Positions 1-64,000 of a stretch of 64,000 nucleotides of DNA are shown piece by piece. The DNA is taken from the NCBI RefSeq assembly GCF_000355695.1, contig NC_020891.1, forward strand, positions 434,001 through 498,000, in the 5' to 3' direction. The DNA comes from Clavibacter nebraskensis NCPPB 2581. GTDB lineage: Bacteria; Actinomycetota; Actinomycetes; Actinomycetales; Microbacteriaceae. The notes below the pieces were generated by a model. That model made no database searches. It had not been told where the DNA came from and was given only the letters and a program-made list of their open reading frames with translations. The position numbers and the translations under genes are program-made. How positions within the stretch are numbered: the stretch's first letter is position 1; the number at the start of each line of letters is the position of its first letter.

Positions 1-104
1 CACTGCTGGATGAGGGCCGCCGCGCCGGGCAGGGCCTGGTTCTCGTGCACCAGCACGCCGTCCATGTCGGTGAGCCAGCAGTCCATCTCGTCGCGCGTCG
101 CCAT
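1..104 (-). CDS. HAD-superfamily (NagD-like) phosphatase, 5' part only
   Basis: Only the first 34 codons lie in the window; the gene runs off the left edge. The N-terminus contains WLTDMDGVLVHE, the DxDGV nucleophile motif of HAD phosphatases in the form typical of the NagD/PGP (class IIA) branch, where DMDGVL is followed by a conserved loop. The ATG (minus strand, 104-102) is preceded by GAGAGGGA as a ribosome binding site. The substrate cannot be inferred from this fragment. Confidence 0.7.
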   Translation of the reverse strand, partial: MATRDEMDCWLTDMDGVLVHENQALPGAAALIQQ

Positions 105-182
105 GGGGTTCCCTCTCGTCGTGGCACGAGGCTACCGCCGGGGGATGCGCGGCCGCCGGGCCGGAGGGGAGGCGTCACCCGA

Positions 183-228
183 TGTCCGCCGGGCGGCCGC
201 CGCGGTGTCCGCCGGGCGGCCGCCGCGG
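183..228. repeat. two tandem copies of a 23-bp unit
   Basis: A 23-bp GC-only unit beginning TGTCCGCCGGGCGG occurs at 183-205 and 206-228, and a partial third copy (TGTC, then divergence) begins at 229. It lies just upstream of the promoter of the phosphoesterase gene. It looks like a slippage duplication; no function is evident. Confidence 0.7.
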
Positions 229-256
229 TGTCGGCCGGGCCCCGTAGGGTCGGCGC

Positions 257-1162
257 ATGCACGCACTGCCTCCCGGATCCCTGCGCCTCGTCCACCTCAG
301 CGACACCCACCTCCTGCGCGACGGCGGCCTGCACCAGGGCGTGGTCGACACGGGCGCCGCCCTCGAGCGCGTCCTCGTCGAGGCCGACCGCGTGCCTGGC
401 GTGCGGCTCCTCGTCGGCTCGGGCGACCTCTCGGAGGACGGCACCCCCGAGTCGTACGCGCTCCTGCGCGAGCGGCTCGTGCCGTGGACGTCGTCGCGCG
501 GCGCCGCGCTCGTGCTCGCGCCCGGCAACCACGACATCCGCTCGGCCTTCCGGCTCGTGCTCGGCGACGGGCACGGCGGCCCCGGCACCGACGACGGCCG
601 GGATCCCGCGGCCGTCCCGCCCGTCGACGGCGTGACGATCGTGGACGGCTGGCGCATCGCGACCCTGGACACCTCCGTGCCGGGCAAGGGCTACGGCGCG
701 CTCCGCGAGCAGCAGCTCGACGGGCTGCGCGAGCTGCTCGCCACGCCGGCTGAGCACGGCACGGTCCTCGTGCTGCACCACCCGCCGGTGCCCGCGCCCA
801 CGACGCTGCACGAGTCGCTCGCGCTGCAGGGGCCGGAGCGGCTGGCCGAGCTCGTGCGCGGCAGCGACGTGCGCGTGATCCTCTCGGGCCACTACCACCA
901 CCACATCGTGGGATCGCTCGCGGGCGTGCCCGTGCTGGTCGCGCCGGGCGTGGCGAACGAGACGGACGTGGCGGCGGAGCCCGGCACGGAGCGCATCGTG
1001 CGCGGATCCGGCTTCCTCGTGGTCGACGTGCGGCCGGACGGCGGGGTCACCTCGGTCGAGGTGCGGGCGCACGCGGAGGGCGACGGCGACGAGGTCGCGC
1101 TGCTCGACGCGGAGCTGGTGCAGCGGATCACGGTGGAGGCGGGCGCACCCGTCCTGCCGTGA
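257..1162 (+). CDS. calcineurin-like metallophosphoesterase (CpdA-like)
   Basis: 301-residue cytoplasmic phosphoesterase. All metal-site motifs are visible: DTH (16-18), GD (56-57), GNHD (90-93), HH (174-175) and GHYHHH (211-216). This order and spacing match the class III cyclic nucleotide phosphodiesterase / Icc branch, so cAMP or another cyclic or phosphodiester substrate is likely, but specificity is inference. There is no signal peptide. The start is set by TAGGGT at 245-250 followed 6 bases later by ATG, with no Shine-Dalgarno, so the mRNA is probably leaderless. It is transcribed convergently with csbD, and a 13-bp hairpin separates the two. Confidence 0.85.
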   Translation: MHALPPGSLRLVHLSDTHLLRDGGLHQGVVDTGAALERVLVEADRVPGVRLLVGSGDLSEDGTPESYALLRERLVPWTSSRGAALVLAPGNHDIRSAFRLVLGDGHGGPGTDDGRDPAAVPPVDGVTIVDGWRIATLDTSVPGKGYGALREQQLDGLRELLATPAEHGTVLVLHHPPVPAPTTLHESLALQGPERLAELVRGSDVRVILSGHYHHHIVGSLAGVPVLVAPGVANETDVAAEPGTERIVRGSGFLVVDVRPDGGVTSVEVRAHAEGDGDEVALLDAELVQRITVEAGAPVLP

Positions 1163-1184
1163 CGACAGCCCCCGGGCATGAGCA

Positions 1185-1213
1185 GAGGCGGCGACCCCGA
1201 GGGTCGCCGCCTC
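1185..1213. terminator. bidirectional hairpin terminator
   Basis: A perfect 13-bp stem (1185-1197 with 1201-1213) around a 3-base CGA loop lies between the convergent phosphoesterase and CsbD genes. It has no T-tract, as is common in this GC range. Confidence 0.75.
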
Positions 1214-1235
1214 TCCTGGCGCTGCTGGTGCGTCT

Positions 1236-1406
1236 CTACTTGAAGACGTCCTTGACGTCCTCGCCGGCCTTCTTGGCGGACGCGGCGGTCTGGTCCTTCT
1301 GACCCTCGGCCTTGAGGCTCTCGTCGCCCTTGTGCTCGCCGAGCGCCTCCTTGGCCTTGCCCGCGATGTCCTGAGCAGCGTTCTTGATCTTGTCGTCGAG
1401 ACCCAT
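1236..1406 (-). CDS. CsbD family stress protein
   Basis: 56-residue, highly charged, Lys/Glu/Asp-rich protein. It starts MGLDDKIKNAAQDIAGKAKE and carries the AGKAKEALGE...KAEGQKDQ pattern typical of the CsbD family (general-stress proteins in Bacillus, sigma-B controlled there). The family forms helical, poorly characterised cytoplasmic proteins. GTGAGGAGGAGATC directly before the ATG is a strong ribosome binding site, so the longer reading frame upstream was rejected as start. Single-gene unit, convergent with the phosphoesterase. Confidence 0.85.
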   Translation of the reverse strand: MGLDDKIKNAAQDIAGKAKEALGEHKGDESLKAEGQKDQTAASAKKAGEDVKDVFK

Positions 1407-1589
1407 GATCTCCTCCTCACTGAGGCCACCCGGTGCAGCCTTCGACTGGACTGTAGGACGGCCGAGTTCTGAACACCTGACAGATGCCAGGTGCGTGTCC
1501 ACTGAACGAAACGCGAGGCGGTGGACCCTCCGCGCCGATCGGGCAAGGTCCTTCCGCCGGGCCCCGCGCCGCCCCTAGGCTCCCTGACC

Positions 1590-2009
1590 GTGATCCTCTT
1601 CGGGCTGCTGCCTCTCCTCGTGGCCGTGTGCGCGCTCGTCGACCTCATCACGCGCCCGGACGACCAGGTGAAGCACCTGCCGAAGCTCGTCTGGATCCTG
1701 CTCATCGTCTTCCTGCCGCTCATCGGCAGCATCGTGTGGTTCTGCGTCGGCCACGACTGGGATGCGCGGCGCGAGCCCGTCGGCCCGCCGGACCGGAGCG
1801 CGGCCTACGAGCGCGCCGCGGCGGCGGTCGACCGGCGGGTCCGCAGCACCGAGCAGCAGCTCGCCGACCTCGAGGAGGAGGAGCGGCACTACGCGGCGCT
1901 CGCCCGCATGAAGCAGCTCCAGGCCGCGCAGGCGGTGCAGGCCGCCCGGGCCGCGGGATCCGCGCGGGCGCCGCGGGCCATCGAGCCGGGATCCGCCGCC
2001 GAGCGGTAG
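1590..2009 (+). CDS. small membrane protein with PLDc_N domain
   Basis: 139 residues. Residues 1-55 form two membrane segments joined by LITRPDDQVKHLPK and followed by GSIVWFCVGHD. This is the PLDc_N (phospholipase D-nuclease N-terminal, cardiolipin-synthase-like) membrane module that occurs alone in many actinobacterial small proteins. The remainder is a charged Ala/Arg/Glu-rich probable coiled coil. There is no catalytic HKD motif, so it is not a phospholipase. GTG at 1590 follows TAGGCT (1576-1581) and begins the first membrane helix; an upstream ATG at 1521 would add an implausible basic stretch. Confidence 0.7.
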   Translation: MILFGLLPLLVAVCALVDLITRPDDQVKHLPKLVWILLIVFLPLIGSIVWFCVGHDWDARREPVGPPDRSAAYERAAAAVDRRVRSTEQQLADLEEEERHYAALARMKQLQAAQAVQAARAAGSARAPRAIEPGSAAER

Positions 2010-2095
2010 CCCTCCCCAGGGCGCGCGCCGTCGTCGACTCCCCGGGGTGACCGCCGCGGGAGGGCGCGGTCGGGGGCGGATGGGAGCATGGCCGC

Positions 2096-4270
2096 ATGCC
2101 CGACACCGCCACGCCGCCCTCCTCCGCCGCGACCTCCGACCTCCGGTCCGCCGCCCGCGAGCACCTCTCGCGGCTCGTCGGCGTCGCGGGCGCCGACTTC
2201 CACGAGGGGCAGTTCGAGGCCATCGAGGCGCTCGTGCAGGATCGCTCGCGCGCCCTCGTCGTGCAGCGCACCGGGTGGGGCAAGTCGGCCGTCTACTTCG
2301 TCGCCACCCTGCTCCTCCGCCAGCAGGGCCTCGGTCCTACGCTCCTCGTGTCGCCGCTCCTCGCGCTCATGCGCGACCAGGTCGCCGCGGCCCGTCGCGC
2401 CGGCGTGCGCGCGGTCGCCATGAACTCCAGCAACGCCCACGAGTGGGACGACCTGCTGCGCGCGCTCGACGCCGACGAGGTCGACCTCCTCCTCGTCTCG
2501 CCCGAGCGGCTCAACAACCCGCGGTTCCGCGACGAGCAGCTGCCCGCGCTCCGCGCCCGGCTCGGCCTCCTCGTGGTGGACGAGGCGCACTGCATCTCCG
2601 ACTGGGGCCACGACTTCCGGCCCGACTACCGGCGCCTGCGCGACCTCATCTCCTCGGTCGACGAGCGGGTGCCCGTGCTCGCCACCACCGCCACGGCGAA
2701 CTCGCGCGTGGTGGCCGACGTGGAGGAGCAGCTGAGCGTCGGATCCACCGGGGGCGGCGCCGTCGAGACGGAGCGCGTGCCCGTGGTCACCATCCGCGGG
2801 CCGCTCGCCCGGCGCTCGCTGCGGCTCGGCGTGCTGCGCCTCGAGAACAGCAGGGACCGGCTCGGCTGGCTCCTCAGCCACCTCGACGAGCTGCCCGGCA
2901 GCGGCATCATCTACGCCCTCACCGTGTCCGCCGCGCAGGACACCGCGCGGCTGCTGCGCGACGCGGGTCACGCCGTGAAGGCGTACACGGGGCGCGACGA
3001 CCCAGCCGATCGCGAGCAGGCCGAGGGCGAGCTGCAGCGCAACGAGGTCAAGGCGCTCGTCGCCACGAGCGCGCTCGGCATGGGCTTCGACAAGCCCGAC
3101 CTCGGGTTCGTGGTGCACCTCGGGGCGCCGTCCTCGCCCGTGTCCTACTACCAGCAGGTGGGGCGCGCGGGTCGCGGATCCGCCGACGCGGAGGTGCTGC
3201 TCCTGCCCGGCCGCGAGGATCCGGACATCTGGCAGTACTTCGCCACCGCGTCGATGCCGGACGAGCAGCAGGCGGCCTCCGTCATCCAGGCGCTCGGCGA
3301 GAGCGACCGGCCGCTGTCCGTGCCCGCGCTCGAGTCGCGGGTGTCGCTCTCGCGCAGCCGGCTCGACCTCCTGCTCAAGGTGCTCGACGTCGACGGGGCC
3401 GTCCGTCGGGACACCTCGGGCTGGTCGGCCACGGGCGTCCCGTGGGTCTACGACCGCGCACGCTACGAGCAGGTCGCCGCGGCGCGCGTGCGCGAGCAGC
3501 AGGCGATGCTCGACTACGAGACCACGCTCGGCTGCCGCATGGAGTTCCTCCAGCGCCAGCTCGACGACGACACGGCGGCGCCCTGCGGGCGCTGCGACCG
3601 GTGCGCGGGCGCGTGGTACCCGTCGTCGCTGGATCAGCAGGCGTCGGCCACCGCCTCGCAGGCGCTCGACAAGGTCGGGCTGCCCGTCGAACCGCGGCTG
3701 CGCTGGCCCACGGGCGCATCGAGCGTCGGCGTGCCGCTGAGCGGAGCGATCGCGGCGGGCGAGCAGGTGGACGAGGGCCGCGCCCTCGCGCGCCTCACCG
3801 ATCTCGGCTGGGGCGGGCGCCTCCGCACGGTCTTCGCGGCCGGCGCCGAGGACGCGCCGGTCGACGACGCGCTCGTCGCCGCCTGCGTGCGGGTGCTCGC
3901 CGAGTGGGGCTGGGCGGAGCGCCCGCGCGCCGTCGTGCACGTGCCGTCGGCGAGCCGGCCTCAGCTCGTCGGGAGCCTGGCCCAGCGCATCGCCGAGGTC
4001 GGGCGGCTGCCGTTCCTCGGGTCGCTCGACCTCGTGGATCCGGGGGCGCCCGGTGCCGCGCGCGGCAACAGCGTCTACCGGCTGGGGCGCGTGCACCCGC
4101 GGTTCCAGGTGCCGGCGCACCTCGCGGACGACCTCGCGGCGGATCCGCGTCCCGTGCTCCTCGTGGACGACCTGGTCGACACGCGCTGGACGCTCACGGT
4201 CGCCGGCCGCCTGCTGCGGAAGGCGGGCGCCACGCGCGTGCTGCCGTTCGCGCTCGCGCAGCAGGGGTAG
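2096..4270 (+). CDS. recQ: RecQ-family DNA helicase with C-terminal phosphoribosyltransferase-like domain
   Basis: 724 residues. Superfamily-2 helicase motifs: motif 0/I with RTGWGKSA (58-65), DEAHCISDWGHDFRPDYRR (161-179, the RecQ-type DEAH with aromatic loop) and motif VI QQVGRAGRG. A RecQ zinc module follows (one Cys, then CGRCDRC, roughly 475-500). The last ~200 residues are not RecQ-like helicase. They end with PVLLVDDLVDT (686-696), the PRPP-binding signature of type I phosphoribosyltransferases, seen here as a fusion. The role is 3'-5' unwinding in recombination repair; the role of the PRT-like part is unknown. ATG 2096 is the only in-frame start near the conserved N-terminus. It converges with the methyltransferase gene, 15 bp away. 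Confidence 0.88.
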   Translation: MPDTATPPSSAATSDLRSAAREHLSRLVGVAGADFHEGQFEAIEALVQDRSRALVVQRTGWGKSAVYFVATLLLRQQGLGPTLLVSPLLALMRDQVAAARRAGVRAVAMNSSNAHEWDDLLRALDADEVDLLLVSPERLNNPRFRDEQLPALRARLGLLVVDEAHCISDWGHDFRPDYRRLRDLISSVDERVPVLATTATANSRVVADVEEQLSVGSTGGGAVETERVPVVTIRGPLARRSLRLGVLRLENSRDRLGWLLSHLDELPGSGIIYALTVSAAQDTARLLRDAGHAVKAYTGRDDPADREQAEGELQRNEVKALVATSALGMGFDKPDLGFVVHLGAPSSPVSYYQQVGRAGRGSADAEVLLLPGREDPDIWQYFATASMPDEQQAASVIQALGESDRPLSVPALESRVSLSRSRLDLLLKVLDVDGAVRRDTSGWSATGVPWVYDRARYEQVAAARVREQQAMLDYETTLGCRMEFLQRQLDDDTAAPCGRCDRCAGAWYPSSLDQQASATASQALDKVGLPVEPRLRWPTGASSVGVPLSGAIAAGEQVDEGRALARLTDLGWGGRLRTVFAAGAEDAPVDDALVAACVRVLAEWGWAERPRAVVHVPSASRPQLVGSLAQRIAEVGRLPFLGSLDLVDPGAPGAARGNSVYRLGRVHPRFQVPAHLADDLAADPRPVLLVDDLVDTRWTLTVAGRLLRKAGATRVLPFALAQQG

Positions 4271-4285
4271 GGCAGCGGGCGGGGG

Positions 4286-5281
4286 TCAGCCGGCGACCGG
4301 ATCCGTCTCCGGCTCGACGAAGACCGTGCCGCCGTCCGCGAGCCGGGCGCGCATCACCTCGAGTGCCTGCGGGTTCTCGTCCACGAGCACGAAGCGGCGG
4401 CCGAGCTCGCGGGCCGCGGCGCCCGTGGTGCCGGAGCCGGCGAAGAAGTCGAGCACCCAGTCGCCGGGCCGGCTCGACGCCTGCACGATGCGGCGCAGCA
4501 CGCCCAGCGGCTTCTGGGTGGCGTAGCCCGTCTTCTCGCGGCCGGTGGGGGAGACGATCGTATGCCACCAGACGTCCGTCGGGAGCTTGCCCCGCTCCCG
4601 CTTCTCCGGGGTGACGAGACCGGGCGCCATGTAGGGCTCGCGGTCCACGCCCTCGGAGTCGAAGCGGTAGCGGATCGGGTCCTTCACGTAGACGAGGATC
4701 GTGTCGTGCTTCGCCGGCCAGCGGCGGCGCGACTTCGCGCCGTAGTCGTAGGCCCACACGATCTCGTTGAGGAACGAGCGGCGGCCGAAGAGCGCGTCGA
4801 GCACGACCTTCGCGTAGTGCACCTCGCGGTAGTCGAGGTGCAGGTAGAGGGTGCCCGTGGGATCCAGGAGCCGCCAGGCCTCGATGAGGCGGGGCTCGAG
4901 GAAGTCCCAGTAGTCGGCGAACGAGTCGTCGAACCCGTAGAGCATGCCCTTCACGGAGTCGTAGCTGCGGCCGTGGAACCCGAGGCGCGCGCCGGGCGGA
5001 CGGACCGGCTCGGGGGTGGCGGTGCTCGCGGGGGCGAGGGCGGGCGGTGTCGCGTCGATCCTGGCGGCCTCGGTCTCGGTGGCCTCGGCCTCGTCCTCGG
5101 GCTCGGGGTCCGGCGTGCGCGTCACCGTGAGGTTCTGCCGCTCCTGCGTGCGGCCGGTGTTGAACGGCGGATCCAGGTAGATGAGCTGGAACGCGCCGTC
5201 GGGGAGCGCGCGCACGGCCTCGAGGTTCTCGGCGTGGATCACGAGGTCGGGACCGTCGGGGGTCCACGCGGGCAGGGGCAC
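4286..5281 (-). CDS. orphan site-specific DNA methyltransferase (beta class, N6-adenine or N4-cytosine)
   Basis: 331 residues. Catalytic motif IV DPPF lies at 37-40 and the AdoMet-binding motif I FAGSGTT at about 280-286, i.e. the IV-before-I order of beta-class DNA amino-methyltransferases (type III / CcrM-like group). The DPPFNTGRTQ context points to adenine-N6. A low-complexity Glu/Thr/Ala insert lies between. No restriction endonuclease or specificity gene is adjacent, so it is an orphan, possibly an epigenetic regulator. The start is GTG 5281, with TAACCT 6 bases upstream and no Shine-Dalgarno. DPPF rather than DPPY suits either base; the target sequence cannot be read from the protein. 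Confidence 0.85.
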   Translation of the reverse strand: MPLPAWTPDGPDLVIHAENLEAVRALPDGAFQLIYLDPPFNTGRTQERQNLTVTRTPDPEPEDEAEATETEAARIDATPPALAPASTATPEPVRPPGARLGFHGRSYDSVKGMLYGFDDSFADYWDFLEPRLIEAWRLLDPTGTLYLHLDYREVHYAKVVLDALFGRRSFLNEIVWAYDYGAKSRRRWPAKHDTILVYVKDPIRYRFDSEGVDREPYMAPGLVTPEKRERGKLPTDVWWHTIVSPTGREKTGYATQKPLGVLRRIVQASSRPGDWVLDFFAGSGTTGAAARELGRRFVLVDENPQALEVMRARLADGGTVFVEPETDPVAG

Positions 5282-5493
5282 GCCCCGAGGTTAACGGACC
5301 CGCGGATCGTGACGGGCAGCCGGAAGGGCCATCGAACACGCCGACGGGGGCGATGCCCCTCAGGCGTCTTCGCGACGCTGCGGTGCCGGCAGACCGTCCA
5401 CCAGCCGTGGGGCGCGTGCCCGGTGGCCCCAGTTCGCGGTGCAGGAGGCCCTTTCGGCGCACTCCGCCCCCGTCGCTCTAGTAAGAAGTGGCC

Positions 5494-6393
5494 ATGACCG
5501 ACGCACGAGACCCGAACCCGACTCCCGAACAGCACTCCTACCCCGCGCCCCCTCCCGCCCCTGAGGGCGGGTACGCGACTCCCTACGCCCCGGCCGCTCC
5601 GGCCGGCCCCTCCGGCGGGAAGGGCCTCGCCATCGCGTCCCTCGTCGTCGCGATCATCGCCTTCCTGGGCGCCTTCATCCCGTTCCTCAACTACGTGGTC
5701 TTCATCCCCGCGATCGTCGCCATCGTCCTCGCCATCGTGGCGCTGGCACGGCACAAGGCCGGGAAGCCGCTCGCTCTGGGAGGGCTCATCGTGGGCGTCC
5801 TGGCGCTCGTCCTCAGCATCATCCTCGCCGTCGTCTACACGCTCGGCTTCGCGGCCGCGGTCTCGGAGAGCCTCCCCCGGAGCGAGGGCGGCTCGGGGAC
5901 CTCTGCCGCACCGCTGGACGAGACCGAGGAGGAGGCCGGCCCGGCCATCGGCACCCGAGAGAACCCCGCTCCCATCGGCACGGTCGTGACGGGCCTCTCG
6001 GGCGGATCCCCGGAGTGGGAGGTCACGCTCGGTGCCCCCGTCCTCGATGCCAACGCGGCGGTCACGGCCGAGAACATGTTCAACGACCCCGCTCCCGCGG
6101 GCACGCAGTACGCCATGGTGCCCGTCACGGTGAAGTACGTGGGTGCCGAGTCCGGCAGCCCGATGTTCGAGGTCGGCGTCGAGTACGTCTCCGCGGCAGG
6201 CACGACGCACACCACGTCCGACTCCTTCGCCGTCGCCCCCGAGCCGCAGTTCAACTCGATCAACGAGCTGTTCCCCGGGGCTTCGGGGACGGGCAACGTC
6301 GTCATCGCCATCCCGAGCGCGGATGCGGCAGCGGGGACCTGGGCCGTCCGGCCCGGCATCCTCGCCGACCCGTACTACTTCGCCGCCCAGTAG
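5494..6393 (+). CDS. DUF4190-type membrane protein with extracytoplasmic DUF4352-like domain
   Basis: 299 residues. A Pro/Ala-rich cytoplasmic N-terminus (about 1-40) precedes two membrane segments (GLAIASLVVAIIAFLGAFIP and LALGGLIVGVLALVLSIILA), the arrangement of DUF4190 proteins. The C-terminal ~180 residues look extracytoplasmic and beta-rich: ENPAPIGTVV, then a GTQYAMVPVTVKYVG strand typical of the DUF4352 immunoglobulin-like fold. Function is unknown; such proteins are usually cell-envelope associated. ATG 5494 is preferred over GTG 5488 because TAAGAA (5482-5487) sits 6 bases upstream. It is a single-gene unit followed by a hairpin terminator. Confidence 0.7.
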   Translation: MTDARDPNPTPEQHSYPAPPPAPEGGYATPYAPAAPAGPSGGKGLAIASLVVAIIAFLGAFIPFLNYVVFIPAIVAIVLAIVALARHKAGKPLALGGLIVGVLALVLSIILAVVYTLGFAAAVSESLPRSEGGSGTSAAPLDETEEEAGPAIGTRENPAPIGTVVTGLSGGSPEWEVTLGAPVLDANAAVTAENMFNDPAPAGTQYAMVPVTVKYVGAESGSPMFEVGVEYVSAAGTTHTTSDSFAVAPEPQFNSINELFPGASGTGNVVIAIPSADAAAGTWAVRPGILADPYYFAAQ

Positions 6394-6405
6394 CGACGGA
6401 GTCCA

Positions 6406-6437
6406 TGAGCCGTGGCCCCTTCGGGTGCCACGGCTCA
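6406..6437 (+). terminator. hairpin terminator
   Basis: An 11-bp perfect stem (TGAGCCGTGGC at 6406-6416 with its complement at 6427-6437), with a further CCC-TTC-GGG inner pairing, begins 12 bases after the stop codon of the membrane-protein gene. Confidence 0.7.
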
Positions 6438-6467
6438 CGTCGTCTCCCCGGCTCGTAGGCTGCGGAG

Positions 6468-7700
6468 GTGACACCCGACGCGCCCGCCGCCCGCCCGATC
6501 CCGTCCGCCGCCGACCTCGACGCCCGCGACCCGCTCGCCCGCTTCCGCGACCTGTTCGTCGAGGCCGACGACGTGGTCGCGTACCTCGACGGCAACTCGC
6601 TCGGGCGGCCGACGCGCGCGAGCGTCGACCGCATGGCATCGTTCGTGCGGGAGCGGTGGGGCGGCCGCCTCATCCGCGGCTGGGACGAGGACTGGCTCGA
6701 GATGCCGACGCGCATCGGCGACGACCTCGGCCGCGTCGCGTACGGGGCCGCGCCCGGCCAGACATTCGTCGGCGACTCGACCACCGTGATCCTCTACAAG
6801 CTCGTCCGCGCCGCCGTCCGCGCCCGGCCCGGCCGCGACGAGCTCGTGATCGACACCGACAACTTCCCGACCGACCGCTTCGTGCTCGAGGGCGTCGCGG
6901 AGGAGTGCGGCATGACCATCCGGTGGATCGACGTGTCGCCCGACGCCGGGGTCACGCCGGAGCTGGTCGCCGAGGCGGTGGGGGAGCGGACCGCGCTCGT
7001 CGTGCTCAGCCAGGTCGCGTACCGCTCGGGGTTCCTCGCGGACGTGCCGCGGACCACGCGCATCGTGCACGACGCCGGCGCGCTCGTGCTCTGGGACACC
7101 TGCCACTCCGTCGGTGTGATCCCCACCGAGCTCGACGCGTGGGGCGTCGACCTCGCGGTCGGCTGCAGCTACAAGTACCTCGACGGCGGCCCCGGCGCGC
7201 CCGCGCACGGCTACGTGCGGAGCGAGCTGCAGGCCGAGCTGCGCCAGCCGATCCAGGGGTGGATGGGCGCGCGCGACGTGTTCGCGATGGGGCCTGTGTA
7301 CGAGCCGGCCGACGGGATCCGCCGCTTCCTCAGCGGCACGCCGCCCATCGTCGGCATGCTCGCGATGCAGGACATGATCGCGCTCATCGAGGAGGCGGGC
7401 ATGCCCGCGATCCGCGCCAAGTCGCTCGGCCTCACGGGCTTCGCGCTGGATCTCGTCGACCGCGACCTCGTGCCGCTCGGCGCCCGCGTCGCCAGCCCGC
7501 GCGAGGAGGAGCGCCGCGGCAGCCACGTGAGCGTCGACCACCCGCGCTTCCGAGAGACCGTGGGCGCGCTGTGGGCCGAGGGCGTGATCCCCGACTTCCG
7601 CGCGCCGTCGGGCCTGCGGCTCGGGCTCAGCCCGCTGACGACCTCGTTCCGCGAGGTGGAGGTCGGCGTCGAGGCGATCCGGCGGCACCTGGCGGGCTGA
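6468..7700 (+). CDS. kynU: kynureninase
   Basis: 410-residue PLP enzyme that cleaves kynurenine (or 3-hydroxykynurenine) to anthranilate (or 3-hydroxyanthranilate) plus alanine. Diagnostic kynureninase features are YLDGNSLGR near the N-terminus, DNFPTDRFV, SQVAYRSG, the cofactor-binding WDTCHSVG and the lysine motif GCSYKYLDGGPGAPA (around residue 230). Length is typical. No tryptophan dioxygenase or kynurenine formamidase is in the window, so the rest of the pathway must lie elsewhere or the enzyme salvages external kynurenine. Start: GTG 6468, with TAGGCT at 6456-6461 and also GGAG adjacent. Its stop converges with the oxidoreductase gene. Confidence 0.88.
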   Translation: MTPDAPAARPIPSAADLDARDPLARFRDLFVEADDVVAYLDGNSLGRPTRASVDRMASFVRERWGGRLIRGWDEDWLEMPTRIGDDLGRVAYGAAPGQTFVGDSTTVILYKLVRAAVRARPGRDELVIDTDNFPTDRFVLEGVAEECGMTIRWIDVSPDAGVTPELVAEAVGERTALVVLSQVAYRSGFLADVPRTTRIVHDAGALVLWDTCHSVGVIPTELDAWGVDLAVGCSYKYLDGGPGAPAHGYVRSELQAELRQPIQGWMGARDVFAMGPVYEPADGIRRFLSGTPPIVGMLAMQDMIALIEEAGMPAIRAKSLGLTGFALDLVDRDLVPLGARVASPREEERRGSHVSVDHPRFRETVGALWAEGVIPDFRAPSGLRLGLSPLTTSFREVEVGVEAIRRHLAG

Positions 7701-7713
7701 GGCGACCCGCCGA

Positions 7714-7729
7714 CCCCGCGCCGGCGGGG
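7714..7729. terminator. weak hairpin between convergent genes
   Basis: CCCCGC (7714-7719) pairs with GCGGGG (7724-7729) around a 4-base loop, in the 36-bp gap between kynU and the convergent oxidoreductase gene. The stem is short, so termination is only suggested. Confidence 0.35.
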
Positions 7730-7736
7730 GAGCGCG

Positions 7737-8831
7737 TCAGTCGGCCCAGGCGCGCCGCGTGCTGCGGACGGCCTTCCCGCTGGTCGCGGCCTCGTGCATG
7801 AGGAGCGCGAGGTGGTGGTCCTGCGACGCCTCGGCGAGCGAGTTCGTGGACGGCCCGCCGGCCGCGTGCGCGTGCATCTCGACGAGGCACTGCGCGGTCG
7901 CGATCTCGTCGTCCGCGAGGCGGCCGGGCGCGAACGGGTTCACGTAGACCCACTCGGAGCCGAGCAGCAGCCCGCGGAGGTGCTGGCCCTCGAGGTTGCC
8001 GCCCTGCCCGGTCTCGACGCGCGTGATGTCCGCCCAGGTGGGCGTCGTGCTGTCGAGCAGCCAGGCCACGTGCTCGTCGGCGATCTCGCCGCGCTCGCCG
8101 CGGACGAGGAGCCGGTTGCGGCGGATCCAGGAGAAGTACTGCTGGTCCGCGAAGTCGTAGACGCCGAGACGGTCGCCGAAGTCGAAGCGCGCGGTGGTCT
8201 GCACGGCCGTCACGACCTCCTCGCGCACGGGATCGCCGTCGCGGTCCGGCCCGGCGACCAGCGGCGAGGAGAAGCGGGAGGCCGTGATGGTCGCGTCCTC
8301 GAAGCCGATGCCGAGGGCCCGGCGCATCACGCGGACGCCGTGGTAGTCGTGGCATTGCGCGACCTGGGCCTGGCTGATCCGCCCGAGCCGGCCCGACACG
8401 GCGATCGCGAGCTGCGCGGCGAGCAGCGGCGAGAGCGGGTACTGCTCGGCCACCTCGATCCGCGCGCCCTGCTTCACGAGCGCGTCGAGCCGCTCGAGGT
8501 CCTCCACGGTCTCGCCGGGCGGCGTCTCGGTGAGCATGGCGACCCCGCGGTCGACGAGGTCGGCGATCACGTCGGGCGCGGCGGTCCGCGGCACCGACAC
8601 GACCACGAAGGACGGCGCCTCCGCGGCGAGCAGCTCGGCCGGCGTGCGGAAGGTGCGGATCCCCCACTCCTCCTCGAGCGCGCGGCCCGTCTCGGCGCTG
8701 CGGGTCACGAGCCCGGTGACCGCGAAGCGGTCCGGCAGGGCGCGCGCGATGCGGAGGAAGAAGGCGCTGCGCCAGCCGCTCCCCACGATGCCGAAGCGGA
8801 TCTGCGGGGCGGGCAGCGCGGGGCGGGGCAT
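7737..8831 (-). CDS. Gfo/Idh/MocA family oxidoreductase
   Basis: 364 residues. The N-terminal Rossmann fold has the dinucleotide motif GIVGSGWRS near residue 13, and a TETPPGETV segment corresponds to the EKP-type loop of the family (Lys replaced by Thr/Pro context). The C-terminal part has the mixed alpha/beta GFO_IDH_MocA_C character. The family carries out NAD(P)-dependent oxidation or reduction of sugars and cyclitols; substrate unknown. Start: ATG 8831 on the minus strand, with TACGCT 7 bases upstream and no Shine-Dalgarno. The EKP lysine usually needed for catalysis is not obvious, so activity may differ from the family norm. Confidence 0.75.
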   Translation of the reverse strand: MPRPALPAPQIRFGIVGSGWRSAFFLRIARALPDRFAVTGLVTRSAETGRALEEEWGIRTFRTPAELLAAEAPSFVVVSVPRTAAPDVIADLVDRGVAMLTETPPGETVEDLERLDALVKQGARIEVAEQYPLSPLLAAQLAIAVSGRLGRISQAQVAQCHDYHGVRVMRRALGIGFEDATITASRFSSPLVAGPDRDGDPVREEVVTAVQTTARFDFGDRLGVYDFADQQYFSWIRRNRLLVRGERGEIADEHVAWLLDSTTPTWADITRVETGQGGNLEGQHLRGLLLGSEWVYVNPFAPGRLADDEIATAQCLVEMHAHAAGGPSTNSLAEASQDHHLALLMHEAATSGKAVRSTRRAWAD

Positions 8832-9007
8832 GGCCGCCAGCGTACGCGCGGGGTCGCGCGCGACCGCTCGTGACGATTCGCCGGGGATCTCGCAGTCGGT
8901 TGAGGAATACCCGCGAGCACTGCGAGGCTGTCCCGGGAGCGAACGCCCCCGCGTGAGGCGCGTCACGGCTCCATCCGAGGAGTAGAGACCCGAGAAGGGG
9001 CACGAGC

Positions 9008-11236
9008 ATGGGGATCCAGACGAGCCTCGACCAGGTCGCGCAGGCCGCGCGCATCCTCGACGTGATGCAGGAGGCCGACGAGCTCACGGTCGCCGCCAGC
9101 CGCGACGGCGGCGGTCGCGCGGTGCGGCTCCTCGCCCGCGCCGCCGCGGATCCCGCCGACCAGCTCACGGCCGTCGCCGCCATCCACGCGCTCGCCCAGG
9201 TCTTCGACGAGGCCGCCGACCTCGCGCTCGTCGCGCTCCTCGACCACGACGTCCGGTGGATCCGCGAGCACGCCGTCTGGGCCTTCGGCACCCGGCTGCC
9301 GCGCTTCGACGCGGTGTCGGGCCTGGTCTCGATGGTCGTCGAGGGCGGCTTCCCCGGCATGCTCGCGCAGCGCACGCTGCAGCAGTGGGCCGGGTCGACG
9401 CCCGACCACGTCGCGCTGGCGCTCGAGAACGCGCTGCTCGGCGTGCGCGGCGACGACGCCCGCTCGCGCCTCGTCGAGACCGTCGGCCTCGTGCCCGGGC
9501 GGATCCCCGAGCGCGTCCTCCTCCGCATCGCCCCCTCCGCCGCCGAGGGTCCGCTCACCCGGTCCGCCGCGGTCGCCGCGCTCGGCGACCGGCCCGCGGG
9601 CGAGGCGATCGCCGCCCTCGTGGCCGACATCGCGCGCGGCGACGACGAGGTGGCCGCGGTCGCGCGCCTGGCGGTGCTCGACATCGCGCGCCAGCACGGC
9701 GACCACCCGACGGCACCCGAGCGGCCCGGCCTCACGGTCGTCCAGCTCTTCCTGCACGCCGACATCGACGCCGGCCTCACGCACGTGGGCGCGGGCGACA
9801 ACGGCGGCATCGCGACGCTGCTCGTGCGGCTGGGCGACGCGCTGGTCGCGCCCGCGGCAGCCTCCGCCGCGGGAGCGCACGCGGAGGCGCCGGACGCCGC
9901 CGCCGACCGCCCGGTCGACCGCGTCATCACCCTCTCCCGCGGCACGCCCGACCAGGCCCTCGGCTCTCTCGCCCGCGTCACCGCCGGCGACGACGGCCAC
10001 GTCTTCGCCCACATGCCGATGCTCGGCGGCCCGCGCTCGCTGCCCGAGGCGTGGCCGCACCGCGTCGAGGCCGAGCGGGGGATCCGCCGCGTGCTCCGCG
10101 CCGCCGGCCGCGTCGACGCCGTGCACCTCCGCATGGCCGACGTCGGCACGCTCGCCGCCTCCACGGTCGCGCGCGAGCTCGGCATCCCGGTCGTCTTCAC
10201 GGTCGCGCCGGATCCGCACGGCGTGGTCGACGCGCTCGACCGCTCCGGCGCCCTCACGCGCGACGGCTTCGGCGCGGTCGACGCGCGCGAGCACTACTGG
10301 TTCCGCGTGCGCCTCGTGCAGCGCCTCGCCGCCGACGCCGCGCACACCGTCCTCTTCCCGCGCCCCGAGCTGAAGCGCGACATGCGCCGGCTCGTCGGCA
10401 TCGACGTCGACGCCCACCCCGAGCGCCACAGCGTCGTCGCCGAGGGCATCGACGTCGACGCCATCGAGCGCTCCCGCGACGACGCCATGCTCGGCGCCGA
10501 CGCGGACGGCGCGCCCGCCCGCGCCTTCGTCGAGCTCGATCGCCTGCTCGCCGACCTCCCCGCCGAGCGCCGCGGCCTCCCGCTCGTCATCTCGGTCGGC
10601 CGCCTCGCCCGCGTCAAGGGCATGGCGTCGCTCGCGCACGTGTGGGCGGCGGATCCCGCGCTCCGCTCCCGCGCCAACCTCCTCGTCGTGGGCGGCGACC
10701 TCGACGCGCCGAGCCCGGAGGAGCGCGAGCAGCTCGCGCGGATCCTCGACGCGGTCCCCGGCGCGGACGGCCCCGCCGGCGCCGCCCGCCACGGCCTGCT
10801 CCTCGCCGGCCACCGCGGCAACGACACCGTCACGCGCTGGCTCGCCGCCGTCCGCTACGGCCGCCCCGGCCTCACCGCGCCCGGCGGCGCGTACGCGTGC
10901 GCCAGCATCAAGGAGGAGTTCGGCGTCGCGCTCCTCGAGGCGATGGCGATGGGCCTGCCCGTCGTCGCGCCCGCGTCGGGAGGCCCCGCGACCTACGTCG
11001 AGGACGGCGTCACCGGCCTGCTCGTCGACACGGCGGATCCCGCGGAGCTCGCCACCGGGATCGCCCGTGCGCTCGACATCGCGGCCGGCCCCGGCGCGGA
11101 CGCCGCCGCCGACCGCGCGCGCGACATGGTCGCCCGCACCTTCACCATCCAGGCCATGGCGGGCACCCTGTCCCGCGTCTACCGCGACGTCGCCGCAGCC
11201 GACGACCGAACCCTCTGGGAGCTCAGCGCCTCATGA
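9008..11236 (+). CDS. GT4-type glycosyltransferase with N-terminal HEAT-like repeat domain
   Basis: 742 residues. About 1-240 is helical repeat: recurring units such as ADQLTAVAAIHALAQVFDEA and DVRWIREHAVWAFGTR have the HEAT/armadillo pattern. From about 245 a GT-B glycosyltransferase begins (QLFLHADIDAGLTHVGAGDNGGIA), with SVGRLARVKGMASL, NLLVVGGDLD and a C-terminal EEFGVALLEAMAMGLPVVAPASGG (nucleotide-sugar site, EX7E). The GGD/RVK spacing recalls sucrose-synthase/sucrose-phosphate-synthase relatives. Cytoplasmic; acceptor unknown. RBS GAGAAGGGG precedes ATG 9008. Its stop overlaps the start of the next glycosyltransferase (ATGA), so the two act in one operon. Confidence 0.8.
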   Translation: MGIQTSLDQVAQAARILDVMQEADELTVAASRDGGGRAVRLLARAAADPADQLTAVAAIHALAQVFDEAADLALVALLDHDVRWIREHAVWAFGTRLPRFDAVSGLVSMVVEGGFPGMLAQRTLQQWAGSTPDHVALALENALLGVRGDDARSRLVETVGLVPGRIPERVLLRIAPSAAEGPLTRSAAVAALGDRPAGEAIAALVADIARGDDEVAAVARLAVLDIARQHGDHPTAPERPGLTVVQLFLHADIDAGLTHVGAGDNGGIATLLVRLGDALVAPAAASAAGAHAEAPDAAADRPVDRVITLSRGTPDQALGSLARVTAGDDGHVFAHMPMLGGPRSLPEAWPHRVEAERGIRRVLRAAGRVDAVHLRMADVGTLAASTVARELGIPVVFTVAPDPHGVVDALDRSGALTRDGFGAVDAREHYWFRVRLVQRLAADAAHTVLFPRPELKRDMRRLVGIDVDAHPERHSVVAEGIDVDAIERSRDDAMLGADADGAPARAFVELDRLLADLPAERRGLPLVISVGRLARVKGMASLAHVWAADPALRSRANLLVVGGDLDAPSPEEREQLARILDAVPGADGPAGAARHGLLLAGHRGNDTVTRWLAAVRYGRPGLTAPGGAYACASIKEEFGVALLEAMAMGLPVVAPASGGPATYVEDGVTGLLVDTADPAELATGIARALDIAAGPGADAAADRARDMVARTFTIQAMAGTLSRVYRDVAAADDRTLWELSAS

Positions 11237-12558
11237 CCCTGCTCGTCATCAGCCCGGACTACGCCTCCCACCTCTTCCCCCTCATCACCCTCGCGTCGGC
11301 CTGGCAGCAGGCCGGCGAGCGCGTGGTCGTGGCGACCGGATCCGCGACGGCCGGCATCGTCGAGGCCTCCGGCTTCGAGCGCGTGGACCTCCTGCTCGGC
11401 CGCGGATCCAACCCCGGCACCATCAAGGCCGAGGACCAGCCGACCGGCGAGGACGACGCCCTCCGCGGCTTCTTCGCCGCCACCCGCCGCGGCATGGTCG
11501 AGACGCTCCGCTTCCAGGCCGAGGCCCGCAGCGACGACCTGCTGTGGGAGCCGGTGGAGACCGCGCGCGCTGTGCAGCGGATCCTCGACGAGGTGCGCCC
11601 CGACCAGGTGATCGTCGACCACCTCGCCTTCAGCGCCCGCCTCGCGCTCCTCGCCTCGGGCACGCGCCACGCCGACGTCGTGCTCGGCCACCCGAGCGCG
11701 CTGCCCGTGGGCGACGAGGTCTACGGCTTCCCGCCCGCCTGGCCCGCCGCCTTCGAGCCCGAGGAGGAGGACCTCGACGAGCTGCACGTGCTGTGCGAGC
11801 GCGTGCGCGACCGCTTCACCGCGCAGTGGAACGACGCCCTCGCGATCCTCGCGCCGTCCATGCGCCCGAGCCGCGACGCGTTCGCGGAGGCCGGCGACGT
11901 GCTCCTGCTCAACTACCCCGAGGAGCTGCACGACCCGGACCGCTCCGAGCTCCTGCCGCCGCACGCCTTCATCGGCTCCGCGGTCCGCCGCGAGGCGCCC
12001 GAGGCGGAGGTGCAGGACTGGATCGACCAGGGCGGCGACCCCATCGTCTACGTGTCGCTCGGCAGCTTCCTCTCCGTGCGCGACGACGTGCTCGCCCGCA
12101 TCGCGGCGGCCCTCCGCGACCTCGACGTGCGCGTGGCGCTCGCGACCGGATCCACCGACCGGGCCGCGCTCGGCGAGATCCCGTCCGACTGGCTCGTGCG
12201 CCCCTTCCTGCCGCAGGTGACGCTGCTCGGTCACGCCGACCTCGCCGTCACGCACGGCGGCAACAACTCCGTCACCGAGGCGGCGACCGCGGGCGTCCCG
12301 ATGCTCGTGCTGCCGCTCTCGACCGACCAGTTCGCGGGCGCGGCGGCCCTCGAGGACGCGGGCCTCGGGATCGCGCTGGCGCCGAACGTCGCGACCGTCA
12401 CCGAGCTGCGGCAGGCGGCCAAGGCGCTGCTGAACCCGTCGGGCGGGCAGCGGGCAATGCTCGACGCCATCGCGGGCTCGCTCTCGCGGTCGCCCGGACC
12501 GCAGCGCGCGTACCAGGCGCTGGCCGGCGGGATCCGCCCGGAGCAGGCCGCGCGCTGA
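11233..12558 (+). CDS. GT1 (MGT-like) UDP-glycosyltransferase
   Basis: 441 residues. GT-B fold of the UGT/MGT type: N-terminal acceptor domain beginning LLVISPDYASHLFPLITLA (the conserved HxxP-like loop), then YVSLGSFLS and the C-terminal donor-site signature FLPQVTLLGHADLAVTHGGNNSVTEAATAGVPMLVLPLSTDQF. Such enzymes glycosylate small lipophilic acceptors, carotenoids or macrolides; the acceptor here is unknown. Translation is coupled to the preceding HEAT-GT4 gene through ATGA, suggesting successive sugar transfers onto one product. Confidence 0.85.
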   Translation: MTLLVISPDYASHLFPLITLASAWQQAGERVVVATGSATAGIVEASGFERVDLLLGRGSNPGTIKAEDQPTGEDDALRGFFAATRRGMVETLRFQAEARSDDLLWEPVETARAVQRILDEVRPDQVIVDHLAFSARLALLASGTRHADVVLGHPSALPVGDEVYGFPPAWPAAFEPEEEDLDELHVLCERVRDRFTAQWNDALAILAPSMRPSRDAFAEAGDVLLLNYPEELHDPDRSELLPPHAFIGSAVRREAPEAEVQDWIDQGGDPIVYVSLGSFLSVRDDVLARIAAALRDLDVRVALATGSTDRAALGEIPSDWLVRPFLPQVTLLGHADLAVTHGGNNSVTEAATAGVPMLVLPLSTDQFAGAAALEDAGLGIALAPNVATVTELRQAAKALLNPSGGQRAMLDAIAGSLSRSPGPQRAYQALAGGIRPEQAAR

Positions 12559-12675
12559 GCCGTGCGACCGCGCGGGCGACGACCGCGCCGCGATCTCGTA
12601 GACTCGTCGGTGACCGCGTCACGCGCCTGCGCGCGCCGGTCGCCCCCAGTCTCGTCAACGGATCCAGGTGCCCTC

Positions 12676-12849
12676 GTGAACATCGTCGCTTTCATCATCG
12701 CGTTCGCCCTCTTCCTCGGCGGCATGGCGCTGTTCGCGTTCGCGTTCTACATCGAGGGCTTCGAGCTGCTGAGCTTCTTCGGCGGCATCCTGCTCGTCGC
12801 GGCGTCCATCGCCATCCCGGCCCACATCCTCAAGCGCACCGACGCCTGA
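12676..12849 (+). CDS. small two-helix membrane protein
   Basis: 57 residues from GTG 12676: two hydrophobic segments (NIVAFIIAFALFLGGMALFAF and SFFGGILLVAASIAIPAHIL) separated by a short acidic turn, ending KRTDA. No motif identifies a function. A promoter-like TAGACT (12598-12603) lies 6 bases before another in-frame GTG at 12610, which would give a 22-residue basic extension. Either start is possible; the shorter protein begins directly with the helix and is preferred. Confidence 0.6.
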   Translation: MNIVAFIIAFALFLGGMALFAFAFYIEGFELLSFFGGILLVAASIAIPAHILKRTDA

Positions 12850-12914
12850 CCGCCTCCCGCGGGCCCGCCCGCCACGGAAACACCCCCGACACACGCCCCC
12901 GTTAGGCTCCGGCC

Positions 12915-14597
12915 ATGGGTGATCTGTTCGAGGGATACGGCACGCTCGCGGCCGCACGCCGCGCCTCCGGCGGCGCGATGCCGTTCGACGAGATGTTCCG
13001 GGATCCGCCGGCCGACGGCGATCCGGCGGTCGCCCGGGCGGCCTACCGCGAGATCCACGCGGCGCTCTCCCGCATGACCAAGGAGGAGCTGAAGGACCGC
13101 ACCGACGCGCTCGCCACCAGCTACCTCGCCCAGGGCGTCACCTTCGACTTCGCGGGCGAGGAGCGGCCGTTCCCGCTCGACGCCGTGCCGCGCGTCATCG
13201 AGCAGGCCGAGTGGAGCCGGCTCGAGAAGGGCGTCGCCCAGCGCGTCCGGGCGCTCGAGGCGTTCCTCGCCGACGTGTACGGACCGCAGCGCGCCATCCG
13301 CGACGGCGTGATCCCCGCCCGCCTCATCAGCTCGTCCAGCCACTTCCACCGCCAGGCCGCCGGCATCGACCCGGCCAACGGCGTCCGCATCCAGGTCTCC
13401 GGCATCGACCTCGTGCGCGACGAGGCCGGCGAGATGCGCGTGCTCGAGGACAACGTGCGGGTGCCGTCGGGCGTCAGCTACGTCATCTCCAACCGCCGCG
13501 TCATGGCGCAGACCCTGCCCGAGCTCTTCGTCTCGATGCGGGTCCGCCCCGTCGGCGACTACCCGAACAAGCTCCTGCAGGCCCTCCGCGCGAGCGCGCC
13601 CGACGGCGTCGAGGACCCGAACGTGGTCGTGCTCACGCCCGGCGTCTACAACAGCGCCTACTTCGAGCACACGCTGCTGGCGCGGCTCATGGGCGTCGAG
13701 CTCGTCGAGGGCCGCGACCTGTTCTGCTCCGGCGGCCGCGTGTGGATGCGCACCACGGGCGGCCCCATGCGGGTCGACGTCATCTACCGCCGCGTCGACG
13801 ACGAGTTCCTGGATCCGCTGCAGTTCCGCGCCGACTCCATGCTGGGCTCGCCCGGCCTCATGCTCGCCGCGCGCCTCGGCAACGTCACCATCGCGAACGC
13901 GGTCGGCAACGGCGTCGCCGACGACAAGCTCGTCTACACGTACCTGCCCGACCTCATCCGCTACTACCTGGCCGAGGACGCGATCATCCCGAACGTCGAC
14001 ACCTGGCGCCTCGAGGAGCCCGACTCGCTCGAGGAGGTGCTCGACCGGCTGCCGGAGCTCGTCGTGAAGCCCGTCGACGGATCCGGCGGCAAGGGCCTCG
14101 TGGTCGGCCCCGCCGCCAGCGCGGGCGAGCTCGCGGAGCTCCGCGCGCGGCTCCTCAAGGACCCGCGCGGCTGGATCGCCCAGCCCGTGGTGCAGCTCTC
14201 CACCATCCCCACGCTCGTGGAGGACGGCATGCGCCCGCGGCACGCCGACCTCCGCCCGTTCGCGGTCAACGACGGCCGCGACATCTGGGTGCTCCCCGGC
14301 GGCCTCACGCGCGTCGCGCTCCCCGAGGGCCAGCTCGTGGTCAACAGCAGCCAGGGCGGCGGATCCAAGGACACCTGGGTCGTCGGCGACTCCGGCTTCC
14401 CCGCGGCCACGCGCGAGCGCAGCGTGCAGACGCTCGTGGCCGACCAGGCGGCCGTGACCACGTCGATCCCGATCATCCAGAACGGGGAGAAGGCGCCCGA
14501 CCAGTCGCCGCACGACGCCCCGCGCAACCGCGACCAGCACGAGCAGCAGCAGCAGGCCGCCGCCGCGCCCGCCACCACCGCAGAGGGGGACCGCTGA
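12915..14597 (+). CDS. circularly permuted ATP-grasp family protein
   Basis: 560 residues, with the DUF404/DUF407 (CP_ATPgrasp) architecture: EERPFPLDAVPRVI, IPARLISSSSHFHR, RVLEDNVRVPSGVSYV, then LPELVVKPVDGSGGKGLVVGP, the nucleotide-binding loop, and a C-terminal QVVVNSSQGGGSKDTWV-like end. Members are thought to form amide bonds on peptide or amino-acid substrates (established from comparative genomics of amidoligases, not biochemically). First gene of a three-gene operon with alpha-E and transglutaminase-like proteins. Leaderless-type start: TAGGCT 12903-12908, ATG 12915. The stop overlaps the next ATG by one base. Confidence 0.88.
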   Translation: MGDLFEGYGTLAAARRASGGAMPFDEMFRDPPADGDPAVARAAYREIHAALSRMTKEELKDRTDALATSYLAQGVTFDFAGEERPFPLDAVPRVIEQAEWSRLEKGVAQRVRALEAFLADVYGPQRAIRDGVIPARLISSSSHFHRQAAGIDPANGVRIQVSGIDLVRDEAGEMRVLEDNVRVPSGVSYVISNRRVMAQTLPELFVSMRVRPVGDYPNKLLQALRASAPDGVEDPNVVVLTPGVYNSAYFEHTLLARLMGVELVEGRDLFCSGGRVWMRTTGGPMRVDVIYRRVDDEFLDPLQFRADSMLGSPGLMLAARLGNVTIANAVGNGVADDKLVYTYLPDLIRYYLAEDAIIPNVDTWRLEEPDSLEEVLDRLPELVVKPVDGSGGKGLVVGPAASAGELAELRARLLKDPRGWIAQPVVQLSTIPTLVEDGMRPRHADLRPFAVNDGRDIWVLPGGLTRVALPEGQLVVNSSQGGGSKDTWVVGDSGFPAATRERSVQTLVADQAAVTTSIPIIQNGEKAPDQSPHDAPRNRDQHEQQQQAAAAPATTAEGDR

Positions 14598-15532
14598 TGC
14601 CCATGCTGTCGCGCATCGCCGAGTCGCTCTTCTGGATCGGCCGCTACATCGAGCGGTCGGACGGCACCGCCCGCATCCTCGACGTGCACCTGCAGCTGCT
14701 GCTCGAGGATCCGTGGATCGACGAGGACACCGCCTGCCGCTCCCTCCTCAGCGTGATGGGCAGCGACGTGCCCTCCGAGGACGTGCTCGGCCGCGACGAC
14801 GTGCTCGCGCTCCTCGCCGTGGACCGCACGCAGCCCGCCTCCATCGCCTACTCGCTCGGCGCCGCGCGCGAGAACGCCCGCCGCGCCCGCGAGATCGTCT
14901 CGAGCGAGCTGTGGGAGTGCCTCAACACGACGCGCGCCCGCATGCCGCGCAAGATCGCCAACGACCGCGTGCACGAGTTCTTCGGCTGGGTGCGCGAGCG
15001 CTCGGCCCTCGCGGTCGGGCTCGTCGAGTCGGGCACGAGCCGCGACGAGGCGTGGCAGTTCTTCACGCTCGGCCGCTCCATCGAGCGCGCCGACATGACG
15101 GCCCGGCTCCTCGCGACGCGCGCGCTCACCGAGGCGAGCGGCCCGTCGTGGACCACGATCCTCCGCTCCTGCGGCGCCTACGAGGCGTACCTCCGCACCT
15201 ACCGCGGCGTGCCGAGCGCGCGCAACGCGGCCGAGTTCCTGCTGCTCGACCGGCTGTTCCCCCGGTCGATCACGCACTCGATCCGCCGGGCCGAGCAGTG
15301 CCTGCACGACATCGAGCCGCGCACCGACCGCCTCGGGGTCTCCGACCAGGCGCAGCGGCTGCTCGGGCAGATCCGGAGCGAGCTGGAGTACCGGCCCATC
15401 GCCGAGATCCTCGACGACCTCCCGCGCTTCATGGACGCCGTGCAGGAGGCGACATCCGCCACCTCCGAGGCCGTCCGCCAGCGCTACTTCCCCACCAACG
15501 CGGCACCCAGCTGGGTCGGAGAGAACTCGTGA
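14597..15532 (+). CDS. alpha-E domain protein (DUF403)
   Basis: 311 residues, all-helical. It starts MLSRIAESLFWIGRYIERSD, the hallmark of the alpha-E (DUF403) family, and keeps SYSLGAARENARRAREIVS-type and RLEARADMTARLL-type helices (here IERADMTARLLATR). No enzyme motif is present. The family is nearly always encoded with a permuted ATP-grasp and a transglutaminase-like protein, as here, and may be a structural or substrate-binding partner. RBS GAGGGGGA overlaps the end of the upstream gene, and the start overlaps its stop (TGATG). Its own stop overlaps the next start (GTGA). Confidence 0.88.
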   Translation: MPMLSRIAESLFWIGRYIERSDGTARILDVHLQLLLEDPWIDEDTACRSLLSVMGSDVPSEDVLGRDDVLALLAVDRTQPASIAYSLGAARENARRAREIVSSELWECLNTTRARMPRKIANDRVHEFFGWVRERSALAVGLVESGTSRDEAWQFFTLGRSIERADMTARLLATRALTEASGPSWTTILRSCGAYEAYLRTYRGVPSARNAAEFLLLDRLFPRSITHSIRRAEQCLHDIEPRTDRLGVSDQAQRLLGQIRSELEYRPIAEILDDLPRFMDAVQEATSATSEAVRQRYFPTNAAPSWVGENS

Positions 15533-16374
15533 ACCGCCTGCGCATCACCCACCGGACCGGCTTCCACTACGAGGGCGAGGTGACCGCGTCGTACAACGAG
15601 GCGCGTATGCTGCCCGTCTCGAGCGAGAACCAGTTCGTCCTGTACTCGAACCTCGACATCCAGCCGAAGCCGGGGCACCACACCTACGTCGACTACTTCG
15701 GCACGCGCGTCTCGTCCTTCGAGATCCTGAGCCCCCACCGCTCGCTCGAGCTCACGGCCACGAGCCTCGTAGAGGTGCGGCCGCGCGCGCACGAGCCGCA
15801 CCAGCTCGGCTGGGACGACCTCGCGGTCGACGTGCAGCGCGCCACCGAGCACGTCGAGCAGGTCGCGCAGACCGCGCGCACCGAGCCGCACGAGGAGGTC
15901 CGCGCGCTCGCGGAGGAGATCGCGGGCGGCGCGGGGACACCGTGCGAGGCCGCTGCGGCGATCGCGCGCGCGATCGGCGAGAGGGTCGAGTACATGGCCG
16001 GCGTCACGAGCGTGCAGTCGACCGCGCGCGAGGCGTGGGAGCAGGGGCGCGGCGTCTGCCAGGACATCACGCACATCGTCATCGGCGCGCTCCGGCACGT
16101 CGGGATACCCGCGCGCTACGTCAGCGGGTACCTGCACCCGAAGCCGAACGCGGCCGTCGGCGAGACCGTCACGGGCGAGTCGCACGCGTGGGTCGAGTGG
16201 TTCTGCGGCGAGTGGCGCGGCTGGGATCCCACGAACCTCATCGACATCGGCGACCGGCACGTGCTCGTCGGCCGGGGCCGCGACTACCGCGACGTCGCGC
16301 CGCTGCGCGGCATCTACGCGGGGCCGTTCCGCTCGAAGCTGTTCGTGCGGGTCGAGATCACGCGCGAGTCCTGA
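15529..16374 (+). CDS. transglutaminase-like cysteine protease/peptidase
   Basis: 281 residues. The N-terminal ~100 residues are the beta-rich transglutaminase N-domain (RITHRTGFHYEGEV). The catalytic core holds the triad: Cys in GRGVCQDITH, His in SHAWVEWF and Asp in WDPTN. Cytoplasmic, no signal peptide. In this conserved operon the protein is presumed to hydrolyse or transfer an amide bond made by the ATP-grasp partner; the substrate is unknown. GTG 15529 overlaps the alpha-E stop by four bases. It is the last gene of the operon. Confidence 0.88.
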   Translation: MNRLRITHRTGFHYEGEVTASYNEARMLPVSSENQFVLYSNLDIQPKPGHHTYVDYFGTRVSSFEILSPHRSLELTATSLVEVRPRAHEPHQLGWDDLAVDVQRATEHVEQVAQTARTEPHEEVRALAEEIAGGAGTPCEAAAAIARAIGERVEYMAGVTSVQSTAREAWEQGRGVCQDITHIVIGALRHVGIPARYVSGYLHPKPNAAVGETVTGESHAWVEWFCGEWRGWDPTNLIDIGDRHVLVGRGRDYRDVAPLRGIYAGPFRSKLFVRVEITRES

Positions 16375-16412
16375 CCCTCGGCGGCCGGGGCGGGGCCGCC
16401 TAGTCTGGATCC

Positions 16413-17339
16413 ATGCCCGACGACGAGCGCTCCACCGGCGGAGCCGACCACCGCACCATCGTGGACGCGGAGGCCGTCACCCTCCACTACTACGTGTGGG
16501 AGGCCGAGCGCCCGCGGGCCGTCGTGCACATCGCGCACGGCGTCGGCGAGCACGCGCTGCGCTACATCCGGCTCGCGCGGGAGCTCAACGCCGCGGGATA
16601 CACGGTCGCGGCCGACGACCACCGCGGGCACGGCGCCACCGGCCTCGGCCACCTCGGCATCGGCGTGCTGGGGCCCCGGCGTCACCTGGCGGCGCTCGAC
16701 GGGATCCAGCTGGTGAGCGAGCAGCTGCGGCGCGAGCACCCCCACCTCCCGCTCGTGCTCCTCGGCCACAGCTGGGGCGCGCTCCTCGCGCAGCGCATCG
16801 TCGCGCGCGCGGCGCACCTCTACGCGGGGCTCGTGCTGAGCGGCGCTTCGCTCGCCATGCCCGGCGTGGTCAACACGGGCGACCTCAACAAGCGCTGGCG
16901 GCACCCGGCCGCGTCCGGCTTCGAGTGGCTGTCGCGGGATCCGGAGGCGCAGCGGGCGTTCGGCGCCGACGACCGGAACTTCGACGTGAACGCGCTCAAG
17001 CCGTACCGGATGCGCGACTCCGTGCAGATCATGGGCCGACCTCCCCGGAAGCTCGCGACCGACCTGCCCGTGCTCATCCAGGGCGGCGAGGAGGACTCGC
17101 TCGGCGGCCGCCGCGGCATGCAGCTGCTCGCCCGCGACTACAGCAGGCGCTCGCGCCTCAGCGACGTGATGCTCATCGTGTACCCGGGCGCGCGCCACGA
17201 GATCTACAACGAGACGAACCGCGACGAGGTGGTGGCGGATCTCCGCAGCTGGCTGGGGTCGCGCGCGGTCGCCGCCGAGCCGTCCGCCGCCGAGCCGGCC
17301 GCGGCCGAGCCGTCCGCGGCCGAGCCGTCCGCGGGATGA
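16413..17339 (+). CDS. alpha/beta hydrolase, monoacylglycerol lipase-like
   Basis: 308 residues. Alpha/beta-hydrolase fold with HIAHGVGEHALRY (oxyanion region typical of lysophospholipase/monoglyceride lipase), DHRGHGAT, the nucleophile elbow GHSWG (about 113-117), Asp in IQGGEEDSLGG and His in YPGARHEIYNE. No signal peptide. The C-terminus is a low-complexity tail made of four AAEP[S/A] pentapeptides. Leaderless start: TAGTCT 16401-16406, ATG 16413. Its stop overlaps the GNAT start (ATGA). Confidence 0.85.
   Translation: MPDDERSTGGADHRTIVDAEAVTLHYYVWEAERPRAVVHIAHGVGEHALRYIRLARELNAAGYTVAADDHRGHGATGLGHLGIGVLGPRRHLAALDGIQLVSEQLRREHPHLPLVLLGHSWGALLAQRIVARAAHLYAGLVLSGASLAMPGVVNTGDLNKRWRHPAASGFEWLSRDPEAQRAFGADDRNFDVNALKPYRMRDSVQIMGRPPRKLATDLPVLIQGGEEDSLGGRRGMQLLARDYSRRSRLSDVMLIVYPGARHEIYNETNRDEVVADLRSWLGSRAVAAEPSAAEPAAAEPSAAEPSAG
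17271..17330 (+). repeat. 15-bp in-frame coding repeat
   Basis: Four consecutive 15-bp units encode AAEPS, AAEPA, AAEPS, AAEPS at the end of the hydrolase gene. Unit changes would keep the reading frame, so copy number could vary between strains without breaking the gene or its overlap with the GNAT start. Confidence 0.8.
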
Positions 17340-17836
17340 CCGGGGCGCTCCCGGAGGCGACGCTGCGCCCGGCGCGTGCCGACGACCTGCCGTTCCTCGA
17401 GGACATGCTGCTGGCGTCGATGGACTGGCGCGACGACGGGTCCATGACGCGCGAGCGCATGCTGGCCACCCCGGAGCTCGCGCACTACGTCTCGGGCTGG
17501 CCGCGCGCGGGCGACGTGGGCGTGGTCGCGGAGGTCGACGGGGATCCGGTCGGCGCCGCGCGGGCGCGCCTCTACGCGGAGGACGACCGCGGCTACGGGT
17601 TCGTCGCGGCCGACATCCCCGAGCTCGGCATGGCGCTCGTGCCGTCGGCCCGCGGGCGGGGTCTCGGGCGGGCGCTGCTCGTGGCGCTCGTCGACGCGGT
17701 CCGCGCCGCGGGCGCCCCCGCCGTGAGCCTCAGCGTGGAGGACGGCAACGACCGCGCCCGCGCGCTCTACGAGTCCCTCGGCTTCGTGGACGTCGGGCGC
17801 GAGGGCGGATCGGACGTGCTGCTGCTGCGCTGGTGA
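17336..17836 (+). CDS. GNAT family N-acetyltransferase
   Basis: 166 residues. GNAT core: ATLRPARADDLPFLEDML at the start, acetyl-CoA loop ALVPSARGRGLGRALLVALV (R/QxxGxG/A) and the C-terminal SVEDGNDRARALYESLGFVDVG, typical of the RimI-like branch that modifies small molecules or protein N-termini. Acceptor unknown. The ATG overlaps the hydrolase stop, so they form a two-gene operon that ends at a strong hairpin. Confidence 0.82.
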   Translation: MTGALPEATLRPARADDLPFLEDMLLASMDWRDDGSMTRERMLATPELAHYVSGWPRAGDVGVVAEVDGDPVGAARARLYAEDDRGYGFVAADIPELGMALVPSARGRGLGRALLVALVDAVRAAGAPAVSLSVEDGNDRARALYESLGFVDVGREGGSDVLLLRW

Positions 17837-17840
17837 CGCA

Positions 17841-17880
17841 CGCCGCCCTCCGGCCCGCGGGTGCGGGTCGGAGGGCGGCG
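17841..17880. terminator. hairpin terminator between convergent genes
   Basis: A 12-bp perfect stem (17841-17852 with 17869-17880) and a 16-base loop, 5 bases after the GNAT stop and 18 bases from the end of the convergent LPXTG gene. Confidence 0.75.
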
Positions 17881-17897
17881 AGAGGCGCGGCGCCGGG

Positions 17898-20690
17898 TCA
17901 GGCGCGCACGGGGCGGCCCGGGCGCGCGCGTCGGCGGCGTCGGGCCTCGAGCGCGGCCGCGGATCCGACGACCAGCAGCAGCGCCGCGAGGGCGAGCGCC
18001 CACGCGGGGGGGGACCCCGTGCGCGGCAGCGACCCGCGCGGGCTCGCGCCGGAGGTGCCCACGGGGTTCGACCCGTCCGCCGACAGCGCGCCGGGCGCGA
18101 GCGCGCCGGTGCCGGCGACGGCCGCTCCGCCGGACGACGTGCCGGGAGCGGGGGTGGTGCCCGGGTCCGTCCCGGACGCGGATCCGCCCGACGGGTCGAC
18201 CTCCACCGCGGCCGTGGTGACCACTCCGGCTGCCACGTCCGCGCCGAGCCCGGAGGCGTCGACGAGGTGCAGGCCCGTCACGGTGCGCGCGGCGGACGCG
18301 GTGACGTCCTCCGCGAGCAGCACCGATCCGCCGTCGGGCAGCGCGAACCGCGTGCCCGGGGCGATGTCGCCGGCCGCGAGCGCCTGCCCGGCGATGAGGC
18401 CGCCGTCGCTCGAGACGCGCGCCGTGCCGCCGTCGACCGCGACGCGCAGGCCGCGGATCTCGACGGCGGCGCGGGTGCCCGGGTAGAGGTCCACCTCGTC
18501 GAGGGCGGCGCTGCCGGATCCGCGGGCGGACGCGAGTCGGATCCCGGTCGCGCGGATCTGCCCGGCCGCGCCGTCCCCGGCGGTCCCGTCCCCGGCGGTC
18601 CCGCCGGCGTCGGTCGCGGCGTCGGAGGCCGCCAGCGCGTCGGGGGCGGTCTCCGCCGCCGCACCGCCCGCCGCGTCATCCGGCCGCGCAACGGGCGTCG
18701 CCGCCACGGCGCTCGGCCCGGTCGCCCGGATCCCGTACGCCGACCAGCCGGTGGGCGCGGTGTCCGGCACGATCACGCCGGGCGTCGGCGACGGATCCGG
18801 CGTCGGCGTGGTCCCGCTGCCCGCCGCCACGGTCACGACGCCCAGCCGCACCTCGGGGTGCCGACCGGTGAGGTCGCGGTAGTGCAGCGCCGTGAGCGTC
18901 ACCGTCCCGTCCGCGGCGACCGACCGCTCGCCGAACCGCACCTCGACGCGCGGGGTGCCCTGCTCGTCGACGCCCGTGTAGAGATCGGTCGTCGTGTCGA
19001 TCCAGACCCCGTTCACGAAGACCGCGTTCCCCGGATCCGCGAATGACACGGTCATGGCGCCCGCGGCGGAGACGGCCGCGTGCAGCCCGTTCACGCGCAG
19101 GGCCGGCCAGCGGTAGTCGGCGAGCGGATCCGTGGAGGCATCCGGCACCTGCCGGAACCCGCCCACGTCGACCGTCGCGGTGCCCGCGGCATCGCCCGTG
19201 CCGAGGTCGACGGCGACGGCCGACGCGGTGTCGGGATCCGTCCCCGTGCCGGTCACGGCGTCGGCCGACGCGTGCGGCGCGGCGGCGGTCGCGGCCGGCT
19301 GCGGCGCGACGAGCACCGTGCCGTCCGGCGCGGTGACGCCCACGCCGTACGCGCCCACGACCTGCCCGGCGGCGGGTGGCACGACGACCGTGCCGAGGCG
19401 CACGTCCGGGTGCGCGCCCGTGAGGTCGCGGTAGTGCACGGCGGTGACCGTGACCGTGCCGTCTGCCGCCGTCTCGTGCTCGCCGAACGCCACGGTGACC
19501 CGGGGCGCGCCCTTCTCGTCGACCCCCGTGTAGAGGTCGGTGGTGGTGTCGATCCAGCGGCCGTCGACGAAGACGGCGCTGCCCGGATCCTGGAACTCGG
19601 TCGAGACGACGCCCGCGGGCGTGACCGTGGCGGTGAGCCCGTAGACGCGGAACGCCGTCCAGCGGTACTCGGCGAGCGGGTCGGCCGGGGAGCCCGGCAG
19701 CTGCTCGAACGAGCCGACGCCGATCGTGGTGGTGCCGTCCACGCCGGTCTCGACGCGCACGGAGGTCGCGTGGTCCGCCGATCCGTCCGAGGCCGCGAGG
19801 GCATCCGCGGTGGCCGACCGGTCGAGGCCCTCGACGCGCGGCTGCCCGTCGATCACCCGCGTGCCGTCGGGAGCCGTGACGGTGACGCCGGTCGCGACTC
19901 GGCCGGCGGCGGGAGCGGGAGCCGGCGTGGGATCCGGCGCGGGGGTGGGGTCGGGCGCGGGCGTCGGATCCGGGTCGGGCGCCGGCGTCGGCGAGGTCGT
20001 CGGCGTCGGGACCGGCACGGCGGCGGCCGCCGCGCACGTCACGGATCCGGCGCGCACGCGCCAGATCTCCGAGGCCCCGGCCTCCGCCTCCAGGTCGATG
20101 CCGATGGTGGTGGCGGATCCGTCGTCGCCCGCGGTCGTGGCGCCCACGATGACGCGGGTCGCGCCGTAGACCGACTCCGGCAGGTCGCGCGACCAGCCGG
20201 GCGTCGCATCGGCGTCCGCGGTCACGTCCTCGCCGCCGATCGTCAGCCGGTCGAGGTGCACGGCGGGCGTGCCGCCGGGCGTGCACGACACGGTGAGGCC
20301 GGAGAAGACGATCGCGGGCCGGTCGCGGAGCGTGAGCTCGCCGCTCGCGATGGTGCTGGACGCGCCCGTCGGGCCGGCCGTGGAGCGGAGCCCGGTCGTG
20401 CGCGTCGTGTTGAGCTTCATCACGTCGCCGGTGGACGCGGCCTCCCGCGTCACCGCCTGGCCCGCCGACCACTCGGCCAGCGGCGTCGGCGCCGTGAGGG
20501 TGTCGCCGTCGATGTCGATGATCTCCACGCCCGAGGCGCGCGCGAGCACGGCGTCGGTCGCGTGCGCCGCGAGGGGCGCGAGGCCGCCGAGGGCGAGGAG
20601 CGCCGCGAGGGCCGCCGCGCCGGTGACGCCGACGGCGCCGACGAGACGAAACGAGGAGCGCGACGAGGATCCGCGCGTCACCCGCCTCAT
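17898..20690 (-). CDS. LPXTG cell-wall-anchored repeat protein
   Basis: 930-residue exported surface protein. N-terminus: basic RRVTRGSSSRSSFR then a hydrophobic signal segment ending LAAHA. A globular N-terminal region of about 200 residues is followed by a Pro/Thr/Asp linker (PTPAPDPTPAPDP) and two ~184-residue repeats, each with RYxWxAxRVxGL, VFVxGxWIDTTTDLYTGVDE and HYRDLTGxHPxVRLG blocks. A low-complexity Ala/Gly region precedes the sorting signal: LPRTG, a hydrophobic stretch and an Arg-rich tail. Sortase anchoring to peptidoglycan is expected. The ATG overlaps the stop of the S53 protease gene (ATGA), so both are made together. Ligand unknown. Confidence 0.85.
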   Translation of the reverse strand: MRRVTRGSSSRSSFRLVGAVGVTGAAALAALLALGGLAPLAAHATDAVLARASGVEIIDIDGDTLTAPTPLAEWSAGQAVTREAASTGDVMKLNTTRTTGLRSTAGPTGASSTIASGELTLRDRPAIVFSGLTVSCTPGGTPAVHLDRLTIGGEDVTADADATPGWSRDLPESVYGATRVIVGATTAGDDGSATTIGIDLEAEAGASEIWRVRAGSVTCAAAAAVPVPTPTTSPTPAPDPDPTPAPDPTPAPDPTPAPAPAAGRVATGVTVTAPDGTRVIDGQPRVEGLDRSATADALAASDGSADHATSVRVETGVDGTTTIGVGSFEQLPGSPADPLAEYRWTAFRVYGLTATVTPAGVVSTEFQDPGSAVFVDGRWIDTTTDLYTGVDEKGAPRVTVAFGEHETAADGTVTVTAVHYRDLTGAHPDVRLGTVVVPPAAGQVVGAYGVGVTAPDGTVLVAPQPAATAAAPHASADAVTGTGTDPDTASAVAVDLGTGDAAGTATVDVGGFRQVPDASTDPLADYRWPALRVNGLHAAVSAAGAMTVSFADPGNAVFVNGVWIDTTTDLYTGVDEQGTPRVEVRFGERSVAADGTVTLTALHYRDLTGRHPEVRLGVVTVAAGSGTTPTPDPSPTPGVIVPDTAPTGWSAYGIRATGPSAVAATPVARPDDAAGGAAAETAPDALAASDAATDAGGTAGDGTAGDGAAGQIRATGIRLASARGSGSAALDEVDLYPGTRAAVEIRGLRVAVDGGTARVSSDGGLIAGQALAAGDIAPGTRFALPDGGSVLLAEDVTASAARTVTGLHLVDASGLGADVAAGVVTTAAVEVDPSGGSASGTDPGTTPAPGTSSGGAAVAGTGALAPGALSADGSNPVGTSGASPRGSLPRTGSPPAWALALAALLLVVGSAAALEARRRRRARPGRPVRA
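18829..19932 (-). repeat. two tandem ~552-bp coding repeats
   Basis: Corresponding positions in the LPXTG gene recur at a 552-bp (184-codon) offset; for example the HYRDLTG codons lie near 18880 and again near 19432. Protein identity between units is high over about 100 residues and lower in the spacer. Boundaries are approximate. Confidence 0.7.
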
Positions 20691-22678
20691 CGTCCCGCCT
20701 CCGCGCCGAGGCCGTCGATGAACGCGCGGCCCGCGGGCACGCCGGCCCCGGTCACGTCGTCCCAGCCGGGGGCGGAGCGCAGCCCCTGCCTCCCGGTGTC
20801 CCACATGAAGAGCGTCTCGGGCCACAGCGCTCCCGCCGACGGTCCCGTCGGGGACCACGTGGCGGCAGACGCGGGCTGCACGTCGCGCAGCGCGCCCGTG
20901 CCCATCAGCGCGTAGAGCGCGGGGCTCGCGAGGCCGAAGCGCCGGCCGGTGACGGCCTTGGAGATCGCGACCATGGAGGCGACCATCGGCGTCGCGAGGC
21001 TCGTGCCGCCGTGCGCCGCGTACTCGGTGCGGCCCTTGTGCGGGCCGTAGGTGATGAAGCCCGTGTTCGGATCCCCCAGCGAGGCCACGTCCGGCAGCAG
21101 CCGTCCCGTGCCCGCGACGGCGAGCCGGTCGGCCTGCCAGGTCGGCCGCGCGTACTCGGCGGACTGGCCGCCGCCCGCGCCGAACGCGAAGCCCGGCGGG
21201 ATCAGGGCGCCGTTGCGGGCGAAGCGCGTCTCCGTCTCCCAACCCGCCTCGACCGCGATCGAGCCGTCCTCCGCGAGGCCCGTGCTCGTCGCGCCGACCG
21301 CGGTGACGTACGGGCTCGACGCGGGCGATGCCACGGTGGCGTTCCCGCCGTGGTCGCCGACGCCGCTGTAGTCGCCGTCGTTGCCGGTGGATGCGAAGAC
21401 CGACACGTCGCGCGACGCCGCCTCCACGAGCACGCGGTTGAGGAGCTCGCGGTCGTCCGCGGTGTCGAGGCCCTCCATCGCGCCGAAGGAGAGGCTGATC
21501 ACGTCGGGCCCGTCCTCGGCGGCGTCGAGGATCCGCGTGTAGAGGCTCGTGCTCGTGCAGTCGTCGGCGCCCCAGTAGGAGACGGCCGCGTCGGGCGCCA
21601 TCGCGTGGACGGCCTGCACGTCGAGGTGCTGCTCGTCGGTCCAGGCCGTGGGTCCGCCGCATATCCCGGTGCGCGGCGAGGCGGACGGGTGGTCGCGGTA
21701 CTGGCCGGCCGTGAAGGCGGGTTCGCCGACCGCGCGGGAGTAGGTGTCGGTGTCGGCCTGGGTGTCCGGGTCGTCGTAGGCGGCGACGATGGCGATCGTC
21801 GCGCCGGCGCCGCGGTCCTCGGCGGGGACGTCGTCCACGCGCCGCAGCTGCGCCGGGCCGTAGCCGCACAGCGAGTTCGAGCGGTGCGCCACGTCGACGG
21901 AGGCGGGCCACGCGTCCGTGAGGCGCTGGCCCCACCAGGCGGCGCACGTGCCGTCGTCGGCGGAGGACGCGGGGGATCCGCCGGACGCCTGCCCGGGGAT
22001 CGGCGCGGGGACGGGGGTCGCGGCCGCGGACGCCGCCGAGCCGTCGTCGGCCGCCGCGTCCGTCGGCATCAGCACGTCGCCCTGCACGGTGCCGGCGACG
22101 CCGCGCACGGCGTCGAGGACCGCGGGGACGGCGAGGGTCCGCTCCGGGGCGATGACCTCGCGGCCGTCGACGCGGAACCGGGCGAACCCGGTGTCGAAGG
22201 CGCGCGACGCGAGCGCCAGCGTGCCGGAGACGGGCAGCGCCCCGACCTCCTGGCGCGCGTCGCCCACGTCGAGGCCGCGGTCGCGCAGCCACGCGGCCAC
22301 GGCGGGCGCGGCGTCGGGGCGGGCGGGATCCAGCAGCACCGTGAACGCGATCGTCGCGTCCGCGGGCGCGTCCCCCAGGCGGACGGCGGGGGAGGCGACG
22401 GGCCAGGCGGGCGCCGACCCGCCGAGCGCGCGGAGGCCGGAGGCGGCGCGCGCGGCGGCCGATCCGGCGTCGGCGGACGCGGATCCGGTGCTGGTCAGCG
22501 CGCTGGCGACGAGCGCTGCGGCAGCCACGAGGGCGACGGTCCCCGTGCCGAGGGCGACGGTGCGCGCGCGACGCGAGAGCGGGCGCCGGGCGAGGGCGCG
22601 GGTCCGGCCCTCCGTCGGCGGGCCTCCGGCGGGCCCGCGGGCCTCGACGGGTGGGAGGGATGAGGGGCGAGTGGGCAT
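20687..22678 (-). CDS. secreted S53 (sedolisin/kumamolisin-like) peptidase
   Basis: 663 residues. A basic N-terminus and membrane/signal segment (TVALGTGTVALVAAAALVAS) are followed by a Pro_kumamolisin activation domain (APAWPVASPAVRLGDAPADA through about 200), then the S53 catalytic domain. Visible active-site elements are ExxxD in DEQHLDVQAVHAMAPDA, the oxyanion Asp region STGNDGDYSG and the serine in HGGTSLATPM (about residue 560). A C-terminal DDVTGAG resembles the family's calcium site. It likely acts outside the cell at low pH; targets unknown. ATG 22678 was chosen because it precedes the basic n-region. A 7-1-7 inverted repeat lies 63 bases upstream. Confidence 0.85.
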   Translation of the reverse strand: MPTRPSSLPPVEARGPAGGPPTEGRTRALARRPLSRRARTVALGTGTVALVAAAALVASALTSTGSASADAGSAAARAASGLRALGGSAPAWPVASPAVRLGDAPADATIAFTVLLDPARPDAAPAVAAWLRDRGLDVGDARQEVGALPVSGTLALASRAFDTGFARFRVDGREVIAPERTLAVPAVLDAVRGVAGTVQGDVLMPTDAAADDGSAASAAATPVPAPIPGQASGGSPASSADDGTCAAWWGQRLTDAWPASVDVAHRSNSLCGYGPAQLRRVDDVPAEDRGAGATIAIVAAYDDPDTQADTDTYSRAVGEPAFTAGQYRDHPSASPRTGICGGPTAWTDEQHLDVQAVHAMAPDAAVSYWGADDCTSTSLYTRILDAAEDGPDVISLSFGAMEGLDTADDRELLNRVLVEAASRDVSVFASTGNDGDYSGVGDHGGNATVASPASSPYVTAVGATSTGLAEDGSIAVEAGWETETRFARNGALIPPGFAFGAGGGQSAEYARPTWQADRLAVAGTGRLLPDVASLGDPNTGFITYGPHKGRTEYAAHGGTSLATPMVASMVAISKAVTGRRFGLASPALYALMGTGALRDVQPASAATWSPTGPSAGALWPETLFMWDTGRQGLRSAPGWDDVTGAGVPAGRAFIDGLGAEAGR

Positions 22679-22740
22679 GCGGGATCCAGCTTCGATTTCA
22701 GAGGGTATGCGCGATGGCGCGTGCGGATGATATCCCTGAA

Positions 22741-22755
22741 TGAGAACCGTTCTCA
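22741..22755. promoter_or_regulatory. 7-1-7 inverted repeat, Fur/Zur-like box
   Basis: TGAGAAC-C-GTTCTCA is a perfect 7-bp inverted repeat with a one-base centre, the geometry and half-site style of Fur-family (especially actinobacterial Zur) operators. It lies 63 bp upstream of the S53 protease start and next to a minus-strand TATCAT (22727-22732) that could be the -10 box, so it would overlap the -35 region. The regulator identity is inference. Confidence 0.5.
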
Positions 22756-22866
22756 CGCCCTGTGGAAGGCGTCCGGGAGCGCCCGCACGCCGCCCGCACG
22801 CGACGAGGCGGCGGGCTGAGGATCCCGCCCGCGGCCTCGCGTCCCGGTCGCGCGACTGGGGATGGA

Positions 22867-23391
22867 TCAGCCGGCGCGGTGCGACTTCCCCACCTTCGGG
22901 AAGTCGAAGCAGTGGCCCTGGCCGCAGGGCCCGCTCTTCATGTACTCGCCGAGGCCCGCGACGAAGACGCCCAGCGCCAGGCAGGAGCGCCGCGAGAGGT
23001 CCAGGGTGATGCACAAGCCGCCGATGTACGCGGAGATGCCGATCGTGATGACCGTCTTCACGAACGGGCCCGGGACGTGGTACTCGTGGTTGCTCCAGAA
23101 CGCCTTCGACTCGGCGATCCCGGAGGCGCCGCCCTCCTCGATGACCTCCGCCTTCGTGACCATCCGGCCGTCGGGCGACGCGAGGGTCCGCTGGATCGCC
23201 GCGGTCTCCGCGGCGCGGGCGGTCGACGGGGCGGTGTCCTGGATCTCGGAGCGGATCTCGGCGGCGACCTGCGCGTGGCTCTCGCCCTTCGCGGCCCACG
23301 CCTCGATGTGCTGTCCGCCCACGACGATGCCCTCGGTGGCGACCGTGGCGACCGTGGCGAGCTGGTCGGCGGTGATCCGGCCGCTCTTCAC
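22867..23391 (-). CDS. unassigned protein with C-terminal membrane segment and Cys-rich tail
   Basis: 174 residues. Codon third positions are almost all G/C, so the frame is real although no family is recognised. Residues 1-100 are soluble, Ala/Glu-rich and helical. A hydrophobic stretch (FVKTVITIGISAYIGGLCIT, about 109-128) follows, then SRRSC, a second hydrophobic run (LALGVFVAGLGEYM) and a tail with CGQGHCFDF. Four cysteines fall in the last 52 residues. There is no N-terminal signal. GTG 23391 is the first start in the frame and has only a poor ribosome binding site. It could be an envelope protein or a bacteriocin-like precursor; neither can be shown here. Confidence 0.6.
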   Translation of the reverse strand: MKSGRITADQLATVATVATEGIVVGGQHIEAWAAKGESHAQVAAEIRSEIQDTAPSTARAAETAAIQRTLASPDGRMVTKAEVIEEGGASGIAESKAFWSNHEYHVPGPFVKTVITIGISAYIGGLCITLDLSRRSCLALGVFVAGLGEYMKSGPCGQGHCFDFPKVGKSHRAG

Positions 23392-23521
23392 CTCGTGCTC
23401 GAATGACGAGCGCGCGTCCGCCGGAGTCGCGGCCCCGGCCGTTCACCCGGAGGTCGCCCTCCCGTCGATCCGCCCGCGTAGCCTCCGTCCACTCCCGCGC
23501 GGGAGCGGACGGGAGCGCGAC

Positions 23522-24247
23522 ATGAACCAGCGACAGCGGGCGGTGTCCCGGCAACGGCGCGAGATCGTGGAGGCGGCGGGAGCCCAGTTCGCCGCCCACG
23601 GCTACGAGGGCACGTCGTTCTCCCGCGTGGCCGAGGCGATGGGCAAGCCCAAGTCCGCCATCGGCTACCACCTCTTCGCGTCCAAGGAGCGCCTCGCGGG
23701 CGCGGTGGTCGACGACCAGGAGGATCGCTGGCTCCGCATCGAGGCGGCCCTCGACGAGACCGGTCCCCTGTCCGAGCTCATCGTCTTCCTGCTCACCGCC
23801 TCCCGCACGGTCGAGGTCTGCCCGGTCGCCGCGGGCGCGGTCCGCCTCCTCCATGACATGCCGCGCCTCGGCCTCGCCGTCGAGCGCCGCTTCGACGTGT
23901 GGGGTTTCACCCGCGGGCGCCTCGAGGCCGAGCTCGCGGCCCGGGGCGTCCACGGGGCCGATCTCGACGCCACCGTCGACGTGCTGCTCAGCGCCACCTT
24001 CGGCCTGCTCTCGTACCGGTCGCCGCGGCTGGCCGGCGGGGACGCCCTCGAGCGGCTGCGCAGCCTCTGGATCCCGCTGCTCGCCCACCTGGGGCTCGCC
24101 GACGTCGACGCCGTCGTGCGCGCCGCCCAGCCGCTCGACCTGGCGCTCGTGGAGGAGGACCGCCCGGACGCCTCCGAGGCGCACGTCGGGACGGGGCGCG
24201 GCGGCGCGGACGACGCCTCCGCGGATCGCGCCCGCGCCCGCGCCTGA
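23522..24247 (+). CDS. TetR family transcriptional regulator
   Basis: 241 residues. N-terminal HTH: RQRREIVEAAGAQFAAHGYEGTSFSRVAEAMGKPKSAIGYH (about 9-50), the classic TetR_N helix-turn-helix in which position SAIGYHLF sets the recognition helix. The C-terminal ligand domain (~120 residues) is unassigned and ends in an acidic/Arg tail. ATG 23522 is directly before the conserved segment. It is divergent from the unassigned membrane-protein gene, 130 bp apart, and may control it or itself. Followed by a 20-bp stem terminator. Confidence 0.85.
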   Translation: MNQRQRAVSRQRREIVEAAGAQFAAHGYEGTSFSRVAEAMGKPKSAIGYHLFASKERLAGAVVDDQEDRWLRIEAALDETGPLSELIVFLLTASRTVEVCPVAAGAVRLLHDMPRLGLAVERRFDVWGFTRGRLEAELAARGVHGADLDATVDVLLSATFGLLSYRSPRLAGGDALERLRSLWIPLLAHLGLADVDAVVRAAQPLDLALVEEDRPDASEAHVGTGRGGADDASADRARARA

Positions 24248-24256
24248 CGCGTCCCC

Positions 24257-24306
24257 CGCACGACGACGCCGGCCGGCCCCACGGCACCGGCCGGCGTCGT
24301 CGTGCG
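24257..24306. terminator. very strong hairpin terminator
   Basis: A 20-bp perfect inverted repeat (24257-24276 with 24287-24306) around a 10-base loop between the convergent TetR and phospholipase C genes. It is the longest perfect stem noted in the window. Confidence 0.85.
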
Positions 24307-24314
24307 GCTCCGCG

Positions 24315-26491
24315 CTACTCCACGCGGCCCGCGAACCGGTACCGGAAGCCGGCGCCGTCGGTGACCACCACGTCGTAGTAGCCCCACTCGTTGACCGGCC
24401 AGTTCACCGTCGCGCTGCGCCCGGGCTTCACGGTCTCGTGGCGCTGGCGCGTGATGAAGTCGTTGGCCGTGAGCGTGTAGTGCACCGAGGGCGTCCCGTC
24501 GTTCGCGAGCGTGAGGCGCAGCACGGGCTTGCCGCCCGGGATCGTCTCGGCCGAGACGCGGGGAGCGGGCACGTCGTCCTTCCCCGCCGGGATCACGGTG
24601 CCCGCGAACCGGCGCAGGAACCGGTCGGGCCCGTAGACGCTGAAGTCGTACGCGCCCTGGTGCGCCCGGCTCTCCCACGTGTACGCGGCCGTCCCGCGCG
24701 CCGCCACGGTGAAGGGCGTCGAGGCGAACGGCAGCGCGATGTTCGGGAACACCTGGTGCGAGACGCCCTGCCGGCCGCCGTTGCGCATCGTCAGCGTCAC
24801 CCGGCCGCTCGCGCGGTTGACGGCGACGTCCGCGTCCTGCCGGTAGGGGAGCGGGCGGTGGCGCATGGTGCCGTCCTCCTGCTCGGGCATCCGCTGCGCG
24901 CCCACGGCGGGCTCCTGCACGGGCGGCTTCGCCATGTCGGCGTCGGCGGCCGCGACGAGCGCCTGGGTCGCGCTCATCGGCAGCACCTCCCGGGCGGACG
25001 GGATCGAGAAGTCCGGGTGCGCGAAGTCGAAGCACGAGGTGAGGTCGCCGGAGATCTGGCGCCGCCAGTCGGAGATGTTCGGCTCGTGCACACCCGTCCA
25101 GGTCTCCAGGAACCGGATCACCGAGGTGTGGTCGAACACCTGCGAGTCGACCCAGCCGCCGCGGCTCCACGGGGAGACGACCGTGAGCGGCACGCGCGTG
25201 CCGTACCCGATGGGCAGGCCGTCGACGTACTCGTCGGGCGTGCCCGGCTCGGCGAGCGGCGGCAGCTGGTGGTCGAAGTAGCCGTCGTTCTCGTCGTAGT
25301 TGATGAGGAGGACCGTGCGCGCCCAGGTGTCGGGGTTGCTCATGAGCGCCTGGATCACGGCGTTCGTGTAGTGCGCGCCGTAGTCGGGGCTGGCCTTCGG
25401 GTGCTCGCTCCACCCGTACGGCGCCACGACGTAGGACACCTGCGGGAGCGTGCCCGCCGCGGCGTCCTTCCCGAACTCCTCGAGCAGGTGCGTGACGTCG
25501 AGGCCCTTCCCGGAGTCCGGCTTCCACCCATCGTGGAGCCCGCCGTCGAGCGCGAGCCGACGCGTCGCGGGATCCGAGGAGGCGAGCGCCTCGTGGTACT
25601 GGTGGAACAGCCACAGCGGGTTGTCGCCGTAGTCGCCCACGTAGGGGTGCGTGCCCTCGTCGCCGACCTCGTCGTTCGCGTACGTCTTCCACGTGACGCC
25701 GGCCTCGCGGAGCCGCTCGGGGTAGGTCGTCCAGCTGAAGACGGGGGCGTAGTCGTCGGGGTTGTCATTTCGGGGCCGCCGGCCCTCCCGCGCGGGTCGA
25801 CCGTGCCGGTCCACTGGTAGAGGCGGTTCGGGGTCGTCGGGCCGATGAGCGAGCAGTGGTAGTGGTCCGCGATGGTGAACGCGGACGCGAGGGCGTGGTG
25901 GAAGGGCAGGTCGTCCTTCGTGAAGTAGCCCATGGTCTGCTCGCTCTTGGCGACCACCCAGTTGTCCCACGCGCCCTTGTTCCAGGCCTGGTGCCCGCCC
26001 TTCCAGGAGTGGTCGAGGCCGCCGGCGCCCTGCGCGTTGAAGCGGGACGACTCGAGCGGGAAGGGCAGCATGCGGCCGCCGTCGGCGCGGCTCGGGTCGG
26101 GCTGCGCGAACACGGTGCCGCCTCCGGGCAGCTCGACGGCCTGCTTGTCGCCGAAGCCGCGGACGCCCGGCAGCGTGCCGAAGTAGTGGTCGAACGAGCG
26201 GTTCTCCTGCATGAGGATCACCACGTGCTCCACGTCGCGGATGGTGTGCGTGAGCCCGCGGCGGGTGGCGGCGGCCGCGGCGGTGGCGCTCGCGGTGCCG
26301 GTGCCGGTGCCGGATCCCGCGGCGACGCCGGCCAAGATCGCGGCGGCGCCGCTCAGCAGGACGGTTCGGCGGCTGACGCCGGGGCGGACGGCGCCGCGGT
26401 ACGGGCGCGAGGGGTCGAGCGGGGGCGCGGCGTCGACGCCGGCCTCGAGGTCGACGTCCGGGGCGTGCTCTTCGGGCTTGGAGGTGCTCAC
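24315..26491 (-). pseudogene. Tat-exported phospholipase C (phosphoesterase family), frameshifted
   Basis: Intact, it would be a ~725-residue non-haemolytic-type phospholipase C. The 5' part (26491 down to about 25770) encodes a twin-arginine signal (SRRTVLLSGAAA), then HVVILMQENRSFDHYFGTL with the catalytic ENRSFDHYFG and PNRLYQWTGTVDP. The 3' part, in another frame, continues DNPDDYAPVFSWTTYPERL through NYDENDGYFDH and two C-terminal DUF756-type domains. The frames switch at a short A-run (TTT on the plus strand, 25768-25770): adding one A restores ENDNPDDY exactly. GTG 26491 has RBS GAAGGA. It is either a real null allele or a one-base sequencing error. Confidence 0.85.
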
Positions 26492-26756
26492 GGGGGCGGT
26501 CCTTCTTCCTGGATCGTGCCGATCCCTGTGGACGGGGGATCCCGCGGGACGGCGACGCGGAGGGCGCGCTCCGACGCGGGATCCCGCGGCGACGCGCGCT
26601 CGGCTCGACGCGGGGGATCCCGGCGGGTCGCGCCCGGGAGCGTCGATGCCAGGCGAGATCCTCCCCGCCGACGCGGAACAGCGCGTCGCGCGGAGCGACA
26701 TCCGGCGGAATGCCTCCTGAACAGAGGGATCGTTCCCCCTCGCCGCCGTGGATCCG

Positions 26757-27389
26757 TCAGGCGGGCCAGACCGGCCGGAACTGGACGCTGATGCGCGGCC
26801 CGACCGCCTTCGCCGTCTTGAGGATGGCGTGCTCGTGGGTGCGCTGCGCGCTGCCGCCCATGACCACGAGGTCGCCGTGCCCGAGGGGGAAGCGCCGCAC
26901 CTCGCCGCCGCCCTTCGGTCGCAGCGACAGCGTGCGCGCGGCACCCACCGAGACGATGGCGACCATGGTGTCGCGGTCGATGGCGCGCCCCACACGGTCG
27001 CCGTGCCATGCCACGCTGTCGTCGCCCGTGCGGTAGAAGCAGAGCCCCGCGGTCTCGAGCACCTGGCCGGGCGGGCGCCCGTAGTGCTCGTTCAGCGCGT
27101 CCCGCGCCTCGACGAGCACGGGCGCCGGCAGGGTCGCGCGCGGCCCGAACCACGACAGGAGCCGCGGCACCTCGACGGTGCGGCCGTGCATCTGCCGCGT
27201 GTCCGCAGTCCACTCCACGTCCTCCACGAGTCGCTCGAACAGCGCGTCGGAGTCGCTCACCCAGCCGGGCCGGATGTCGAGCCACGCGCCCTGCCCGAGG
27301 TCGAGCCGCTCGACCTCCGCGCCGAGCGCGCCGAGGCCCGGCTCCGCCTGGAGGTCGTCGAAGAGGGAAGCCTGGAACGCGATGCTCAT
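26757..27389 (-). CDS. alkB: AlkB-type 2-oxoglutarate/Fe(II) dioxygenase
   Basis: 210 residues. It repairs N-alkylated bases (1-methyladenine, 3-methylcytosine) by oxidative demethylation. The iron-binding HxD is in VAWHGDRVGR, the distal His is in SAQRTHEHAI and the 2-oxoglutarate Arg lies in PRISVQFRPVW. NEHYGRPPGQVLETAGLCFYRTGDDSVAW is the usual AlkB core context. ATG 27389 has TATGCT (27401-27396, minus) 6 bases upstream and no Shine-Dalgarno. A perfect actinobacterial LexA box lies 22 bases upstream of the start, so it should be DNA-damage inducible. Single gene. Confidence 0.88.
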   Translation of the reverse strand: MSIAFQASLFDDLQAEPGLGALGAEVERLDLGQGAWLDIRPGWVSDSDALFERLVEDVEWTADTRQMHGRTVEVPRLLSWFGPRATLPAPVLVEARDALNEHYGRPPGQVLETAGLCFYRTGDDSVAWHGDRVGRAIDRDTMVAIVSVGAARTLSLRPKGGGEVRRFPLGHGDLVVMGGSAQRTHEHAILKTAKAVGPRISVQFRPVWPA

Positions 27390-27410
27390 GGCGCGAGCAT
27401 AGCCCGGATG

Positions 27411-27428
27411 TTCGAACACGTGTTCGAA
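27411..27428. promoter_or_regulatory. LexA (SOS) box of alkB
   Basis: TTCGAACACGTGTTCGAA is an 18-bp perfect palindrome matching the actinobacterial SOS consensus TCGAAC-N4-GTTCGA. It sits just upstream of the -10 box of alkB, covering where the -35 element would be. The neighbouring gene at 27454 is transcribed toward this site and ends before it, so only alkB is likely controlled. Confidence 0.85.
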
Positions 27429-27453
27429 TGTCGGTCGGGTGGGGAGAGCCCGG

Positions 27454-28134
27454 TCAGGCCTCCACGGGGCGGGACCCGCGGCGTCCAGCCCAGGTCAGCA
27501 ACAGCGCCAGCCCGCAGATCAGCGCCACGATGACGGCGACCCAGATGGCGACCGTCCCGTACCCGCCGCCGCCCGTCGCGGGATCCAGGAACGGGTACGG
27601 GTAGTAGGTCGCCGCCCCCGTGACCTCGTTGCCAGTGAACGGCCCGCGGGCGAGCGTGACCGCGACCCAGACCAGCGGGAACACCACGACCCGGCCCACC
27701 GCGCCGGAGCCGAGCACCCGACGGTCGGGCGCGAGCAGCCAGTCGGCGAGCACGAGCAGCGGCACGGCCACGTGCAGCACCTCGTTCGACCACGGGAGGT
27801 TGCCGCCGGGGATCGTGGGCAGTCCGCGCAGCAGGAGGTTGTAGACGATGCCGGTGGTGACGATGTAGGTCGTGGTCGCGAGCCGGAGCGTCGTCCAGCC
27901 GCGCCCGGGCGCGGGGGCGCGCCGCAGCAGCCGCACGGCGCCGAGCCCCATCACCACCGCCGCGAGCAGGTTCGACTCGATCGTGAAGTACATGAGGAAG
28001 TCGACCGTCTTGCCCCAGATCCCCTCCACCCCAATGCTCCGCCAGTAGGAGGAGCTCACGACGTACTGGCTGGCGACCGCCACCAGCACGGCGACGGCGG
28101 TGAGGAGGCGGACGACCGCCCAGGTGATGCGCAT
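27454..28134 (-). CDS. Pr6Pr-type integral membrane protein
   Basis: 226 residues with six probable membrane helices, starting MRITWAVVRLLTAVAVLVAVA. The pattern YFTIESNLLAAVVMG, TTGIVYNLLLRGL, NEVLHVAVPLLVLADWLLAPD and YYPYPFLDPA is that of the Pr6Pr (FAR-17a/AIG1-related) membrane family. Biochemical role unknown. ATG 28134 directly precedes the first helix. It is divergent from the lipoate ligase gene, 78 bp apart. Confidence 0.75.
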   Translation of the reverse strand: MRITWAVVRLLTAVAVLVAVASQYVVSSSYWRSIGVEGIWGKTVDFLMYFTIESNLLAAVVMGLGAVRLLRRAPAPGRGWTTLRLATTTYIVTTGIVYNLLLRGLPTIPGGNLPWSNEVLHVAVPLLVLADWLLAPDRRVLGSGAVGRVVVFPLVWVAVTLARGPFTGNEVTGAATYYPYPFLDPATGGGGYGTVAIWVAVIVALICGLALLLTWAGRRGSRPVEA

Positions 28135-28212
28135 GCCCCACCGTCCCACACGGGCCGGGCGACGGCGATCCGCGGACCATCGGCGCCCGCCGGCGCGGCC
28201 TAGGCTGGCGGG

Positions 28213-29262
28213 ATGCATGGTGAGTACAAGGTCCCCGGCGGCAAGCTCGTCGTGGTCGACCTGGACGTGACCGACGGCCGCATCTCCGGCTTCCGCCTCG
28301 CGGGCGACTTCTTCCTGGAGCCCGACGACGCGCTCGAGGCGATCGACGGGGCCGTCAACGGCCTCCCGGAGGACAGCGACGCCGCCGCGATCACCGCCGC
28401 CATCCGCCGCGCGCTCCCGCCGGAGGCCACGCTCCTCGGCTTCTCGCCCGAGGCCGTCGCCGTCGCGATCCGCCGCTCGCTCGCCCGCGCCACGAACTGG
28501 GGCGACTACGAGTGGGAGGTCATCCACGATCGCGCCTACCGTCCCGTCGAGCAGATGGCGCTGGACCAGGTGCTCGCCGAGGAGGTCGGCGCCGGCCGCC
28601 GGAACCCCACGCTGCGCATCTGGGAGTGGGACCAGCCGGCCGTCGTCATCGGCAGCTTCCAGTCGCTCCGCAACGAGGTCGACGCCGAGCAGGCCGCGGC
28701 CCACGGGTTCGACGTCGTGCGCCGCGTCTCCGGCGGCGGCGCCATGTACATGGAGGCGGGCGCCGTCATCACGTACTCGATCTACGCCCCCGTCGACCTC
28801 GTGCAGGGCATGACCTTCGCGGACTCCTACGCCTACCTCGACGAGTGGGTCATCACCGCGCTCCGGTCGCTCGGCATCGACGCGTCGTACCAGCCGCTCA
28901 ACGACATCACGAGCCCCAGCGGCAAGATCGGCGGCGCTGCGCAGAAGCGCCTGGGCGCCGGAGCCGTGCTGCACCACGTCACCATGAGCTACGACATGGA
29001 CGGCGAGAAGATGGTGCAGGTGCTGCGCATCGGCCGCGAGAAGATCAGCGACAAGGGCATCACGAGCGCCGCCAAGCGCGTGGACCCGCTCCGCAGCCAG
29101 ACCGGCATGAGCCGCGCGGACATCATCGACCGGATGAAGGACACCTTCACGGGCCTCTACGGCGGGAAGCCGGGTCAGGTCACGGCGGAGGAGTGGGCGA
29201 AGACCCGCCAGCTGGTGGACGACAAGTTCTCGACGCGGGAGTGGCTCACGCGCGTCCCCTGA
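28213..29262 (+). CDS. lipoate-protein ligase family protein
   Basis: 349 residues. About 1-95 resembles the small accessory domain that follows the catalytic domain in E. coli LplA (KVPGGKLVVVDLDVTDGRI), here placed first. The catalytic biotin/lipoate-ligase domain follows, with PVEQMALDQVL, WDQPAVVIGSFQ, RRVSGGGAMYMEAGAV (substrate loop) and the acyl-adenylate lysine in SGKIGGAAQKR. It should attach lipoate or octanoate to E2/GcvH lysines. Leaderless start: TAGGCT 28201-28206, ATG 28213. Confidence 0.85.
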   Translation: MHGEYKVPGGKLVVVDLDVTDGRISGFRLAGDFFLEPDDALEAIDGAVNGLPEDSDAAAITAAIRRALPPEATLLGFSPEAVAVAIRRSLARATNWGDYEWEVIHDRAYRPVEQMALDQVLAEEVGAGRRNPTLRIWEWDQPAVVIGSFQSLRNEVDAEQAAAHGFDVVRRVSGGGAMYMEAGAVITYSIYAPVDLVQGMTFADSYAYLDEWVITALRSLGIDASYQPLNDITSPSGKIGGAAQKRLGAGAVLHHVTMSYDMDGEKMVQVLRIGREKISDKGITSAAKRVDPLRSQTGMSRADIIDRMKDTFTGLYGGKPGQVTAEEWAKTRQLVDDKFSTREWLTRVP

Positions 29263-29481
29263 TCGGGGGACTGTCCGCCTGGCGAAGCGGGGATGTCCGC
29301 TCGGCGTCCGGGCTGTCCGCCGGACGACGGCGGGAGCGTCCGCGCGGATCCGGGCACCTAGAGTCTCATCGTCGTCCTTCCGGCCCCCGCGGGGCCGAGC
29401 GGCGACGCGGTCCGATCGAACCTCGTCAGGAGGCTCCGCTCGCGACCGCGGGCGACGGGGAGACCCGTCGGGGGGAGCGGA
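29263..29481. other. intergenic stretch with imperfect GTCCGCC repeats and a possible unlinked promoter
   Basis: After the lipoate ligase stop there are three CTGTCCGCC/ATGTCCGCT-like motifs (29281-29335), then TAGAGT at 29359-29364, which looks like the -10 boxes of this genome but has no start codon at the expected distance. A CGGCCCCCGCGGGGCCG hairpin (29381-29397) follows. No open frame with good codon use is seen; an untranslated RNA is possible. Confidence 0.35.
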
Positions 29482-29511
29482 CTCGCGAGGCGCATGCGTG
29501 CGCCTCGCGAG
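29482..29511. terminator. hairpin terminator
   Basis: A 13-bp perfect stem (29482-29494 with 29499-29511) and a TGCG loop, just before the end of the convergent acetyltransferase gene at 29521. Confidence 0.75.
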
Positions 29512-29520
29512 CGCACCGCC

Positions 29521-29805
29521 TCAGCCCCGCTCGAGCAGCTCCCGGTAGTCGGGGTGCTCGTCGATCCACTCCGCCACGAACGGGCACGCGGCCACGACCG
29601 TGCGGGATCCGCCGCGCACGTCGTCCAGCGCCGCCCGCACCAGCTCGCCGCCGAGGCCGCCGCGCCGCTTCGCGGGGTCGACCTCCGTGTGGGTGAAGAC
29701 GATGCGGTCGCCCTGGATCAGGTAGTCTGCGAAGCCCGCGCGCTCGCCGTCGAGCCACAGCGTGTAGCGCGAGCCGTCGGGATCGTGGGTCACATCGACG
29801 CTCAT
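29521..29805 (-). CDS. short GNAT-type N-acetyltransferase (NATD1/YjdJ-like)
   Basis: 94 residues, the length of the minimal GNAT (Gcn5-related, YjdJ/NATD1) group. VFTHTEVDPAKRRGGLGGELVRAAL is the acetyl-CoA-binding strand and loop, followed by VVAACPFVAEWIDEHPDYREL, the characteristic conserved C-terminus with its PFV...HPDY motif. Substrate unknown. ATG 29805 is preceded by TAGTGT at 6 bases (minus strand), a leaderless start. Confidence 0.82.
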   Translation of the reverse strand: MSVDVTHDPDGSRYTLWLDGERAGFADYLIQGDRIVFTHTEVDPAKRRGGLGGELVRAALDDVRGGSRTVVAACPFVAEWIDEHPDYRELLERG

Positions 29806-29908
29806 CCCGCCACACTAGGCGCGGTGTCGCGTCGAGTCGATTCGCAGGGTGCGGGGTTACCCTGGACCTGCCCAGGACCCGGGTCCCCTCTACCTTCCGG
29901 AGCAGCAC

Positions 29909-30805
29909 GTGATCGCCGACATCCGCCGCCGCAGCATCCTCGCCGCCGCGCTCGCGGTCCCCGTGACCGCCGTCCTCGCCGCCTGCACCCGCCAGGAGCC
30001 CGCGCCGCGCGCGATCCTCGGCGGCGGAGCCGATGGCCAGCCCGCCGCGTCCGGATCCTTGCCCGTCGTCTCCGCGGTCGAGCCCGCGACCCTCTCGGTG
30101 TCGGGCGGCGAGACCGTCACGCTCACTGGCGCCGGCCTCTCCGGCGCGACGGCCGTCATGTTCGCGGGCACCGCGGGCACCGATCTGAAGGTCGCGGGCG
30201 ACGGATCCGTCACGGTCGTGGCGCCGCGCTCCACCGACTACGAGGACCGCTCCGCCGACATCCAGGTCATGGCCGGCGACTCGCCGCTCGCCGCCGCGAC
30301 CGCCGCCTACGCGGCGCAGACGCCGGTCGACAAGCAGCTCCAGTACGCGCTCGCCCACTGGGACGCCTACAACCTCGAGGAGTACGGCAACTTCAACCCG
30401 TCCGGCGGCGACTGCGTCAACTTCGTCAGCCAGACCCTCATCCAGCGCGGCTGGCAGATGACGGACGAGTGGCACAACCGCGGCGGGGGATCCGACTGGA
30501 CCTACGCGTGGATCCACGTGCCCACGTTCGACAAGTGGCTCACGGCGAACGCGTCCACGCTCGGCGTGAAGCGGCTCGAGCTCGCCGACCGCGACCAGCT
30601 GAAGGTCGGCGACATCGTCATCTTCGACTGGAACCGCAACTCCTCGCCCGACCACACGCAGATCGTCTCGGCCATCGAGCCGAAGGACGGCGGCAACGTC
30701 GTCAAGATGGTCGGCCACAACCTCGACAACGACTACCGCGACCTCGACACGACCATCACCACGGAGCACCCGGGCGCCGAGGTCCACTTCTGGAGCGTCG
30801 CCTAG
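29909..30805 (+). CDS. lipoprotein with IPT/TIG and amidase domains
   Basis: 298 residues. The signal peptide ends in lipobox VLAAC, so the protein should be lipid-anchored at the outer membrane face. About 55-140 is an IPT/TIG-like immunoglobulin fold (VEPATLSVSGGETVTLTGAGL). The C-terminal ~160 residues match the putative amidase domain (Amidase_6): YNLEEYGNFNPSGGDCVNFVSQTLIQRGW with the likely catalytic Cys, then VGDIVIFDWN, PDHTQIVSAI and MVGHNLDN. A cell-wall hydrolytic role is likely by family. GTG 29909 is chosen for the signal peptide, with GGAG 8 bases upstream. The stop overlaps the convergent DUF2809 stop. Confidence 0.82.
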   Translation: MIADIRRRSILAAALAVPVTAVLAACTRQEPAPRAILGGGADGQPAASGSLPVVSAVEPATLSVSGGETVTLTGAGLSGATAVMFAGTAGTDLKVAGDGSVTVVAPRSTDYEDRSADIQVMAGDSPLAAATAAYAAQTPVDKQLQYALAHWDAYNLEEYGNFNPSGGDCVNFVSQTLIQRGWQMTDEWHNRGGGSDWTYAWIHVPTFDKWLTANASTLGVKRLELADRDQLKVGDIVIFDWNRNSSPDHTQIVSAIEPKDGGNVVKMVGHNLDNDYRDLDTTITTEHPGAEVHFWSVA

Positions 30806-31296
30806 CTCACCTCGATGCCCCGGCCGACCTGCAGCAGGCGGTCGACCAGGAGCACGAGCAGCACGCCGGCCGCGTACGCGGCGAGGTCGACGGGGTCATA
30901 CCCCGTGCCGAGCAGCAGTCGGCACAGCGGCACGTGCAGGGCCCACATCTCGGGCCAGCCGGTGATCTGCAGCAGCTCGATCCCCGTGCACCACACGAGC
31001 ACGGCCGCGCCGTGCACGACCGTGTCGACCCGCGGCATCACCGCGATGAGCGCGAGGTGCATCGCCGCGGAGTAGAAGACGTCGGGCCAGAGCCCGCGGC
31101 CGTCGCCGTGCGTGACGACCATGCCGGCCATGACCACCGCGAAGAGCGCCCCGAGCGAGACGATCCGCCGACGCGCGTTCCCGTCGGGGAGCCGGACGTC
31201 CCGGTCGACGACGGGCGCGGCGTCCGCCGGACCGTCGGCGGGCTGCATTGACGGCTCGTCCCAGACGAACGCGTCCACATCCCCGGAATGGCGCAT
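30802..31296 (-). CDS. DUF2809 membrane protein
   Basis: 164 residues. Cytoplasmic charged N-terminus (~45 residues), then four probable membrane segments. Conserved DUF2809 elements are GLWPDVFYSAAMH, TGIELLQITGWP and GTGYDPVDLAAYAAGVL. Function unknown. Leaderless start: TAGTCT 6 bases before ATG 31296 on the minus strand. Its stop codon overlaps that of the amidase lipoprotein on the other strand. Confidence 0.8.
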   Translation of the reverse strand: MRHSGDVDAFVWDEPSMQPADGPADAAPVVDRDVRLPDGNARRRIVSLGALFAVVMAGMVVTHGDGRGLWPDVFYSAAMHLALIAVMPRVDTVVHGAAVLVWCTGIELLQITGWPEMWALHVPLCRLLLGTGYDPVDLAAYAAGVLLVLLVDRLLQVGRGIEVS

Positions 31297-31358
31297 GACC
31301 CCAGACTAGGCACCGCGGATGCGAACGCGCCCGGGGCGACGCCGCATCCGCGCGACCG

Positions 31359-32999
<1,641 letters not shown>

Positions 33000-33048
33000 G
33001 GATCCATCCTGGCACCGGGCCCCGCCGATTCCCATCTAGGGTGCAGGC

Positions 33049-34005
33049 ATGGCCGAGACCCCGCGACCCGACGAGACCTACAGCTACCTCGGGCCGTCGG
33101 GCACCTTCACGGAGGCCGCGCTGAAGCAGGTGGAGGCGGCCCGCGGCCGCACCTGGCGCGCGGTGAACAACGCGTCCGAGGCGCTCGCCGACGTGGTCGC
33201 CGGCACCTCGGTCGCCGCCATGATCGCCATCGAGAACTCCGTCGAGGGCGGGGTGACGGCCACGCAGGACGCGCTCGCCAACATCCCCGGCTTGAGGATC
33301 CTCAGCGAGCACCTCGTGCCCGTCGCCTTCGACCTCGTGGTGCGGCCCGGCACGGCGCTCGCCGACGTGCGCACCGTCGCCGCGCATCCGGTCGCCTACG
33401 GGCAGTGCCGCCGTTTCCTGGAGCGCGAGCTGCCGACGCACGGCCACGTGCCCGCGTCCTCGAACGTGGCCGCGGCGCTGTCGCTGCTGGATGGCGGCAT
33501 TGCGGACGCGGCCATCGCGCCGCCGCAGATCACCGAGAGCCAGCCGCTCGAGGCCGTCGCCCGCGGCATCGGCGACAACCCGAACGCCGTCACGCGCTTC
33601 GTACTGGTGGGCCGTGCCACCACGCTGCCCGCGCGCACGGGCGCAGACAAGACCAGCCTCATCGTCGAGCTGCCGGACGACCGCGCCGGATCCCTGCTCG
33701 ACCTCCTCGAGCAGTTCGCGACCCGCGGCGTGAACCTCGCGCTCATCCAGTCGCGGCCCATCGGCGACGAGCTCGGCCGCTACCGGTTCGTCATCGACGC
33801 GGAGGGGCACGTGCACGACGAGCGCGTGGCCGACGCGCTCCTCGGGATCCGCCGCTTCAGCCCGCGCGTCACCTTCCTCGGCTCCTACCCGCGGGCCGAC
33901 GGCACCCCCAGCACCTACCGCGCCCGGTACGAGGACGACGTCTTCCTCGAGGCGCGCGACTGGCTGCGCGGCATCGTCTCGTCCGAGCCGGGCGCGCGCG
34001 CCTGA
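33049..34005 (+). CDS. pheA: prephenate dehydratase
   Basis: 318 residues. It converts prephenate to phenylpyruvate in phenylalanine synthesis. N-terminal catalytic domain: YLGPSGTFTEAAL, IENSVEGGV and the catalytic NPNAVTRFVLVG (TRF motif). The C-terminal ACT domain (about 205-285) contains GSLLDLLEQFATRGVNLALIQSRP, with QSRP in place of the usual ESRP Phe-binding motif, so feedback inhibition probably exists. No chorismate mutase domain. Leaderless: TAGGGT 33037-33042, ATG 33049. Confidence 0.92.
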   Translation: MAETPRPDETYSYLGPSGTFTEAALKQVEAARGRTWRAVNNASEALADVVAGTSVAAMIAIENSVEGGVTATQDALANIPGLRILSEHLVPVAFDLVVRPGTALADVRTVAAHPVAYGQCRRFLERELPTHGHVPASSNVAAALSLLDGGIADAAIAPPQITESQPLEAVARGIGDNPNAVTRFVLVGRATTLPARTGADKTSLIVELPDDRAGSLLDLLEQFATRGVNLALIQSRPIGDELGRYRFVIDAEGHVHDERVADALLGIRRFSPRVTFLGSYPRADGTPSTYRARYEDDVFLEARDWLRGIVSSEPGARA

Positions 34006-34056
34006 CGCGGCGGCGGACGCCCGGCCACGCCTGACCCGCTTCGTTAGAGTGACGGG

Positions 34057-35337
34057 GTGATCGATCCGCAGACCCTCCGCGACCATCCCGACCTCGTCAT
34101 CGCCTCGCAGGAGCTGCGCGGCGCGTCCGTGGAGGTGGTCGACCAGGCGGTCGCCGCGGACTCCGAGCGCCGCCGGGCGGTCACCGAGTTCGAGGGCCTG
34201 CGCGCCGAGCAGAACGCGCACGGCAAGCTCGTCGCGAAGGCCGACAAGGCCGACAAGCCGCGCCTCATCGCCGAGGTGCAGGAGCTGAAGGCCCGCGTCA
34301 CCGCCGCGCAGGAGCGGGCGCAGGAGGCCGAGGCCGCGCTCGACGAGGCCATGCGGCGGATCCCGAACATCGTCATCGACGGCGTCCCCGCCGGCGGCGA
34401 GGACGACTGGGCGCTCGTGCGCGAGGTCGGCGAGAAGCCCGTGTTCGACTTCGAGCCCCGCGACCACCTGGAGATCGGCGAGATCCTCGACGCGATCGAC
34501 ATGGGCCGCGGTGCCAAGGTCTCCGGCGCCCGCTTCCACTTCCTCACGGGGATCGGCGCGCGGCTCGAGATCGCCCTGATGAACTTCGGCCTCGCCCGCG
34601 CGCTCGAGGCGGGCCTCGTGCCGCTCATCACGCCCACGCTCGTGAAGCCCGAGATCATGGCCGGCACCGGCTTCCTCGGCGCCCACGCCGACGAGGTCTA
34701 CCACCTGGACGACGACGACCTCTACCTCACGGGCACGAGCGAGGTGGCGCTCGCCGGGTACCACGCCGACGAGATCCTCGACCTGGCCTCGGGCCCCGTC
34801 CGCTACGCCGGCTGGTCGACCTGCTACCGCAAGGAGGCGGGCTCCTACGGCAAGGACACCCGCGGCATCATCCGCGTGCACCAGTTCCAGAAGCTCGAGA
34901 TGTTCTCCTACGTCGACCCGGCCGACGCCGAGGCGGAGCACGATCGCCTGCTCGCGATGCAGGAGCGCATGATGCAGGACCTCGGCCTCACCTACCGCGT
35001 CATCGACACGGCGGCGGGCGACCTCGGATCCAGCGCCGCCCGCAAGTACGACGTCGAAGCGTGGATCCCCACCCAGGGCGCCTACCGCGAGCTCACCTCC
35101 ACCTCGAACTGCACCACCTTCCAGGCCCGCCGCCTCGGCACGCGCTTCCGCGGCGAGGACGGCCGCACCTCGCCCGTCGCCACGCTCAACGGCACGCTGG
35201 CCACCACCCGCTGGATCGTCGCGATCCTCGAGACGCACCAGCAGGCCGACGGCTCGGTGCGCGTGCCGGAGGCGCTGCGGCCCTACCTCGGCGGCCTCGA
35301 GACCCTCGAGCCCGCGACGGCGAAGGCCGCCCGATGA
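34057..35337 (+). CDS. serS: seryl-tRNA synthetase
   Basis: 426 residues, class II synthetase of standard length. The N-terminal coiled-coil arm (about 30-110) is followed by motif 2 ([26 protein letters not shown] region) and motif 3 ([18 protein letters not shown]). It charges tRNA-Ser; two tRNA-Ser genes lie within 8 kb, which may be coincidence. GTG 34057 follows TAGAGT (34045-34050) by 6 bases, so it is leaderless. The stop overlaps the start of a HAD phosphatase (ATGA). Confidence 0.94.
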
Positions 35338-36155
35338 CCCCGCGCGTGCCCGACGCCGACCGCCTCCTCATCGCCCTCGACATCGACGGCACCCTCCTCG
35401 GCGAGGACGGCTCGCTCGACGACTCGGTCATCCGCGAGGTGCGGCGGATGGAGGAGGTCGGCCACGTGGTCATGCCCTCCACCGGCCGCTCGGTCGCCGA
35501 CACCCTGCCGATCGTCGACCGCCTCGGGATCCACCCGGAGTACATGGTGTGCTCGAACGGCGCGATCGTGCTCGAGCGCGACGCCAGCGCCCCCACCGGG
35601 TACGGCCGCCGCTTCGTCGAGACGTTCGATCCCTCCGACGTGCTGCAGCGGATCCGCCCGCACCTCGCGAGCGGCCGCTACGCCGTCGAGGACGCGGAGG
35701 GCGTGTACCTCTACTCCGGCGGCGACTTCCCGGACGGCGTGCTGGAGGCCAACGGCCGCCACGTCGCGTTCGAGGAGCTGCTGCACGTGCCCGCGACGCG
35801 CGTGGTCGTCATCTCGCCCGGCCACGACATGGAGGACTTCCAGGACGTCGTCGAGCGCATGGGCCTGCACCGCGTGAGCTACTCCATCGGCTGGACCGCG
35901 TGGCTCGACATCGCGCCCGACGGGGTGAACAAGGCCACGGCGATGGAGCGCGTGCGCGAGCTCCACGACATCGCCCGCACGCACGTCATCGCCATGGGCG
36001 ACGGGCGCAACGACATCGAGATGCTCGAGTGGGCCGGAGAGCACGGACGGGGCATTGCGATGGGCCAGGCGCCGGCCGAGGTCATCGCCGTCGCCACGGA
36101 GGTCACGGGGCCCATCACCGAGAACGGCGCGGCCGCGGTCCTCGCCCGGCTCTGA
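35334..36155 (+). CDS. Cof-type HAD-IIB family phosphatase
   Basis: 273 residues. HAD motifs: nucleophile LDIDGTLL (about 15-22), motif II PSTGRS, and motifs III/IV with Lys in [10 protein letters not shown] and acidic GDGRNDIEM. These mark the Cof/YidA-like class IIB group, usually sugar-phosphate or nucleotide phosphatases. It is translationally coupled to serS by a four-base overlap; a functional link is possible but unproven. Confidence 0.88.
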
Positions 36156-36326
36156 CCTCCGGCGGCGGCCGATTCCCCGGCTGGGGAGAGTTCAGCCGCC
36201 TCCGATCCTCCGCGTGCGAGAGTGACGCATCCCGCGCGGTCACCCGGCCGCACCACCGCGGGCCGACCGGCCACCGGTAGGATCCTGATCGATCGCACGT
36301 CGCCCGCCACGCGGGAGCGCGCATCG

Positions 36327-36411
36327 GGAGGGCTGTCCGAGCGGCCGATGGAGCCAGTCTTGAAAACTGGTGGGCAGAGATGTCTCGTGGGTTCGAATCC
36401 CACGCCCTCCG
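36327..36411 (+). tRNA. tRNA-Ser (anticodon UGA)
   Basis: 85 nt. Acceptor GGAGGGC (36327-36333) pairs with GCCCTCC (36404-36410), with discriminator G. The anticodon arm CCAGT-CT-TGA-AA-ACTGG gives UGA, and a long class II variable arm is present. T arm GGGTTCGAATCCC; CCA is not encoded. A candidate promoter -10 TAGGAT lies at 36278-36283. The gene is immediately followed by the LCP-family gene. Confidence 0.95.
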
Positions 36412-36427
36412 CCCGGAGAGGATCCGC

Positions 36428-37684
36428 ATGAGCGACGCGCCCCTGCGCCCCCGGCGAACCGCCGCGGCCCCCGTCATCGCCCGCCACGGCCGGCTCGGAC
36501 GACCGAGCGCGGCGCGCACCCTGCTCAAAGGCGTCGCCATGGGCGTCGCGGTCCTGCTCGTCAGCGGGCTCTCTGTCGGCACGATCGCGCTCTGGGATCT
36601 GAACAACTCCGTCCAGGCGAACACCGTCGACATCAGCGACGGCACCGAGCAGACCACGGTCGGCGTCGGCGCGCTCGACGGCGGGTTCAACGTGCTGCTC
36701 GCGGGATCCGACACGCGCCAGGGCCAGGGTGACGGCTACGGCAAGACCGACGGCGCGCTCAACGACGTGAACATGGTGCTGCACGTCTCGGCCGACCACT
36801 CGCAGGCCACGGTCGTCAGCCTGCCGCGCGACATGGTCGTGCCCATCCCGGCGTGCGCGCGCAGCGACGGATCCGGCACCGCGCCCGCGATGTCCGCCGC
36901 GCCGCTCAACACGGCGCTCTCCGACGGAGGCCTCCCGTGCGTCGCGAAGACCGTCGCCCAGTTCACGGGCCTCGACATCCCCTACGCGGCGCTCATCGAG
37001 TTCAACGGCGTCATCGAGATGTCCAACGCGGTCGGCGGCGTGCCCGTCTGCCTCGCGAGCCCCCTCAAGGACAAGCGGACGGACCTCGACCTCCCTGCCG
37101 GCGAGAACACGCTGCAGGGCAAGGAGGCGCTCCAGTTCCTCCGCACGCGCCACGCGGTCGGCGACGGCAGCGACCTGGCCCGCATCAGCAACCAGCAGGT
37201 GTTCCTGTCGGCGCTCGTGCGCACGATGAAGCAGTCGAGCACGCTCTCGGATCCCACGCGCGTCTACGGCCTCGCCAAGGCGGCGGTCGACAACATGCAG
37301 CGCTCCACCTCGCTCGACTACCAGACGATGGCGTCCATGGCGCTGGCGCTCAAGGACATCCCGCTCGACCAGGTGCGCTTCCTGCAGTACCCGGGCACGA
37401 CGGCGGGCACCGGCGTCTACGCCGGCAAGGTCCAGCCGCTGAAGGCGGACGGCGACCAGCTCATGGAGCTGCTGAAGGCGGACGCGCCGTTCGAGGTCAA
37501 GGCCGGCAACACCGGTCTGGGCGCGGTCACGGAGCAGCCCGCAGCGTCGACGCCCGCGCCGTCGGCGAGCGCTCCCGCGGCGGGCGGCGGATCCCAGCCG
37601 GCCACGTCCGCGCCCACGGTGCTGCCCGAGGCGATCACGGGCACCGACGCGGGAACGGTCACCTGCTCCAAGGCGTTCAAGTGA
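36428..37684 (+). CDS. LCP (LytR-CpsA-Psr) family protein
   Basis: 418 residues. Short cytoplasmic N-terminus, one membrane anchor (GVAMGVAVLLVSGLSVGTIAL, about 36-56), then an extracytoplasmic LCP domain: FNVLLAGSDTRQG, ALNDVNMVLHVSADH, VVSLPRDMVVPIP, FNGVIEMSNAVGGVPVCL and the conserved FLRTRHAVGDGSDLARISNQQVFL arginine motif. LCP enzymes attach glycopolymers (teichoic-acid-like or arabinogalactan-type) to peptidoglycan. Ser/Ala/Pro-rich C-terminus. RBS GGAGAGGA supports ATG 36428. Confidence 0.9.
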   Translation: MSDAPLRPRRTAAAPVIARHGRLGRPSAARTLLKGVAMGVAVLLVSGLSVGTIALWDLNNSVQANTVDISDGTEQTTVGVGALDGGFNVLLAGSDTRQGQGDGYGKTDGALNDVNMVLHVSADHSQATVVSLPRDMVVPIPACARSDGSGTAPAMSAAPLNTALSDGGLPCVAKTVAQFTGLDIPYAALIEFNGVIEMSNAVGGVPVCLASPLKDKRTDLDLPAGENTLQGKEALQFLRTRHAVGDGSDLARISNQQVFLSALVRTMKQSSTLSDPTRVYGLAKAAVDNMQRSTSLDYQTMASMALALKDIPLDQVRFLQYPGTTAGTGVYAGKVQPLKADGDQLMELLKADAPFEVKAGNTGLGAVTEQPAASTPAPSASAPAAGGGSQPATSAPTVLPEAITGTDAGTVTCSKAFK

Positions 37685-37858
37685 CGCGTCACCACGCGGA
37701 AAGCGGTCGGCGCATTTCCTGATATGCGTGATACCGACGAAGCCTCTATGCCTTAGCGAATGGAATCGATCTCGTCAATGACCTTCTGAGAAAAGGACTC
37801 CGCTGGTTGGATGTGCATCGGCTGGTCCGGATCGGGCCGCCCTTTCACATTCATTCAA

Positions 37859-38293
37859 GTGAGGAATGCCATCAAACGATCTCGTGCACGTCGGAGTGCG
37901 CTCGCGGTCATCGGAGCGACCGCGGTCGCGGCCTTGGCGTTGACGGCCACGCCGGCGATGGCGGACACCACCACCGTCGGGGGCGACCTGAACAAGAGCG
38001 GGTCCCTCGTGCAGTACGACTACACGCGCACCCACACCTTCACCGGTCTGATCACCCTCGGCATCACCCAGATGCCGGGCTCCAACCTGCTTCGTCTGGG
38101 TCTGCGCAACATGAACGCCTCGGGCGGGCCGCAGTTCACGGATTCCCTGTAGTGGACGGAGAACGCGACCAAGGAATTCACCTCGGGCGGGACGACGGAG
38201 ATCCTGCGATCGACGCGCTTCGCGTTCCAGGGTCGGATGGGGTCGTGCGGCCTCTTCTGCGGTGTCCATTGGGAGGGGGCCCTGAACTACTGA
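37859..38293 (+). pseudogene. secreted peptide gene interrupted by an amber codon
   Basis: From GTG 37859 the frame encodes a signal peptide (RNAIKRSRARRSALAVIGAT ... TPAMA then DTT) and about 65 mature residues, then TAG at 38150-38152. Reading through, the same frame continues sensibly (TGG ACG GAG AAC ...) for another 46 codons to TGA 38291, ending with CGLFCGVHWEGALNY. A TGG-to-TAG change is the simplest explanation. The intact product would be about 144 residues with two cysteines near the end. It lies ahead of lipoprotein, adaptor and ABC genes, a context typical of bacteriocin or peptide-export loci, but no family is recognised. The start codon is uncertain (ATG 37811 is also in frame). 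Confidence 0.7.
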
Positions 38294-38376
38294 CGACCGA
38301 CCGGCGCGGCGGGTCCGAGACCCTCAGGCCCGTCGCGCCCGGAGTCGTCCCACCGACCACGGAGGAACGAAGGAAA

Positions 38377-38851
38377 ATGAGAGCCACGATATCCGGACGG
38401 GTCATCGTCGTCGCGTGCGCGACATTCACCGGATGCTCGTCCGGTGGCGGCGGCGGAGGCGGGTTCACGTCGCGTGACGAGATCAACGAGTCGTTCGTAG
38501 ACAGCGTCTCCGAGCTGCAGTTCCCGCCGGGCACCACGCCCCCCGACGGCCATCCCCGGCATTGACGCGGACGCAGCGGGCACATCGTACCAGAAGATCT
38601 ACGGCGACACCCGCGCCCACTACGTGTGGCAGTGCGCGTGGGAGAAGGAGTGGCTCGCCAAGCGGGCGGCGGACCCGGCTGCTGCCGCCGCCGCTCTGGA
38701 GCAGCTGGCCACAGCGCCGGACATGCCCTACCTCGCGGACCCGCAGCGGACGGATGACGCCACGAGGCGGATCTTCCAGGAGAACCTCGACAAGGCCAAG
38801 CTCGGCGATCCGAGCGCCATGCAAGAGGACGTGGACGTGAACTGCTCATGA
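38377..38851 (+). pseudogene. small lipoprotein gene with frameshift in a C6 run
   Basis: ATG 38377 follows AAGGAAA. The first frame encodes a lipoprotein signal (VIVVACATFTGC, lipobox FTGC) and SGGGGGGG, then stops at 38565. From about 38540 the next frame continues AIPGIDADAAGTSYQKIYGD...YVWQCAWEKEWLAKRAADP to TGA 38851. Removing one C from the six-C run at 38539-38544 joins them as a single ~158-residue lipoprotein. Function unknown. Its TGA overlaps ATG 38848 of the following gene in the usual ATGA manner. Confidence 0.75.
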
Positions 38852-38869
38852 CGCACCGGGCGCGGTCGC

Positions 38870-39727
38870 GTGCGCGGTGGGGGGGCTCCGGGTGCGGCGG
38901 GCCTCGCGATGTTCCTGGTCGGCTGCGCGCCGTCCGCCGTGCCGGAGGACCAGCCCGGGTCGTCCAGCCCCTCCACGGTCGAGGTCACGACGAGGGACCT
39001 GGCACCGGTCATCTCGCTGACCGGATCCGTCACCGCGAGCGCGACGTTCTCGGTCCTGGCGCCGCGGAGCGGTGACGTGCAGTTCGCGTCCGGGGTGAAG
39101 GCGGGGGCGCGGGTCGCAGCCGGGGATCTCCTCGTGACGGTGGGAGGTGCCGAGGTGCGCACGCCCGTCGATGCGGTCGTCGGCGAGTCCCGCGCAGCGC
39201 CGGGGGCATCCGTGCCGAACCGCTATCCGGTCGCCTCCCTGTCCTACTCGGGCTTCGCGGTCGCGGGGGCCATCGACCCGGATCTCTCGTGGCTCCTGCT
39301 CTCGGCCCCCGTGACCGGCCGTGGGCAGATCTCCTCAGGCCCGGGGCCCTTCGACTGCGCCGCCGTCGTCACGTCCGCGAGCGCACCCGCGGGAGGGGCG
39401 GGTGACTCGATCGGATCATCCGGCGCCGCCGACCCGGCCAGCATGCTCTGCCTCGTCCCGAAGGAGGTGGACGCGGCCGTGGGGGCCCAGGCGATCACCG
39501 TCCTCACGGCCACGACCGTGCCCGCTGCCACGGTGCTCCCGCTGTCCGCGGTCGCCGGGCGCTCCGGCTCCGGGGAGGTGACGGTGCTCGAGGGGGACGA
39601 GCGCCGGCCGACCTCGGTGGCGCTCGGGTCGAGCGACGGGCAGTACATCCAGATCCTCTCCGGCGTGGTGCCGGGGCAGGTCGTGGATGCGACGGCGCCG
39701 AACCTGAGCGACAAGCGGGTCCCGTGA
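38870..39727 (+). CDS. MacA/HlyD-like adaptor lipoprotein (start region disturbed)
   Basis: 285 residues from GTG 38870: hydrophobic leader [11 protein letters not shown] (lipobox LVGC), then a periplasmic-adaptor-like barrel-sandwich domain ([19 protein letters not shown], ...[23 protein letters not shown]) and a beta-barrel end. It would link an ABC exporter to the envelope. GTG 38870 has no ribosome binding site. ATG 38848, which overlaps the previous stop, reads RARSRARW and then leaves frame at a seven-G run (38879-38885); deleting one G joins it perfectly to the lipoprotein signal. The native start is therefore probably 38848 with a +1 indel. Confidence 0.65.
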
Positions 39728-40431
39728 CGGAGGTCCTGGTCGCGCGGGGCCTCACGGTCGACGTCCATCTCACGCGGAAGCAGTCCCTGAGGACCGTCGA
39801 CGGGGTGGACCTCGTGGTCCTGGCCGGGGCAGCCCATGCCATCGTGGGGCGATCCGGGTCGGGGAAGACGAGCCTGCTCTCCGTCCTCGGCCTGCTCGAC
39901 GCGCGGTTCACGGGCGAGCTCCGCCTCGGCGGCACGGACGTCCGGAGCCTGTCGGACGCGGCACGAGCACGACTCCGCAACGAGGGGATCGGCTTCGTCT
40001 TCCAGTCGTACTCCCTCATGCCCCAGCACACCGCCCTCCAGAACGTGCTCCTGGCCACGGAGTACGGGCCCAGGTCGCGCCGCGGAGGAGCGAGGGCTCG
40101 CACCGACGCGTCCCGGCGGGCCCTCGACCAGGTGGGGTTGTCGGACAAGGCCGCCGCCTTCCCGCGGCAGCTCTCGGGCGGCGAGCAGCAGCGCGTCGCG
40201 ATCGCGCGTGCCCTCGTCAACGAACCCCAGCTGATCCTCGCCGACGAGCCCACCGGGGCGTTGGACGAGTCGACCGGCGAGCAGATCATGTCGCTCCTGA
40301 TCGATCGAGCTCGACGCGCGGGCTCCGCTCTGGTGATCGTGACGCATGATCCGCTCATCGCGGCGCGCTGCGAGCGACGCTTCTCGATGAGCGGCGGTCG
40401 CCTCGAGCAGGTGGCGGGGGAGATCCGATGA
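39724..40431 (+). CDS. MacB-type ABC transporter ATP-binding protein
   Basis: 235 residues, complete. Walker [10 protein letters not shown] (about 42-50), Q-loop [18 protein letters not shown], signature [15 protein letters not shown], Walker [14 protein letters not shown] and switch His in IVTHD. This is the LolD/MacB subgroup that partners FtsX-like permeases. GTG 39724 overlaps the adaptor stop; its own stop overlaps the permease start (ATGA). It is the only fully intact gene of the decayed export locus. Confidence 0.88.
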
Positions 40432-41607
40432 GGGCCGCCTGGAAGGACCTGCGGCTCAATCCCCTCCGGTCTTCGCTCACGGCGCTGAGCCTCTTCGTCG
40501 GGATCCTGTCGATCGTCGTGATCGTCGCCGGTGGGGCCGTCGCCCGTGACTACCTGCTCGCCGTCGCGGAGCAGCGGGACGGCCGGGCCCCCACCGAGGC
40601 GATCAGCGTCGGCGTCGAGCCGACGACGGACCCGAGCGGCGTCGCGCGCTTCATCGACCACCTCCCGCAGTCATCAGCGCGGGCGGTCTCGGCGCGCGTG
40701 GACCTGGCCTCACCGCTGGACGTGGCCCCGATCCCCTCCCCCGGGCAGCCGGTGTCACGCAGCGGCGTGCAGGCCGTGCTGGTCGCGGGCGACCTGCCGG
40801 GTGTCCGGCGTCTTTCTCTGGTGTCGGGGCGCTGGCTGTCAGCGGACGACGTGACGGCGCCCTTCGAGGTGGTCGTGAACGAGGAGGCGGCACGTGTCCT
40901 CGGCGTCGAGGGGTCGGGCGTCAGCCTGTCCGGCGCCCGGGACGGCGTCGCGTCGACGGGGCTCGTCGTCGGCGTCGTCAACGACGGGGAGGACTCGCAG
41001 GCGAACGCGTACGTGAAGGCCGCACCACTCCTCGCGCGCGCCTCAACTGGTCAGCGTCACGGGAGTCCAGCTCCTCTGGCACTCACCCGGTGACGCGGAA
41101 GCCGACATCGACTCGGCCGTGGCCGACATGGCGTCGGATGCGGGACTGGGCGCACCGGAGAGCGCACGTCGGGTCGACACGGTACGGACGTACCTGGAGC
41201 CCATAGCCGCCGTGCAGGCCATGTTCGGCGTCGCGGCAGCGCTCGCGCTCTTCGTCGCGGCGCTGGGGATCGTGAACGTCGGGCTCTCGAGCATCCGCGA
41301 GCGTGCGCGCGAGCTGGTGATCCGGCGGGCGATCGGCGCGACGCGCGGCCAGGTGTTCCGGCTCGTCATTTCGTCGTCCATCCTCCTCGCGGTCATCGTC
41401 GCCACCGCCAGCATCGCCGTGAGCGTCCTCCTCGTCGCCCTCGTGCCTCGGTTACTGCCACCGGACTCGCCCGTGACCGTCCCGGCGTATCCGCTGCCCG
41501 CGGCGGTCTGGGCTCTGGTCGTCTCGGTGCTCACGGCGGTGGTCAGCTCCGCGTTCCCCGCGTGGCGGGCCGCGCGCGTCGAGCCCGCGGTGGCTCTCCG
41601 CGAGTGA
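40428..41607 (+). pseudogene. FtsX/MacB-type ABC permease, frameshifted
   Basis: The first frame (40428-41093) encodes an N-terminal membrane helix ([20 protein letters not shown]) and most of the periplasmic MacB_PCD domain. The second frame, entering near 41035-41045 within CTCGCGCGCGCC, continues LVSVTGVQLLWHSPGDAEADIDSAVADMA, then the three C-terminal helices (FGVAAALALFVAALGIVNVG, VFRLVISSSILLAVIVATAS, ...) and ends VEPAVALRE, the normal end of FtsX permeases. Skipping one base, or restoring a lost dinucleotide, in the GC repeat rejoins them. Followed by a hairpin terminator. Confidence 0.8.
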
Positions 41608-41618
41608 TCGACGGCGCC

Positions 41619-41642
41619 GAGCGCTCTGGCCTCAGAGCGCTC
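41619..41642 (+). terminator. hairpin terminator of the decayed export locus
   Basis: GAGCGCTCTG (41619-41628) pairs with CAGAGCGCTC (41633-41642) around GCCT, 12 bases after the permease stop. Confidence 0.7.
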
Positions 41643-42029
41643 GCGGTCGTCTCGGTGCTCGTGCGCGGGGAGGGCGACGGGGCCCCGCCGCACACCCTAT
41701 GCAGCAGGGACCCGTCTATCTCGTTCAGCTTTCGACCCGAATCCTCCGCCGGACGAGAATCTCGTGTTCTCGCCCACGGGGGGGCTCGCGACGTCGTCGC
41801 GTGCGTGAGGGTGAGCGGCGCCGGTTCGGGGGATCCGGGACCGCGGCCACGTGGGCGAGCGGGACATCTCTGGGCTGACACGTCGACACGCGGGGGCAAG
41901 CCGGTCGGGTCCGGCACACGCGTCGTCAGAGACACTACGTGTCCGTCGAATGGGGGACAACCGCACCGCACCCCCCCGTTCGGGTAGGCGTCGCGGTGCG
42001 CGGGGATGTGACGAGGCCGCCGCGTCCGG
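41643..42029. other. gene-free stretch before tRNA-Ser(GCU)
   Basis: About 390 bases without a convincing coding frame: short frames have mixed third positions and no ribosome binding site. It includes locally AT-richer bases (around 41725-41770) and ends in the tRNA promoter. Nothing else is recognised. Confidence 0.5.
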
Positions 42030-42035
42030 TACAGT
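42030..42035 (+). promoter_or_regulatory. -10 box of tRNA-Ser(GCU)
   Basis: TACAGT 15 bases upstream of the mature tRNA 5' end fits the TANNNT -10 form used throughout the window. Confidence 0.5.
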
Positions 42036-42049
42036 GGACGGGTACGTCT

Positions 42050-42138
42050 GGAGACGTCGCATAGTTCGGCCTAGTGCACCACCCTGCTAAGGTGGAGTAC
42101 CCGTATGGGTACCGTGGGTTCAAATCCCACCGTCTCCG
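42050..42138 (+). tRNA. tRNA-Ser (anticodon GCU)
   Basis: 89 nt. Acceptor GGAGACG (42050-42056) pairs with CGTCTCC (42131-42137), with discriminator G. Anticodon arm CCACC-CT-GCT-AA-GGTGG gives GCU (AGC/AGU codons). Long variable arm TACCCGTATGGGTA and T arm GGGTTCAAATCCC. CCA is not encoded. It sits between the decayed and the intact peptide loci. Confidence 0.95.
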
Positions 42139-42437
42139 CCATCTCCGGTCGCCGGTGATCGCGACCAGTCGGTCCGGATCACTGGCCTTCTCCCCGGCGC
42201 CGACGGCCCCCTTCCCGGTCCGCCGGACGCCGGCGTGGGTCCCGACGTCACGCGATCGAACCGCGACGGTGATGCCCGATGACCCCGCGGGTCGCCACGC
42301 CGGTCCGGTGAGCCTGGCCTGGCAGAGCCTGCCCGTCGTGGCTTCGGCGATGTGGAGAACTGCTCCTCGCGGGTCGGCAGGACACTAGCTTCAGCGCAGA
42401 GCGCGCATGCCATGCGTCGCCACAGCGAGGGATGAAG
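42139..42437 (+). promoter_or_regulatory. leader/promoter region of the RiPP-like operon
   Basis: 299 bases between tRNA-Ser(GCU) and the precursor gene with no convincing gene. TAGCTT at 42386-42391 is a candidate -10 box, which would give a short leader of about 40 bases. GAGGGATG (42427-42434) is the ribosome binding site of the precursor start at 42438. No clear operator palindrome is seen. Confidence 0.4.
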
Positions 42438-42704
42438 ATGTCAGCATTGGTCAGGTCAGAGCACGCATTCGAGTCGGATGTCGCCGAGCTGGAGGCGGCT
42501 CTCGCGCTGCCGTCCTTCTCGCCGGCCCTCCTCGACGAAGACGCGGAAGCGGCGGTCGAGGCGGATTGGGGCATCGTCGCGGCAGTCGCCGCTCTGCTCG
42601 GCCTCGCGATCGCGGTGGTCGCGTACATCTGCAGCGTCTGCGAAGCGAGGTCGTTCGACGCGTGTCGCGACGCGGTCGTGAACTACTTCGGCGGGGGCTG
42701 CTGA
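42438..42704 (+). CDS. candidate ribosomal peptide (RiPP-like) precursor
   Basis: 88 residues. Residues 1-43 are acidic and look like a leader (AELEAALALPSFSPALLDED). From about Trp44 the sequence is strongly hydrophobic (WGIVAAVAALLGLAIAVVAY), then carries four cysteines: 65, 68 (ICSVC), 76 (FDAC) and 88, the last residue of the C-terminal VNYFGGGC. It begins a seven-gene operon with a PqqD-like/M50 protease, ABC transporter and ICMT-family enzyme. ATG 42438 is preferred over ATG 42432 because GAGGG lies at proper distance. Four bases separate its stop from the protease start. No known precursor family is recognised. Confidence 0.7.
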   Translation: MSALVRSEHAFESDVAELEAALALPSFSPALLDEDAEAAVEADWGIVAAVAALLGLAIAVVAYICSVCEARSFDACRDAVVNYFGGGC

Positions 42705-42708
42705 CCCC

Positions 42709-43638
42709 GTGCGATACCGGGCAGTCCACGTCGACGCGGCGTTCGCGCTCGCGCCGGGTGTGACTGTGGAGACGGGGTGCGTGCGCGACGTCATGGGACG
42801 CGCGCACCCCGTCGACGGGTACGGGGAGCTCATCGCGAAGAACTGCCGTGTGGCTGTCGCCTCTCGAGAGCTCACCAGCGTCATGGCCGAGCTGTCCGGC
42901 ACCCCGGCGGAGCAGGTCGAGACGGCGTTGCTCCACTACGCGCAACAGCTCCACTCACGGAACCTCATCTCCGTCCACCAGTCGTTCCTCGTCGAGCTCT
43001 ACTGGGAGTTCGTCCTCTGGCCGACGGACCTCATGCTCCTCCTCGGGACCCGGAGGATGCCTCCACCGAGATTCTCCTCCCGTCGCATCTACCCATCGAC
43101 GGTCCTCCATCTCGCGCGAGCAGTGGTGGAGAGCTTCTCGTTCCTCACCGTCGCCTCCCTCTGCCTGACCTTCGTCGTCATCGCGGCGACGCTGATCCTC
43201 GATCCCCTCGTCCCGCGGCTGGACATCGAGCGCTCCGGGGTCCTGGCCCTCGTCGCGGCGAGTGCCACACTCCTCGTGCTGCTCGCCGCGTTCGTGCACG
43301 AGATGGGGCATCTCCTCGCCTGCCGTCTGCTCGGCATCCCCGTCCTCGGCATCCAGGCGCGGCGCGGCGCGACTTCCGTCCTCATGCCTCGCGCCAGAGG
43401 GCGGCAGCTGCGCGCGGCCGTCCTCGCGGGTCCCGCGGCCGGCGCGCTCTTCTGCATGGCGTCAGCTGCTGTGGCGTTGGGCATCCCCTCTCCGGGCTGG
43501 CAGTTCGCGACCATCGACAACGTGCGCCTGAGTCTGGGTCTGGTCTCACTCCTGATCGGGGTCGCTCAGCTCGTGAGCCTGCTGCCGCTGGCCGGGGACG
43601 GGCGTGCGCTCCGGGACCTCGGGCGGGAGCGCAGGTGA
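42709..43638 (+). CDS. PqqD-like domain fused to M50 (site-2 protease-type) membrane metalloprotease
   Basis: 309 residues. About 5-90 has the PqqD/RiPP-recognition-element pattern: beta-rich start (ALAPGVTVETG), DGYGELIAKN, then helices ELTSVMAELSGTPAEQVETA and LHYAQQLHSRNLIS. Membrane helices follow; AAFVHEMGHLLACRLLG supplies the zinc HExxH (197-201) and SLLPLAGDG the third ligand Asp (about 297), as in S2P/M50 intramembrane proteases. Its likely job is to bind the precursor leader and cleave within or near the membrane. GTG 42709 follows the precursor by four bases; its stop overlaps the ATPase start (GTGA). Confidence 0.8.
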   Translation: MRYRAVHVDAAFALAPGVTVETGCVRDVMGRAHPVDGYGELIAKNCRVAVASRELTSVMAELSGTPAEQVETALLHYAQQLHSRNLISVHQSFLVELYWEFVLWPTDLMLLLGTRRMPPPRFSSRRIYPSTVLHLARAVVESFSFLTVASLCLTFVVIAATLILDPLVPRLDIERSGVLALVAASATLLVLLAAFVHEMGHLLACRLLGIPVLGIQARRGATSVLMPRARGRQLRAAVLAGPAAGALFCMASAAVALGIPSPGWQFATIDNVRLSLGLVSLLIGVAQLVSLLPLAGDGRALRDLGRERR

Positions 43639-44375
43639 GCGTGTTGCGCGTCTCCGACCTCCAGGTGCGCTACCGGGGGTTCACGCTCGGCCCGGTGGAC
43701 CTCGTCCTCGAACGCGGTGACTTCGCCTCGTTGATCGGACCGAACGGGTCCGGCAAGAGCACTCTGATCCGGGCCGCGCTCGGGCTGGAACCCGGTATGG
43801 CCTCTGGGACGGTCGAGATCCTGGGTCAGCCGGCTCTCCGACGCCCGAGGCAGACGTTCTCGAGAGTGTCGTACGTCACCGATTCCCCACGCGACGTGCT
43901 CGCGGAGTTCACGGCGCGCGAATACTGGGACTACTGCCGAATCGCGTTCGAGTCGGCGCGCGGGGAACCCATCGAAGGGTGGGACGAGAGGGCGGACGTC
44001 TATGCCGCCATGCTGGACTTCCCGGCCGACCAACGGCGCCCCATCTCGGCCCTAAGCCTCGGGACGGCGAGGAAGGCGCAGATCATCGCCGCCCTGCTGC
44101 CCGCGCCCGACCTCGTGGTTCTCGACGAGCCGTTCATCGGCCTGGACTTCATCGCCTCCCGAGCCTTCGAAGCCCTTCTCCTCCAGCTCAAGCAGAGCCA
44201 GGTCTCCGTGCTCGCATCGAGCCACGACCTCGATCTCGCGGCACGGGTCGCAAATCGCATCCTCGTCCTCCGAGAGGGCCGGCTGCTCCTCGACGAGCAG
44301 GTCTCCGCGCTGACGGGAGGAGTCGAGGAGGCGGTGATCTGCGCGCTCGCGAGCGCCAGGACGGCGTCGAGCTGA
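43635..44375 (+). CDS. ABC transporter ATP-binding protein of the peptide operon
   Basis: 246 residues. Walker A GPNGSGKSTL (about 34-43) and Walker B LVVLDEPFIGLD are intact; the signature is degenerate (ALSLGTARKAQIIAAL rather than LSGGQ), as often in small peptide-immunity/export ATPases. Switch His is in SSHDLDLAARV. It resembles CcmA/YydI-like ATPases. GTG 43635 overlaps the protease stop by four bases; GTG 43641 is an alternative start. It works with the downstream permease to export or detoxify the peptide. Confidence 0.85.
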   Translation: MSVLRVSDLQVRYRGFTLGPVDLVLERGDFASLIGPNGSGKSTLIRAALGLEPGMASGTVEILGQPALRRPRQTFSRVSYVTDSPRDVLAEFTAREYWDYCRIAFESARGEPIEGWDERADVYAAMLDFPADQRRPISALSLGTARKAQIIAALLPAPDLVVLDEPFIGLDFIASRAFEALLLQLKQSQVSVLASSHDLDLAARVANRILVLREGRLLLDEQVSALTGGVEEAVICALASARTASS

Positions 44376-45826
44376 TGCGCGTGATATTCGGTCTCATCCC
44401 GGGCATGGGCGAGCTCGCCCTTCGACGCCTCACCCTGACGCAGAACGTGACGTGGCCCCGGTGGCGTCTCTACGCAGGTCTCGCGATCGCGGTCATCGCC
44501 ATGAGCACCACCGGAACGGTGCTCGCCTATGTCGACAGGCCGAGCGATCCGCTGGTGGCGTCGTTCTACCGGCCCGCGATCCTCGTGATCATGTCGATCC
44601 TCGCCGGGGCAGCGGTCATGGCGATGGAGGGGAGCCGTGATCGCTCCGGATCCACCGAGCGCGCACTGGGCGTCCTGCCCCTGCGTCGGCATGAGGCCGC
44701 GTCCCTCGTGCGTCTCCCCTCGCTCTGCGTGGCGGCCCTGGTCGTCCTCGTCCCGATCTGCCCGGCTGCGGCCGCGCTCGTCAGCATCGGCACTGGCCTC
44801 GAGGATGCGCTGCGCGCGATCCTCATCGCCTTCTGCGCGGGGATGGTCACGGTCGCCGTGCCCTACCTCGGCGTGTCCTTCCTCATGCGATCGCGAACAT
44901 GGGACTCGGTGAGGGTGCCCACCGCTCTCGTCCTCTGGGGCGTCGTCTACGTGTGGCAGGTGGGGGTGGCGTTCCGCTCGTTGGCGGGCACCGGGATCCC
45001 CGCCTACCTCCCGCTCGCGAGCGCGCTGACGGACGCTCTGCACGGCACCACGTCGGTACCCGCGGCCCGAGCGATATGCGTCACGGCTCTCGTCAGCCTC
45101 GTGGCCGTGGCCGTCGAGTTCTCCGTGTCCGGACGCCGAGGCCGGGCTCCCGCCGTCCTCCTCCGCTGGCATGGCCATGGCGCGGCCGGGCGCGCCCTCG
45201 GGGAGTTCCGGTACGCACTCCGCGATCCGGCCCTGCGGGCCAACGTCGCGCTCGGGATGCTCATGGCGTCCGTCGTCGTCGCCGGGTTCCTCCAGCTGCC
45301 GAGCGCGCTCCGTGCTCAGAGCGAATCCCTCGTGCTGCTGGTCGTCGGCGTGTTCGCCGTGTCCGTCTCCCGTTCAGTCCGGGGCATCTACCCCGCGTCG
45401 GTTCCTGTGCAACGGCTTCTCAACATCACGGCGACATCCTGGGCTTCATCGACCGCATCGGTCGTCGCTGCGATGGTCGCGCTGATGTTCCTGCCGTGTG
45501 TCGCGTTGACCTGGGATGCGACGGACGTCGGCGGTGTGACGCTGCTCCTGGTCGGCGCGTGGGCGCTCGCCGCCGCCCTGGCGGTAGGGGTGGGGGCGAT
45601 CCTCCCGGTCGGTGCGCGCAACGTCCTCGGACACGGGGTGGCCGGCGGGCTCTCCATAGGGGGCTACATCACCGCGTTCCTGTCAATGCAACAGGCTGCA
45701 GGCGGCATGACCGGCGCGTTCGCGGGGGCTGCGGTCGCCCTGCTCGTGGTCGCGATCCTCGTCGCGGTCCTATCCGAGAACTTCCGATGGCGACCGCGGT
45801 CGCCGCGCCGAGGAGGCATTGCATGA
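44375..45826 (+). CDS. ABC-type multi-pass permease
   Basis: 483 residues with about 10-12 predicted membrane helices (for example WRLYAGLAIAVIAMSTTGTV, ILVIMSILAGAAVMAM, VVAAMVALMFLPCVAL, VAGGLSIGGYITAFL). It has no ATPase or protease motif and fits a type-2-like ABC export permease paired with the preceding ATPase, comparable in position to YydJ-type proteins. The ATG overlaps the ATPase stop by one base; its stop overlaps the next start (ATGA). Confidence 0.75.
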   Translation: MRVIFGLIPGMGELALRRLTLTQNVTWPRWRLYAGLAIAVIAMSTTGTVLAYVDRPSDPLVASFYRPAILVIMSILAGAAVMAMEGSRDRSGSTERALGVLPLRRHEAASLVRLPSLCVAALVVLVPICPAAAALVSIGTGLEDALRAILIAFCAGMVTVAVPYLGVSFLMRSRTWDSVRVPTALVLWGVVYVWQVGVAFRSLAGTGIPAYLPLASALTDALHGTTSVPAARAICVTALVSLVAVAVEFSVSGRRGRAPAVLLRWHGHGAAGRALGEFRYALRDPALRANVALGMLMASVVVAGFLQLPSALRAQSESLVLLVVGVFAVSVSRSVRGIYPASVPVQRLLNITATSWASSTASVVAAMVALMFLPCVALTWDATDVGGVTLLLVGAWALAAALAVGVGAILPVGARNVLGHGVAGGLSIGGYITAFLSMQQAAGGMTGAFAGAAVALLVVAILVAVLSENFRWRPRSPRRGGIA

Positions 45827-46134
45827 GCACGTCCACGACCCGCATCCACCGCACCATGATCTGGCCGGGCATCGCGTCCGCCCTGCTCTGGCTCCTAGGA
45901 CTCCTCATCGCGGGGGTGAGCTTCGTCAGCGTCTCCGGCGCCGCCCGCGCCGCGTCCGACGGGACGTCGCTGCCGAGCGGCTTCCTGGGGCTCCCGCTCT
46001 TCGAGGGATTCCATGCCCATGGGCGTTTCGGCGTCCACCCGCAGTGGGGGCTCCTCGTGCTGCTGATCGTGCCCGCGGTGGTCGGCATCGCCCTGTCCCT
46101 CGTCGCGCTCCGGCGCCTGCGTGAGCATGACTGA
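45823..46134 (+). CDS. small two-helix membrane protein of the peptide operon
   Basis: 103 residues. Helix 1 (MIWPGIASALLWLLGLLIAGV) follows a short N-terminus; a ~45-residue probably extracytoplasmic loop contains FEGFHAHGRFGVHPQWG with three His; helix 2 is LLVLLIVPAVVGIALSLVAL; the tail ends RRLREHD. No family recognised. The His-rich loop might bind metal or haem, which is speculative. It overlaps both neighbours, so it clearly belongs to the operon. Immunity or assembly factor is possible. Confidence 0.65.
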   Translation: MSTSTTRIHRTMIWPGIASALLWLLGLLIAGVSFVSVSGAARAASDGTSLPSGFLGLPLFEGFHAHGRFGVHPQWGLLVLLIVPAVVGIALSLVALRRLREHD

Positions 46135-46681
46135 CGCGATCATGCTCGCGGTGCTCCTGTCGCTGGCCGGAGCCACGGAGATCGTCTTCGCCGGGCGGGG
46201 GAACGGCGCAGCATCTCCGCGTGGTGTCGCGACCGACCGCCTCATGCAGATCATGACGGTCCTCGCCATCGCCGGGCCACCGCTCACCTCGCTCGTATTC
46301 GCCCGGGCCCCATCAGTCGTGGCCGTGGGTGCGGGATGCGCTCTGGCCACCGGCGGCCTCGTCCTCCGGGTCGCCGCGATGCGCGCGCTCGGCAGCCGCT
46401 TCCAACTCACCCCGCGCCCGGTCGCGGAGTCACCCGCACTCGTCGTGGCGGGTCTCTACCACGTCGTCAGGCACCCCGGGTACACCGCGCTGCTGATGTT
46501 CTTCGCCGGAACGTCCCTGGTCGGCGGCGGTCTCGCCGGGCTGGCCTTCGTCGCGCCCTTGGTGGCGGGAGTGCTGGTGCGCATCCGCGTCGAGGAAGCC
46601 ATCCTCCGCCAGGAGTTCGGCCCCACCCACGTGGCCTATGTGGAGGACGTGAGATGGCTGCTCGTTCCGATGGTCCGATGA
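46127..46681 (+). CDS. isoprenylcysteine carboxyl methyltransferase (ICMT) family membrane protein
   Basis: 184 residues with four to five membrane helices. The C-terminal ICMT/PEMT signature is complete: LVVAGLYHVVRHPGYTALLM (RHPxY AdoMet site, about 115-119) and RVEEAILRQEFGPTHVAYVEDVRWLLVP (EE pair at 156-157). Eukaryotic Ste14 methylates the C-terminal carboxylate of prenylated cysteine; bacterial members have mostly unknown or thiol substrates. In this operon the precursor ends in cysteine, which makes it an obvious candidate substrate. ATG 46127 overlaps the previous gene by eight bases; GTG 46121 is also possible. Confidence 0.82.
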   Translation: MTDAIMLAVLLSLAGATEIVFAGRGNGAASPRGVATDRLMQIMTVLAIAGPPLTSLVFARAPSVVAVGAGCALATGGLVLRVAAMRALGSRFQLTPRPVAESPALVVAGLYHVVRHPGYTALLMFFAGTSLVGGGLAGLAFVAPLVAGVLVRIRVEEAILRQEFGPTHVAYVEDVRWLLVPMVR

Positions 46682-46866
46682 CGCACCAGGATCGTGTGCC
46701 CGGTCCGGATCCGCGGGTCGCCCATGCCGCCTCGCTCCTGGGACGTGGACGGGATGAGGCGAGGCGCCGCATGCGCGTGCGCCTCCGGTGGGAGCTCCTC
46801 GCCGTTGCGGGAGTCATCCTCCTCACCGTGACAGGATTGGCGGCCTACGTGGAGACCATCTCCTGA
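46678..46866 (+). CDS. small single-helix membrane protein, last gene of the peptide operon
   Basis: 62 residues. A basic cytoplasmic N-terminus with RVAHAASLLGRGRDEARRRMR precedes one membrane helix (LLAVAGVILLTVTGLAAYV) and a short external end. No family recognised. The ATG overlaps the ICMT stop (ATGA). Small basic single-helix proteins at the end of bacteriocin operons are sometimes immunity proteins; this is inference only. Confidence 0.6.
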   Translation: MTHQDRVPGPDPRVAHAASLLGRGRDEARRRMRVRLRWELLAVAGVILLTVTGLAAYVETIS

Positions 46867-46948
46867 GCCACGACGCCGCGCGCGTCACGCCGGGATCAGG
46901 GAACGAGGACCGCGGTCGTCGGCCTGAGGTACGCCTAGCATCGCCCTC

Positions 46949-48019
46949 ATGAGCGACACGTTTCCCGAGGCACCGCGGACGCCGGATCCCGAGCACGGCT
47001 CCGGCACGACCCTCGGCCTCATCGCGCGCGAGGCGAACGTGTCGATCGGCACGGTCAGCAAGGTCCTCAACGGGCGCAAGGGCATCTCGCCCGCGACCCG
47101 CGCGCGCGTCGAGGAGCTGATGGAGCTGCACGGCTACAGCAGGCGCGGCGCCGAGCGGCCGCACGGTGCGCTCATCGAGATCGTGCTGGAGGTGGTGGAC
47201 ACGGGCTTCTCCGTCGACCTGCTGCGCGGCGTCTCTGCGGTCGCGCGCGAGCACGGCCTGAGCGTCATCGTCACGGAGCACGGGCGCGACACCGCGCTCG
47301 ACGGCGACTGGATGGCGGGCGTCATGCAGCGCCGGCCGATGGGCCTCGTGCTCGTGTTCTCCGACCTCGCGCCCGCGCAGAAGCGGCAGCTGCGCAGTCG
47401 CGGGATCCCGTTCGTGGTGGTGGATCCCGCGGGGTCGCCGGCCGCGGACGTGCCGGCCGTCGGATCCACCAACTGGGAGGGCGGGCACGCCGCGGGGGAG
47501 CACCTGCTGGGACTCGGGCACGTGCGCATCGGCGCCATCAGCGGGCCGACGGACCGGCTCTACTCCCGAGCGCGGATATCGGGGTTCCGCAGCGCGCTCG
47601 AGGCGGCCGGGCCCGGGGTGTCGCTCGTCGAGGCGGAGGGCGACTTCGGTCGCGCCGCCGGGTTCCGGGCAGGCGGCGAACTGCTCGACCGCGCGGAGCG
47701 ACCGACCGCGATCTTCGCGGGCAACGACGAGCAGGCGGTCGGGCTCTACGAGGCCGCGCGCGAGCGGGGGATCCGCATCCCCGACGACCTCTCCGTGCTC
47801 GGCTACGACGATCTCCCGTTCGCCCGCATCGTCTCGCCCGCGCTGAGCACCGTGCGGCAGCCCGTGCGCGAGATGGCCGAGGCGGCGGCGCGCATGGTGC
47901 TGCGGATCCGCGAGGGCCGGAGCGAGGAGCCGACGCGGCTCGACCTCGCGACCGCGCTGGTGGTCCGCGCCAGTACGGCGGCGCCCGCGGCGACGGACGC
48001 GGTGTCGCCGCCTGAGTGA
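46949..48019 (+). CDS. LacI family transcriptional regulator
   Basis: 356 residues. N-terminal LacI helix-turn-helix with hinge (GLIAREANVSIGTVSKVLNGRKGISPATRARV, about 23-54). Periplasmic-binding-protein-like ligand core with RRPMGLVLVFSD, GLGHVRIGAISGP and DDLSVLGYDDLPFARIVSPALSTVRQP. It probably senses a sugar or sugar-like ligand and controls the adjacent ThuA-oxidoreductase genes through GAAACGTTTC at 48018-48027. Start: TAGCAT 46936-46941, 7 bases before ATG 46949. Confidence 0.88.
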   Translation: MSDTFPEAPRTPDPEHGSGTTLGLIAREANVSIGTVSKVLNGRKGISPATRARVEELMELHGYSRRGAERPHGALIEIVLEVVDTGFSVDLLRGVSAVAREHGLSVIVTEHGRDTALDGDWMAGVMQRRPMGLVLVFSDLAPAQKRQLRSRGIPFVVVDPAGSPAADVPAVGSTNWEGGHAAGEHLLGLGHVRIGAISGPTDRLYSRARISGFRSALEAAGPGVSLVEAEGDFGRAAGFRAGGELLDRAERPTAIFAGNDEQAVGLYEAARERGIRIPDDLSVLGYDDLPFARIVSPALSTVRQPVREMAEAAARMVLRIREGRSEEPTRLDLATALVVRASTAAPAATDAVSPPE

Positions 48020-48027
48020 AACGTTTC
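48018..48027. promoter_or_regulatory. LacI-type palindromic operator
   Basis: GAAACGTTTC is a perfect 10-bp palindrome with the central CG typical of LacI-family operators. It overlaps the lacI stop codon and lies upstream of the promoter-like pair TTGCCC (48045-48050) and TAGCGT (48070-48075) serving the ThuA operon. Confidence 0.65.
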
Positions 48028-48125
48028 GGATCGCCCACGGCCTCCTTGCCCCGCCCGACCGCGGGTGCGTAGCGTTCGAGGAGCGCCCGGCAGTCGACCG
48101 GACGCGCCCGACGAAGGAGTCGCCC

Positions 48126-48194
48126 GTGTCGCAGATCCCCCGCACGCCCGCCCGTCCGCATCGCGGTCGCCCGACCCGGACGGCGCTCGCGTGA
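48126..48194 (+). CDS. 22-codon leader ORF coupled to thuA
   Basis: GTG 48126 is preceded by GAAGGAG at ideal spacing and opens a 22-residue basic, Pro/Arg-rich frame (SQIPRTPARPHRGRPTRTAL) whose TGA overlaps the thuA GTG (GTGA). thuA itself has no ribosome binding site, so translation of this mini-ORF may be required for ThuA synthesis. It could also be the remnant of a deleted gene. No homology is claimed. Confidence 0.45.
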   Translation: MSQIPRTPARPHRGRPTRTALA

Positions 48195-48889
48195 CCGCCG
48201 CCCGGAAGGCGCTCGTCGTCCGCGGGGGCTGGGACGGCCACATGCCCGTCGAGACCACGGGCCTGTTCATCCCGTTCCTCGAGGAGAACGGCTTCGAGGT
48301 GCGCGTGGAGGAGGGATCGGCCGTCTACGCCGACGCCGACGTCATGGCCGCGACCGATCTCATCGTGCAGGCCAACACCATGACCACGATCGAGCCCGAG
48401 GAGATGGCCGGCCTCCGCGCCGCCGTCATCGCGGGCACCGGCATGGCCGGCTGGCACGGCGGCATCGCCGACTCGTACCGCAACACGGCCGACTACCTCC
48501 ACATGATCGGCGGCCAGTTCGCCCACCACGCGGGCAAGGACCCGGCCGAGCGCACGGGCGAGCAGTCCGACAACTACATCCCGTACACGGTCGAGATGAC
48601 CGAGCTCGGGCGCACGCACGAGATCACGCAGGGGATCGCCGACTTCGACCTCGTGACCGAGCAGTACTGGGTGCTGAGCGACGAGTACAACGACGTGCTC
48701 GCGACCACGACGCAGACCGTGCGGCCGTGGGATCCGTGGCATCGGCCGGTGACCGCGCCCGCCATCTGGACCCGCCAGTGGGGCGAGGGCCGCATCTTCG
48801 TCTCCGCCCCCGGCCACCGCATCGAGGTCGTCGAGGACCCGAACGTCCGCACCATCATCGAGAGGGGTCTCCTGTGGGCGGCACGCTGA
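48191..48889 (+). CDS. ThuA-domain protein
   Basis: 232 residues. The class I glutamine-amidotransferase-like ThuA fold: ALVVRGGWDGHMPVETTGLF, DLIVQANTMTTIEPEE, GTGMAGWHGGIADSYR and WTRQWGEGRIFVSAPGHRIE. ThuA proteins take part in uptake or catabolism of trehalose-like disaccharides or sugar alcohols in rhizobia; the exact reaction is unclear. GTG 48191 overlaps the mini-ORF stop. The downstream oxidoreductase starts inside its end, so they form a LacI-controlled operon. Confidence 0.82.
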   Translation: MTAARKALVVRGGWDGHMPVETTGLFIPFLEENGFEVRVEEGSAVYADADVMAATDLIVQANTMTTIEPEEMAGLRAAVIAGTGMAGWHGGIADSYRNTADYLHMIGGQFAHHAGKDPAERTGEQSDNYIPYTVEMTELGRTHEITQGIADFDLVTEQYWVLSDEYNDVLATTTQTVRPWDPWHRPVTAPAIWTRQWGEGRIFVSAPGHRIEVVEDPNVRTIIERGLLWAAR

Positions 48890-49983
48890 ACCACGACGAC
48901 GACGCGATGACCCTCGGGATCATCGGCGTCGGCAAGATCAGCGAGCAGTACTTCGCCGCGTTCGAGACCCTGCCGGGCGTCCGGCTCGTCGCGGTCGCCG
49001 ACCTCGACCTCGATCGTGCGCGCACGGTCGCCGAGGCCCAGGGCGTGGACGCGCTGAGCGTCGACGACCTCATCGCCGACCCGCGGATCGACACCGTCCT
49101 GAACCTCACGATCCCCGCCGCGCACGCCGAGGTCGACCTCCGCGTGCTCGAGGCCGGGAAGCACGTGTACGGCGAGAAGCCGCTCGCGCTCAGCCCCGCC
49201 GAGGCCGAGCCGATCCTGCGGCTCGCCGAGGAGAATGGGCTGCGCGTCGGATCCGCGCCCGACACCGTGTTGGGCACCGGCATCCAGACCGCCCGCGCCG
49301 TGCTCGACGCCGGCACGATCGGGAAGCCCGTCGCCGCGAACGCCTTCTGGGGCGCGCCGGGGCATGAGCTCTGGCACCCCGCCCCGGCCTTCTACTACCA
49401 GCCGGGTGCCGGGCCGCTCTTCGACATGGGGCCGTACTACCTCACGGCGCTCGTGACGCTGCTCGGCCCGATCACGCGCGTGCAGGGCGCCTCGCTCCGC
49501 TCCGACCGGGTCCGCTCCGCCGCCTCCGACCCCGAATCCCGCGAGATCCCCGTCACCGTCGACACGCACGTGAGCGCCGTGCTCACGCACGAGTCGGGCG
49601 CGGTCTCCACGGTCACGATGAGCTTCGACGTGTGGGCCACGCGGATCCCGAACATCGAGGTGTACGGCACCGCCGGCACGCTCTCGGTGCCCGACCCGAA
49701 CCACTTCTCGGGGGCGGTGCAGGTCGCGACGTCCGCCGACCGCGAGTGGGCGGACGTCGAGCCGAGCGCCGGCTACGTCGACGCGGGCCGCGGCTGCGGC
49801 CTCGCGGAGATGGCCGACGCGATCCGCCGGGGCGTCCCGCACCGGGCGTCCGGAGAGCTCGCGTTCCACGTGCTCGAGGTCATGGACGCGATCCTCGACC
49901 CCGCCTCGACGGGGGAGATCCGCAGCAGCGTGGGGCGCCCGGAGGCCGTGCCGCTGGGACAGCCGGGGCGCTCCGGGGACTGA
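48874..49983 (+). CDS. Gfo/Idh/MocA family oxidoreductase (ThuB-like)
   Basis: 369 residues from GTG 48874 (ribosome binding site GAGAGGGG six bases upstream, within thuA); ATG 48907 is an alternative start. Rossmann motif GIIGVGKIS, catalytic EKP in YGEKPLAL, then the C-terminal substrate domain with FDMGPYYLTALVTLLGP. It pairs with ThuA as in sugar-oxidising thuAB-type loci, so it probably oxidises a hydroxyl of a disaccharide or polyol with NAD(P). It overlaps thuA by 16 bases. Confidence 0.85.
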   Translation: MGGTLNHDDDAMTLGIIGVGKISEQYFAAFETLPGVRLVAVADLDLDRARTVAEAQGVDALSVDDLIADPRIDTVLNLTIPAAHAEVDLRVLEAGKHVYGEKPLALSPAEAEPILRLAEENGLRVGSAPDTVLGTGIQTARAVLDAGTIGKPVAANAFWGAPGHELWHPAPAFYYQPGAGPLFDMGPYYLTALVTLLGPITRVQGASLRSDRVRSAASDPESREIPVTVDTHVSAVLTHESGAVSTVTMSFDVWATRIPNIEVYGTAGTLSVPDPNHFSGAVQVATSADREWADVEPSAGYVDAGRGCGLAEMADAIRRGVPHRASGELAFHVLEVMDAILDPASTGEIRSSVGRPEAVPLGQPGRSGD

Positions 49984-50074
49984 CCGGAGATCGTCCGCGA
50001 ACAGGTAGTGGGCAGCCTTCCACAACCCCGCTCGACGCCCGTTCCTGGGAGCCCCGGCGGACTAGCCTGACGCC

Positions 50075-50443
50075 GTGACCCGCCACTTCTCGCAGTTCCT
50101 CTTCGCGCCGTACGGCGACGGGGAGGGGCTGCGCGCGGTGGAGGCGGACGCGTCCGACGAGCAGCTCCTCAGCGCCGAGGCGTGCGACGGAGATACGGAC
50201 GACGAGCCGCGGGAACGGGCGGCGGACGCCACCGACCTCTCGGTCTGGCCCCCGCTCACGGTCGTCGAGTGGCCGCTCACGCACCGGCCGTTCGACGACG
50301 ACGACGAGCCGGAGATCGCGGACGGGCACTTCTCGCCCGCGGACGAGGATCCGGACGGGGAGGCTCAGGAGGAGGCCGCCGCGCACGCCGCACGAGCCGC
50401 GCTCCTCGCCGAGGTCTACGGCTGGCCGCACCGCGCCATCTGA
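50075..50443 (+). CDS. acidic hypothetical protein
   Basis: 122 residues, extremely rich in Asp/Glu/Ala (e.g. DRPFDDDDEPEIADGHF-like stretch), with no membrane segment. Only the N-terminus (TRHFSQFLFAPYGDG) and the tail (LAEVYGWPHRAI) look ordered. No family recognised. It has a clear leaderless start, TAGCCT 50063-50068 then GTG 50075, and G/C third positions, so it is real. It converges with the alpha-amylase gene. Confidence 0.65.
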   Translation: MTRHFSQFLFAPYGDGEGLRAVEADASDEQLLSAEACDGDTDDEPRERAADATDLSVWPPLTVVEWPLTHRPFDDDDEPEIADGHFSPADEDPDGEAQEEAAAHAARAALLAEVYGWPHRAI

Positions 50444-50479
50444 CGCGCCTCCTGTCGCCGCGGCGCTCCCTCCGGTCGC

Positions 50480-51835
50480 CTACGCGCCGGCCAGCACCGC
50501 CCAGGAGTGCCCGGGCACGCGGCCGTCGCCCGCGAGGTCGCCCGCCTCGAGGCCGCCAGACGGACCGGGGATCGCCAGGGGCTCGTCGCCCAGGTTGAGC
50601 ACGAGGCGCAGCGCGTCCGGCGATCCGAGCGCCACGCCGCCGCCCGCGCCCGTTCCCGACGGCCGCAGCGTGACGGTGAGCGCGGTGTTGGTGAGGCCCG
50701 AGGTCTCCATCCGCGCGTCGACCAGCCAGGCGTGCCGCCGACGGAGGCCGACGAGCTCCTGGTGCAGGCGGCGGATCCGGGCGGCGTGCTCGTCGTCGGG
50801 GAGGTCGTCGGGCGCGGCCGGGTACGCCGGGCGCACGGCGTCGTCGCCGCCCGCGCGGTCCTCCTTCACGCCGGTGAGGCCGCGCTCGTCGCCCGCGTAG
50901 ATCGACGGGATGCCGGGCAGCAGGAGCAGCAGGGCGATCGCGTGGCCGAGGTGGCGCGGATCCACCGCCGACGCGATGCGCGTCACGTCGTGGTTGCCGA
51001 CGAAGGTCTGCGGCGTGAACGCCGGCAGCAGCTCGCCGTGGCGCGTGAGGGTCCAGTCGAGCTCGAACAGGTTGCCCTCGGCGATGGAGTTGCGGATCGA
51101 CTTCCACAGCTCGTACGCGGTGACGGAGTCGATGGACGACCCGGCCTGGTAGCCGACGTAGTCGCCGTGGATCATCTCGCCGACGAACCACGCGTCGGGG
51201 TGGCGCTCGCGGACGCGCGGCAGCACCGCCGCCCAGAACGACGCGGGCACGGCGTAGGCCGCGTCGAGCCGCCAGCCGGAGATGCCGCGGTCGAGCCAGT
51301 GGATCATCACCTCGGCCACGTGCGCGCGCACGGCCTCGGAGTCGTGGTCGAGCGTGACCAGCGCGCCGTGGCCCTCGAAGCCGACGGGTTCGCCGGCGTC
51401 GTCCCAGCGGAACCAGGAGGCGGCCTCGGATCCAGGCCCGTCGGCGAGCGCCTGCACGAAGCGCGGGTAGCTGCGGCCCACGTGGTTGAAGACGCCGTCG
51501 AGGAGCACCCGGACCCCGCGCGCGGAGGCGTCGGCGAGGAGGGTGTCGAAGTCGGCGTCGTCGCCGAGCCGCGGATCCACGGTCAGGTTGTCGCGGGTGT
51601 CGTAGCCGTGGGTCTCCGAGTCGAAGACCGGGCCGAGCAGCAGGCCGTTCGCGCCGAGGTCGACGAGGTAGGGGAGCCACGCGCGGAGGCGGTCGAGGCG
51701 GTGGGCGGGCGGCGCGTCGGGGTGCGCGGGGGATCCGCCGTCGGGCCCGGCGAGGTCGTCGCGGGTCTGCGGCGCGCCCGTGAAGCCGAGCGGGTAGACG
51801 TGCCACCAGACGACGTGGTCGGTCCAGGATGCCAA
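50480..51835 (-). CDS. GH13 alpha-amylase-family glycoside hydrolase
   Basis: 451 residues, cytoplasmic. GH13 regions: DGVFNHVG (region I), GWRLDAAY (nucleophile Asp), WFVGEMIHGD (acid/base Glu) and FVGNHDVTRI (transition-state Asp), then a short C-terminal beta domain. It should hydrolyse or transglycosylate alpha-glucans or maltooligosaccharides; exact specificity (neopullulanase-like versus trehalose-related) is open. TTG 51835 is the start: the ribosome binding site GAGGAGC is perfectly spaced and no ATG/GTG occurs near the conserved DHVVWWHVYPLGF. Confidence 0.88.
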   Translation of the reverse strand: MASWTDHVVWWHVYPLGFTGAPQTRDDLAGPDGGSPAHPDAPPAHRLDRLRAWLPYLVDLGANGLLLGPVFDSETHGYDTRDNLTVDPRLGDDADFDTLLADASARGVRVLLDGVFNHVGRSYPRFVQALADGPGSEAASWFRWDDAGEPVGFEGHGALVTLDHDSEAVRAHVAEVMIHWLDRGISGWRLDAAYAVPASFWAAVLPRVRERHPDAWFVGEMIHGDYVGYQAGSSIDSVTAYELWKSIRNSIAEGNLFELDWTLTRHGELLPAFTPQTFVGNHDVTRIASAVDPRHLGHAIALLLLLPGIPSIYAGDERGLTGVKEDRAGGDDAVRPAYPAAPDDLPDDEHAARIRRLHQELVGLRRRHAWLVDARMETSGLTNTALTVTLRPSGTGAGGGVALGSPDALRLVLNLGDEPLAIPGPSGGLEAGDLAGDGRVPGHSWAVLAGA

Positions 51836-52025
51836 GGGTCGCTCCTCGCGGTTCGGGTCGATCCAGCCTAATGAGCGGCGATCGTGACGGCCGTCGGCCG
51901 GAATCCGTCGGACAGCGGCAGGGGCGCGGCGGGCGGTCGGCGGCGCGGATTCGCGGGGCGGCCCCGCAGCATGTAGTCTGTCTCCCGGCCTGATCGCCGC
52001 TCGCGGGGATCATCGCCGCACGACT

Positions 52026-52098
52026 GCGCCCGTAGCTCAACGGATAGAGCATCTGACTACGGATCAGAAGGTTGGGGGTTCGAATCCCTCCGGGCGCA
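52026..52098 (+). tRNA. tRNA-Arg (anticodon ACG)
   Basis: 73 nt. Acceptor GCGCCCG (52026-52032) pairs with CGGGCGC (52091-52097), with discriminator A. Anticodon arm CTGAC-T-ACG-GA-TCAG reads ACG (inosine-modified in bacteria, CGN codons). T arm GGGGTTCGAATCCC. CCA is not encoded. Followed by a 13-bp hairpin terminator. Confidence 0.95.
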
Positions 52099-52138
52099 CA
52101 GCACCTCCGGGTGCATCTCTCTGGTTGAGACAGGATGC

Positions 52139-52167
52139 CGAACGGCCCGCCACTGGCGGGCCGTTCG
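52139..52167. terminator. hairpin terminator after tRNA-Arg
   Basis: CGAACGGCCCGCC (52139-52151) pairs with its complement at 52155-52167 around an ACT loop, followed by CGTTTCTCC. It can serve the tRNA on the plus strand and the LuxR-type gene on the minus strand. Confidence 0.8.
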
Positions 52168-52199
52168 CGTTTCTCCGGCGACATCCCGGATGCCGCCCC

Positions 52200-52472
52200 T
52201 CAGCGCGTCGTCGCGAGCGGCTCCACCACGCGGTTCTCGTACGCCCAGATCGTGGCGTGCAGGCGGTCGCGCACGCCGAGCTTGTCGAGCGTGCGGCTGA
52301 CGTGCGTCTTCACCGTCGTCGGCGCGAGGAACAGCCGCCCAGCGATCTCCGCTTTGGACAGGCCGCGGGCGACGAGCACGAGGATCTCCCGCTCGCGCGC
52401 CGTCAGCCGCGCGAGTTCCGCATCCGCGCTGATCCCGAGGGCGGGGTGGCCGTGGTCGAGGAGGGCGCTCAC
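52200..52472 (-). CDS. LuxR/NarL-type HTH protein lacking a receiver domain
   Basis: 90 residues. Residues 22-85 are a complete NarL-type helix-turn-helix (LTAREREILVLVARGLSKAEIAGRLFLAPTTVKTHVSRTLDKLGVRDR). The first 21 residues resemble the linker of a response regulator, but no receiver domain or phospho-acceptor Asp is encoded. GTG 52472 overlaps the stop of the HAAS-type membrane protein gene. It is either a stand-alone GerE-like regulator or the 3' remnant of a response regulator adopted by this operon. ATTIWAYENRVVEPL-like C-terminus is normal for the family. Confidence 0.7.
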   Translation of the reverse strand: MSALLDHGHPALGISADAELARLTAREREILVLVARGLSKAEIAGRLFLAPTTVKTHVSRTLDKLGVRDRLHATIWAYENRVVEPLATTR

Positions 52473-53536
52473 GGGGTCGGCTCCTCGGCGGGGGCGGGCT
52501 CGGGTGCGGGGGTCTCCGCGGGCGGCGACGCATCCGGTGCGGCGGTCGGCGACGGCGCGGACGTCGCCTCGGGATCCGGGTCGAGCGGCAGGGCCTTCGC
52601 GAACGGCGGACGCACCACGGCGTCGCTGCCGTCGATCGTCCCGGTCACCAGGGCGGCGTCGGATCCGCCGAGCGGGAAGACGTTCCAGGCGCCGTCGGCC
52701 GGGGTGACCGGCTCGCCCGTCGCCGGGTCGCTGACGGTGCCGTCCGTCTCGTACGAGCCGATGGTCGTCAGCGGCTCGCCGTCCTGGTCGAAGAGCTGCA
52801 CGCGGTCGAGGAGGTCCCCCTCGGCGTCGTACGCGAAGAGGTTGGTGATCTGCTTGCCGTCGAGCGAGAGGCCCGGCTGCTCGTAGGGGGTGGAGTAGGC
52901 CGCCCCTGGGTCGTCATACCCCCGGGCGGCGAGCTCGTTGAGCATGCTCGGGATCAGGACGACGAGGGCCACCGCGGTGACCGAGCTCGCGATGGTGCGC
53001 AGGGTGCGGGCCGTGCGGGATCGCGTCCACCGCCCGAGGCCCCACTGCACGCTGATCACCGTCAGCACGATGAGGGCGACCCAGCCGGTGAGATCCGTCG
53101 GCAGCACCCGGAAGCTCCCGGCCACCACGAACGCGAGCACCTGGTACCCCGCCCACGCCCGCAGCAGCCACCACACCGGGCGGAAGACGATGAGCAGGTC
53201 GAGGATCGCGGAGAGCTCGCGGTTCGCACGGATCCGGGCGTGCAGCTCCCCGGCCCGCGCGCGGATCCCGTCCCGCAGCTGGTGCAGCGGGGAGGCGGCG
53301 GCTGTCTCGACCGTCCGGTCCGGCAGTCCCGCCGAGCTGCGCAGCTCATCCGCGTAGCGCGCGGGGTCGCCGAGCTCGAGGGCGCCGTCGTGATCCGCGG
53401 CCTCCTCCTGCAGGTCGGCCTCGAGGCCGCCCGTGAGGTCGTCGACGTCCTCGGGATCGAGGTCCGCGAGCCGGGCGCGCACGGCCGCGGCGAAGGCGGC
53501 GATGCGGGTGTCGAGGGTGGGATCTGCGGTGTTCAC
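52469..53536 (-). CDS. HAAS/DUF1700-type membrane protein coupled to PadR
   Basis: 355 residues. The N-terminal ~75 residues (ARLADLDPEDVDDLTGGLEADLQEE...) match the HAAS signalling-helix module that accompanies PadR regulators. Four membrane segments follow (around 110-200), then an extracytoplasmic C-terminus of about 150 residues with a Pro/Ala/Glu-rich tail. The HAAS module is thought to relay to PadR-controlled processes. GTG 53536 overlaps the padR stop; its own stop overlaps the LuxR-type gene. Confidence 0.75.
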   Translation of the reverse strand: MNTADPTLDTRIAAFAAAVRARLADLDPEDVDDLTGGLEADLQEEAADHDGALELGDPARYADELRSSAGLPDRTVETAAASPLHQLRDGIRARAGELHARIRANRELSAILDLLIVFRPVWWLLRAWAGYQVLAFVVAGSFRVLPTDLTGWVALIVLTVISVQWGLGRWTRSRTARTLRTIASSVTAVALVVLIPSMLNELAARGYDDPGAAYSTPYEQPGLSLDGKQITNLFAYDAEGDLLDRVQLFDQDGEPLTTIGSYETDGTVSDPATGEPVTPADGAWNVFPLGGSDAALVTGTIDGSDAVVRPPFAKALPLDPDPEATSAPSPTAAPDASPPAETPAPEPAPAEEPTP

Positions 53537-53949
53537 GGCTTCTCTCCGATCGTGCGGACGTTCACGGATGGGGGCACGGAGCCCTCGCCGGTGCCGCCGG
53601 CCTTCCGGGTGCGGTGGGTCGGCGCGGGGGCCGGCTCGCCGAGGAGCCCGCTCATGGCCGTGGCGAAGGCCGCCCAGGTGGCGCGCTGCCCGGCGAGCAG
53701 CTCCCGGCCCTCGGGGTTGATCGCGTAGTACTTGCGGTGCGGTCCGCCCTCGGACGGCACCACGTAGCTCGAGAGCGCGCCGGCCGCGTAGAGGCGGCGG
53801 AGCGTCCCGTAGACCGAGGCGTCGCCCACGTCGCCGAGGCCCGCGTCGCGCAGGCGCCGGACGATGTCGTAGCCGTACCCGTCGTCGTGTTGCACCACGG
53901 CGAGCACCGCGGTGTCGAGCGCGCCCTTCAAAAGCTGCGTGGTGTCCAT
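53533..53949 (-). CDS. PadR family transcriptional regulator
   Basis: 138 residues. Winged helix: LLKGALDTAVLAVVQHDDGYGYDIVRRL, then DASVYGTLRRLYAAGALSSYVVPSEGGPHRKYYAINPEGRELL, the canonical PadR DNA-binding and wing segment. A short C-terminal helix and a Gly/Thr-rich tail follow. AGAGAGATC is upstream of ATG 53949, and an extended -10-like TGATACT lies about 30 bases further up. First gene of the PadR-HAAS-LuxR operon, probably autoregulated. Confidence 0.85.
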   Translation of the reverse strand: MDTTQLLKGALDTAVLAVVQHDDGYGYDIVRRLRDAGLGDVGDASVYGTLRRLYAAGALSSYVVPSEGGPHRKYYAINPEGRELLAGQRATWAAFATAMSGLLGEPAPAPTHRTRKAGGTGEGSVPPSVNVRTIGEKP

Positions 53950-54093
53950 CAGTCGATCTCTCTCATGCGTCGCACAGTATCACGCAGTGCGCGGTACCTC
54001 GGAGTGCCGCGCATGGCGGCGCGTCCCGTCGATGACGGCGGGTGGCGGTCACCGGCCCTCGTGCGCGCCGTAGGTGCGGTGCTACCGTCGGGC

Positions 54094-54414
54094 ATGCCCA
54101 TCGTCCTGGAGGCCCTCGGCCGCGCGCTCGCCCTCCTCGGCGACGTCGTGCTGGGCGGCGCGGGCGTCTCGCCGGCGATCCTCCTCGCGGCCCTCCTCGG
54201 CGCCGCGTCCGTGGCCGCCGCGGTCGCGCTCGTGCGCATCGCCGCGGCGCGCGGGCTCCTCGGACGCGTCGCGCCTCCGTCCCTCCCGGACGAGGACGTC
54301 GACCTCCCGGTGCTCGTCTCCTCGAGCGACCCGGACGCCGACGGGCACGAGCGCTCGCGCGCACCGGGCCGCCGGATGCAGGTCGTCGTGCCTGCGCCGC
54401 TCCCGGCCGCCTGA
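54094..54414 (+). CDS. small membrane protein (DUF6412-like)
   Basis: 106 residues. Two hydrophobic segments (LEALGRALALLGDVVLGGAG and AILLAALLGAASVAAAVALV) precede an Arg/Asp/Pro-rich cytoplasmic tail containing SSSDPDADGHERSRAPGRR. That arrangement and its place directly before a YidC paralogue match the DUF6412 proteins of actinobacteria (recognised by context, moderate certainty). Start: TACCGT 54083-54088, ATG 54094. Possibly a YidC accessory factor. Confidence 0.6.
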   Translation: MPIVLEALGRALALLGDVVLGGAGVSPAILLAALLGAASVAAAVALVRIAAARGLLGRVAPPSLPDEDVDLPVLVSSSDPDADGHERSRAPGRRMQVVVPAPLPAA

Positions 54415-54520
54415 CCGCGGCCAGCAGGGGTCCACCGCCGCCATCGCGCGGCACGGATCCGGCGCGCGCCCGCATGCGACGACCAGTCGGACCGCATCCG
54501 CTCTCGTCGCAAGGAACTCC

Positions 54521-55288
54521 GTGGACCCCACATCGATCGCCCCCGTCCGAACCGTGCTCGACGGCCTGTCCCAGCTCGTCGTCGGCCTCGCCGACCTGAT
54601 CCACCCGCTCGCCGGCGCCTCCGCGACCGGCGTGGCCGTCATCCTCCTGACCCTCGGGGTGCGCGCCCTGCTCGTGCCGGTCGGCGTGGCGCAGGTGCGC
54701 GCCGAGATCCAGCGCCGCCGGATCGCGCCCGCGCTTGCCGAGCTCCGTCGCCGCCACGCGGGCAAGCCCGAGCAGCTGTCGCGGGCGATGCAGGAGCTGT
54801 ACGCCCGCGAGGGCGCGTCGCCGCTCGCCGGCTGCCTGCCGACGCTCGCGCAGGCGCCCGTGCTCGCGGCCGTCTACGCCCTCTTCGCGCACGCGCGGAT
54901 CGGCGGGGAGGCGAACGCGCTGCTCGCCGCGCCCTTCGCCGGGATCCCGCTCGGCACGAGCGCGCTCGCCTCGACGGGGCTGGGCGTCACGCCGCTCGTC
55001 GTCGCGGTCGTCGTGCTCGGGCTGCTCGCCGTGGTGATCGAGGTCCGCCGCCGCGCCGACCTGCGCTTCCAGGGGCCGCCCGCACCCGTCGATCCGGCGC
55101 TGCCCGGCACGGCCGGCATGACCACGATGATGCGGGTGCTGCCGTTCGTCACGGTCGTCTTCGCGGGCGTAGCCCCGCTCGCCGCGGCCCTGTACCTGCT
55201 GTCCAGCGCCGCGTGGACGCTCGTCGAGCGCGCGGCGCTGCGGCGGCTCCTCGGCCGCGCGCCCTCGCGGGGGACGGCGCCCGCGTGA
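54521..55288 (+). CDS. YidC/Oxa1-family membrane insertase paralogue
   Basis: 255 residues, shorter than the main YidC of actinobacteria. Five membrane segments. The basic cytoplasmic hairpin ALLVPVGVAQVRAEIQRRRIAPALAELRRRH carries the conserved Arg of the hydrophilic groove, followed by LSRAMQELYAREGASPLAGCLPTLAQAPVLAAVY, the classic YidC signature. No N-terminal periplasmic domain. GTG 54521 has AAGGA five bases upstream. It is probably a specialised second insertase; the main copy should sit next to rnpA/rpmH elsewhere. Confidence 0.85.
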   Translation: MDPTSIAPVRTVLDGLSQLVVGLADLIHPLAGASATGVAVILLTLGVRALLVPVGVAQVRAEIQRRRIAPALAELRRRHAGKPEQLSRAMQELYAREGASPLAGCLPTLAQAPVLAAVYALFAHARIGGEANALLAAPFAGIPLGTSALASTGLGVTPLVVAVVVLGLLAVVIEVRRRADLRFQGPPAPVDPALPGTAGMTTMMRVLPFVTVVFAGVAPLAAALYLLSSAAWTLVERAALRRLLGRAPSRGTAPA

Positions 55289-55352
55289 TCCAGTCGGCCG
55301 GTCCGCGGCACCCGGTCTGGGAGGATCGAGGCACACCGAGCCGGGAGCCACC

Positions 55353-56261
55353 ATGATCTCCACCCCCGCGGGCGCCGTCGCCCTGCCGCCCACGCGCGTG
55401 ACCTACCCGGCGGGATCCGTCGCCTCGGAGGGGACCGTCCTCCGCGTCGACGACCTCGCCGACGGCACGCGCGCCGTCGTGCTCGACGTGACCGCGTGCC
55501 ACCCCGTCGACGCGGCCTGGCCCGACCAGCCGGCCGACCGCGCGGTGCTCCGGGTGCGCGGCGCCGGGATCGAGGTGCTCGACTGCGTCGTCGGCGCGGC
55601 GTCGACGGATCCCGCGGAGGACGCGGCGCTCCACGTCGGGTCGGACGTGCCGGTGAAGAAGGGCGCCGACGGCTGGTCGTTCGTCGCCGTCCACGTCGTG
55701 CCGGGCGACGCCGACGTGCGCGCGGGCGACGGGGTCGAGGTCCTGGTGGATCCCGAGCACCGCCGGTCGCTCAGCGCCGGCCACACGGGCTGCCACCTCG
55801 CCTCCCTCGCCCTCGACCGCGCGCTCGCCGATGCCTGGACCAAGGACGTGCCCCGCGACGCGCTCGGCGCGCCGGGCTTCGACGCGCTCGCGATCGGCAC
55901 CTCGCGCATCGGACCGTGGTCGTCCGTCGACACCTACCGCCTCGGGAAGTCGCTGCGGAAGAAGGGCTTCGTGCCCGCGACGCTCGTCGAGCGCCTCGAC
56001 GAGGTGCGCGCGCAGGTCGACGCCACGCTCGCCGGGTGGGTCGCCTCGGGCGCCGCCGCGCGGATCGAGCGCGAGGGCGACCTGCTCGCCTCGCGTCGCT
56101 CCTGGGTGTGCGAGCTGCCGGACGGCACCGCCCGGATCCCATGCGGGGGCACCCACCTCGCCAGCCTCGACGAGCTCGCGTCCATCTCGGTCGACCTCGC
56201 GGTCGAGGAGGCCGACGGCGCCGTCGTGGTACGGATGCGCACCACCTGCGTCCCGGCCTGA
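55353..56261 (+). CDS. AlaX-like tRNA-editing metal-dependent hydrolase
   Basis: 302 residues. The editing-domain zinc motifs are visible: HxxxH in AGHTGCHLASLALDRAL (about 148) and CxxxH in IPCGGTHLASLDEL (about 266), as in AlaRS editing domains and AlaX proteins. An N-terminal beta-barrel part (about 1-120) fits the AlaX-M arrangement. It likely deacylates mischarged Ser/Gly-tRNA(Ala) or relatives. RBS GGGAG before ATG 55353. Compared with canonical AlaX the intervening region is divergent, so the substrate may differ. Confidence 0.72.
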   Translation: MISTPAGAVALPPTRVTYPAGSVASEGTVLRVDDLADGTRAVVLDVTACHPVDAAWPDQPADRAVLRVRGAGIEVLDCVVGAASTDPAEDAALHVGSDVPVKKGADGWSFVAVHVVPGDADVRAGDGVEVLVDPEHRRSLSAGHTGCHLASLALDRALADAWTKDVPRDALGAPGFDALAIGTSRIGPWSSVDTYRLGKSLRKKGFVPATLVERLDEVRAQVDATLAGWVASGAAARIEREGDLLASRRSWVCELPDGTARIPCGGTHLASLDELASISVDLAVEEADGAVVVRMRTTCVPA

Positions 56262-56385
56262 CACCCCTGGCCGGGTGACTCCGGTATCCCCGCACCTCCC
56301 GCGTCGGGTAGCGTGGACAGGCACCGTCCGGCCGACCGGCATCCTCGGTCCGGCGACGGCGCGGCGATGGAAAGCGGTATCGAAC

Positions 56386-56916
56386 GTGGCAGCAACCCCC
56401 GCGACGAAGTGCTCGGTCTGCGGCAAGGCGAACCCCGTGGGCATGGCCACGGGCAACATCCTCGACCACGGTCACAACCACGAGCGCTGCCCGGGTTCGG
56501 GGAAGCCGCCGGCCGTGTCGACCAAGCCCACCTCGGCGGCCGCGAAGTCGGGCATCGCCCCGTCGCGGAAGCCCGCGAGCGAGGCCGCGAAGCGCGAGCC
56601 CAGCCGCAAGACCACGCCGGCCAAGGCTGCCGGCCCCACGCGCGGCGTCACCGTGCGCCGCGTCGAGGTCGACACCGAGCGCCTGCGCCTCCGCGAGGAG
56701 AAGCTCGAGCGGATCCGCCTGCAGCGCGAGGAGGCGGCCCGCCGTCGCCTCGGCGACTACATCGTGCCGCTCGACGCGGACGGACAGGAGGCCCCGGAGG
56801 CCGAGATCACGCTGGAGACCATGGATGACGAGGCCCAGGCCTCGGTCGAGCCCGGCGCCTCCACCGAGTCCGACGTCGCGACCGCCGACGCCGCGGGCGG
56901 CCGCCCCACCGCCTAG
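56386..56916 (+). CDS. hypothetical protein with CxxC-H-C zinc-ribbon-like N-terminus
   Basis: 176 residues. Residues 8-40 (KCSVCGKANPVG...HGHNHERCPG) suggest a small zinc site (CxxC plus His/Cys). A basic Lys/Pro/Ala linker follows, then a charged helix (VEVDTERLRLREEKLERIRLQREEAARRR) and an acidic Ala-rich tail. No family recognised; a nucleic-acid-associated protein is possible. TAGCGT near 56307 could be the promoter, giving a ~70-base leader. GTG 56386 is placed by frame conservation and GGAAAG upstream. Confidence 0.65.
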   Translation: MAATPATKCSVCGKANPVGMATGNILDHGHNHERCPGSGKPPAVSTKPTSAAAKSGIAPSRKPASEAAKREPSRKTTPAKAAGPTRGVTVRRVEVDTERLRLREEKLERIRLQREEAARRRLGDYIVPLDADGQEAPEAEITLETMDDEAQASVEPGASTESDVATADAAGGRPTA

Positions 56917-56933
56917 CGCGTAGCGTGGCGCTC

Positions 56934-57968
56934 ATGACAGAGCAGTCCACCGCCCAGCCCACCGCGTACCTCGGCCGCACCGGCGTGGAGGTCTCGCGCC
57001 TCTGCCTCGGCACCATGATGTTCGGCGCCTGGGGCGAGACCGACCACGAGAAGTCCATCCGCGTGATCCACCGCGCCATCGACGCGGGGATCACCTTCAT
57101 CGACACCGCCGACATCTACGCGTACGGCGAGTCGGAGGAGATCGTCGGCAAGGCGCTCGCGCAGTCCGGCCGCCGCGACGACCTGATCCTCGCCACCAAG
57201 TTCTTCAACGGGATGAAGCCCGAGGCCAACTTCCGCGGCGGATCGCGGCGCTGGATCATGCGCGCCGTCGAGGACTCGCTGCGCCGCCTCGGCACCGACC
57301 ACATCGACCTGTACCAGATGCACCGGCCGGACGAGCACACGGACATCGAGGAGACCCTCGGCGCGCTCACCGACCTCGTCGCGCAGGGCAAGGTGCGCTA
57401 CATCGGCTCGTCGACGTTCCAGCCGAGCCAGGTCGTCGAGGCGCAGTGGGTCGCGCGGGAGCGCGGAACCGCGCGGTTCGTCACCGAGCAGCCGCCGTAC
57501 TCGATGCTCACCCGCGGCATCGAGGCGGATCTCCTCCCCACCACACAGCGCCACGGCATGGGCACGCTCGTCTGGTCGCCGCTCGCCGGCGGCTGGCTCT
57601 CCGGCAAGTACCGGAAGGGCCAGGACATCCCGAAGACGCACCGCAACGACCGCGACCCGTCCCGCTACGACCCGGCCGACCCGAAGTTCGCGGCCGCCGA
57701 CCAGCTGGGCGCCCTCGCCGACGAGCTCGGCGTGCCGCTCGTGCACCTCGCGCTCGCCTTCGTGCTGCGCCACCCGGCGGTGTCGAGCGCGATCATCGGC
57801 CCGCGCACCATGGAGCAGCTCGAGTCCCAGCTCGACGCCGCGAACCTGGAGCTCGACGCCGCGACGCTCGACCGCATCGACGAGATCGTGCCGCCCGGCC
57901 TCAACGTGAACCCGGCCGACACGGGCTTCGCGAACTACTGGCTGGATCCCGCCCGCCGCCGCCGCTGA
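56934..57968 (+). CDS. aldo/keto reductase
   Basis: 344 residues, a TIM-barrel NADPH-dependent oxidoreductase of the AKR11/YhdN-like group. Catalytic tetrad: Asp/Tyr in FIDTADIYAYGESEEIVG, Lys in LILATKFF and His in LYQMHRPDE. NADPH site at the C-terminus: SSAIIGPRTMEQLESQLDA. Substrate unknown (aldehydes or sugars). Start: TAGCGT 56921-56926, 7 bases before ATG 56934. Single-gene unit closed by a hairpin. Confidence 0.9.
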   Translation: MTEQSTAQPTAYLGRTGVEVSRLCLGTMMFGAWGETDHEKSIRVIHRAIDAGITFIDTADIYAYGESEEIVGKALAQSGRRDDLILATKFFNGMKPEANFRGGSRRWIMRAVEDSLRRLGTDHIDLYQMHRPDEHTDIEETLGALTDLVAQGKVRYIGSSTFQPSQVVEAQWVARERGTARFVTEQPPYSMLTRGIEADLLPTTQRHGMGTLVWSPLAGGWLSGKYRKGQDIPKTHRNDRDPSRYDPADPKFAAADQLGALADELGVPLVHLALAFVLRHPAVSSAIIGPRTMEQLESQLDAANLELDAATLDRIDEIVPPGLNVNPADTGFANYWLDPARRRR

Positions 57969-57982
57969 CCCGCTGGCGACGT

Positions 57983-58023
57983 CCGGGAGCCGACGTGCCC
58001 GTCCTGGCACCGTCGGCTCCCGG
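57983..58023 (+). terminator. hairpin terminator
   Basis: A 13-bp perfect stem (57983-57995 with 58011-58023) with a 15-base loop, 15 bases after the aldo/keto reductase stop. Confidence 0.8.
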
Positions 58024-58056
58024 TGCGCGCGGAGTCGACCCCCGTAGGGTCGGTGC

Positions 58057-58830
58057 ATGAGCCGCCCCACCCGCGAGCCCGTCTACGGGACCGCCGTCAT
58101 CCTGGGGCGCGCGCTCTTCGGATCCCTCCGCCTCCGCCTCGTCGCCGACGGCCGCGACCGGATCCCCGACACCGGCGGCGCGGTCATCGCGATGACCCAC
58201 TTCGGCTACCTCGAGTTCGCGCTCGTCGAGTGGGCCACGTGGCTGCACAACCGCCGGCGGATCCGCTTCATGGCGCAGAAGCGAGCCTTCGACCGACCGG
58301 GCGTCGGCTGGGTGCTCCGGCGCATGCACCACATCAGCGTCGACATGACCGCGGGCGGCGCGGCCTACGCGGACGCCGTCGCGGCGCTGCGCGCGGGCGA
58401 GCTCATCGGCGTCTTCCCCGAGGCCGGCGTGAGCGCCTCTTTCCGCGTCCGCGAGCTGAAGACCGGCGCCGCGCGGCTGGCCGCCGAGGCTGGCGTGCCG
58501 ATCGTGCCCGTCGCCGTGTGGGGCGGCCATCGGCTCCTCACCAAGAACCGCCGCATCCGCCTGCGCGACCGCATCGGCGTGCCCGTCCACGTGAGCGTGG
58601 GGGAGCGGATCCCCGTGGCGCCGGACGCGGATCCGCGCGAGGTCACCGACGCCCTGCGCGACGAGCTCCAGCGGCTCGTCGACGACCTGCAGTCCGCCTA
58701 CCCGGTGGACGGCCGCGGCACGTGGTGGCAGCCGCGGCATCGGGGCGGCACGGCGCCGACGCCCGAGGAGGCGGCGGCGGCCGACGCGGAGCGCGACGAG
58801 CGGCGGAGGCGTCGCGCCGAGGGGCGCTGA
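58057..58830 (+). CDS. PlsC-like lysophospholipid acyltransferase with variant motifs
   Basis: 257 residues. The PlsC fold is clear: motif I region AVIAMTHFGYLEF, FMAQKRAFDRPGVGWVLRRM, motif III GVFPEAGVSASF and motif IV GVPIVPVAVWGGH. Motif I reads H-x4-E instead of the catalytic H-x4-D, and motif III reads FPEAGVS instead of FPEGTRS. It may therefore use an atypical acceptor or donor, or be less active. No membrane anchor apart from an amphipathic N-terminus. Leaderless: TAGGGT 58045-58050, ATG 58057. Followed by a hairpin. Confidence 0.8.
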   Translation: MSRPTREPVYGTAVILGRALFGSLRLRLVADGRDRIPDTGGAVIAMTHFGYLEFALVEWATWLHNRRRIRFMAQKRAFDRPGVGWVLRRMHHISVDMTAGGAAYADAVAALRAGELIGVFPEAGVSASFRVRELKTGAARLAAEAGVPIVPVAVWGGHRLLTKNRRIRLRDRIGVPVHVSVGERIPVAPDADPREVTDALRDELQRLVDDLQSAYPVDGRGTWWQPRHRGGTAPTPEEAAAADAERDERRRRRAEGR

Positions 58831-58854
58831 ACCAGCGGACGCGTAGCGGACATG

Positions 58855-58889
58855 AGATCGGCCCGGACCTTCGAGGCCCGGGCCGATCT
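58855..58889 (+). terminator. hairpin terminator
   Basis: AGATCGGCCCGG (58855-58866) pairs with CCGGGCCGATCT (58878-58889), 25 bases after the acyltransferase stop. Confidence 0.75.
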
Positions 58890-59039
58890 GCGCACGTGAA
58901 CGTCTGTTACCCGCAGACGAACCGGCTGGTGCGGTACCGCTCACCCGAAGAGCCGTACCGGATGACTCCACGGTAGCCGCGCATGCTGACGATCCCCCTG
59001 GATGCGCGGGAATGTACCCCGGACTGGGGGGAAGCGCCT

Positions 59040-59069
59040 TTGTCCGTCGTTTGGAGGACCCGCTACAGT
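59040..59069 (+). promoter_or_regulatory. candidate promoter facing the end of panD
   Basis: TTGTCC (59040-59045), 18-base spacer, TACAGT (59064-59069) is the best-formed -35/-10 pair seen in the window, yet it points rightward into the 3' end of the opposite-strand panD gene and has no plus-strand gene after it. An antisense or small RNA is possible. The rest of 58890-59092 shows nothing recognisable. Confidence 0.35.
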
Positions 59070-59092
59070 CGGCCCTCCTTCGGCGGCCCCGG

Positions 59093-59509
59093 TCAGACGG
59101 GTTCGGACAGCGGCGAGCGCTCGAGGCCGGGCGCGGGCGGCGCGGTGGGGTCGGCGTCGACGGCGCGGATCCGGTTGCCCGCGTCCACGTGCACCACGCG
59201 CGGCTCGAGCGCGCGGGCCTCCTCCGTGGTCATCTGGCCGTAGGCGATGAGGATCACCACGTCGCCGACGCCCACGAGGTGCGCGGCCGCGCCGTTGATG
59301 CCGAGCACGCCGCTGCCGCGCTCGCCCGCGATCGTGTAGGTGTCGAGCCGTGCGCCGTTGGTCACGTCGACGATGCTGACGCGCTCGCCGACGAGGATGT
59401 CGGCGGCGTCGAGCAGGTCGCGGTCGACCGTGACCGAGCCGACGTAGTGCAGGTCGGCGTGCGTCACCGTGGCGCGGTGGATCTTCGCGGTCATCATGGT
59501 GCGCAGCAT
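59093..59509 (-). CDS. panD: aspartate 1-decarboxylase
   Basis: 138 residues. A pyruvoyl enzyme that makes beta-alanine for pantothenate/CoA. The proenzyme self-cleaves at Gly-Ser in [10 protein letters not shown], and the typical core follows: [46 protein letters not shown] and [12 protein letters not shown] 59509 has RBS GAGGAGC. A short acidic/Pro C-terminal extension follows. No panB or panC in the window. Confidence 0.92.
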
Positions 59510-59786
59510 GCGTGCTCCTCTGCTCGGGCGGCGTCCGTGCCTGCCGGGGCGGAGCACGGTGATCGACGAGGCGATCACGTGGGCAACGCGCGCGGAGGGG
59601 CGGATGTTCCGGCGGGTGCCGGATCCGCCTCCGCGCGAGGCCCTCGGCGAGTGTACGAGACGCGTGCGCGCACGGCGGACGCGGCCCGCGGCCGACCGCT
59701 CCTCCCACCGCGGGCTAGGCGCGCCGCCGGGCGGGGGCCACGCTGGGGGGAGGGGACCCGACCCCGCGCACACCACGGAGGCACCA

Positions 59787-60878
59787 GTGGCACGACGAGA
59801 CACGGCCGGCACCATCGAGGACCGACCCGACGAGGAGGACGCGCGCAAGCCCGACTCCCCGACGGAGATCGAGAAGCCGTCCTGGAAGTACGTCCTCCGC
59901 AAAACCATGCGCGAGTTCGGATCCGACCAGTGCACCGACATCGCGGCGTCGCTCACCTACTACGCGGTGCTGTCGCTGTTCCCGGCGCTCATCGCGATCA
60001 TCTCGCTGCTCGGCGTGTTCGGGCAGGGACCGTCGACGGTGGATGCGGTGCTCGACGTGGTGCGGGGCTTCGCACCCCGGGACGCCCTCGAGCTCATCGA
60101 GCCGATCCTGATGGGCTTCGTCGACTCGCCCGCCGCCGGCTTCGCCCTCGTCTCCGGCATCGTGCTCGCGATCTGGTCGGCCTCCGGCTACGTCGGCGCC
60201 TTCACCCGGGCGATGAACCGCATCTACGAGATCCCCGAGGGCCGCCCGTTCCTCAAGCTCAAGCCCATGCAGCTCGCCGTCACGGTCATCGGCATCGTGA
60301 TCCTGCTGATCTGCGCGCTCGTCATCGCGATCTCCGGTCCCGTCACCGAGGCCATCGGCGCCGCGCTCGGCCTCGGTCCGACCGTGCAGATCGTGTGGTC
60401 CATCGCGAAGTGGCCGGTGCTCGCCTTCGCGATCGTGCTGCTCATCGCGATCCTCTACTACGCGACGCCGAACGCGAAGCAGCCGAAGTTCCGCTGGATG
60501 AGCATGGGCGCGGCCATCGCGCTCGTCGTGCTGGTCGTCGCGAGCGTCGGCTTCGCCTTCTACGTCACGAACTTCTCGAGCTACGCGAAGAACTACGGCG
60601 CGCTCGCCGGCGTCGTCGTGTTCCTGCTCTGGCTGTGGATCGCGAACCTCGCGCTGCTGTTCGGCGCCGAGTTCGACGCGGAGCTCGAGCGCGGGCGCCA
60701 GCTCCAGGCCGGCATCGCCGCGGAGGAGACACTCCAGCTCCCGCCGCGCGACACGAAGGTGAGCGACAAGAAGGCGGCCGCGGAGCGCGAGGACGTGAAG
60801 CGCGGCCGCGGGATCCGCGAGCGGCACGAGCGCGTCGAGCGCCTCGGCGGCGGAGGCGACGCGGGCGACGGCGCCTGA
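59787..60878 (+). CDS. YihY/BrkB family membrane protein
   Basis: 363 residues. A charged N-terminus of about 35 residues precedes six membrane helices. The conserved segments [60 protein letters not shown] and [36 protein letters not shown] define the YihY/BrkB (formerly 'RNase BN') family. Function unknown. Charged C-terminal tail. GTG 59787 has ACGGAGG at eight bases. It converges with photolyase across a hairpin. Confidence 0.88.
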
Positions 60879-60883
60879 TCCGA

Positions 60884-60918
60884 GCGGCGGGCCCACGCGA
60901 TCCGCGCCGGCCCGCCGC
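60884..60918. terminator. hairpin terminator between convergent genes
   Basis: GCGGCGGGCC (60884-60893) pairs with GGCCCGCCGC (60909-60918), filling the 41-bp gap between the YihY/BrkB and photolyase stops. Confidence 0.7.
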
Positions 60919-60919
60919 C

Positions 60920-62446
60920 TCAGCGGTCCTTGATCTCGTCGTACGCCGCGAGTGCCCGCTGCCGGGACTCCTTGAGGTCGACGATCGGCGCCGGGTAGGC
61001 CGCGAGCCCGCCCGCGGCCTGGTCGTCCGCGCCGTCCTCGGCGCTCGCGACCAGGTCGCCCATCACCTTCCACGGCTCGTGCACCACGTCCCGCGGCGCG
61101 TGCGCCAGCTCGGGCACGTACGAGCGGATGTACTCGCCCGCCGGGTCGAACTTCCGCCCCTGCAGCACGGGGTTGAACACCCGGAAGTACGGGGCGGCGT
61201 CCGCGCCGGATCCCGCGACCCACTGCCAGCTGGCCGCGTTGTTGGCCGCGTCCGCGTCGACGAGCGTGTCCCAGAACCACTGCTCGCCGTGGCGCCAGTC
61301 GATCAGCAGGTTCTTGATGAGGAACGACGCCACGACCATCCGCACCCGGTTGTGCAGGTGCCCGTCCTTCCAGAGCGCGCGCATGCCGGCGTCGACGAGC
61401 GGCACACCCGTCTCTCCGCGCTGCCACGCGCCGAGCGTCTCGTCGGTCGGCTCGTCCCAGGGGAACGCGTCGAAGCGCGGCACGAAGTTCCGGGTCGCGA
61501 GATCCGGCTGGTGGTACAGCAGGTGGTAGCTGAACTCCCGCCAGCCGAGCTCCGAGAGGAACTTGGTGGCGTTGACCCCGTCGCCCCCGACCTTCTTGCC
61601 GCGCGTGCGCTGGATCCGGTGCCACACCTGGAACGGGCTCACCTCGCCCCAGCGCAGGTACGCCGACAGCCGCGAGGTCGTCATCGCCGCGGGCTCGTCG
61701 CGCTGGGTGGAGTAGTCCTCGAGCTCGTGGTGCACGAAGTCCTCGAGGCGCTGCAGTCCGGCGGCCTCGCCGGGGTCGCAGGCCTCGCGGAGGCCGGCCG
61801 CCCAGTCGGGCTTGGTCGGCAGCAGCCCCCAGCCGTCGAGGTCGTCCGAGCGGGGAGCCGTCCGCGGCGCGTCGAGCTCGTGCGGCGCGGGGAGCGGCTT
61901 CCGCGGCTCCTCGCGCTCCTGGGCGGTCTTCCAGAACGGCGTGTAGACCCGGAACGGCTCGCCCTGCTTGTTCGTCACCGTCCACGGCTCGACGAGCAGC
62001 GACCCCTGGAAGCTGCGCACGTCGAGGCCCCGGTCGCCGAGGCCCTTCTTGATGGCGGTGTCGACCGCGATCTCCGCGCCGCCGTAGCGACGGTTCCACA
62101 GCACCGCGCCCGCGCCGACCTCTCGCACGAGGCCGTCGACGACGTCGGCGGCCTTCCCGCGGCGTAGCACCAGCGGGGAGCCGAGCTCCCGGAGCGACTC
62201 CCCGAGGCGCGCGAGGCTCATGTGCAGCCACCAGCGCGCGGCGCCGCCGAGCGGCCGGATCCCGTCGCTCTCCTCGTCGAGCACGTACAGCACCACGATG
62301 GGCTCGCCCCGCTCGACGGCCGCGTGCAGCGCCGGGTTGTCGGCCACGCGGAGGTCGTCGCGGAGCCACACGATGCTCGGGCCCTGCGCCCCGTCGCCGC
62401 CCTCCCGATCGTCGGATCCGCGGTCCGGGGCGTCGTCGTCGCTCAT
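60920..62446 (-). CDS. phrB: deoxyribodipyrimidine photolyase
   Basis: 508 residues. Light-driven repair of cyclobutane pyrimidine dimers. N-terminal antenna domain from SIVWLRDDLRVADNPAL; the FAD domain has STSRLSAYLRWGEVSPF-like (here TTSRLSAYLRWGEVSP), ELGWREFSYHLLYH, PLVDAGMRALWKDGHLHNRVRMVVASFLIKNLLIDWRHGE and DADAANNAASWQWVAGSG. All canonical class I CPD photolyase. Leaderless: TAGGCT 6 bases before ATG 62446 (minus). An acidic N-terminal tail of 22 residues precedes the conserved start. Confidence 0.93.
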   Translation of the reverse strand: MSDDDAPDRGSDDREGGDGAQGPSIVWLRDDLRVADNPALHAAVERGEPIVVLYVLDEESDGIRPLGGAARWWLHMSLARLGESLRELGSPLVLRRGKAADVVDGLVREVGAGAVLWNRRYGGAEIAVDTAIKKGLGDRGLDVRSFQGSLLVEPWTVTNKQGEPFRVYTPFWKTAQEREEPRKPLPAPHELDAPRTAPRSDDLDGWGLLPTKPDWAAGLREACDPGEAAGLQRLEDFVHHELEDYSTQRDEPAAMTTSRLSAYLRWGEVSPFQVWHRIQRTRGKKVGGDGVNATKFLSELGWREFSYHLLYHQPDLATRNFVPRFDAFPWDEPTDETLGAWQRGETGVPLVDAGMRALWKDGHLHNRVRMVVASFLIKNLLIDWRHGEQWFWDTLVDADAANNAASWQWVAGSGADAAPYFRVFNPVLQGRKFDPAGEYIRSYVPELAHAPRDVVHEPWKVMGDLVASAEDGADDQAAGGLAAYPAPIVDLKESRQRALAAYDEIKDR

Positions 62447-62591
62447 GGATCGAGCCTAGGACGGTGTCACCGGGGCGACCGGCGCGTGGTCGCTTCGCGC
62501 ACGGAGCCCGGCGGCACGTAATATCGCACATGGCAGTGCGCGTCCGTCCGGGTCCGACCGCCCACCGGAGACCGCTGTCATCGAGAGGCTC

Positions 62592-63977
62592 ATGGACAAC
62601 CAGAGCATGCCCCTGCCCCCGCCCGAGCACCCCGGTCGGTCGTCACGCGACGCCGTCTCGGCGGTCGTCGTGGCGGGTGACGCCGGATCCACCATCGCGG
62701 CCACGCTGAGCTCGATCCTCGGTCAGACCCTGCCGCCCGCGCGCATGGTCGTCGTGGTCGCCGGCAGCCGCGACGACACCTTCGCCGTGGCGCGGACCTT
62801 CAACGGACGGCACGAGAGCGCCCTCCCCGGCGGAGGCGCCGCCCGCACGACGGTCACGGTCATCGACCGCGGCCCCCGGGAGAGCTCGCTCCGGTCGGCG
62901 TACGGCTTCGCCCTCCGGCTGGTCGGCGATGCGGGGCGCGTGCTGCTCGTCTCGCCGGACGCCGAGCTGGAGCCCGACGTGCTCGAGCTCCTCTCCGCGG
63001 CCCTCGACCGGGATCCGGGCGCCCTCTCGGTGTCCGCCTCCCTCGACCAGCGGCCGAGCGGATCCCACGGCCCCATCGCGGGCGCGCTCCGCCTCCTGCA
63101 GCGCCACTGGGCCATGGGCGCCGTCGAGACCGGCGCCGACCTCGGCCTCACCGGGCCGGTGCCGCTCGCACCCGCGTCCCTCCTCCGGCTCCCCGAGCGC
63201 GATCCGCGGTCGCCGTCGACCGATCCGTCGGAGGGGATCCTCACGGCCCTGCTCGCCGGCGACGACCGCTCGGCCCTCGTCCCCGGCGCGCGCGCCCGGG
63301 TCGACACCTCCGTCACGTGGGGGGTGATGCGCGAGCGACGCGACCGGTGGGGCGCCCACGTCGCCCGGCTGTCGCGCGGGGGCTCGCCGGCCGACGTCAG
63401 CGATCGGCGCCGCGCGCGCCTGGCGTCCCTGCGCATCGGCGTCGGGCCCGTCCTCCGGTTCGCGGCCTACGCGCTGGTGGCACTGTACCTGGCCGCCGCG
63501 GGGATCCAGGGGATGCTGCAGCCTGCGTGGTGGTGGACTCTCCCCGTCGTGGTGCGGCTGCCCCTGCACATCCGCACCCTCCGTCGGATCCGCGAACGCA
63601 CCCTCGCCGACGTGGTCTTCGGCGCGACGTTCCTCCCGTTGGAGGTGGCCGAGGCGGCGTACGGCGTCTCCCGCATCCGCGACGGCCTGCACCGGCTCGC
63701 TCACCGAGGCCGTCGCCGCGGACCCGCCGCGGCCGAGACGGTGCCGCCCTTCTCGCTGGTCGACGCCGTGGCCGCCGCCGTCGTGGCCGTGCTCGTCGTC
63801 GGCGTGGTCACCGCGGCCGAGGTCGGGGGCCCCGCAGCGGCCGGGCTCACCACGGCGGTCGGCTGGGCGGCGTGCGTGGTGACCGCCTTGGATCTCGTCA
63901 TGGCTCTGCTGCGGCTGCTCGTCGCCCACGGCGGGCCGTTCGCGCGTCCGAGCACGACGGGTGGGCCAGCGGCCTAG
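62592..63977 (+). CDS. GT2-family membrane glycosyltransferase-like protein
   Basis: 461 residues. N-terminal GT-A domain: AVSAVVVAGDAGSTIAATLSSILGQTLPPARMVVVVAGS, then VLLVSPDAELEPDVLELL, where the DxD equivalent is weak (PDAELE). Several C-terminal membrane segments (VLRFAAYALVALYLAAAGI, LVDAVAAAVVAVLVVGVVTA, ...). It may polymerise or transfer envelope sugars; the weak acidic motif leaves activity uncertain. ATG 62592 has RBS GAGAGG. A leaderless-type ATG at 62530 behind TAATAT (62519-62524) opens a different frame that overlaps this start. Confidence 0.72.
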   Translation: MDNQSMPLPPPEHPGRSSRDAVSAVVVAGDAGSTIAATLSSILGQTLPPARMVVVVAGSRDDTFAVARTFNGRHESALPGGGAARTTVTVIDRGPRESSLRSAYGFALRLVGDAGRVLLVSPDAELEPDVLELLSAALDRDPGALSVSASLDQRPSGSHGPIAGALRLLQRHWAMGAVETGADLGLTGPVPLAPASLLRLPERDPRSPSTDPSEGILTALLAGDDRSALVPGARARVDTSVTWGVMRERRDRWGAHVARLSRGGSPADVSDRRRARLASLRIGVGPVLRFAAYALVALYLAAAGIQGMLQPAWWWTLPVVVRLPLHIRTLRRIRERTLADVVFGATFLPLEVAEAAYGVSRIRDGLHRLAHRGRRRGPAAAETVPPFSLVDAVAAAVVAVLVVGVVTAAEVGGPAAAGLTTAVGWAACVVTALDLVMALLRLLVAHGGPFARPSTTGGPAA

Positions 63978-64000
63978 GCCTCGGCGACGCTCCCGCGCAG
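63974..64000 (-). CDS. possible 3' end of a convergent gene
   Basis: On the minus strand the last 27 bases read eight codons (LRGSVAEA) and TAG, tail-to-tail with the glycosyltransferase stop. All third positions but one are G/C. It is too short for identification and may be chance. Confidence 0.2.
   Translation of the reverse strand: MRGSVAEA

Follow-up and report, generated by a model that had tools for sequence, protein, structure and literature searches.

The window analysed here, a 64,000-nucleotide stretch of DNA from Clavibacter nebraskensis NCPPB 2581, carries a seven-gene operon that is real, conserved and rare, and that we interpret with moderate confidence as a RiPP-like system that makes a bacteriocin and follows the plan of the daptides. 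That it comprises a precursor, a leader-binding protease and a transporter working as a system is well supported, and the product is probably a helical, disulfide-bonded membrane peptide, which may have antimicrobial activity. This reading is favored because the seven genes are syntenic between genera, the core of the precursor is conserved while its leader varies, the protease is predicted to combine the folds of an RRE and a site-2 protease, two partial loci in further genomes preserve the gene order, and a C-terminal Cys is encoded at both loci that contain an ICMT-type gene. The island position of the operon and the presence of an orphan copy of one of its small genes in a related species also fit a turnover of bacteriocin and immunity genes.

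Organization and distribution of the operon

All seven genes lie on the plus strand at 42438-46866 and are tightly packed or overlapping, as the initial annotation had described. They encode, in order, a precursor peptide (42438..42704; 88 aa, counted from the second ATG), a predicted fusion of an RRE to a site-2 protease (42709..43638; 309 aa), an ABC transporter ATPase (43635..44375; 246 aa), an ABC permease with 11 hydrophobic segments (44375..45826; 483 aa), the two-helix membrane protein smA (45823..46134), a membrane methyltransferase of the ICMT/PEMT superfamily (46121..46681; 186 aa) and the one-helix membrane protein smB (46654..46866; 70 aa). Pfam cut-offs are exceeded by the ATPase (ABC_tran, 68.7 bits against a cut-off of 25) and the methyltransferase, the protease has matches below cut-off only, and no Pfam family reaches its cut-off in the precursor, the permease, smA or smB. 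The transporter pair and the two small membrane proteins proposed earlier are borne out by these features, and the radical-SAM enzyme that had been noted as missing is found neither among the seven window genes nor in the gene order of the relative described below. In a PADLOC search with the seven proteins, only the ATPase gave matches (14), which were read as general ATPase similarity, and PHROGs yielded no match for five proteins.

The complete set of seven genes recurs in the same order in G042 (locus L008), a member of another genus of the same family. Identities between the two loci are 49% for the precursor (BLASTP E 1e-10, as a single comparison), 28% for the protease, 52% for the ATPase, 32-33% for the permease, 38% for smA, 43% for the methyltransferase and 27% for smB, whose place also matches. 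The neighboring genes scanned differ between the window and L008, so that the seven genes form a unit that is found complete in unlike contexts. Two partial loci, both from another family, came from a profile search across the order: G628 (L014) encodes a four-Cys peptide followed by protease, ATPase and permease, where the contig ends, and G575 (L015) encodes a protease, ATPase, permease and smA-like protein on a contig cut at both ends, with the ATPase named by eye in each case. Both contigs stop before the methyltransferase position.

Searches with the protease returned matches in 2 of 398 genomes of the family, 1/18 of the genus, 1/6 of the genus of G042, 4/396 of the order, 2/18 of the family of G628, 11/394 of the class and 1/377 relatives of G042, counts that include the own genome and known matches and come from overlapping samples. 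As most of these searches scored few candidates per genome, the resulting operon count is a lower bound; beyond the loci named here, they revealed no additional operon. The precursor profile matched 1 of 345 class genomes, its own, and the order match G581 showed no such operon among the ORFs listed. Ten class matches outside the own genome (E 4e-9 to 9e-7) align with the protease part only and are presumably ordinary M50 proteins. A Clostridia MAG, the sole locus obtained from the contig scan with the protease, has an M50-type ORF and was set aside, its ORF list being without this operon. Plasmids gave no match for the precursor (E <= 1), protease (E <= 0.01), ATPase (E <= 1e-20) or methyltransferase (E <= 1e-10), and of 130 stretches of viral contigs that match the protease patterns, none encodes a relative.

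The operon constitutes a rare island of accessory genes. It occupies the 4,791 bp (42142..46932; GC 0.700 vs 0.736 for the window) between a tRNA-Ser(GCT) ending at 42141 and the gene of a LacI-type regulator starting at 46949, and it is absent from this interval in all 17 other species of the genus examined, where the gap measures 105-1,748 bp (15 gaps were read from the first loci and two from longer stretches). A search as far as position 47400 for repeats of at least 10 bases from the final 61 bases of the tRNA found none. The interval itself is variable across the genus (L031-L049): it measures 105-195 bp in four species and 659-692 bp in nine, one of which (L031) holds a 202-aa ORF and is resembled in DNA by seven of the eight others, while L048 has a transposase-like and L049 a decarboxylase-like ORF, both named by eye. 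Just 5' of the tRNA, the window contains a MacB-type ABC exporter (39724-41607) whose permease is divided between two ORFs in different frames (MacB_PCD at 40428-41093 and FtsX at 41119-41607) and is possibly interrupted. The window also encodes a 404-aa member of the YidC/60KD_IMP family at 54074-55288.

The precursor peptide and its protease

In the ORF list the precursor begins at 42432, two codons before the second ATG at 42438; the latter start is preferred, as it suits the spacing from GAGG and gives all three precursors a Met-Ser beginning. The peptide comprises a variable N-terminal leader, a hydrophobic helix at residues 46-64, which is its strongest hydrophobic stretch, and a 24-residue tail that contains Cys65, 68, 76 and 88 and ends in -GGC. 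Over the last 41 residues, 27 are identical in the window and L008 precursors, the four Cys are equally spaced (3, 8, 12), and both peptides terminate in -GGC. Within this region codon positions 1, 2 and 3 differ 13, 12 and 21 times, respectively, and the codons differ for 13 of the 27 residues shared; such synonymous change together with 27/41 identity indicates that selection acts on the peptide. The leaders are unequal in length and differ in net charge (-10 in the window vs +1 in L008), so that of the acidic leader and hydrophobic, Cys-rich core proposed earlier, the core is conserved, whereas the acidity holds for the window leader and not for that of L008.

Conservation of the precursor beside the protease, a check that the initial annotation had itself set, proved strong in G042 and weak in G628. 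The G628 peptide has 68 aa, one hydrophobic helix, four Cys (spacing 4, 7, 12) and a -CK end, and since it aligns weakly with the window peptide (E 0.019), its kinship is judged from gene order and Cys spacing. The Cys pattern by itself carries little weight, because among the 125 window ORFs of 60-130 aa, the precursor included, four end in Cys and three have at least four Cys in the last 30 residues; it is conservation that carries the case. A structural model built on the three sequences (mean pLDDT 71; 88-95 per block over residues 51-88) predicts a long helix at 32-67, a turn and a second helix at 73-83, and it has no PDB match, an absence that excludes nothing. Judged from these alignments, the four-Cys precursor is real, and it is conserved while its leader varies.

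The protease, by predicted fold, is an RRE (about residues 10-92) fused to a site-2 protease (about residues 123-309). The best fold matches for the N-terminal part of the model are RREs and PqqD, in keeping with a winged-helix leader-binding domain, and the C-terminal part combines HEMGH at 197 with a second Asp-Gly motif, DGR at 297, in a membrane protein of the site-2 protease (M50) fold. The HExGH and DGR motifs are present in four of four relatives, the window protein counted. Pfam scores stay below cut-off for M50B (19.9 vs 26) and M50 (15.8 vs 27.2), and Pfam PqqD gives no match at E <= 1 in the window protease or at E <= 10 in three relatives; the PqqD-like domain postulated from the sequence is thus upheld by the predicted fold and not by the Pfam family.

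Site-2 proteases usually cut membrane regulators, and an 88-aa protein with one strong hydrophobic helix could be such a substrate, in which case the operon would be a stress or transport module that works by regulated intramembrane proteolysis. This explanation is very unlikely, given an RRE-type fold at the N-terminus of the protease, a small protein whose conserved part is the helix and Cys tail instead of the N-terminal part, and the confinement of the operon to a rare accessory island. Processing of a peptide precursor remains the preferred function of the protease.

The methyltransferase and the small membrane proteins

The initial annotation had assigned the sixth gene to the ICMT family. 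Pfam places the protein in the ICMT/PEMT superfamily, with 49.0 bits for PEMT (cut-off 25) and 35.0 for ICMT (cut-off 24), and the motifs RHPGY and RxEE are likewise those of membrane methyltransferases of this type; in contrast to a genuine ICMT, the protein scores 43.5 bits against the cut-off of 160 for the NCBIfam equivalog of protein-S-isoprenylcysteine O-methyltransferase, it is located in a peptide operon, and no prenyltransferase partner was seen in the proteins scanned. A much weaker methyltransferase match is present at another place in this genome, and 12 of the 17 other species have one too.

We regard the enzyme as a candidate C-terminal Cys carboxyl methyltransferase, for which methylation of the terminal Cys is plausible. 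A follow-up paper on daptides names the methyl-esterified terminal Cys of HRas as an example of how charge can be masked (PMC12670281). A doubtful but possible alternative accepts the same peptide system and has the methyltransferase act on a membrane lipid, like PEMT, or on a Cys thiol, for self-protection or another modification away from the C-terminus. The higher PEMT score of the window protein speaks for it, as does the inclusion in the superfamily of methanethiol S-methyltransferase, a weak match to the window enzyme. Against it, ICMT is slightly ahead of PEMT for the L008 homologue (47.6 vs 45.3 bits), the profile matches four solved sequences, of which three are ICMTs and the remaining, best-matching one is AtTam46, and both loci that reach the methyltransferase position, the window and L008, encode a peptide with a C-terminal Cys. 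On its profile scores, which fit PEMT as much as ICMT, the role of the methyltransferase is the weakest link of the model.

The two-helix protein smA has a homologue that is intact and alone in G403 (L046:1082-1411) and another that is broken in G034 (L041), both at the chromosomal position that the operon occupies in the window. Orphan immunity genes left behind are familiar from bacteriocin loci, and because the orphan smA at the operon site recalls them, smA is a candidate immunity protein, with a chance remnant as the alternative. An smA-like protein with 23% identity follows the permease in G575 (L015:83-373), a genome from a different bacterial family, and this copy suggests that smA is part of the wider system.

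M50 proteases also process pheromones, and the small, membrane-derived peptide might accordingly serve as a signal instead of an antimicrobial; a LacI-type regulator lies 3' of the operon in the window, and past the operon in L008 there is an ORF that looks ArsR-like by eye. Such a function is improbable, as the window and L008 do not have the same regulator in this place, lacI is also carried by 17 of 17 sister species, all of which lack the operon, the seven shared genes include no receptor, kinase or regulator, and in one sister species an immunity-like gene persists as an orphan.

Proposed mechanism and comparison with known systems

In the bacteriocin model preferred here, the RRE of the membrane protease would bind the precursor leader, and the site-2 protease domain would cut in the hydrophobic helix or immediately ahead of it, releasing a C-terminal peptide of about 26-45 residues. 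The mature peptide would then contain all or part of the helix and the four-Cys tail, with the longer form favored because the last 41 residues are conserved, and its four Cys would probably form two disulfides after export. In the least certain step, the ICMT-type enzyme would cap the carboxylate of the C-terminal Cys as a methyl ester and remove its negative charge, paralleling daptides, which use another chemistry at their C-terminal Thr. The ABC transporter may export the peptide or clear it from the producer membrane, smA may add immunity, and the target would most likely be the cytoplasmic membrane of related bacteria. A narrower proposal, which we advance only tentatively, is a new RiPP class on the daptide plan: helical bacteriocins with disulfide bonds in which a relative of ICMT methylates the carboxylate of the C-terminal Cys and the thiol may carry a lipid, a bacterial counterpart of eukaryotic CaaX proteins, which end in a methylated Cys. 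If the bacteriocin model is correct, the RRE-site-2-protease module would be common to peptide systems with different C-terminal chemistry, and a bacterial ICMT relative could gain a peptide substrate. The small seven-gene system would allow C-terminal capping, intramembrane leader removal and immunity to be tested gene by gene.

Several described systems share parts of this set. One is that of the pearlins, whose enzymes other than the M50 protease are not among the seven genes. The membrane M50 proteases TglG and TmoG of the pearlin pathways likewise act on a peptide in a modified-peptide pathway, whereas what they release is the modified amino acid at the C-terminus of a scaffold peptide (PMC10885120). 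The epipeptide cluster epeXEPAB (yydFGHIJ) of Bacillus subtilis resembles the operon in its precursor, membrane M50 peptidase and ABC ATPase and permease, and EpeAB confers autoimmunity in that species, according to excerpts of two reports (PMC12871923, PMC10885120). Its radical SAM epimerase, as described in part of one of them (PMC12871923), is not among the seven genes, and the present operon differs further in its four-Cys precursor and added ICMT/PEMT-type gene. The likeness to yydHIJ pointed out in the initial annotation thus holds for the peptidase, ATPase and permease, but daptides are the closer comparison, by protease.

Daptides, products of the mpa cluster of Microbacterium paraoxydans, are portrayed in excerpts of their original report as helical and hemolytic, with MpaP as the RRE-dependent intramembrane peptidase that removes the leader (PMC10036551). 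The features that the operon shares with daptides are an RRE fused N-terminally to an intramembrane site-2 protease (a likeness of predicted fold and architecture), a hydrophobic, predicted-helical core with a conserved C-terminal residue, an ABC transporter, a SAM methyltransferase and actinobacterial hosts (PMC10036551). The invariant C-terminal Thr of daptide precursors (PMC10036551) contrasts with the -GGC ends of the window and L008 peptides and the -CK end of L014, and the operon is further set apart by four conserved Cys, a single precursor, two small membrane proteins and a methyltransferase of the membrane ICMT/PEMT type. Neither an alcohol dehydrogenase (PF00465) nor an aminotransferase was matched by Pfam in the seven genes and three neighbors, 14 more window ORFs and six L008 neighbors. 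The closest known system is the daptides, by protease, while the operon departs from them in C-terminal residue and, among the proteins scanned, in lacking dehydrogenase and aminotransferase.

In the open-licence literature searched, no described peptide class was found to match the operon, which agrees with the earlier proposal of an undescribed class, but the RRE-protease fusion is already described for daptides in excerpts of the one paper found there to mention an RRE together with a site-2 protease (PMC10036551). Among the open-licence papers found, those joining isoprenylcysteine to RiPP precursor peptides concerned Trp prenylation only, and those joining it to bacteriocin gene clusters were genome papers only. 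The daptide leader motif is given as ELExMEAP in the daptide report (PMC10036551); by eye, it is not seen in the L008 and L014 leaders, and the window leader (42438-42530) holds ELEAALALP, a partial match.
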